The notes beneath the pieces were generated by a model that saw only the letters and a program-made list of their open reading frames with translations, was not told the origin of the DNA and searched no databases. Source: a virus. Taken from it: DNA of 23,551 bases. A program made the position numbers and the translations under genes. The stretch is from IMG/VR virus record IMGVR_UViG_3300042397_000536, positions 1 through 23,551 of that record; one strand, written 5' to 3'. Numbering within the stretch: position 1 is the first letter of the stretch; every line of letters starts with the position of its first letter. Of this stretch, positions 1-23,551 are shown piece after piece.

Positions 1-8
1 AACATAAT

Positions 9-695
9 ATGACAGGCGTAACAGCATTAATGACCAGTTATGGCGGAAGCTCACTGCCAACTTTGGTATACGATTTAGATGCGGCTAACTTTGCAGCAGT
101 ACCAACTAACGGCATAACAGTCAATGGATTTACATTAACCGTAGCAAATGCTGGCGGCAGTATCACTTGGCAATCTTCCAACGGTGGGGTGTTTAGAAAA
201 AGCAACAACGTGGGCACTGATGTTATCTATGGTGGTCCTAACTATGTTACCGGACAAAGTTACACAGTGTTCATGGCCTACAAACGCATAGCAACTGCTG
301 ATGGTAGATTATTGAACACACAAAGCGAAGCCAGCAAAGACTGGCTCATGGGCCTGTACAACGGCCACGACCAAACATTCTATCCGAACTTTGCAGTTAA
401 CCTGCCGTCATCGGGTGCTGATCTCTTCTGGCATCTTGATTGGGCTACTTGGAACACTTCAACAGGTCTAGGACAACTATATTCTGCAACCAGTTCCTCG
501 CCGACAGGCGTGTTATTTTCTGCAACCAATGCCGGTGGCGGAGGTTTCGATCAGTTGCGATTGTTCAGTCGTTCATCAGGCAGTGAAGTACAAACAGCTG
601 ATATAGGATTTATCAAAGTCTATAACGGTGTGTTAACTCTGGCCAACGTTCAGTCGCTGTATACCACATATCGAGCAAGATTTGGATACCCATAA
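9..695 (+). CDS. Lectin-like (ConA/LamG-type) tail adhesin, possibly the 3' end of a longer gene
   Basis: The 228-residue product is rich in Gly, Ser, Thr and aromatic residues and has the alternating pattern of a beta-sandwich. It opens with a YDLDAANF segment, and the C-terminus (IGFIKVYNGVL ... YRARFGYP) resembles the last strands and helix of concanavalin A/LamG-like domains that end many phage tail fibres and adhesins. The role would be host surface glycan recognition at the fibre tip. The frame is open to the left edge of the window and no ribosome binding site is visible in the eight upstream bases, so the ATG at 9 may be internal to a larger fibre gene. The downstream genes are also tail-type. 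The domain call is pattern recognition, not a search result. Confidence 0.6.
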   Translation: MTGVTALMTSYGGSSLPTLVYDLDAANFAAVPTNGITVNGFTLTVANAGGSITWQSSNGGVFRKSNNVGTDVIYGGPNYVTGQSYTVFMAYKRIATADGRLLNTQSEASKDWLMGLYNGHDQTFYPNFAVNLPSSGADLFWHLDWATWNTSTGLGQLYSATSSSPTGVLFSATNAGGGGFDQLRLFSRSSGSEVQTADIGFIKVYNGVLTLANVQSLYTTYRARFGYP

Positions 696-698
696 AAC

Positions 699-706
699 GG
701 TAAATA
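699..706 (+). promoter_or_regulatory. Possible variant late promoter (GGTAAATA)
   Basis: The octamer GGTAAATA lies between the adhesin and the next tail gene, 18 bases before the ATG at 725. It differs by one base from the GATAAATA octamer found before other late-type genes here. T4 late promoters are known to consist mainly of a TATAAATA -10 element. A match this short and variant is weak on its own. Confidence 0.3.
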
Positions 707-724
707 TACTAAAGAGAGCGCATT

Positions 725-1300
725 ATGACAATTCAAACAATTAATATCGGCAATGTGGTAAATGATGGCCTAGGCGATGATCTACGCACCGCGTTTCAAA
801 AGGTAAATGCCAACTTCTCAGATTTATCTACACAGCTGACTATCACTGCTACCAACGTCAACGACACTGGCGTGGGCGTGTTTAAAGAAAAGGCTGGCAC
901 AGAACTGAGATTTAAAAAACTAGTCAGCGGTACTAAAATGCTGCTCACTGACACTGACACTAGTATAATTGTCAACAACACCGCTCCAGATGCGTTTATA
1001 AGAATAGACACAGATGCTGGTGTCATGTTAGCCAGCACACATCAACAAATCACCATGGCGGGTACTGCGGCGCCGGGTTCTACCACTAGTAGAAAAGACA
1101 TCGAAGTCACTGCATTTGGCTCCACAATTAGTTTCAAAACCATTATCCCTGTCACAGACATACTAGAGTCCTACGATTTTGGTGCTATCACTGGCACACT
1201 CAATAACTCCATGCAGGCTCTGTTTGCAGTATCTAACATAGACTTTGGCACCATTACTCTGCCAGGTAGATTTGATCTAGACTGCGGCACAATTGTCTAA
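725..1300 (+). CDS. Tail fibre/baseplate-associated structural protein with N-terminal docking motif
   Basis: This is a 191-residue protein. Residues about 5-35 carry the pattern IGNVVNDGLGDDLRTAFQKV followed by NANFSDL, a motif common at the N-terminus of tail fibre and baseplate-attached proteins of T4-like phages. The rest is Thr/Ile/Val-rich beta structure without a recognisable enzyme motif. An AAAGAGAG purine stretch precedes the ATG. The gene sits between a lectin-like gene and the large Ig-like protein, which supports a virion role. A second protein with a related N-terminus starts at 3784. The exact structural position is unknown. Confidence 0.6.
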   Translation: MTIQTINIGNVVNDGLGDDLRTAFQKVNANFSDLSTQLTITATNVNDTGVGVFKEKAGTELRFKKLVSGTKMLLTDTDTSIIVNNTAPDAFIRIDTDAGVMLASTHQQITMAGTAAPGSTTSRKDIEVTAFGSTISFKTIIPVTDILESYDFGAITGTLNNSMQALFAVSNIDFGTITLPGRFDLDCGTIV

Positions 1301-1312
1301 GGCGAAATCCAG

Positions 1313-3787
1313 ATGATAACCTGGATCACCCCAGCTGGCAGCCTAGGCATACTCACCGAACGCATCATCGTTGATCTGCAGTTATCGGCTACCAGCGATC
1401 TAGGCACAGTCACCATGACACTGTTGGCAGGTGTCCTGCCTAGAGGTCTTAGACTCAGCGATAACTCAATCAAAGGTTCGCCTACTGAGGTCAAGGTCTA
1501 CACCACCAGTAAATTTGTGATCCGAGCTTCTGACGGTGTGGACCTAGAAGACCGCACCTTTAGTCTGGCAGTGGACGGATCGGATGCTCCAATATGGTTA
1601 ACACAAGAAGGATTTCTTAACATAGGTCCTGCGGAAGCCTACTTTGTCTTAGACAATGCACAGGTAAACTTTCAATTAGAAGTCGCTGACACAGATTTAA
1701 TCGCCGGTGATCAGTTGGAATTTTATCTAGTACCTAACGGCGGACTACTACCTCCAGGGTTGTCCCTAAGCCGAACGGGAGTAATTTCTGGTTTCACTGA
1801 TCCTATATTTGCTTTAGAATATCTCCGAGATGCATCTGGAGGCTACGACACAGCACCCTTGGATGTAGCTCCATTAGATTTCGTTGAGGCTAGATCCAAC
1901 GGGTTTGATACCTTTGTCTATGATTCACAATATTTTGACTATAACGAACCTAGCCAAACGCCGAGACGACTCAGCAGAATCTACACATTTATTGTAGCAG
2001 TCACTGACGGTGTACATACAGAAACTAGATTGTTTAAGATCTATGTGGTAACTGAAGAATTTTTACAGGCAGATAACTCCATTGTACAGGTCGATACCAA
2101 TCTGTTTACATCAGATGCTAATAGCAATCGAACTCCTATATGGATTACTGAAAGTGATCTTGGGCGATTCCGAGCCAACAATTACGTAACTATTTTTCTA
2201 GATGTCTATGATCCTCCTACTTTGACTGGAACTATAACATATTTTCTATTACCCACTAACGCAGACGGATCACTAAGTCAACTTCCTCCAGGCATGGCTC
2301 TAGACAGTGTCACTGGAGAAATAGCGGGACGTGTGCCCTATCAGGCCAGAGTATCAAGAACTTATAACTTTACTATGCGGGCTGCTAATTTTACCAGCAC
2401 CTTGGCCTATTCTAATTATACACTTAAAGGCACATGGAACAACAGCACCGCCTATCTAGTCAATGAAGCTGTGATATATCTAGGACTGATCTATATCTGT
2501 ACTGTGGCACATCGCAATCGACTGCCTACAGATATAGAATTCTGGATCGCGGGGGTTTCAACCGCTGACAAACAGTTCACCGTGGAAATAGTAGGCGAAA
2601 TTGACAGCGCAGTAGCATGGATCACCGACAGTGATCTCGGAACTATCAAACCTAACCAACCCAGTCAAAAATATGTTCAAGCAGAAACACTGCTGTATGG
2701 TGGTAGGGTAGGTTATGAATTTGTATCAGGTACACTGCCACCGGGACTGACATTTGTGCCTACGGGGGATATCCAAGGCAAGGTCAAACAGTTCGCAGAC
2801 GATGCTGGTCCAGGGCTGACCAGATTCTACGAACGTGTAGATAGTCTAGCACCTGCAGAGGACAGTTCTACCTTGAGTAAAGATTTCACCGGTGCATTCG
2901 ACGGCGGTGTAACAGGATTTGACAAAAAGTTTACATTCACTATACGAGCTCGAGACAGTGTTAATTTCGCTACTCTTAACAGAACTTTTAGTATAACAGT
3001 TGTAGCAGAAAACACTAAAACATTCGCTAATCTATATGTTAAAGCCTTTCAGACCAAGAGCAAAAGACTAGCCTGGTATAATTTTATCACAGACGTAACT
3101 ATTTTCCAACCTAGTGATTTGTATAGATACGGTGATTCAAATTTTGGTGTGCAGACCGCATTACAGATCTTGGTATATGCAGGTATAGAAAGTGTCGAAG
3201 CTGTTCGATATGTACAGAGCATGAGCAGAAATCACTATCGCAAGAGATTACAATTCGGGGATCTAGGTGTGGCAAAAGCCAAAGATCAACAAACTCAAGA
3301 AACTATATATGAAGTTATCTATGTCAACATTGTTGATCCTTTAGAAAAAGATAGTCGTAGTATCAGCGGCACAGTAAATTTACCTAACAACATTAATAGT
3401 CCTGTTCTGATCAGCTACGACAGCATAAAAATTGACAGTGATATACCATTAGTCAGTGACCGAGATCATCAAAGAATATTTCCAAATAGTTTAAAAAATA
3501 TGCGTAGGCGTATGGCCGACACTGGTGCTAATGATCGTGAATTTTTACCTCTCTGGATGCGTAGCATACAGGATACCGGATCATACGAATCTGGTTATGT
3601 GAAAGCTCTACCCCTGTGTTACTGCAATCCCGGCACAGCAATCAATGTTTTGGCCAGAATTCGAGCTAGTGGTTTTGATTTTAAAACCATCGATTTCGTA
3701 GCAGATAGATACGTCATAGATATTATAGACGGAGAAATAGAGGATAAATACCTTGCATTTCCGCAACGTGGAGAAAAATTACCTTGA
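1313..3787 (+). CDS. Large tail/baseplate protein with Ig-like (He_PIG-type) repeats and a chitin-binding-like module
   Basis: The 824-residue protein has at least four segments with the putative-Ig signature LPxGLxL...TGxIxG: near residues 40-60 (divergent), 145-160, 325-345 and 480-495. Each is followed by an IRA(S/R)DG- or FTMRA-like strand. Residues about 373-413 (GTWNNSTAYLVNEAVIY ... FWIAG) resemble a CBM5/12-type carbohydrate-binding module, with the usual W-xxx-TAY, V-Y and FW positions. The last 250 residues form a separate domain containing SLKNMRRRM, LPLWM and a DFVADRYVID end. I associate this type of end with baseplate or fibre proteins of aquatic T4-like phages. The likely role is a virion spike, fibre or baseplate protein with saccharide-binding capacity. 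Its stop overlaps the next start (TTGA). Confidence 0.65.
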   Translation: MITWITPAGSLGILTERIIVDLQLSATSDLGTVTMTLLAGVLPRGLRLSDNSIKGSPTEVKVYTTSKFVIRASDGVDLEDRTFSLAVDGSDAPIWLTQEGFLNIGPAEAYFVLDNAQVNFQLEVADTDLIAGDQLEFYLVPNGGLLPPGLSLSRTGVISGFTDPIFALEYLRDASGGYDTAPLDVAPLDFVEARSNGFDTFVYDSQYFDYNEPSQTPRRLSRIYTFIVAVTDGVHTETRLFKIYVVTEEFLQADNSIVQVDTNLFTSDANSNRTPIWITESDLGRFRANNYVTIFLDVYDPPTLTGTITYFLLPTNADGSLSQLPPGMALDSVTGEIAGRVPYQARVSRTYNFTMRAANFTSTLAYSNYTLKGTWNNSTAYLVNEAVIYLGLIYICTVAHRNRLPTDIEFWIAGVSTADKQFTVEIVGEIDSAVAWITDSDLGTIKPNQPSQKYVQAETLLYGGRVGYEFVSGTLPPGLTFVPTGDIQGKVKQFADDAGPGLTRFYERVDSLAPAEDSSTLSKDFTGAFDGGVTGFDKKFTFTIRARDSVNFATLNRTFSITVVAENTKTFANLYVKAFQTKSKRLAWYNFITDVTIFQPSDLYRYGDSNFGVQTALQILVYAGIESVEAVRYVQSMSRNHYRKRLQFGDLGVAKAKDQQTQETIYEVIYVNIVDPLEKDSRSISGTVNLPNNINSPVLISYDSIKIDSDIPLVSDRDHQRIFPNSLKNMRRRMADTGANDREFLPLWMRSIQDTGSYESGYVKALPLCYCNPGTAINVLARIRASGFDFKTIDFVADRYVIDIIDGEIEDKYLAFPQRGEKLP
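3743..3750 (+). promoter_or_regulatory. Candidate late promoter (GATAAATA)
   Basis: GATAAATAC lies inside the 3' end of the 824-residue gene, 33 bases before the TTG start at 3784. The same octamer precedes genes at 8649, 16984 and 21254 at similar distances (14-32 bases). The T4 late -10 element is TATAAATA. Because it also encodes residues Asp-Lys-Tyr, a chance occurrence is possible. Confidence 0.4.
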
Positions 3788-4365
3788 CAAGCCTTATTAA
3801 TTTCGCAGCAATAAATGAAAACTTTCCTGTAGCTGGACAGGATAACGACACACAGGTGTTCAGAGATAACTTCGACACCATTAAAACCAACTTTTCAGCA
3901 GCCAAAACTGAAATTGAAGATCTACAGGATAACGTGGCCCGTACCGACATTGACAGTGATTTTAACTACAATGTGGCCACTGCTATTACTCTGCAAGACG
4001 CATACTTTCGTAAAAAAGATTATGGTGCTACAATAGTAGTAGGAACACAGGAGGTCAGTTTCAAGCAGGCCATGTATCACATCATAAAGTTTGGTACTAA
4101 CTGTGCTATTGAATTAATAGAGTTTCCTACTGCTGCGGTAGATGTAACCGGGCTTGGACAGGTGGGTAAAGCTACTCTTGAACTCTACGGCGATGGCACC
4201 GCAAGGACCATCACATTCACTCTAACAGGTAGTACTGTGTTGAAAAAGTCCCCAGGATTTCCTGGCAGTCTCACTGTAACTTCTGCTACTAATCCTGTGA
4301 TCATCGAAGTTTGGCAACACAGCGAAGACATTATATTTCTTAACTATCTAGGCGCATACAGCTAA
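3784..4365 (+). CDS. Tail fibre/baseplate-associated structural protein (TTG start)
   Basis: This is a 193-residue protein beginning at TTG, which overlaps the stop of the upstream gene as TTGA. No in-frame ATG occurs early, so the TTG start is preferred. The N-terminal 45 residues (NENFPVAGQDNDTQVFRDNF ... KTNFSAAKTEIEDLQ) match the layout of the docking motif in the 191-residue protein at 725: a GxxxDTQxFRxNF core and then a short coiled coil. The C-terminal half is Thr/Val-rich beta structure ending in FLNYLGAYS. A role as a tail-attached virion protein is likely from motif and context. No enzyme motif is seen. Confidence 0.55.
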   Translation: MTSLINFAAINENFPVAGQDNDTQVFRDNFDTIKTNFSAAKTEIEDLQDNVARTDIDSDFNYNVATAITLQDAYFRKKDYGATIVVGTQEVSFKQAMYHIIKFGTNCAIELIEFPTAAVDVTGLGQVGKATLELYGDGTARTITFTLTGSTVLKKSPGFPGSLTVTSATNPVIIEVWQHSEDIIFLNYLGAYS

Positions 4366-4595
4366 TGTTTCACCCTCTAGAAAGTGATTTGAGCCTGCTA
4401 AAAGATCAGGATGTGGAAAACAAACTGATCGAATTGAACAAAAAATACCACGCAGCGGCCCGTTTGGGTAGTAGAGATCTCTTGACACAGCTATCAACTT
4501 TCATTACAATATATAGACAGGAACTTGCTAAAAGGCATGCAGAAAAAATGAAAAGCACAGATAGCGATCTAGGTCAATTGATCAATGTTGATTAA
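4365..4595 (+). CDS. Small alpha-helical protein of unknown function
   Basis: This is a 76-residue charged protein, predicted mainly helical (DVENKLIELNKKYHAAARL ... YRQELAKRHAEKM). It starts at an ATG overlapping the upstream TAA (TAATG) and runs 11 bases into the next gene, so all three are probably translationally coupled. I do not recognise a family. It sits at the border between the tail genes and the replication/chaperone block, and a near-consensus sigma70 promoter lies inside it. Confidence 0.6.
   Translation: MFHPLESDLSLLKDQDVENKLIELNKKYHAAARLGSRDLLTQLSTFITIYRQELAKRHAEKMKSTDSDLGQLINVD
4482..4510 (+). promoter_or_regulatory. Sigma70-type promoter inside the 76-residue gene
   Basis: A perfect -35 (TTGACA, 4482-4487) is followed after exactly 17 bases by TACAAT (4505-4510), a 5/6 match to the -10 consensus. 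The transcript would begin near 4517, about 70 bases before the DnaE-like gene. That would start the block running to 7731 independently of tail-gene transcription. The other two strong promoters in this window (12686, 22161) also have 17-base spacers. Confidence 0.6.
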
Positions 4596-5058
4596 TAACT
4601 CCACTGAACAACTGATACAAGGTATTCTCAGACACGGTCCGGATATACTGGAACATTGTCAAACTTCTGATGATCTAAGTCAATACATAGGTCAACTGCA
4701 AAAAGAACATCTGCATTATCCGATTCCCCCAAAAGATATCGATCCAACACATTGGTTTATTCCCAACGATTACTGCCCTAATTTGGTAGAATTTCTTTAC
4801 GGCGAATGCACTACTGACGAACAAAGAGATAGGGTATCGCAAGAACTAGAACTGTTTATATCAAACGATATGTATGATGTATTATATGTTATGAAATATA
4901 TAGTAGATACTCTTAGAGCTAATAACATCATATGGGGAGTAGGCCGTGGATCTAGTGTGGCCAGTTATGTGCTTCATATCATAGGGGTGCATAAGATAGA
5001 CCCGATTAAATACAACATACCAATAGAAGAATTCTTTAAGGAGAAACAAAATGGGTAG
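4585..5058 (+). CDS. Short DnaE-like protein (fragment of bacterial DNA polymerase III alpha core)
   Basis: The 157-residue product matches a small internal stretch of DnaE. Its EQRDRVSQELELF segment and the aromatic helix around YVMKYIVDTLRANNI lead into GVGRGSSVASY (118-128) and IDPIKYN (138-144). These correspond to the GPGRGSGAGS and DLDPLEF-type motifs of the DnaE palm region. The protein stops after IEEFFKE, just where DnaE continues into its catalytic aspartate motif (PDxDxDF), so the catalytic acids are absent. There is no PHP domain, tau-binding region or beta-binding region. It cannot be a polymerase. It may be a decoy, a nucleotide- or primer-binding factor, or a host replisome modulator (inference). 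It overlaps both neighbours and lies in the early-type block. Confidence 0.7.
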   Translation: MLINNSTEQLIQGILRHGPDILEHCQTSDDLSQYIGQLQKEHLHYPIPPKDIDPTHWFIPNDYCPNLVEFLYGECTTDEQRDRVSQELELFISNDMYDVLYVMKYIVDTLRANNIIWGVGRGSSVASYVLHIIGVHKIDPIKYNIPIEEFFKEKQNG

Positions 5059-5281
5059 AACATATACCAGTGTAAGAGGCAAAGAAATTGACATGGAGAA
5101 ATTATCTCTACGTAATGAAAAAACACCTGCTGTAGGGAATATGCGAGTAAATGCTCGTGGTGATGAGCTAGGTGAAGGTGGTAAAATTATACGAACCAGA
5201 GAGCAGGTCCTTCAGGATTTCTATGCGCAGAATCCCAGTGCTCAGCATGAAGAAGTAGCAGTACGTGGTAATAAAAAGTAA
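5051..5281 (+). CDS. Small conserved-looking hydrophilic protein, unknown function
   Basis: This is a 76-residue hydrophilic protein with a strong AAGGAG Shine-Dalgarno six bases before the ATG. It overlaps the end of the DnaE-like gene by 8 bases. The central segment MRVNARGDELGEGGKIIRTR followed by an E-QVL-DFYAQNP helix resembles small hypothetical proteins of aquatic T4-like phages. I cannot name a domain. No membrane segment or cysteine is present. Confidence 0.6.
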   Translation: MGRTYTSVRGKEIDMEKLSLRNEKTPAVGNMRVNARGDELGEGGKIIRTREQVLQDFYAQNPSAQHEEVAVRGNKK

Positions 5282-5284
5282 TCC

Positions 5285-5707
5285 ATGACTACATCATTCG
5301 AAGCACGAAAAATGCAGGTCCGACCGTTGAGCCAAGACATATTGGTGCACGGTATGGACATGGGGGAGCAGACAACTGCTGCAGGTATAGTGATCCACAG
5401 CGACGATGGCAAAGCTCATGGTGTTAAACCACGCTGGGCACAGGTCTATAAAGTAGGTGCTAGTTGTAAACTGGATGTTGAGCCAGGTCAATGGATACTG
5501 ATTGAACACGGTCGCTGGACCCGCAAGATCAAGATCGACGACGGTGAAAGCGTCAAAGAAGTCCAGAAAGTTGAAGTTTCTGCTGTGATAGCTGTCACAG
5601 ATCAAAAGCCCAATGATTTCTATATAGGTCAAGAATTCTCCAATGGATCTAGCATGAACATCAGTCCGCAAGATTTCCTACCTGGAAACATGTCCAAGAT
5701 CAGCTAA
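5285..5707 (+). CDS. GroES/gp31-like cochaperonin
   Basis: The 140-residue product aligns by eye with GroES: VRPLSQDILVHG at 12-23, a mobile-loop equivalent at 25-37 (MGEQTTAAGIVI, compare the GGIVL of GroES), AQVYKVG at 52-58, and the DVEPGQWILIEHG strand at 64-76. Cochaperonins cap the host GroEL. T4 gp31 replaces GroES so that the major capsid protein can fold in an enlarged cage. The C-terminus is longer than in GroES (about 97 residues) and gp31 (111). The conserved hydrophobic IVI tripeptide suggests that GroEL binding is retained. The stop overlaps the next ATG (TAATG). Confidence 0.8.
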   Translation: MTTSFEARKMQVRPLSQDILVHGMDMGEQTTAAGIVIHSDDGKAHGVKPRWAQVYKVGASCKLDVEPGQWILIEHGRWTRKIKIDDGESVKEVQKVEVSAVIAVTDQKPNDFYIGQEFSNGSSMNISPQDFLPGNMSKIS

Positions 5708-5946
5708 TGGGTTTCCGTAAAAGTTGGGACGTGGCAGATATATCAACTCAACTGCATTCTCTGGCCAGAGAATGCAGCAGTCCCTACAACGACGGATTCA
5801 CTGCCTTCTATGCCAAGCAGGATCTATATCAAATTAAATCTATCGTAGACACTGCGTTGGCAGAATCTCCAGACTTTGGTGATTTGGAGAAGGACTGGTT
5901 GCAGGAACAGGAAAAAAAGCGTATCATTAAGATATTAAAGTCTTAA
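5707..5946 (+). CDS. Small protein of unknown function
   Basis: This is a 79-residue protein translationally coupled to the GroES-like gene (TAATG). It is predicted mostly helical (ISTQLHSLARECSSPYND ... LYQIKSIVDTALAES ... KDWLQEQEKKRIIKILKS). I do not recognise a family. The neighbours are cochaperonin and nucleotide-metabolism genes in the same tight block. Confidence 0.6.
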   Translation: MGFRKSWDVADISTQLHSLARECSSPYNDGFTAFYAKQDLYQIKSIVDTALAESPDFGDLEKDWLQEQEKKRIIKILKS

Positions 5947-5955
5947 GGAGATACT

Positions 5956-6327
5956 ATGACTAACCCCTTTCGCGATCAAGCGAAATTCATGACTGCCTGT
6001 GATCAAACTGTAGACAGTTGGAACCATAGTCAGTTTAATCTCTACGTTAATTTAATTGACGAAGAAGCTGAAGAATTAAAAGAAGCGATCAATAACTGCG
6101 ACAGTGTTGAAATATTAGATGCACTAACTGACATCTTGGTGGTCACTATCGGTGCCATTCACTCAATGGGAGCAGATGCAGAAGGTGCATGGAAAGAAGT
6201 TATGCAAACAAATTTCGCTAAAATTGATCATGAAACCGGAAAGGTTCGCAAGCGTGAAGATGGCAAAGTACTAAAGCCATTAGGGTGGATTCCTCCTAAT
6301 CTCAAAGAATTTGTGGAGAAAAAATGA
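5956..6327 (+). CDS. MazG-type nucleoside triphosphate pyrophosphohydrolase
   Basis: The 123-residue all-alpha protein has the metal-binding layout of the MazG/dUTPase-2 superfamily: EExxE at E36-E37-E40 and ExxD at E52-D55 with a further D59. This would hydrolyse (d)NTPs to monophosphate and pyrophosphate with Mg2+. A C-terminal KVRKREDGKVLKP segment resembles the tail of phage MazG-like proteins. Known phage homologues were proposed to adjust nucleotide pools or ppGpp, but the substrate cannot be read from sequence. A strong AAGGAG lies 5 bases before the ATG. The stop overlaps the clamp-loader start (ATGA). Confidence 0.8.
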   Translation: MTNPFRDQAKFMTACDQTVDSWNHSQFNLYVNLIDEEAEELKEAINNCDSVEILDALTDILVVTIGAIHSMGADAEGAWKEVMQTNFAKIDHETGKVRKREDGKVLKPLGWIPPNLKEFVEKK

Positions 6328-7247
6328 AAGAACTATGGGTAGAGAAATATCGTCCGAAAAAAATCAGTGAATACGTTTGGCGTGATGATAATCAACGCAA
6401 GCAGGTAGAAGCATGGATTCGAGAAAAAAGCATTCCCCATCTGCTGTTAAGTGGTACTCCTGGCATAGGCAAAACCACTATGGCCAAACTGTTGATCAGT
6501 GAGATCGGTATCGAGGACTATGATGTTCTAGAAATCAATGCCAGTCGTGAGCGTGGAATAGATCTCATGAAAGAAAAGATCACAAATTTTGTCAGCATGA
6601 TTCCCTTTGGTCCTTTCAAAGTGGTCTTGCTGGATGAAGCGGATCGACTGACACCGTTTGCGCAGGATGCTCTCAAAGGTGTTATGGAAGAGTATTCTAA
6701 CTTCAGTAGATTTATATTGACCTGTAATACTCCCAATATGATCGTTCCTGCGATTCACAGTCGTTGCCAACAGTTTCATTTTACTAAACTGGATCAAACT
6801 GAATACACAGCTAGAGCTGCCACTGTGTTGGTTGAAGAAGGCATAGACTTTGATCTCGACACCTTAGACAACTATGTCAAGGTGGCCTATCCTGATCTTC
6901 GCAAATGTCTCAACCTTCTGCAACAGCATTCCACGCAAGGCAAACTAACCATGCCTAGCGAAAGCGATACAGGTACCCTGGAATGGAAGTTTGACATGGT
7001 AGAACTGTTTAAGGCTGGCAAGATCACAGAAGCTCGTAAGATGTTGTGTGGCAAGATACAGGCTGATGAAATGATCGAAGTATATCGTTGGCTGTATATG
7101 AATCTTGAGATCTTTGGTGCTGAGGAAAATCAAGATAAAGCAGTGCTGTTAATCAAACAGGGACTGATAGATCATGTAGTGTGTGCCGACAGCGAAATCA
7201 ATCTATCTGCTACATTGATCAAACTTTCTAAACTAAATGTCAGATGA
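6324..7247 (+). CDS. 44: Sliding-clamp loader large subunit (T4 gp44-like AAA+ ATPase)
   Basis: This is a 307-residue RFC-small-subunit-type AAA+ protein, close to the 319 residues of T4 gp44. It starts with WVEKYRPKKISEYVW (the RFC box WxEKYRP). Walker A is GTPGIGKTT (44-52), Walker B VVLLDEAD (100-107), sensor 1 ILTCNTPN (131-138), and the SRC motif (146-148) carries the trans-acting arginine finger. It would load the sliding clamp onto primer-template DNA for the gp43-like polymerase whose gene starts at 22852. The expected gp62 partner is not seen next to it. The start is fixed by the RFC box and by GGAG before the ATG. Confidence 0.9.
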   Translation: MKELWVEKYRPKKISEYVWRDDNQRKQVEAWIREKSIPHLLLSGTPGIGKTTMAKLLISEIGIEDYDVLEINASRERGIDLMKEKITNFVSMIPFGPFKVVLLDEADRLTPFAQDALKGVMEEYSNFSRFILTCNTPNMIVPAIHSRCQQFHFTKLDQTEYTARAATVLVEEGIDFDLDTLDNYVKVAYPDLRKCLNLLQQHSTQGKLTMPSESDTGTLEWKFDMVELFKAGKITEARKMLCGKIQADEMIEVYRWLYMNLEIFGAEENQDKAVLLIKQGLIDHVVCADSEINLSATLIKLSKLNVR

Positions 7248-7731
7248 AAAATCAAACTTGGCCAAAGGCCGAGATAGTTTTGATGCCAAGATAGATAACA
7301 GTCTAGTTGCGTTTTTTAATAAGAATGTAACTCCGTATCCCACAGAGGTAGGCTCTCCTGCTTTTGACCTAATTCCCATTGAGAAGCAGAAAGACGTGAT
7401 GGTCAATGTGGCTCGCATGCACGGGCAACAGGAATACAATCGTATCATGCAATTGGTAGCAGTTCTACAGACACAGGCAGCGAGCATTAAACGTAGATTA
7501 GAAATTACCGATTGGGTTCATGCGGCCAAGTATCAGTTTCAGACCTATCATGGAAATATCTATTGGTTAGCACACGATACTCGCAACGGCGGAACTATAC
7601 TTGTGCATCACGGTCCGGATGAATGGTATACTGGTGCTCCAGAGAATTATAACTACATTTGCCGTGTAAAATGGTTGGGAGATTATACCTGGCTAGAAGT
7701 AGATGGTGACGGCAACCCTGTAAACGACTAA
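7237..7731 (+). CDS. DUF2452-family protein
   Basis: The 164-residue protein overlaps the end of the gp44-like gene by 11 bases. Conserved-looking stretches are YPTEVGSPAFDLIPIEKQKD, MHGQQEYNRIMQLV, DWVHAAKYQFQTYHG and YICRVKWLGDYTW. I recognise this pattern as DUF2452, found in bacteria and aquatic phages, with no established function. It occupies the position where T4 places gp62, but it does not resemble gp62. The TAA stop forms part of the terminator stem at 7730-7749. The start is the ATG at 7237, inside the upstream gene. Confidence 0.7.
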   Translation: MSDEKSNLAKGRDSFDAKIDNSLVAFFNKNVTPYPTEVGSPAFDLIPIEKQKDVMVNVARMHGQQEYNRIMQLVAVLQTQAASIKRRLEITDWVHAAKYQFQTYHGNIYWLAHDTRNGGTILVHHGPDEWYTGAPENYNYICRVKWLGDYTWLEVDGDGNPVND

Positions 7732-7749
7732 GGGGTCCTTAGACCCCTT
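7730..7749. terminator. Bidirectional hairpin between convergent genes
   Basis: AAGGGGTC (7730-7737), loop CTTA, GACCCCTT (7742-7749) form a perfect 8-bp GC-rich stem between the DUF2452 gene (+) and phoH (-). No long U-tract follows on the plus strand, so termination may be partial there. The position between converging stops fits a shared terminator. Confidence 0.65.
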
Positions 7750-7767
7750 GTATCTCCTTATGTAAGT

Positions 7768-8508
7768 TTAGGCGTCGCCGTAGATAGACAAAATCTCCTT
7801 AACAGCTTCGTGTCGCTCAACATCTTGCACATCAAATTTTACTAGATCCACATACCTGTGGCCCTGGAAGTTATTATACAATCCCAAAAATTCTAGTAGG
7901 CCGTTGTTGCTAGGACGATCAGCCTGCTGTAGGTCTCCTGTGACTACCATCTGGCTTCCCTGTCCTAATCGTGTCAGCAGCATTTTCATCTGACTAGGTG
8001 TGGCATTCTGCATTTCGTCAGCTACGACCACTGCATTTTTAAAAGTTCTACCTCGCATGTAGGCCAAAGGACTGGTTTCTATCACCCCCTCTTTGATAAA
8101 ATTTTCTATCTCTTTGGCGTTGAAATTTTCTGCGATTACATCAAATATTGGCTTGGTCCAAGGTGCCATTTTTTCATTTAGGTCCCCGGGCAAGAATCCG
8201 TGTTCTTCATCAACACTCACAGCAGGTCGAGTAACTATGATTTTATCTGCAGATCCGTACTTGAGTTGATCTATGGCCCATTGAACCGCCAGCATGGTTT
8301 TACCCGTACCGGCTGGACCGATAGCGAATACAATCATTTTGTTGGGATCGTTTAGTTTAAGTAGATAAGTCTCTTGGCTTAGACTCTTGGGATAAATCTG
8401 TACTCTTCTGCGTTTTTCATTTAATCTATGATCAATATTTATTACATTGTTAGGGAATCGTGGATCATATTGCTCTTTTTGCTGAACTTGCGCTCTTTTT
8501 CGCTTCAT
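7768..8508 (-). CDS. phoH: PhoH-like P-loop ATPase
   Basis: This 246-residue protein is the only minus-strand gene. The PhoH core is clear: SLSQETYLLKL, Walker A GPAGTGKT (64-71), TRPAVSVDEEHGFLPGDLNEKM-type segment, Walker B VVVADEMQN with D164/E165, LTRLGQGSQMVVTGDLQQ, and a C-terminal VERHEAVKEIL. A basic N-terminus (MKRKRAQVQQK) precedes it. PhoH proteins are ATPases related to superfamily 1 helicases and are common in marine phages. The link to phosphate stress does not hold in every case and the phage role is unresolved. AGGAGGG lies upstream of the ATG on the minus strand, with an 11-base gap. Confidence 0.9.
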   Translation of the reverse strand: MKRKRAQVQQKEQYDPRFPNNVINIDHRLNEKRRRVQIYPKSLSQETYLLKLNDPNKMIVFAIGPAGTGKTMLAVQWAIDQLKYGSADKIIVTRPAVSVDEEHGFLPGDLNEKMAPWTKPIFDVIAENFNAKEIENFIKEGVIETSPLAYMRGRTFKNAVVVADEMQNATPSQMKMLLTRLGQGSQMVVTGDLQQADRPSNNGLLEFLGLYNNFQGHRYVDLVKFDVQDVERHEAVKEILSIYGDA

Positions 8509-8535
8509 ATAAGGTTAGCCCTCCTGTAAGTGTTA

Positions 8536-8566
8536 GGCACGGACCTCAAACCGTAGTGTCCGTGTC
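8536..8566. promoter_or_regulatory. Inverted repeat in the phoH leader/intergenic region
   Basis: GGCACGGAC (8536-8544) pairs with GTCCGTGTC (8558-8566), with one G-U pair and a 13-base loop. It lies in the 140-base region between the divergent phoH and the 8649 gene, about 28 bases upstream of the phoH start. It could be an operator or an mRNA leader hairpin for phoH. Its function is not established. Confidence 0.4.
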
Positions 8567-8569
8567 CGA

Positions 8570-8579
8570 ACACATGTGT
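8570..8579. promoter_or_regulatory. 10-bp perfect palindrome ACACATGTGT
   Basis: A perfect palindrome lies four bases from the inverted repeat above, within the divergent intergenic region. Palindromes of this size can be dimeric-regulator sites, but a chance occurrence cannot be excluded. It is the only perfect palindrome of this length I noticed between divergent genes here. Confidence 0.25.
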
Positions 8580-8626
8580 ATTTAACACCTGGCTCTAAAA
8601 GTTATGTGTTATGTTTGTATTTTGAC

Positions 8627-8634
8627 GATAAATA
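8627..8634 (+). promoter_or_regulatory. Late promoter (GATAAATA)
   Basis: CGATAAATACA lies 14 bases before the ATG at 8649, in non-coding DNA, immediately upstream of a GGGAG ribosome binding site. It matches the T4-like late -10 element (TATAAATA) at 7/8 and is identical to the octamers before 16984 and 21254. It would drive the 8649-9909 pair and perhaps the lysis genes. Confidence 0.6.
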
Positions 8635-8648
8635 CAACGGGAGATAAT

Positions 8649-9182
8649 ATGGCAGATATTAAAGACGTTATAGCTAACATAGAACAGGTTTACGGTTCTA
8701 ACAACAGCTTGAATTTACTCAAAGATTTTGAACGTGTGATCGACGAACTAGATGTCTATGTCTACGACAACTGGCTAGACGGAGAACTGGTGTCTGGTCC
8801 TAAAGAATCCAGATATTTCGTGGAATGCACATTTATGTGGCCTGAAAAGGACATGCCGGAACCTGCAGGCGGAAAAAGACTGCTAGAGTACGGTTGCAAG
8901 GTACAGGTAGCTGAAACCGCGATATCAAAGGTGCGAAGGATCAAGACACCCGATGATATCCGCCCAGGCACACGCAAGGGCAAGATTGATCAAGAACCTG
9001 TGTGGATGATTAAAATCACTATGCCTAAGAAGTTGATGAACGACATCAATCGAGGCTACACAGAATTAGACAAGAACAAAATAGAGGACATAGTCAGTGC
9101 ATCGGGAGTTAATGCACAGATTGATCCTGCAGAACAACAAGCACAGGAAATGGCAAATGCACAACCAGCACCAGCAGCTTAA
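8649..9182 (+). CDS. Conserved-looking phage protein, late expressed, unknown function
   Basis: This is a 177-residue protein. The ATG at 8649 is chosen over the upstream in-frame ATG at 8604 because GGGAG lies just before it and the late-promoter octamer lies between the two. Sequence features are a helical N-terminus, an FVECTFMWPEKDMPEP strand-turn, an RIKTPDDIRPGTRKGK basic segment and an Ala/Gln/Pro-rich tail. There is no signal peptide or membrane segment. The promoter type suggests a virion or assembly role (inference). It overlaps the next gene by 26 bases. Confidence 0.65.
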   Translation: MADIKDVIANIEQVYGSNNSLNLLKDFERVIDELDVYVYDNWLDGELVSGPKESRYFVECTFMWPEKDMPEPAGGKRLLEYGCKVQVAETAISKVRRIKTPDDIRPGTRKGKIDQEPVWMIKITMPKKLMNDINRGYTELDKNKIEDIVSASGVNAQIDPAEQQAQEMANAQPAPAA

Positions 9183-9909
9183 CGAAGGTCTCAGAGCCGA
9201 CGATCTCAAAGAAATGGTTCATCCAACCTTTGAGGTAGATTCATTTAGATCCAAGATGGGTGAAGATCAAGACGTATGTGTGATCAGTTTCAAGGTCAAC
9301 GATCGTTCACCGGCCAAGGATCTCATGGAATTTATCGAGAAGGGATATGCTTTTGTGTTGGACGCAGATGTCAGCAGCGGAGAAGATAACCGCGGCGAGT
9401 ACTCTGTGTTTGTAGAAATAGCTCGCACAGCTAAACTGTCTGAGCAGATCAAAGAACTTACCTACGGTGTAAAAAAGCTCACAGGACTAGATGATCTAAA
9501 ATTTAAATATCATAAAGAAAATCAAGTACACGAAGCCACTGAAGAAAATCTCAAGAAAAAGATTCCTGACAATTCTTCTGCATATCAAGGACTGATGGAT
9601 CGCATGCGCACAGAAAGTGTGCGTGACTTTTTCACAAAAACTTTAATGGATGATCTCACTCTAGATGGTGACATCATTACCATCCACAAACCATTTGATC
9701 GTTCTATCAAGTTACAGATAGTCAAAGACGGTGCCACTGAATCTATACTAGAAGGCATAGATGACGGGTATACCGTAGACGAAACAGCCAGCAGTGAAAT
9801 GTTTTGGCTTACTAAAGTATTAGGTGACTACCATATAAATAAAATTGGTGAAAACTTTGTTTTCAACAACGGCGCAAGGTCTATGCTATTAAAAAGGACA
9901 GAACAATGA
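9157..9909 (+). CDS. Phage protein of unknown function, late expressed
   Basis: This is a 250-residue acidic protein. ATG 9157 is preferred because AGGAAA sits six bases before it; the frame is open further upstream (ATG 9097) but only inside the neighbouring gene. Recognisable stretches are VHPTFEVDSFRSKMG, VISFKVNDRSPAKDLMEFIEKGY and VRDFFTKTLMDDLTLDGD. No enzyme motif is identified. It is probably coupled to the 177-residue protein, suggesting a pair that acts together. The stop overlaps the endolysin start (ATGA). Confidence 0.6.
   Translation: MHNQHQQLNEGLRADDLKEMVHPTFEVDSFRSKMGEDQDVCVISFKVNDRSPAKDLMEFIEKGYAFVLDADVSSGEDNRGEYSVFVEIARTAKLSEQIKELTYGVKKLTGLDDLKFKYHKENQVHEATEENLKKKIPDNSSAYQGLMDRMRTESVRDFFTKTLMDDLTLDGDIITIHKPFDRSIKLQIVKDGATESILEGIDDGYTVDETASSEMFWLTKVLGDYHINKIGENFVFNNGARSMLLKRTEQ
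9834..9841 (+). promoter_or_regulatory. Candidate late promoter with exact T4 -10 octamer TATAAATA
   Basis: The exact T4 late octamer lies in the 3' end of the upstream gene, 65 bases before the endolysin ATG. It would be well placed to start the lysis cassette. It is also coding sequence (Ile-Asn-Lys), so chance is possible. Confidence 0.45.
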
Positions 9910-10532
9910 GCTTTACATTTAATTTTACTCAAGAACAGTTGAAAGAAATGATTCCACGGAATCCCTATGTACCACAGTGGTATGAAGCTATTTCAAGTAT
10001 TCTTCCAGAATATGAAATCAATACCCCACAACGTGTTGCAGCCTTCCTAGCACAGTGCGCACATGAAAGCGGTGGCTTTGTTTTCCTCAAAGAAAATCTC
10101 AACTACAAGGCACCTAGTCTGCGCAAGGTATTTCCTAAATACTTTTCAGACGATGCTACCGCAGTCGCATACGCCAACAAGCCAGAAAAGATCGCCAATA
10201 GAGTCTATGCTAATCGCATGGGCAACGGTGATGAATCATCAGGTGACGGATGGCGCTACTGTGGTCGCGGATTGATCCAGCTCACTGGCAAAGACAACTA
10301 CACATTCTTTGCGGCCAGCATAGATGTTCCTGTAGAGGAAGCTTCAGAATATCTGCAGACCTTTGAAGGTGCAGTGCAGAGTGCTTGTTTCTTTTGGGAA
10401 CAGAACAATCTCAACAAGTGGGCAGACGCAGGTGACATTCTCACTCTAACCAAGCGTATCAACGGTGGTACGATTGGATTGGAAGATCGCATCAAACATT
10501 ACGAACACGCATTGCATATCTTTGGAGCCTGA
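9906..10532 (+). CDS. Endolysin, glycoside hydrolase family 19 (chitinase-like)
   Basis: This is a 208-residue single-domain GH19 protein. AAFLAQCAHESGGF holds the catalytic acid E54. NLNYKAPSLRKVFPKYF follows, then ANRVYANRMGNGDESSGDGW with E110 as the probable catalytic base region and CGRGLIQLTGKDNY. GH19 phage endolysins cut the glycan strands of peptidoglycan. There is no signal peptide, so export must depend on a holin, consistent with the downstream membrane genes. The start overlaps the upstream stop (ATGA), with AGGA just upstream. Length is typical for globular Gram-negative endolysins. Confidence 0.9.
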   Translation: MSFTFNFTQEQLKEMIPRNPYVPQWYEAISSILPEYEINTPQRVAAFLAQCAHESGGFVFLKENLNYKAPSLRKVFPKYFSDDATAVAYANKPEKIANRVYANRMGNGDESSGDGWRYCGRGLIQLTGKDNYTFFAASIDVPVEEASEYLQTFEGAVQSACFFWEQNNLNKWADAGDILTLTKRINGGTIGLEDRIKHYEHALHIFGA

Positions 10533-10535
10533 TAA

Positions 10536-11156
10536 ATGAGTCAGTTAGGGTGGATGCTAGGTTTGATTCCAGATAGTTTTTTTGTTTGGATCACCTATGT
10601 GTTGATGATCCTAGGAGCAGGGTTGTATGTGGCCAGCAAACTAGTGGCATGGATCCCTTTGATGTCGCAGTACAAGTTACCATCAGAACTGATCGGGGTA
10701 GGTGTGTTAATGGTAGGAGTATATATGTTTGGCAGCTATGGCACAGAGATGCTGTGGCGCGAACGTGTAAGAGAACTAGAAGCAAAAGTTAAGATTGCTG
10801 AAGAAAAAAGCCAGCAGGTTAACACAGTGATAGAAACACGAGTTGTTACAAAGATCAAAGTGGTCAAGGAAAATGTATATGTCAACAGAGAAATCATCAA
10901 AGAAGTTGCAGGCAAGCAGTTGGATGCTCAGTGTAGTTTGCCTAACTCTACTGTCAGCTTGCACGACAGCGCCAGTCGTAATGAAGTGGCCGGACGTGCC
11001 GCCGCAACTGATGGAACCCCCAGCCAAGTTAAAGCCAGTCAACTCCTCGACGCAGTAGTTCAAAATTACGGCGCCTGTCACGAAAATGCAGCCAAACTAG
11101 AAGCCTGGCAAGAATGGTATAGAGAACAGAAAAAAATCTTCGAAAGTGTTAAATAA
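10536..11156 (+). CDS. Inner-membrane spanin (Rz-like) with two transmembrane segments
   Basis: This is a 206-residue protein with hydrophobic segments at about 14-36 and 51-69, then a heptad-rich coiled coil (about 72-110) and a C-terminal helix (NAAKLEAWQEWYREQKKIF) resembling the end of Rz proteins. Two periplasm-side cysteines (C133, C181) could form disulfides. Rz spans the periplasm and pairs with Rz1 to fuse inner and outer membranes at lysis. Rz normally has one N-terminal TM. Two TMs would need an N-out topology to keep the coiled coil periplasmic, so a holin-like N-terminal fusion is possible. The o-spanin gene is embedded in it at 10879-11058. It follows the endolysin by three bases. 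Confidence 0.75.
   Translation: MSQLGWMLGLIPDSFFVWITYVLMILGAGLYVASKLVAWIPLMSQYKLPSELIGVGVLMVGVYMFGSYGTEMLWRERVRELEAKVKIAEEKSQQVNTVIETRVVTKIKVVKENVYVNREIIKEVAGKQLDAQCSLPNSTVSLHDSASRNEVAGRAAATDGTPSQVKASQLLDAVVQNYGACHENAAKLEAWQEWYREQKKIFESVK
10879..11058 (+). CDS. Outer-membrane spanin lipoprotein (Rz1-like), embedded in the i-spanin gene
   Basis: The 59-residue product is encoded in the +1 frame wholly within the i-spanin gene, as for lambda Rz/Rz1. ATG 10879 is chosen because AAGGA (10866-10870) lies 8 bases upstream; a TTG at 10843 and ATG at 10873 are alternatives. It has a polar Lys-containing n-region, a hydrophobic h-region (WMLSVVCLTLLSA) and the lipobox L25-S26-A27-C28. The mature 32 residues contain seven prolines, the hallmark of Rz1. 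Thr at +2 fits sorting to the outer membrane. It would bind the periplasmic end of the i-spanin. Confidence 0.85.
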   Translation: MSTEKSSKKLQASSWMLSVVCLTLLSACTTAPVVMKWPDVPPQLMEPPAKLKPVNSSTQ

Positions 11157-11181
11157 TAGTATATGAAGCAGGAGCGCAGTA

Positions 11182-11745
11182 ATGAGTGTAACAGATTCAG
11201 TTTTAAAAATATTCACAAAAGAAGTTAAAGATCCTAATGCGCCAAAGCCGGCGCCGGGTTCTCGCAGTGAAAGAGAAGCCAAAATCAAAGACAAAGCAGG
11301 TATGGTTATTTCTGTATTTGCACTATTCTTGGCAATCAACAGTTGGTATGGTGGTAAACTGTCCAGCACAGTATTAAGTAATACACTAGGTGCCAACAAT
11401 GCCTGGGCACAGTATCAAGCCAAGAACAATCGTTTAGTTAGTTTTGAAATTGCCAGTAAGACAACTAGCGATCCCGTGTTAAAGAAAGAATTCAAAGCAG
11501 AAGCAGAACGCATGGATGCTGACAAGAAAGAAATTGCTATTAAAGCAAGAACCATGGAAGCAGAGCGAGAAGTGGCCAAAAAGTCTAGTCCTTGGATCGC
11601 ATATGCCAATACAGCATATCAGTTAGCCATTGTTGTGTTGACCGCAAGTATTCTTGCAGTTAGTATGTCAATGTTCTGGGGTAGCTTTGTCGTAGCAGGA
11701 CTAGGTATAGTGCTGAGTATGAACGGCCTATACCTTTGGTTTTAA
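11182..11745 (+). CDS. DUF4337-like membrane protein in the lysis cassette
   Basis: This is a 187-residue protein with predicted TM segments at about 38-54, 143-162 and 165-185, and a charged, helical middle (about 95-135). The segment ISVFALFLAINSWYGGKLSS followed by TVLSNTLGANNAWAQYQAKN resembles DUF4337 family membrane proteins, whose function is unknown. A basic, Pro-rich N-terminus precedes TM1. AGGAG lies 9 bases before the ATG. Its place between spanins and holin suggests a lysis-timing or antiholin role (inference from context only). Confidence 0.65.
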   Translation: MSVTDSVLKIFTKEVKDPNAPKPAPGSRSEREAKIKDKAGMVISVFALFLAINSWYGGKLSSTVLSNTLGANNAWAQYQAKNNRLVSFEIASKTTSDPVLKKEFKAEAERMDADKKEIAIKARTMEAEREVAKKSSPWIAYANTAYQLAIVVLTASILAVSMSMFWGSFVVAGLGIVLSMNGLYLWF

Positions 11746-11764
11746 CAACAACTAGGAGCAGATT

Positions 11765-11884
11765 ATGTTAGATATTTTATTATGGATAGCGGTCGGAGCA
11801 TTTGTAGGTTGGAACTTTCCACAACCGTTTTGGGCTAAAGCCATGCAAGAAAAGATTCAAGCAATGCTGGCTAAAAAGCAATAA
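11765..11884 (+). CDS. 39-residue single-TM protein
   Basis: A short ORF (ATG 11765, TAA 11882-11884) has AGGAG six bases upstream. It encodes an N-terminal hydrophobic helix (LDILLWIAVGAFVGW), an FPQPFW turn, and a C-terminal amphipathic Lys-rich helix (KAMQEKIQAMLAKKQ). It fills the gap between the DUF4337-like gene and the holin exactly. A small lysis-cassette membrane protein such as a holin regulator or pinholin-like peptide is plausible, but no family is recognised. Confidence 0.6.
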   Translation: MLDILLWIAVGAFVGWNFPQPFWAKAMQEKIQAMLAKKQ

Positions 11885-11901
11885 CGGAAAAGGAATAAGA
11901 T

Positions 11902-12414
11902 ATGAGCGAGGAAGTTAAAAGCGAATCAGAAAAGAAAAAAGAAGATTGGATGAATTCAAAATGGCGTCCAATGATGGGTTGGATGTACATGCTAGTCTGT
12001 ACCATGGACATGGTTGTATTTCCAATCTTATGGAGTTTATTGCAAACTACTGTAGGAACAGGTCTTACACAATGGAATCCATTAACTCTACAAGGTGCAG
12101 GATTGTTCCACATCGCCATGGGTGCTGTATTAGGTATTGCAGCATTTGGCCGCACACAAGAAAAACTCAACGGAGCAAACAATGGCGGAATACAAGCCCC
12201 AGGAACAGGATTTTCGAGCGGGGCTCCAGCATTTAGCGCACCTCAATCAGGATTTGGTACAGCATCAGGGGGCTTTGGTTCTCCAGTGCCAGCACCGAGC
12301 ACAAGTTTTGCACCAGCACCAAGTTGGGGTACAACACCAATTGCGCCAGCAAGGCCAATGACAAGTAGCACAGGTAAGCCAATGCCTATGCAACCAGATC
12401 AACCGGAACTATAA
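11902..12414 (+). CDS. Holin, 3-TM type (PF11351-like), with long Gly/Pro/Ala/Ser-rich tail
   Basis: This is a 170-residue protein. Residues 14-90 (DWMNSKWRPMMGWMYMLVC ... GLFHIAMGAVLGIAAFGRT-QEK) match the layout of the 3-TM holin family described for gene transfer agents: a charged start, WRP, a TM, a loop, and a GLFH-containing TM followed by RxQEK. Holins form inner-membrane lesions that release the endolysin. Residues about 92-170 are a low-complexity tail rich in Gly, Ala, Pro, Ser and Phe, which most family members lack as far as I know. AAGGAA precedes the ATG. Confidence 0.75.
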   Translation: MSEEVKSESEKKKEDWMNSKWRPMMGWMYMLVCTMDMVVFPILWSLLQTTVGTGLTQWNPLTLQGAGLFHIAMGAVLGIAAFGRTQEKLNGANNGGIQAPGTGFSSGAPAFSAPQSGFGTASGGFGSPVPAPSTSFAPAPSWGTTPIAPARPMTSSTGKPMPMQPDQPEL

Positions 12415-12424
12415 GGAAAATAAA

Positions 12425-12646
12425 ATGAAACATTTAATTTTTGTAGCAGGTTTAGCACTAGCTCTAGCATTGCCGGTCTACGCCGCTGAAGATGCAAAAC
12501 CAGAAACTAAAAAAGTCTGTGTGGATCAACAAGGCAAAGATGGTAAGCCTGTAATTGATCCTAAGACTAAAAAACCCAAGCAGAATTGCAAAGAAGTCAA
12601 AGTGCATAAAAAGCATGAAGGCACAGCAGTACCAGTAAAAAAATAA
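12425..12646 (+). CDS. Small exported Lys-rich protein with two cysteines
   Basis: This is a 73-residue protein with a clear Sec signal peptide (MKHLIFVAGLALALALPVYA, predicted cut after A20). The mature chain is 53 residues, highly basic, with Cys32 and Cys55 that may form a disulfide across a Lys/Pro-rich loop. It would be periplasmic. No family is recognised. As last gene of the lysis cassette, just before its terminator, a role in lysis or in periplasmic defence against other phages is possible (inference). AAGGAA lies upstream. Confidence 0.65.
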   Translation: MKHLIFVAGLALALALPVYAAEDAKPETKKVCVDQQGKDGKPVIDPKTKKPKQNCKEVKVHKKHEGTAVPVKK

Positions 12647-12676
12647 TTCTTGTTCAGTAAATCTGTAGTAAATACT

Positions 12677-12707
12677 TAGGACTACTTGACGTAGTCCTAT
12701 TTTTATT
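12677..12707 (+). terminator. Rho-independent terminator of the lysis cassette
   Basis: TAGGACTAC (12677-12685), a 5-base loop TTGAC, and GTAGTCCTA (12691-12699) form a perfect 9-bp stem followed by TTTTTATT. It lies about 30 bases after the last lysis gene. The loop and the first base of the 3' arm double as the -35 box of the next promoter. Confidence 0.85.
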
Positions 12708-12714
12708 GTATACT
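12686..12714 (+). promoter_or_regulatory. Sigma70-type promoter of dnaJ, fused with the terminator
   Basis: The -35 is TTGACG (12686-12691), the spacer exactly 17 bases, and the -10 is TATACT (12709-12714). Each box matches consensus at 5/6. The -35 sits in the terminator loop and the U-tract forms the spacer. The expected transcription start is about 12720-12722, at the ATG of dnaJ (12721), so the mRNA should be leaderless or nearly so. No Shine-Dalgarno sequence is present before the ATG. Confidence 0.75.
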
Positions 12715-12720
12715 ATAAAC

Positions 12721-13566
12721 ATGGATTATTACGCTACCCTAGGATTAAAAAGAGGCGCCACAGACGCCGAAATCAAAAAGGCCTATCGATCGATGGCTAT
12801 GAAACACCATCCCGATCGAGGAGGTGATCAGGCCAAATTCAAAGAAATTTCTACGGCCTACGAATCGCTCAGCGATCCGGACAAACGCAGAATGATTGAT
12901 GCTGGTATGGATCCAAATCAGCAGGGCTTTCACCATCAAGGTCAACAGAACCCATTCGAGTTCCATTTTGGCACAGGTAATCTAAATGATCTGTTTGGAA
13001 ACTTTGGCTTCGGAGGTGGATTTGGCCGAGAACCTTTAAGAAAAAATAAAACCCTAAACATCACTATAGAGATTTCTCTAGAAGATGTCTTACAGGGCAA
13101 AGAACTCAATGCAGAAATAACCATACCCGGCGGTAAAAACAAAATGATCAATATTTCTATTCCAGCAGGAATAGAACATGGTCAACAAATACGCTACGAA
13201 GGTATGGGAGATAATTCCATACAAGGTCTAAGACCGGGCGATCTCATAGTGAATATACTGGTCAAACAACATGCTCGTTTTCAACGAGAGCGCACATCAT
13301 TGATCCTAGAACAACAGATTTCTGTATGGGATGCTGTGTTGGGCACAGACGTAACCATACAGACCTTAGATAATAAAACACTCAGCATCACTGTGCCAGC
13401 AGGCACACAGCCTGATACTGTATTAAGCTGCAGGGGCGAGGGCCTGCCTAATATGAGAAATAGACAGCGAGGAAACCTTTTGGTTAGACTAAAAGTGCAT
13501 GTGCCACAGAATCTCAGTCAAGATCAACGAGCACAGATTAAACAATTACAACAACAGGGAATATAA
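12721..13566 (+). CDS. dnaJ: DnaJ/CbpA-like cochaperone (class B Hsp40)
   Basis: This is a 281-residue protein. The J domain (1-60) starts MDYYATLGLKRGAT and holds H30-P31-D32, the motif that stimulates DnaK ATPase. A Gly/Phe-rich linker follows (about 83-103, FGFGGGFG). The C-terminal substrate-binding beta domains (about 110-265) include LEDVLQGKE, IPAGIEHGQQIRYEGMGD and GDLIVNILVKQHARFQRE. There are no CxxCxGxG zinc repeats, so it is class B, like CbpA. It should recruit the host DnaK. The ATG at 12721 is preferred to a TTG at 12706, which lies upstream of the predicted transcript. It is followed four bases later by clpA. A host-derived acquisition is likely but its age cannot be judged. 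Confidence 0.9.
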   Translation: MDYYATLGLKRGATDAEIKKAYRSMAMKHHPDRGGDQAKFKEISTAYESLSDPDKRRMIDAGMDPNQQGFHHQGQQNPFEFHFGTGNLNDLFGNFGFGGGFGREPLRKNKTLNITIEISLEDVLQGKELNAEITIPGGKNKMINISIPAGIEHGQQIRYEGMGDNSIQGLRPGDLIVNILVKQHARFQRERTSLILEQQISVWDAVLGTDVTIQTLDNKTLSITVPAGTQPDTVLSCRGEGLPNMRNRQRGNLLVRLKVHVPQNLSQDQRAQIKQLQQQGI

Positions 13567-13569
13567 ACA

Positions 13570-15924
13570 GTGATAGAACCCAGCAAACACCTACAAGATA
13601 TTTTTGAAAATTCTATCAATTTGGCCAAAGGTCTTGGACATGAGTACATTACTATAGAACATATTGTATATGCTATGATCAGTGATCAAGAAACCTATAC
13701 TCTGTTAGAAAGTTTTGGCGCAGATGCTGCCTTTGTTAAAACTAATCTCGATCACTATCTAAAAAACAATCTCAACGACATTAAGACCACAGAAAAAAAC
13801 TATAAACCTAAAAAAACTAATTCAGTAGAGCGTGTGCTGAATCGCTGTTTTACTCAGGTGCTGTTCAGTGGACGTCAGCGCATGGAAGTAGCTGACGTGA
13901 TTATCAGTGTGCTCAGTGAAAAGAACAGTTTTGGTTTTTACTTTCTACAAAAAGGCGGAGTCACTAAAGAAAAGTTTGTGAAATTTTTCCAAGAAAATGT
14001 CGTACAAACTGAATCTGTAGATGTCGAAGGCGAAATCAAACAGGTTACCAATAATCAGGTAGATCGTATTCTTAATCAATTCTGCACGAATCTTAGTCTC
14101 AAAGCCAAACAACGCAAGATTGATCCAGTGATTGGGCGAGATGAAGAGATTGAAAAAATACAGTTGGTGTTGGCTCGTAGAAATAAATCAAACGTGTTGA
14201 TGGTGGGAGATCCAGGAGTGGGCAAAACTGCCATCGCCGAAGGGATCGCTCGCAAGATACATGAAAAGAAAGTTCCTAAATTCATACAGGACCATCAGGT
14301 CTATACCTTAGATATCTCAGCTATGTTGGCTGGATCCAAATATCGAGGAGATTTTGAAGAACGTGTCAAGGCAGTGTTGGCGGCTCTGGAAAAGAAAGGC
14401 AAGATTATCCTGTTTATCGATGAAGCACACATGATGCAGGGAGCAGGAGCAGCTAATCAAAGTTCCAACGACATGAGCAACATGCTGAAACCCATATTGA
14501 CTAAAGGTGTTATCAAGCTGATAGCATCTACAACCTGGGAAGAATATCGCAAACACTTTGAAAGTGATCGTGCTCTGATGCGTAGATTCCAACGTGTGAC
14601 TATTGAGGAACCTTCTGAGGAAATGTCTGTGAAGATTCTAAAAGGACTTAAAAAGTACTATGAAAGTCATCACAATGTTAAAATATCAGATGCTGCCATA
14701 GAACAAGCAGTCAAACTCAGTGTTAAGTATATGGCAGATAAAAAGCTACCCGACAAGGCTATTGATATCATAGATTGCGCCAGTGCCAGATATAAATTAA
14801 AAGATGAAGAAGGTATGGAAGGTATACCGCAGATTGTAGACATTGAACAGGTGACTTACGAATTGAGTAAGATGATTAACATGCCTTTAGAAACCGTGGC
14901 ACAAAAAGAATCAAAGAATCTCAGTGATTTAGATTCGCAGATGAAGGGTGTGGTCTATGGTCAAGATCGTGCAGTCGAAACACTGTTGGATAAAATCTTT
15001 GTAAGCCAGGCAGGTATGAAAGCTCCTAACAAACCAATTGGTAGTTTTTTATTTTCGGGCCCAACAGGCACAGGAAAAACAGAAACTGCTAAACAACTTG
15101 CAGACAAGATGGGCATGCAGTTGATCCGATTTGACATGGGCGAATATCAGGAGAAACATTCTGTGTCACGATTAATTGGTGCTCCTCCGGGGTATGTGGG
15201 TTACGAAGATAATGCAGGGCAGTTGATTACTAAACTACAAGAACATGCTAACAGTATCTTACTACTAGATGAAGTAGAAAAAGCACATCCAGATGTCATG
15301 AATATTTTGTTGGCATTCATGGATAATGGATTCGTTACAGGATCGAATGGCAAACAGGCTGATGGTCGCAACTGCATCCTGATTATGACCAGTAATCTAG
15401 GTGCTGCAGACAATGAACGTAACTCGATAGGGTTTGGTACACTGGAACGTGACGACGAAGATGACAAGGCCATTAAGAAATTCTTTGCTCCCGAATTTCG
15501 TAATCGACTAGATGCTGTTATCAAATTTGGCAAGTTGGACCACAAAGTGGTTGAACAGATTGTTAAGAAGTTTGTGGGAGATCTCAATTCACAACTCAAA
15601 GACAAAGGCATAGAGATAATATTAACCGCCAAGGCAGCAAAATATCTAGCAGAGCGTGGCTATGATTCCAAGATGGGTGCTAGACCGTTGGCAAGATTGA
15701 TAGACAATGAAGTTAAATCACCCCTGAGTCGCAGAGTGCTGTTTGGGGATCTAGTCAACGGTGGTCGTGTTACTGTAGACATTGTAGATGATAAACTAGA
15801 TTTTGTTGTAACTGAATTGCCTAAACCGTTGACCAAAGCTGAACGCAAATTGCTGAAAGCACAACAGAGTCTAGAAGAGGCTGAAAAAAATGCAGAACCA
15901 GAAAATCAAATACACCAATCATAA
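13570..15924 (+). CDS. clpA: ClpA-like AAA+ unfoldase with ClpP-docking loop
   Basis: This is a 784-residue protein (E. coli ClpA has 758) from a GTG start, with an ACAGGGA purine tract upstream. The N-domain (about 1-150) has EYITIEHIVYAM like Clp N-repeats. In D1, Walker A is GDPGVGKT (213-220) and Walker B FIDEAH has D284/E285. In D2, Walker A is GPTGTGKT (497-504), Walker B LLLDEVEKAHP has D567/E568, pore-2-type APPGYVGYE is present, and sensor 2 is GARP (703-706). There is no ClpB-type middle domain. Residues 620-622 are IGF in NSIGFG, aligned with the IGL loop that docks ClpA on ClpP, so partnership with host ClpP is expected. The C-terminus carries an extra acidic/basic helix. All ATPase residues I can identify are intact. 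Confidence 0.9.
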   Translation: MIEPSKHLQDIFENSINLAKGLGHEYITIEHIVYAMISDQETYTLLESFGADAAFVKTNLDHYLKNNLNDIKTTEKNYKPKKTNSVERVLNRCFTQVLFSGRQRMEVADVIISVLSEKNSFGFYFLQKGGVTKEKFVKFFQENVVQTESVDVEGEIKQVTNNQVDRILNQFCTNLSLKAKQRKIDPVIGRDEEIEKIQLVLARRNKSNVLMVGDPGVGKTAIAEGIARKIHEKKVPKFIQDHQVYTLDISAMLAGSKYRGDFEERVKAVLAALEKKGKIILFIDEAHMMQGAGAANQSSNDMSNMLKPILTKGVIKLIASTTWEEYRKHFESDRALMRRFQRVTIEEPSEEMSVKILKGLKKYYESHHNVKISDAAIEQAVKLSVKYMADKKLPDKAIDIIDCASARYKLKDEEGMEGIPQIVDIEQVTYELSKMINMPLETVAQKESKNLSDLDSQMKGVVYGQDRAVETLLDKIFVSQAGMKAPNKPIGSFLFSGPTGTGKTETAKQLADKMGMQLIRFDMGEYQEKHSVSRLIGAPPGYVGYEDNAGQLITKLQEHANSILLLDEVEKAHPDVMNILLAFMDNGFVTGSNGKQADGRNCILIMTSNLGAADNERNSIGFGTLERDDEDDKAIKKFFAPEFRNRLDAVIKFGKLDHKVVEQIVKKFVGDLNSQLKDKGIEIILTAKAAKYLAERGYDSKMGARPLARLIDNEVKSPLSRRVLFGDLVNGGRVTVDIVDDKLDFVVTELPKPLTKAERKLLKAQQSLEEAEKNAEPENQIHQS

Positions 15925-16570
15925 ATTCTACGGCAAATGGCTGTACAAGGTTACTGTAAATCTCAGAGGTTGCACAATGCTGAGATTGCATACCATTGAT
16001 GTAATCAAAGATTTCTGTAAAGGTCCCGAACCCGAGATTGATCGATATCGATACAAATTAGAATATTGGAATAATCGTGAGGAAATTCTAGCTCTATGCG
16101 AGTTTTTAGAAGGCTATGATAAGACACAATATGCCACAAGAATAGAACGTAACACTATTGATCTGTACACCAATGATGTAGATTTTTATAACGGTGCAAT
16201 TATTAAATTTGGATCTCAGTTAAAACACTGTTTCGAGCCTTCCACAGATTCTGTAGACATACTTAACGAAAATAAAAACTCTATTACTGTAAAAAAACTG
16301 CCCAAAGATAGATTCAACTATAGGGTATATCTGTTACCACATAAAATGGCCAACGATCGTCCAGGTAAAAAACGCTACATTGATTGGTTAAAAACTCAGA
16401 TACCACATGTAACCTGCACACCTGCTGTGGAAAAATGGTTTTTAGCCACAGACTGGAACTGGGATCGCAGATATGTGCTGGTAGAAGATGATCAAACTCT
16501 GTTAATGATGAAACTGCGTAATGCGGATGTAGTGGGCAAGATCTACAACTTTGTGATCTCCGATAAATAA
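15890..16570 (+). CDS. Protein of unknown function coupled to clpA
   Basis: This is a 226-residue basic protein whose start lies 35 bases inside the clpA 3' end, with an AGAGG about 10 bases before the ATG. Distinct stretches are HKFYGKWLYKVTVNLRGC, DRYRYKLEYWNNREEILALC, PKDRFNYRVYLLPHKM and a C-terminal NWDRRYVLVED ... LLMMKLRNADVVGKIY. It is rich in aromatic and charged residues and looks like a compact globular protein. There is no signal peptide, TM, P-loop or obvious catalytic motif. Coupling to clpA suggests a functional link such as adaptor or substrate, but that is inference from position only. Confidence 0.6.
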   Translation: MQNQKIKYTNHKFYGKWLYKVTVNLRGCTMLRLHTIDVIKDFCKGPEPEIDRYRYKLEYWNNREEILALCEFLEGYDKTQYATRIERNTIDLYTNDVDFYNGAIIKFGSQLKHCFEPSTDSVDILNENKNSITVKKLPKDRFNYRVYLLPHKMANDRPGKKRYIDWLKTQIPHVTCTPAVEKWFLATDWNWDRRYVLVEDDQTLLMMKLRNADVVGKIYNFVISDK

Positions 16571-16573
16571 CTG

Positions 16574-16939
16574 ATGTCCAATCAAACCCGTGTACTACTA
16601 GCTGCTACAGCTGACAACAGCAAGTATCCTGTTGAACAATATTCTGCTAAGAGTCCTGCTGCGGGCTACTACAAAAACAACAACGGATTACACACCGCGG
16701 TATTTGAGTTTGATAATTTCAAGGGATCCGTAAAGATACAGGCCACTCTAGAACTGTATCCCGGCGATTCTGATTGGTTTGATGTTGTCTATGACTCAGC
16801 TGATGTTGTGTTAACTGCTATAGACAGCACCCCTGTGACAAATAATGCTGTGTGTACATTTACAGGAAAATTTGTGTATATACGTGTGGCTTATCAGCTG
16901 GAAGAAGGCGAGATCACAGAAATCCGTTATAGTTATTAA
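16574..16939 (+). CDS. Small beta-rich protein, unknown function
   Basis: This is a 121-residue protein, mainly predicted beta strands (VFEFDNFKGSVKIQATLEL, WFDVVYDSADVVLT, FVYIRVAYQLEEGEITEIRY), with one cysteine. It resembles small jelly-roll or virion decoration-type proteins in composition, but I recognise no family. It starts three bases after the previous stop, probably coupled. The late promoter at 16952 starts the next unit. Confidence 0.55.
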   Translation: MSNQTRVLLAATADNSKYPVEQYSAKSPAAGYYKNNNGLHTAVFEFDNFKGSVKIQATLELYPGDSDWFDVVYDSADVVLTAIDSTPVTNNAVCTFTGKFVYIRVAYQLEEGEITEIRYSY

Positions 16940-16951
16940 CAATTCAGTTTC

Positions 16952-16959
16952 GATAAATA
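16952..16959 (+). promoter_or_regulatory. Late promoter (GATAAATA)
   Basis: CGATAAATATA lies in the 44-base gap between 16939 and 16984, 24 bases before the ATG. It is the same octamer as at 8627 and 21214, and it is non-coding. It would start the block of modular virion-type genes. Confidence 0.6.
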
Positions 16960-16983
16960 TAGTATGACCTTACGGAACATACT

Positions 16984-18258
16984 ATGAGAGACCTTATATC
17001 CAAACTAGACGCTATCATCAGCGAAACAAGCCTAAAAGATCAAGACGATCTAAAAGCCAAAAGACGGGCACTGGACGATCTAGAATCAGATCCTACAGCC
17101 AGCAAAGATCCAGAAATTTCAGCTGCTATCGATCAACGTAGATCAGATCTAGAACGAGAAGCCAAAGCCAAGGGATTTTCAGAAGATTTTAAAATTGATC
17201 GTGAAGAACTTAAACCAGCACACGATAAAGGCTATGGCGATGCTGCCAAAGGCATAGACAAAAATCCTTATAATCCAGACAGCCCGGCATTTAAATCATA
17301 TCGCGAAGGTCAAATGGCTTACAAACGCAGTTTTGGTGAAAGTTTTGAAATAGGTGATGCTTTTGGTATCAGTTTTTCAGAAGATCACGAAATCGCCACA
17401 GAAATCGTAGACATCCTCGAAGATGGCATCGTAATTGAACTAGACGATGTTGCATTAGACATGTTGACCAATGAAGGGTTGAATTTCTTAGACGGTGAAC
17501 TAGAAGAAAGTGTAGCTGGTCCTAAAAAATGCTGGAAAGGTTATAGAAAGACCGGTACACAACCTGGTACTGGCAAGAACGCAGGCAAACGTGTAAACGA
17601 CTGCGAAAAGATTGGTGAAGATGCTGTAGAAGAAAGTGGTCTTCAATACTATACCGGAGTTAAGAAACACGGTGAAGAATACATGAAAAAGGCAGCGGCT
17701 GCAGGTCGTGAAGGTGCCAGCCAGAAAGAACTTGGCGCACTCAAAGACAAGTACAGTAAAGCTCATAAAAACGAAGATCACGGTCCTGAGAATCCAGATG
17801 CTGCCGTGAACTACGGCGAATACGATCGCGAAGGAGACATGGCCAAAGACGATCTACGCACCATCGATGATGCTGCTGAAGAACTATACAGTATCCTACG
17901 AGCAGACGACAATCTTCCAGAGTGGGTGCAAAGCAAGATCACCAAAGCTGTGGACTATATAGATACAGCTCGTGATTACATGAAGTCCAACAAGTATGCC
18001 GAAGATACTCAAACTGATGAAGCCAAGTATCAAGGACGTGAAGTGCCGTTAGGTAAGAAGATGGCAGGCGATGTTAAGAAATCCAAAGTATATGTGCGCA
18101 AGCCCAATGGCAACATTGTCAAAGTAAACTTCGGCGACAAGAAGATGCGTATTAAAAAATCCAATCCAGCACGTAGAAAATCATTCCGTGCTCGTCATAA
18201 CTGTGCAAATCCGGGTCCAAGACACAAGGCGCGGTATTGGTCTTGCAGGAGCTGGTAA
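16984..18258 (+). CDS. Modular late protein with two Cys-containing basic modules
   Basis: This is a 424-residue, mostly charged and probably largely disordered protein. Visible modules are an acidic N-terminal half, a Cys module at about 180-209 (KCWKGYRKTGT ... KRVNDCEK, C183/C207), a helical AAAAGREGASQKELGALKDK segment, and a C-terminal basic module at 394-424 (NPARRKSFRARHNC ... RYWSC) with C407/C421. I recall similar modules in several virion or head-associated proteins of aquatic T4-like phages. The exact role is not known; an internal head or scaffold-type protein is possible. The late promoter supports a virion role. Its TAA overlaps the next ATG (TAATG). Confidence 0.6.
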   Translation: MRDLISKLDAIISETSLKDQDDLKAKRRALDDLESDPTASKDPEISAAIDQRRSDLEREAKAKGFSEDFKIDREELKPAHDKGYGDAAKGIDKNPYNPDSPAFKSYREGQMAYKRSFGESFEIGDAFGISFSEDHEIATEIVDILEDGIVIELDDVALDMLTNEGLNFLDGELEESVAGPKKCWKGYRKTGTQPGTGKNAGKRVNDCEKIGEDAVEESGLQYYTGVKKHGEEYMKKAAAAGREGASQKELGALKDKYSKAHKNEDHGPENPDAAVNYGEYDREGDMAKDDLRTIDDAAEELYSILRADDNLPEWVQSKITKAVDYIDTARDYMKSNKYAEDTQTDEAKYQGREVPLGKKMAGDVKKSKVYVRKPNGNIVKVNFGDKKMRIKKSNPARRKSFRARHNCANPGPRHKARYWSCRSW

Positions 18259-18593
18259 TGCTGTTAAAAGAAATGTGGAGTGCTATCGGTGCACCCAAAG
18301 ACGATCAACAAGAAATTGATTGGCTAGACGATCTTCATCACTTTATTGACAATGATGATCAAATGCTAAATCAATATTTCTTTCCCGCTGTTAAAAGACA
18401 CAAAGAACATCAAGGTAATCCTAACGTATTCAAGGTCTACATAAGACCGATCGAAACCTGTCTAAATCACTATTGTGAAAAATACGACATAGATAAGAGA
18501 GAAGAAAAATTTCCCAAAGAAAAACTCATAGACCTAGCCAAACGGTTTGCTACTGAGCAGGAAAAATATCTTGAAAAAGGCGACTACAACTAA
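18258..18593 (+). CDS. Small protein of unknown function
   Basis: This is a 111-residue protein. ATG 18258 overlaps the upstream stop and has AGGAG upstream; an in-frame TTG at 18237 is less likely. It is mostly helical and charged, with WLDDLHHFIDNDDQMLNQYFFPAVKRH and YIRPIETCLNHYCEKYDI. The stop overlaps the start of the nucleotidyltransferase gene (TAATG), so the genes are coupled. No family is recognised. Confidence 0.6.
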   Translation: MLLKEMWSAIGAPKDDQQEIDWLDDLHHFIDNDDQMLNQYFFPAVKRHKEHQGNPNVFKVYIRPIETCLNHYCEKYDIDKREEKFPKEKLIDLAKRFATEQEKYLEKGDYN

Positions 18594-19639
18594 TGCTGCT
18601 GTTAGAATTATTTGAAGCCGGTGCAAAACATGTGACATTCTGTTTCGGCAGGATGAATCCTCCTACCATTGGACACAAACAGGTTCTTGATACAATGAAA
18701 AGTCAAGGTGGTGACATGCGGATTTTCGTGAGCCAGACCCAGGACAAAAAGAAAAATCCCTTAGACTATGCTACAAAAATTAAATTTATCAAAGAGATGT
18801 TTCCTGAATATGCCGGTGACGTAGTTGATAATGCCGGTCTTAACACCATAGGCAAAGTGGCTAGTTATCTACACGAACAAGGATATAATGCAGCGACCTT
18901 TGTGGCAGGATCAGATCGACTAGAAGATATGAAAAATCTTCTCACACAGTATAATGGAGTTGAAGGCAAAGCACATGGATTCTATGATTTTGAAGTTTTA
19001 GATTTTGTATCTAGCGGAGAACGTGAAGACGGAGCCGAAGGAGTAGCAGGTGTCAGTGCTAGCGGTGCTAGAGCTGCTGCTGCCAACAACGACTTTGACG
19101 GGTTCAAAGAAGCCACAGGTGCCGGTGAATTGTCTAAACCTTTGTTTAGTGCGGTTCGCAAAGGTATGAATATCAGCGAAAGCACCATCAACGAATTAGC
19201 AGATGACGACGCCTATTTTAAATTTATTCTAACTAAAATTAAAACCGATAGACCTTTGAGTCAAAAAGAAAAAGAATTCTTCAAATCATATCAAATGAAA
19301 AAAGACGTTGTAAGGTCTATATCTCCACTGTACAAAAAAAATGAAGGCACAATCAAAGAAGCTCCTATCGAAATGGATCCTGCCGATCCTATGGATCCTA
19401 TGATTCACAGTCATGATAAAGCCAATCCTGCTAAATTAAAGTATCGTATGCTACGTGCCGCTGGGCAATTGAAAGACCTCGCCGCTCGTGCTGACGGTGC
19501 CAGTCCTAGTGAATGGCAGATCATGGCTCGTCAGTTTGAAGAATTAAAAATGAACATGGAACAGATTCGCCATGCTTTAGATGAACTCAGTAGAATCAAA
19601 CGCAAAGGCGGAACTCGGTCTAGAGGAATCACGGTATGA
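18593..19639 (+). CDS. Cytidylyltransferase-like (HxGH-type) nucleotidyltransferase with C-terminal extension
   Basis: This is a 348-residue protein. The N-terminal 180 residues carry the nucleotidylyltransferase fold signature: FCFGRMNPPTIGH at 16-28 (the H/TxGH ATP/CTP-binding loop), GSDR at 106-109, and VSASGAR at 154-160 in the place of the ISSTxxR motif. Such enzymes transfer a nucleotide to a phosphorylated substrate, as in NMNAT, PPAT and CTP-glycerol/choline-phosphate enzymes. The substrate cannot be assigned. Residues about 190-348 are a charged, probably structural extension with an Asp/Met/Pro segment (about 255-270) and a coiled coil (about 310-335). Its position among modular virion-type genes is unusual for a metabolic enzyme. 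Confidence 0.75.
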   Translation: MLLLELFEAGAKHVTFCFGRMNPPTIGHKQVLDTMKSQGGDMRIFVSQTQDKKKNPLDYATKIKFIKEMFPEYAGDVVDNAGLNTIGKVASYLHEQGYNAATFVAGSDRLEDMKNLLTQYNGVEGKAHGFYDFEVLDFVSSGEREDGAEGVAGVSASGARAAAANNDFDGFKEATGAGELSKPLFSAVRKGMNISESTINELADDDAYFKFILTKIKTDRPLSQKEKEFFKSYQMKKDVVRSISPLYKKNEGTIKEAPIEMDPADPMDPMIHSHDKANPAKLKYRMLRAAGQLKDLAARADGASPSEWQIMARQFEELKMNMEQIRHALDELSRIKRKGGTRSRGITV

Positions 19640-20238
19640 GAGCCAAAGATTTTATACCCGCATCAAAGCCACGTAACTTTGTAGCCAAGAATTCTAAGAC
19701 CGCAGGTGCTGGCGCACACAAAGATAAAAAGAAAGCTGAAAAACAGGGTGATGTTAAGCACAAGAAAGATCTTGCTACTATGGAACAAGGTGTGGCGGAA
19801 GGCTCGTTAAATGAATTTGCGCCTGGTGCCGGAGACGAAGACGGTAGCGAGGATCCATACAAGTATCCCAAACCAGAGCGGTATCGTCGTAGTGCGGATT
19901 ACTTTGGTCGATTTGAAGCAGATCATTTTGATCGTGAAGACTTTAACGATGACACCGGTGTGTTCAAGGGTTACTGGGACCGTAGACAAATTGCTTATTT
20001 TAAGTTTGACAATCCAGAAAAAACTGGCGGGGACGATCCAGGCATGGGTTGGTACTATGAACCCGACTCAGACAGCAACGGTGATAACACCAGTTCTAAA
20101 TCTGCTGGTGATAACGCTGATGAACGCAAGCAACAAGAATTGTCAATGATTAATGCATTTTTAAAATCTGGACAAACACCGAAGTCGGGTAGTCAAATTC
20201 ATAGTTTAATGAAACGACACGGCCTAGCCAAAGAATAA
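19636..20238 (+). CDS. Modular low-complexity phage protein
   Basis: This is a 200-residue protein whose ATG overlaps the upstream stop (ATGA). The N-terminus MRAKDFIPASKPRNFVAKN is followed by a Lys/Ala-rich AGAGAHKDKKKAEKQGDVKHKK module, then EQGVAEGSLNEFAPGAG, an acidic aromatic region (DYFGRFEADHFDREDFND), and a C-terminal helix (QIHSLMKRHGL). I recall similar short modules recurring in aquatic T4-like phage proteins. VAE|G resembles a head-protease cleavage site (T4 gp21 favours I/L-x-E). Function unknown. Confidence 0.55.
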   Translation: MRAKDFIPASKPRNFVAKNSKTAGAGAHKDKKKAEKQGDVKHKKDLATMEQGVAEGSLNEFAPGAGDEDGSEDPYKYPKPERYRRSADYFGRFEADHFDREDFNDDTGVFKGYWDRRQIAYFKFDNPEKTGGDDPGMGWYYEPDSDSNGDNTSSKSAGDNADERKQQELSMINAFLKSGQTPKSGSQIHSLMKRHGLAKE

Positions 20239-20438
20239 TGTCTGAACTAGATCAAATTAAACAGCTTGCCGGTATCACAGAATTTCGAGGATATCGGCCC
20301 TACGGTGGCAGCAATATCTCAATCACTGGCAATGAAAAAGGCGAGTTAATGAAGAAGCACAATATTCGTCCAGGCACCCCAGAATGGTTCCAATTGTGGT
20401 TCAGCTTGCCTTATCTCACAGGAGAAAGACCTGTATGA
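20238..20438 (+). CDS. Small modular phage protein
   Basis: This is a 66-residue protein overlapping the upstream stop (TAATG). It has an N-terminal helix (SELDQIKQLAGI), a Tyr/Gly/Arg turn and a C-terminal GTPEWFQLWFSLPYLTGERP segment that I associate with proteins in this part of aquatic T4-like genomes. The stop overlaps the next start (ATGA). Function unknown. Confidence 0.55.
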   Translation: MSELDQIKQLAGITEFRGYRPYGGSNISITGNEKGELMKKHNIRPGTPEWFQLWFSLPYLTGERPV

Positions 20439-20953
20439 AAGCTCACGAGTTTGTTTCAGAACGCAAGAGGCGGCGAAAACCTCGCTGGGCTGCCTACGGT
20501 CCAGGCCCCTATGGCGGCTATGGCTATTACACTGGCTACAGCGGGGACAGTGGTTCATCAGGCGGTGATGGTGGTGGAGAAAGCATAAATCGCGAAGCAT
20601 CATATCCCGGAAACATAGGCATGATGGAGTTGGCCAAGTTCTTCAGCATGGCCGACGAAGAACAAAAAACTCTATTCAAACAACTGTTAGAGCGAGGCAA
20701 GAAAGGGCTGGCTTGGAAACTGGTACAAGACATTGTAGGTGTCAAACTGCAAGGTGATGAATTTAAAACTGATGAAAACTTTGCGGATGGAAAGAAACCC
20801 GGGCGCAAAGGACTGGCCAAACGTAGTGGTGTTAACACCAAGGCCAGTGTAAGTGATCTAAGAAAAACTGCTAAAAATTCATCTGGTGAAAAAGCTCGTA
20901 TGGCCCACTGGCTAGCTAACATGAAAGCCGGTAGAGCCAAAAAAAATAAATAA
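20435..20953 (+). CDS. Modular phage protein with Gly/Tyr-rich segment
   Basis: This is a 172-residue protein. ATG 20435 overlaps the previous stop (ATGA); a longer frame from 20384 would sit inside the upstream gene and is not preferred. Layout: a basic N-terminus (SERKRRRKPRW), a Gly/Tyr/Ser low-complexity stretch (about 20-49), a helical domain (59-105, PGNIGMMELAKFF ... LVQDIVGVKL), and a basic module (114-168, ENFADGKKPGRKGLAKRSGV ... MAHWLANMKAGR). The last module recurs, from memory, in other aquatic phage proteins. Nucleic-acid binding is plausible from charge but unproven. Confidence 0.55.
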   Translation: MKAHEFVSERKRRRKPRWAAYGPGPYGGYGYYTGYSGDSGSSGGDGGGESINREASYPGNIGMMELAKFFSMADEEQKTLFKQLLERGKKGLAWKLVQDIVGVKLQGDEFKTDENFADGKKPGRKGLAKRSGVNTKASVSDLRKTAKNSSGEKARMAHWLANMKAGRAKKNK

Positions 20954-20957
20954 TACT

Positions 20958-21218
20958 ATGAAAATACAAGAAATCATAGAATCAGCTACTGCCGGTGCTA
21001 CTTCAGCTGCCAATGTAGGTACTGTGGTAAATCCACATATTAGCCCAGGCAAAGCTCGAGGAAAGACCAGCTATTTAGGCAAGCCGGGGGGGCCTGGAGG
21101 TACTAAATCACCTCCACAACCCAAGGTTCAACAGCCTAAAAACAAGGACGGCACGGCCAAAAATGCCCTAGATCAAAGCACCAGTTTGTTTGGTGCTGGC
21201 TCTGCAGTAAAAAGATAA
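20958..21218 (+). CDS. Small Gly/Pro/Lys-rich phage protein
   Basis: This is an 86-residue protein starting MKIQEIIESATAGATSAAN, followed by a disordered Pro/Gly/Lys-rich middle and ending SLFGAGSAVKR. It resembles small virion-type proteins near this position in other aquatic T4-like phages (memory, not a search). The N-terminal IIE|S could be a head-protease site. It lies four bases after the previous stop. Confidence 0.5.
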   Translation: MKIQEIIESATAGATSAANVGTVVNPHISPGKARGKTSYLGKPGGPGGTKSPPQPKVQQPKNKDGTAKNALDQSTSLFGAGSAVKR

Positions 21219-21221
21219 ATA
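21214..21221 (+). promoter_or_regulatory. Late promoter (GATAAATA)
   Basis: AGATAAATACA overlaps the stop codon of the 86-residue gene and lies 32 bases before the ATG at 21254. The octamer is identical to those at 8627 and 16952. The next gene has its own AAGGA ribosome binding site, consistent with a separate transcript. Confidence 0.55.
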
Positions 21222-21253
21222 CATTACCAACTGTTAGGAACAAGGAATCGATT

Positions 21254-22126
21254 ATGGACTTTAAATCACTTATCACTAAAATCAGCTCAATGGATGATCA
21301 GATCTCCACGGTAGCTGCTCCCGTACTAGACAAAGCTGTGCAGCTCAACGAAGATGCTGCTCTGCGTGTGCTAGCAGGACAAAGCACCTATGTAGCTGAA
21401 GCCAAGAAAAAGAAAGAAGAAGATGTCAAAGAAGAAATGAAAACTGGCGATAAAAAACCTAGTTCTACAGGTGGCACAATAGAAAAGACTGCTACAGGCG
21501 TCAAACACCATGCTGGCAAGAACTATGGTGGCAGCAAGGCAGAACCTGAAGATGATGATGAAGATGCTCCTAAGTCCAAAAAGAAAGCTAAGAAAGAAAG
21601 TGTAGAACCCGAATTCAAAAGCAAATTCATGAAGATGGTTGAGGCCAAGAAAGAAGAAACAGATAAGAAAAAGAAGATGGCCAAGAAAGAAAAGATGGCT
21701 GAAGGATCTAAGCCAGACTTTCTAGACATCGACAAAGATGGTGACAAGAAAGAACCAATGAAGAAAGCTGCCGGAGAGAAAGGCGAAGATAAAAAAGACG
21801 GCGCTAAGAAAGGTATGAGTGCTGCTCAAGCCAAATACTTCGGCAAAAAGAATGAATCAAAGATGATGCCAGCAGGCAAAAAGCGTCCGGTGAAAGAATC
21901 AATAGAACAAAAACTAAGTTTTAAACAGATGGTACAGTTGGTGCAGGAAAGCGGAGGACAACAACAGATCGATCCTCTAGACAAATCATTGTTCAACTGG
22001 GCTACTCGTGTAGCTGCTAGCAAACTAGGTGAAGGCATGAAAGCAGAATTGTATGCTGGTCTAATCTATGAGCGCAACGGCGGTGTATTTGAAATGTACG
22101 ACGTGCTCAGCGAAGCTCAAAAATAA
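21254..22126 (+). CDS. Lys/Glu-rich modular late protein with EF-hand-like loop
   Basis: This is a 290-residue, highly charged protein. Residues 60-155 are mostly Lys/Glu/Asp, followed by FLDIDKDGDKKEP with D158, D160, D162 and D164, an EF-hand/dockerin-like Ca2+ loop (position 12 is Met rather than Glu, so binding may be weak). The C-terminal 75 residues form a helical globular domain (FKQMVQLVQESGG ... LFNWATRVAASKL ... EMYDVLSEAQK). The N-terminus contains VAE|A and other E-A/E-G steps resembling head-protease sites. A virion-internal or scaffold-type role is possible. AAGGA lies upstream, and a strong terminator follows. Confidence 0.6.
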   Translation: MDFKSLITKISSMDDQISTVAAPVLDKAVQLNEDAALRVLAGQSTYVAEAKKKKEEDVKEEMKTGDKKPSSTGGTIEKTATGVKHHAGKNYGGSKAEPEDDDEDAPKSKKKAKKESVEPEFKSKFMKMVEAKKEETDKKKKMAKKEKMAEGSKPDFLDIDKDGDKKEPMKKAAGEKGEDKKDGAKKGMSAAQAKYFGKKNESKMMPAGKKRPVKESIEQKLSFKQMVQLVQESGGQQQIDPLDKSLFNWATRVAASKLGEGMKAELYAGLIYERNGGVFEMYDVLSEAQK

Positions 22127-22146
22127 TTCAACCGTTTGGTAAACCT

Positions 22147-22176
22147 AAGCCAGTCATTCATTGACTGGCTTTTTTT
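22147..22176 (+). terminator. Rho-independent terminator
   Basis: AAGCCAGTCA (22147-22156), a 5-base loop, and TGACTGGCTT (22162-22171) form a 10-bp perfect stem running into seven T residues (22170-22176). It lies 20 bases after the charged late gene. The 3' arm contains the -35 box of the following promoter. Confidence 0.9.
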
Positions 22177-22189
22177 ATTCCTGTATAAT
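22161..22189 (+). promoter_or_regulatory. Sigma70-type promoter fused with the terminator
   Basis: TTGACT (22161-22166) and TATAAT (22184-22189, perfect -10) are separated by exactly 17 bases that include the terminator U-tract. The transcript would start near 22196, leaving a leader of about 20 bases with a TGGAG before the ATG at 22216. It would drive the dsbA-like gene, the membrane protein and the DNA polymerase. Confidence 0.8.
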
Positions 22190-22215
22190 TAACACATAAC
22201 CTGGAGTCAATATAC

Positions 22216-22482
22216 ATGACAAAAATGTACGGTCCCGAAGAAAAAGCCAAACTAGAAAGATTGATCACTGAAGGCTCAAATGTACTACGTGAGCTTGAAG
22301 ATCTGCAAGAAGGTCTCAAAGAAACTGTGAAAGCTGTCGCAGAAGAACTGCAGATCAAACCTTCAATCATCAACAAGGCTATACGCATAGCACACAAAGA
22401 CAATTGGAAATCTCATGAAGATGAATGGAACGAGATTGAAATGATACTAGGTGTTACTAAACGTTTGCCCGAGAAGGACTAA
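22216..22482 (+). CDS. dsbA: DsbA-like dsDNA-binding protein (T4 DsbA type)
   Basis: This is an 88-residue protein (T4 DsbA has 89). The C-terminal half (VAEELQIKPSIINKAIRIAHKDNW ... DEWNEIEMILGV) parallels the T4 DsbA segment with the pattern ELGVxxxxxNxxxxxYHKDN and a following acidic helix. The N-terminal half is a charged coil. T4 DsbA binds double-stranded DNA near late promoters and can enhance late transcription. This is unrelated to the disulfide oxidoreductase of the same name. Identity is by eye and moderate. It is the first gene behind the promoter at 22161. Confidence 0.6.
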   Translation: MTKMYGPEEKAKLERLITEGSNVLRELEDLQEGLKETVKAVAEELQIKPSIINKAIRIAHKDNWKSHEDEWNEIEMILGVTKRLPEKD

Positions 22483-22776
22483 ATGATCAATGACGTATTC
22501 CGCCCTACGCTAGAATGGATACGAGATGACTGGCGTAGTAATCGCTTCCGTTTTTGTGTTGAGCTTGTTGCTTGGGCTATTAGTATTGGTTGCAGTATTA
22601 CTATGGCGCTCACCGTCCCCACCCCGCCTTTACTGGCTCTTTATCCTATATGGATTCTTGGTTGTGCCCTCTATGCTTGGGCTGCTTATACTAGGAAATC
22701 GTTTGGCATGTTGGCTAACTACATCTTGCTGACCACGATAGATACAGTGGGTCTAGTAAGAATGCTAAGTACTTAA
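22483..22776 (+). CDS. Small membrane protein, unknown function
   Basis: This is a 97-residue protein directly after the upstream stop, with AAGGA before the ATG. Predicted TM segments lie at about 24-44, 49-69 and 75-93, joined by TPPLLALYPIW and YTRKSFGM. The N-terminus is polar (FRPTLEWIRDDWRSNRFR). Similar small membrane proteins occur near polymerase genes in aquatic T4-like phages (memory). No transporter signature is clear. Confidence 0.6.
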   Translation: MINDVFRPTLEWIRDDWRSNRFRFCVELVAWAISIGCSITMALTVPTPPLLALYPIWILGCALYAWAAYTRKSFGMLANYILLTTIDTVGLVRMLST

Positions 22777-22821
22777 ATAAAAGTAGATGGTAGGCGAGGC
22801 CATAAACCGCACACTGGTATT

Positions 22822-22846
22822 TGCAAGCCTAAAAATTGCATAGGAG
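22822..22846 (+). promoter_or_regulatory. Leader hairpin next to the DNA polymerase ribosome binding site
   Basis: TGCAA (22822-22826), a 9-base loop GCCTAAAAA, and TTGCA (22836-22840) are immediately followed by the Shine-Dalgarno TAGGAG (22841-22846). In T4 and RB69, gp43 represses its own translation by binding a hairpin with a 5-bp stem and 8-base loop next to its ribosome binding site. The geometry here is similar, but the loop sequence and size differ, and a 5-bp AT-containing stem is weak. Confidence 0.4.
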
Positions 22847-22851
22847 AATAA

Positions 22852-23551
22852 ATGAGTTACGTAGACGCTTTCTATGATCGCGACAATGACATCATCCGTG
22901 TGGTCGAACGCGATGACAAAGGTCAGAGACATTTCAAAGAATATCCCGCAAGGCATGTTTTTTATTACATCGATCCCCGAGGTAAATTTACCTCAATCAA
23001 AGGCGAACCATTAAGCCGTGTTAGTTCAAAAAATGTCAAAGAACATCGCAAAGAACTAGCCATACACAGCAACAAAAAACTCTACGAAAGCGATATCAAT
23101 CCTATATATCGCTGCCTCGAAGATCATTATCTCAACACCGACGCTCCTAAACTTAACGTAGCATTCTTCGATATCGAAGTAGACTTTGATCCAGAACGTG
23201 GCTACGCATCGCCAGAAGATGCATTCATGCCTATCACTGCTATCGCTGTGTATCTACAATGGATGGAGACCATGATATGTTTGGCCATACCTCCTAAAAC
23301 ACTCAGCATGGCCGAAGCCAAGCGTCAGGTTGAAGACATGCCCAACACCATGCTGTTCGAGACTGAATCAGAAATGTTAGACACATTTTTAGACATCATA
23401 CAGGATGTTGATGTGCTCAGCGGCTGGAACTCAGAAGGCTTTGATATACCCTACACAGTGAATCGTGTGACCAAGGTTCTGAGCAAAGAGGATACACGCC
23501 GTTTCTGTCTATGGAATCAGTTTCCTAAAAAGCGAGAATATGAAAAGTATG
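22852..23551 (+). CDS. 43: DNA polymerase, family B, T4 gp43-like (5' part only)
   Basis: The first 233 codons of the replicative polymerase are present; the gene runs off the right edge. The N-terminal domain begins MSYVDAFYDRDNDIIRVVER. The 3'-5' exonuclease motif Exo I is FFDIEVDF with D107 and E109 (D112 and E114 in T4), and Exo II is GWNSEGFDIPYTVNR with D198. Proofreading should therefore be active as far as seen. It would work with the gp44-like clamp loader at 6324. TAGGAG lies 5 bases before the ATG, next to a possible autoregulatory hairpin. Confidence 0.93.
   Translation, partial: MSYVDAFYDRDNDIIRVVERDDKGQRHFKEYPARHVFYYIDPRGKFTSIKGEPLSRVSSKNVKEHRKELAIHSNKKLYESDINPIYRCLEDHYLNTDAPKLNVAFFDIEVDFDPERGYASPEDAFMPITAIAVYLQWMETMICLAIPPKTLSMAEAKRQVEDMPNTMLFETESEMLDTFLDIIQDVDVLSGWNSEGFDIPYTVNRVTKVLSKEDTRRFCLWNQFPKKREYEKY

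Follow-up and report, generated by a model that had tools for sequence, protein, structure and literature searches.

Organization of the dnaJ–clpA Locus

The window analyzed here, a virus record of 23,551 bases (IMG/VR IMGVR_UViG_3300042397_000536), contains a dnaJ gene, a clpA gene, a third gene that overlaps the 3′ end of clpA and is referred to as gene X, and a compact candidate expression element upstream of dnaJ (Table 1). The DNA is taken to come from a large T4-like phage of an aquatic setting. It carries replication and head genes of the T4 type (phrog_168, clamp loader, 254 bits; phrog_931, head morphogenesis), together with PhoH, an endolysin, and virion genes; the neighbors of dnaJ and clpA are virion and lysis genes. 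The gene at 5285, called GroES-like in a first-pass annotation of this DNA, has phrog_931 “head morphogenesis” as its best PHROG (51 bits, compared to 23 bits for the GroES PHROG) and is probably a co-chaperonin of the T4 gp31 type. Elsewhere in the window, positions 4585–5055 encode a 157-aa fragment of a bacterial DNA polymerase III alpha (PF07733, phrog_11127), and a T4-type polymerase gene also seems to be present at the right end.

Table 1. Coordinates of features at the dnaJ–clpA locus (positions in the window).
Feature	Position	Strand	Basis or remark
TAAATA, T4-late-promoter-like element	12669..12674	+	43/43 distinct relatives; putative function
Terminator-like hairpin, 9 bp, 5-nt loop, T tract, −35 box in loop	12677..12699	+	Fold, covariation
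Sigma70-type promoter (putative), TTGACG-17-TATACT, ends 6 nt before dnaJ ATG	12686..12714	+	Conservation
dnaJ, class B J-domain protein, 281 aa	12721..13566	+	Pfam DnaJ, DnaJ_C; phrog_14336; HPD
clpA, two-ring AAA+ unfoldase (predicted), 784 aa, GTG start	13570..15924	+	Pfam, TIGR02639, structures, tree
ClpA D1 Walker A, GDPGVGKT, residues 213–220	14206..14229	+	
ClpA D2 Walker A, GPTGTGKT, residues 497–504	15058..15081	+	
IGF of ClpP-docking loop, residues 620–622	15427..15435	+	Aligns with E. coli IGL 617–619
Gene X, conserved unknown protein, 226 aa	15890..16570	+	80/80 relatives; overlaps clpA 3′ end by 35 nt

The dnaJ product matches the Pfam J domain (77 bits) and DnaJ_C (144 bits), carries HPD at residues 30–32, and contains no CxxC zinc-finger motifs, a combination that identifies it as a class B, CbpA-like J protein, in agreement with the first-pass annotation. 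An in-frame TTG also exists at 12706; the ATG at 12721 is the conserved start and the better choice. The two genes are adjacent, as had been noted, and are spaced by 3 nt rather than by the 4 bases given earlier.

Domain Structure and Docking Loop of the Phage ClpA

Domain searches, a phylogeny, and a survey of related phages had been suggested as checks on the annotation of clpA. The window ClpA matches Clp_N, AAA, AAA_lid_9, AAA_2, and ClpB_D2-small in that order, each above the Pfam cut-off, and the solved structures that match it best are those of E. coli ClpA (657–658 bits). The Walker A motifs at residues 213 and 497 are paired with Walker B motifs at 279 and 563, the pore loops read KYRG at 257 and GYVG at 541, arginine-finger motifs are present, and the docking-loop pattern [IVL]G[FL] is found at the D2 position. 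The earlier description of a full two-AAA ClpA with both Walker pairs and an IGF tripeptide is borne out by the sequence. Against the NCBIfam model for ClpA (TIGR02639), the match extends over the full length at 884 bits and does not reach the cut-off of 993 bits. Based on this score and the tree, we assign the protein to a phage ClpA subfamily, not to the bacterial ClpA equivalog.

In a maximum-likelihood tree, phage ClpAs from freshwater contigs, RaK2, GAP32, XaC1, PA5oct, SCTP-2, Atu_ph07, and Phosso form one clade with a support of 99, beside but separate from bacterial ClpA and apart from ClpB and ClpC; the tree is a quick IQ-TREE calculation with SH-aLRT support only, in which branches are long and the inner order is unsure. 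The monophyly of the phage proteins rules out a recent host-to-phage capture, and clpA is, on this phylogeny, an old phage gene. Two matches of 57% and 53% that are labeled bacterial (L102 and L103, from Neomarinimicrobiota and Pacearchaeota MAG contigs) group within the phage clade, and we take them as probably misbinned phage DNA. At another locus (L081, 7645–10454), the ClpA N-domain (8139–8621) and D1–D2 (8754–10454) lie in separate frames, which reflects either a natural split or a frameshift.

Of 74 aligned phage sequences, 72 keep IGF and the other two are ClpB/ClpC-like, and the ClpA motifs are intact across phages; IGV motifs lie roughly at the place of IGF in RaK2 and in Vibrio phage 2.275.O. 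Since dN/dS over the whole gene is 0.02–0.03 between the window and its near relatives (the L003–L006 lineage), clpA is not a product of chance, and the docking-loop codons within this group show synonymous differences only. Conserved docking motifs alone do not prove that ClpA docks on ClpP; from the conserved IGF loop, ClpA is very probably ClpP-dependent.

Conservation of Gene Order and the Overlapping Gene X

Near-full-length ClpA/ClpB-type matches were found in at least 106 phage records, a number in which some ClpB-type and contaminant entries are included; a scan of viral contigs yielded at least 582 ClpA relatives. Together with examples in the literature, these counts contradict the earlier impression that such a gene pair is uncommon in T4-like phages. 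Eighty loci were fetched, 67 of which had enough flanking sequence for dnaJ, and in all 67 of these metagenomic relatives dnaJ lies upstream of clpA, either directly or with a peptide deformylase gene between the two (46/67). The window, L004–L006, most of L008–L021, and a few other loci are without the deformylase gene at this position. RaK2-type phages and SCTP-2 carry clpA without an adjoining dnaJ. Judged by position, dnaJ and clpA would belong to one operon.

Gene X, which the first-pass annotation missed, overlaps clpA in all 80 relatives, by 8–65 nt. Distant homologues, clear in L389, L391, and L394 and weak in L397, L406, and L413, overlap or adjoin clpA in these six further phages. 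The AF2 model of the protein (pLDDT 92) has no match among PDB folds at E≤0.001, and its matches in a viral structure set are uncharacterized phage proteins only, including a weak one from Atu_ph07. The idea of a known adaptor was rejected, as searches of Pfam, NCBIfam, PHROG, and PDB folds gave no match to gene X. Alternatively, gene X might encode a ClpA adaptor or regulator that is specific to phages, adopts a new fold, is translationally coupled to clpA, and chooses the targets of phage or host ClpP, with the loss of clpP in the branch of the window (see below) leading to a commandeered host ClpP. We regard this combined proposal as quite unlikely; for gene X, adaptor and structural roles are equally possible.

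A Conserved Candidate Promoter Element Upstream of dnaJ

The element spans positions 12669–12720, running from TAAATA through the hairpin with its T tract and the sigma70-type promoter to the dnaJ ATG. The gene strand of the window contains 14 copies of TAAATA, mostly shortly 5′ of gene starts, versus 3 on the opposite strand, and the motif lies upstream of the hairpin in every distinct relative. The hairpin is predicted to fold at −12.9 kcal/mol (z −5.3); across 26 aligned relatives, 5 of 8 consensus stem pairs show compensatory change and the TTGAC of the loop is invariant. Both sigma70 hexamers are kept in 36 of the 43 distinct relatives, with a spacer of 17 nt in 35 of the 36, and the consensus reads TTGAC[AG] for the −35 box, a 17-nt spacer, and TATAAT or TATACT, with the dnaJ ATG usually 6 nt on. 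A hairpin without an intact sigma70 pattern is seen in 7 relatives. The same test finds few such elements elsewhere, 7 per genome in the relatives G001 and G011.

The case for a promoter is made by this conservation across relatives, a single-sequence scan of the window having returned nothing above chance. We infer that a host-type promoter yields a leaderless dnaJ mRNA, in addition to late transcription; the operon is probably expressed both early and late, from the sigma70-type and the T4-late-like promoters. A transcript directed by TAAATA would start near or inside the left arm of the hairpin and, to speculate, might escape the terminator.

ClpP, ClpS, DnaK, and Hsp20 in Related Phages

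The window is a 23.5-kb fragment, and the likely partners of its ClpA were sought in relatives. Among isolates that carry ClpA, 8 of 8 genomes searched also encode ClpP. ClpA, ClpP, and ClpS occur together in large contigs, several of which have DnaK as well (G011, 364 kb; G013, 400 kb; G026, 150 kb), and no DnaK was found in the large contigs G014–G017; these contigs were picked for carrying ClpP, ClpS, or DnaK, and the counts thus give no frequency. The canonical phage ClpP retains Ser and His of the catalytic triad in 83/83 sequences and Asp in 82/83, with one gap. In its docking cleft, L48, F82, and L114 are kept in 83/83 and R192 in 79/83, and Y60, I90, and F112 vary. Phage ClpS retains the N-degron pocket, with N34, D35, and T38 in 73/73 sequences, H66 in 72/73, and M40 in 65/73; the Pro25 junction is likewise kept in 73/73. 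Cleft and pocket positions follow the E. coli numbering of the literature. An hsp20 gene is located directly upstream of clpS in 79 of 80 clpS loci.

The closest relative, G001, is collinear with the window, encodes a ClpA that is 98% identical, and carries a DnaK–Hsp20–ClpS cluster at 11.7–14.4 kb. The cluster is present in other relatives as well, and ClpS is encoded in G001 and most other relatives, at a site outside the window. No phage GrpE was found, and host GrpE would still be needed for the DnaK system. Production of N-degrons by the phage through Aat was rejected, as Aat was not found in the phages. A second, divergent ClpP-like protein (L398 [G023 116186–116704], L384, L390, and L407), sometimes encoded beside canonical clpP, was rejected as a partner of ClpA on account of its lost docking-cleft residues, the triad being kept; the match in G023 has an in-frame stop. 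The G001 locus L099 also contains, at 6498–8774, curlin-repeat-like and CsgG-like genes as judged by eye, with counterparts at 283585–285406 in G011.

Absence of clpP from Its Usual Site in the Closest Relatives

The clpP gene lies beside an HNH gene in 72 of 75 comparable loci, mostly between HNH and cupin genes; three far relatives without this arrangement and two loci with short flanks were set aside. In the nearest loci, G001, L531, and L532, the HNH and cupin genes are direct neighbors and clpP is absent. No ClpP family match was found elsewhere in G001 (280 kb), and a contig gap was rejected as the cause, as the flanking genes are present and adjacent. In G002–G004 and G023 the clpP locus itself is absent from the contigs, which may reflect a contig gap. 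The loss is seen in G001 and the two further loci; the corresponding site of the window lies outside the fragment, and its state is extrapolated from these closest relatives.

The residues flanking IGF differ as well, with NSIGFGTL in the ClpP-less lineage versus NTIGFG[DE]L in other relatives, possibly a sign of a changed partner. Because the IGF loop is under selection in the absence of a phage clpP, docking to host ClpP appears likeliest for ClpA in the sublineage of the window. The first-pass annotation had proposed that the phage redirects both the host DnaK system and host ClpP. As a general rule this does not hold: G001 has its own DnaK, as do many relatives, and relatives carry their own ClpP and ClpS. 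The host ClpP part of the proposal is likely to apply to the window's sublineage, where clpP is missing from its usual site.

A Model for a Phage-Encoded Clp and Chaperone System

The reading toward which we lean is that these phages encode a Clp protease and chaperone system, the likely partner in the branch of the window being host ClpP. dnaJ–clpA–X would form the core operon of a protein-quality-control system in large T4-like phages. ClpA would be a working unfoldase whose IGF loops dock on ClpP and to which phage ClpS delivers N-degron substrates, and DnaJ, with phage DnaK, Hsp20, and host GrpE, would keep proteins foldable or hand over the failures. Most of the family encodes its own ClpP, in addition to the peptide deformylase encoded between dnaJ and clpA. 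In the branch of the window, with no deformylase at that position and a nearest sequenced relative that is also without clpP, ClpA would dock on host ClpP. Two promoter types would allow the operon to be used early and late. ClpP assembly, adaptor use, timing, and substrates in this model are predictions, set beside the observed genes, motifs, gene order, co-occurrence, missing clpP, selection, and promoter conservation.

ClpA and DnaJ could instead function mainly in a ClpP-independent remodeling or assembly of virion proteins, late in infection and with the nearby T4 gp31-type GroES. Such a role would suit a cassette that lies among virion and lysis genes in the window and adjoins structural genes detected by mass spectrometry in PA5oct, the location of ClpA among tail-sheath and virion genes in RaK2, GAP32, XaC1, and Vibrio phage 2.275.O, the late-like TAAATA before dnaJ, and the retention of ClpA without clpP in G001. 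We nevertheless consider it unlikely, given the purifying selection on the IGF loop, the phage ClpP and ClpS that accompany ClpA, and a sigma70-type promoter that points to early expression too.

The first-pass model, in which DnaJ and ClpA are all that the phage provides and the DnaK and ClpP of the host are redirected, is very improbable in light of the DnaK, Hsp20, and ClpS of G001 and the ClpP found in most of the family, even though DnaJ and ClpA are the only members of the set within the window, clpP is gone from its site in the nearest relatives, and the search for a phage GrpE was negative. A general buffering of stress, with the genes topping up host proteostasis during a long large-phage infection and having no specific targets, would account for the broad chaperone set, including deformylase and Hsp20, and a similar idea has been put forward for Atu_ph07 (PMC6102473). 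It leaves the obligately overlapping, phage-specific gene X and the phage-only ClpA clade unexplained, however, and is highly doubtful. If the machine works as the Clp and chaperone model predicts, it would reveal how proteome control in infected cells is achieved by large phages.

Relation to Known Systems

The component genes were already known: the gene list of Atu_ph07 includes ClpA, ClpP, ClpS, and DnaJ (PMC6102473), and a comparison of jumbo phages reports the same four in some genomes and proposes that HSP70 and ClpAP of the host are used (PMC7824862). The main text of a 2026 review of jumbo-phage biology is without Clp or chaperones (PMC13282480). The conserved cassette, gene X, the loss of clpP, and the promoter appear to be new. 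In the literature searched, which covered few subscription papers, we found neither the dnaJ–(deformylase)–clpA–X and hsp20–clpS modules nor a loss of clpP with a retained loop nor the promoter element. Whereas phage chaperones and proteases are usually catalogued singly as oddities, they form conserved linked modules here, with an uncharacterized gene that accompanies clpA in all near relatives. The natural loss of clpP makes the choice between own and host ClpP testable by comparison, and the compact promoter-in-terminator element with its predicted leaderless mRNA is a further point of interest.

E. coli ClpAPS (PDB 6w1z, 1r6b; PMC9663308) resembles the phage system in domains, pore loops, and docking-loop position, and phage ClpS and ClpP retain its key residues. 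In contrast to E. coli ClpA, which has IGL and adjacent clpS–clpA genes, the phage protein has IGF, belongs to its own clade, and has DnaJ and gene X as gene partners. Moraphages are likewise large aquatic phages with ClpA in their core set and DnaK/DnaJ in some; unlike here, ClpP, ClpS, and deformylase are absent from the main text of the report (PMC12619734).

Among isolates, Atu_ph07 (PMC6102473) has clpA directly after dnaJ, without an intervening deformylase gene, and encodes ClpP and ClpS elsewhere in its genome; its ClpA is ∼39% identical, however, no DnaK was found, and gene X was not found beside clpA. Sinorhizobium phage Phosso (dnaJ–deformylase–clpA) and Pseudomonas phage PA5oct (dnaJ–clpA) similarly encode phage ClpP and ClpS, but their ClpAs show about 42–44% identity, with no DnaK found and no gene X match beside clpA. 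In PA5oct (L132, 956–15069), genes for FtsH, an FtsH-interacting membrane protein, S21, and a “polyubiquitin-like protein” are located near clpS and clpP, and ClpP and FtsH of this phage are annotated as detected by mass spectrometry.

Follow-up and report, generated by a model that had tools for sequence, protein, structure and literature searches.

A probable terminator-promoter composite ahead of dsbA in a T4-type phage fragment and its counterpart at dnaJ

Introduction

Why should a transcription terminator and a promoter occupy the same few dozen bases in front of a phage gene? This question is raised by the intergenic region preceding dsbA in IMG/VR record IMGVR_UViG_3300042397_000536, of which we analysed positions 1 to 23,551 (hereafter the window). 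This 23.5-kb fragment belongs to a T4-type phage, a classification founded on its DsbA, DnaJ, Clp-type ATPase and clamp-loader-like genes together with late-promoter boxes of the T4 type; it also contains lysis genes. The gene served by the composite, dsbA (22216-22482; the features described at the dsbA and dnaJ sites of the window are all on the + strand), encodes a DNA-binding protein of the T4 type that is associated with late promoters: its product matches PHROG 639 (E = 7e-12), scores 24.2 bits against PF11126 (Phage_DsbA), slightly below the cut-off of 25, and is 46% identical to that of a gene annotated DsbA in phage MIJ3. Upstream lies an ORF (21254-22126) which is predicted to be late, being preceded by the late-promoter box ATAAATA (21215-21221), and whose transcripts would end at the terminator described below.

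The composite ahead of dsbA

The original prediction described a 10-bp stem with TTGACT in its 3' arm and TATAAT 17 bp further on, and both the sequence and the folding calculations bear this out. The predicted intrinsic terminator (22147-22178), which is kept in relatives, consists of a 10-bp stem with the arms AAGCCAGTCA (22147-22156) and TGACTGGCTT (22162-22171), a 5-nt loop, TTCAT (22157-22161), and a tract of seven T (22170-22176), so that the stable stem and subsequent U-tract of an intrinsic terminator are both present. The predicted folding energy of the hairpin is -16.1 kcal/mol (z = -6.3), and none of 200 shuffled sequences was equally stable. The -35 element TTGACT (22161-22166) is situated within this hairpin, its first T being the last loop base and the remainder belonging to the 3' arm, and the -10 element TATAAT (22184-22189) follows after a spacer of exactly 17 bp (22167-22183), from which a transcription start at about 22196 would be expected. 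The promoter agrees with the sigma-70 consensus (TTGACA/TATAAT at 17 bp, which may not be that of the host) in 11 of 12 positions and is the top sigma-70 match within its half of the window. Terminator and promoter together span one 45-base stretch. A late promoter was also sought at the dsbA composite and not found; the TAAAC present there varies among relatives.

We consider it probable that this stretch combines a sigma-70 early promoter with an intrinsic terminator, the latter shielding dsbA from late transcription that arrives from upstream. This reading draws on the directly established sequence, geometry and conservation of the composite, on the hairpin being kept separately at dnaJ and on the late box at 21215 before the upstream ORF. 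A polymerase arriving from the upstream late gene would transcribe the GCCAGTCA/TGACTGGC hairpin and the U-tract and halt in the promoter spacer, while during early infection (the early timing is assumed) the host sigma-70 polymerase would start dsbA near 22196 from the same DNA, using TTGACT in the 3' arm and TATAAT past the U-tract. The overlap may serve compactness as well as insulation, and the dnaJ site would be a second instance, to which a late-promoter box has been added before the hairpin. If so, one and the same sequence can provide a phage with both insulation and initiation at fixed regulatory loci.

Conservation at dsbA

The 80 dsbA loci retrieved from IMG/VR, which stem from uncultured T4-like phages represented by environmental DNA, yielded 44 leaders that were distinct and long enough to judge, and 39 of these leaders contain the composite (this number includes L036 and L065, whose wider loop was missed by the script and in which the composite was recognised by eye). 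TTGAC and TATAAT are invariant across 34 aligned distinct leader sequences. Within the stem, six pairs never vary, the inner three are lost in some sequences, and one pair changes from A-U to G-C on both sides in six sequences; covariation at dsbA is therefore weak, there being a single compensatory pair in a stem that for the most part does not vary. A protein-binding site could be a partial cause of this stem conservation. In many dsbA leaders, for example L035, a palindrome, GACTATATAATAGTC, is centred on the -10 element; it is absent from the window.

In the five dsbA leaders without the composite, another gene sits directly before dsbA. In the L026 contig the composite precedes the inserted gene, and in L032 the hairpin is found about 500 nt upstream of dsbA. 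The upstream ORF belongs to the same family in 70 of 72 composite loci, a different gene being located there in L033 and L038. In L220 (from the L026 contig) and in L302 the place expected for dsbA, directly after the composite, is taken by a gene whose product starts with MTDPIHKYKAI.

The counterpart at dnaJ

A partner composite had been described at 12677-12714, with TTGAC in the hairpin and the U-tract as promoter spacer, and it proved to be just so. The second predicted terminator hairpin (12677-12699), located before dnaJ, has a 9-bp stem and a 5-nt loop that is exactly TTGAC; it is overlapped by an early promoter, TTGACG-17-TATACT (12686-12714), which matches sigma-70 in 10 of 12 positions, and the start codon of dnaJ (12721-13566, encoding DnaJ and DnaJ_C domains) lies 6 nt past the -10 element. 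A late-promoter box, GTAAATA (12668-12674), stands directly before the hairpin. Hence the central proposal, that terminator and sigma-70 promoter share sequence and that the U-tract is the promoter spacer, holds at both sites and is conserved in relatives.

The dnaJ leaders are informative because the two functions come apart in some of them. All 47 distinct leaders possess hairpin and T-tract, and about 41 of them have the sigma-70 promoter as well (the script scored 43, of which L179 and L192 were judged by eye to be chance matches elsewhere in the leader). In the other six (L149, L179, L192, L198, L200, L210) TTGAC and TATAAT are lost while hairpin and T-tract are kept, and the hairpin is therefore selected in its own right. 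Five of its nine stem pairs have changed on both sides, the covariation score being 0.294, compared with 0.150 for shuffled sequences and no more than 0.092 for slid controls, and all 30 matches to the dnaJ-type hairpin pattern precede dnaJ, with none elsewhere.

These leaders bear on two other explanations of the overlap. According to the first, put forward in the original prediction, a promoter-bound polymerase acts as a roadblock to late transcription and the hairpin is secondary, as the overlap of terminator and promoter would allow; yet the covariation of the stem and the persistence of the hairpin where the promoter is lost indicate that the RNA hairpin does the stopping, which renders a roadblock highly improbable. 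According to the second, a polymerase that terminates in the U-tract remains bound to the DNA and restarts at the overlapping promoter, so that upstream transcription would feed dsbA. The release point would indeed fall within the promoter spacer, and there is a published precedent: after termination, bacterial RNA polymerase can diffuse along the DNA and, provided that it retains sigma, begin again at a promoter close by (PMC6978380). However, a late polymerase would carry gp55 rather than sigma-70, and since the terminator is retained in promoter-less dnaJ variants, such a hand-over is not its main role; we regard this explanation of the composite as unlikely and retain that of an insulating terminator fused to an early promoter.

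Frequency in the window and in relatives

A strict search for the composite returned two instances in the window, namely the dsbA and dnaJ sites only, compared with two hits in total in 1500 dinucleotide-preserving shuffles. A looser search in six long relatives gave 14 composites versus about 1 by chance, a few of the 14 probably being chance hits themselves. The pattern search against a shuffled background, which had been suggested as a check, thus revealed an excess over chance and further conserved instances. Intergenic regions commonly hold terminators and promoters alike, and an ordinary terminator might happen to overlap with an ordinary promoter; in view of these shuffle counts and of a geometry fixed across dozens of divergent leaders, the likelihood of such a coincidence is negligible, and we reject it.

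When promoter-like sites associated with hairpins were tallied in a census, real genomes gave up to 11 each and shuffled ones 0-1, and three registers could be distinguished. The first, with the -35 element inside the hairpin, amounts to about 1-3 copies per genome, mainly at the two orthologous loci dsbA and dnaJ, and copies within a genome differ in stem sequence; one is also found in KVP40 and two in MIJ3, whereas the census found none in T4. In the second, the hairpin is located in the spacer (ten copies in RB49, three in relative G002), and in the third (relatives G001 and G002) it lies just upstream, TTGACA starting nine nt past the stem. Around one kind of promoter the stem-loop can therefore occupy different registers. 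These phages as a rule pack terminators and promoters tightly, but the exact dsbA/dnaJ design is rare per genome. A blastn search of the dsbA composite against cultured phages returned chance-level matches only (E 2-8).

The broader suggestion that this is a genome-wide compact design marking late-to-early borders can be upheld in part only. The design appears more than once and has been kept in relatives, but its copies are few (1-3 per genome) and its loci fixed. As for the borders, dsbA fits, given the late box at 21215 before the upstream ORF, whereas dnaJ carries a late-promoter box of its own and is therefore no simple late-to-early border. A widely dispersed mobile repeat was likewise considered and ruled out by the locus-bound occurrence of the composite, the dnaJ type being found at dnaJ in 30 of 30 cases and the upstream family being shared by 70 of 72 loci.

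Among individual sites, several early promoters in L111, L112 and L086 (G002, G001) begin at a distance of exactly 9 nt from the preceding terminator stem (T-tract, GG, TTGACA). A third composite, GGGCTTGACAGGCCC, is present in G002 (L102:12846-12880) before an apparent homologue of the window ORF 5707-5946, which itself is without a composite.

Relation to known composite motifs

Composite promoter-terminator elements as a kind are already known in T4-type phages and are not new here; the literature terms them PeSLs, promoter(early) stem-loops (Arbiol 2010; Comeau 2014; both cited in PMC4503421). The window composites share with them an early sigma-70-type promoter and a stem-loop in one short intergenic unit of fixed spacing, carried by a T4-type phage. 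RB49 contains ten copies of the form TTGAC-AGGGGATCGGTGATCCCCT-ATAAT, in which the stem-loop fills the 17-bp spacer between -35 and -10, whereas here the hairpin contains the -35 element and the U-tract forms the spacer; it should be added that this PeSL geometry was derived by us from the RB49 sequence and that the published definition may differ. Neither window composite has its stem-loop in the spacer: at both window sites, as in G001, the -35 element is part of the hairpin, and 9-12 nt separate the end of the hairpin from the -10. In relative G002 the RB49-type spacer hairpin and the hairpin enclosing the -35 are both present. Furthermore, PeSLs occur as many near-identical copies in hyperplastic regions, in contrast to the few, locus-bound copies with unlike stems seen here. 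Judged from sequence, the dsbA/dnaJ composite would work like a PeSL, differing from that of RB49 in register, copy number and fixed position. A literature search for a -35 element inside a terminator hairpin retrieved no usable report.

One might also see in the composite a recombination cassette of the PeSL kind, which would owe its conservation mainly to the homology it offers for gene swapping. Gene content is syntenic at the composites apart from some contigs in which another gene follows; this is the case in the L026 contig and in L302, and L033 and L038 differ upstream, as a cassette would have it. Against this stand the single copy of each type per genome, the near-constant upstream family and the invariable position of the dnaJ type described above, and in the -35-in-hairpin geometry no identical within-genome repeats, the substrate for such recombination, were seen. 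A cassette role appears quite unlikely to us, and insulation combined with early initiation is again the preferred interpretation.

Late-promoter boxes and the nested dnaJ leader

The late promoter of T4, TATAAATA, is gp55-dependent; it comprises a TATA box of 8 bp, which precedes the start by about one helical turn (PMC2988020). Similarly, in all six long relatives no 7-mer is more enriched within the 45 nt preceding ORFs than ATAAATA (30 observed versus 1.1 expected in G001). GTAAATA and TTAAATA, the boxes found at dnaJ, differ as variants of the T4 consensus and are likewise enriched in several of the six. In all 46 distinct dnaJ leaders concerned, the promoter-less ones included, TAAATA stands 3-4 nt before the GG of the stem, so that late RNA may start inside the stem and escape the terminator. 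An RNA start six nt after TAAATA would leave a stem of only -1 to -7 kcal/mol in place of one of about -12 kcal/mol; starts one or two nt earlier would leave -8 to -10 kcal/mol, and the idea of escape therefore hinges on the exact late start. It is favoured by the leaders lacking the early promoter, where little expression of dnaJ would be expected if late RNA did not get past the hairpin. In 27 of 39 leaders 6 nt separate the end of the early -10 element from the AUG, and ahead of dnaJ at 12709-12723 there is no visible Shine-Dalgarno sequence; with the -10 element so near the AUG, a leaderless early mRNA is predicted.

We tentatively propose, as a possibility about which we remain rather doubtful, that the dnaJ terminator, nested with a late and an early promoter in about 50 bp, sorts transcripts by origin: late RNA starting in the 5' arm would lack the full stem and read through, RNA from upstream would stop, and the early mRNA, with its first base at or adjacent to the AUG, would be leaderless. 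If true, this terminator would discriminate transcripts by their start point without any antitermination protein. A related principle is known from the leaders of T4 gene e, soc, 49 and I-TevI, where late transcripts starting inside inhibitory hairpins lose them (PMC3014915). The position of the dnaJ late box would likewise deprive late RNA of part of the hairpin; the T4 hairpins, however, block ribosome binding, whereas that of dnaJ looks like a transcription terminator, and dsbA is outside the scope of this comparison. The dnaJ leader would then be a transcriptional counterpart of the gene e hairpin and offers a simple test of start-dependent terminator escape.

Late box, terminator hairpin, early promoter and dnaJ start codon are nested in the 56 bases from 12668 to 12723. 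A late-gene counterpart of the composite was observed in L088, L109 and L128: there a late-promoter box and a start codon lie no more than about 12 nt behind a terminator.
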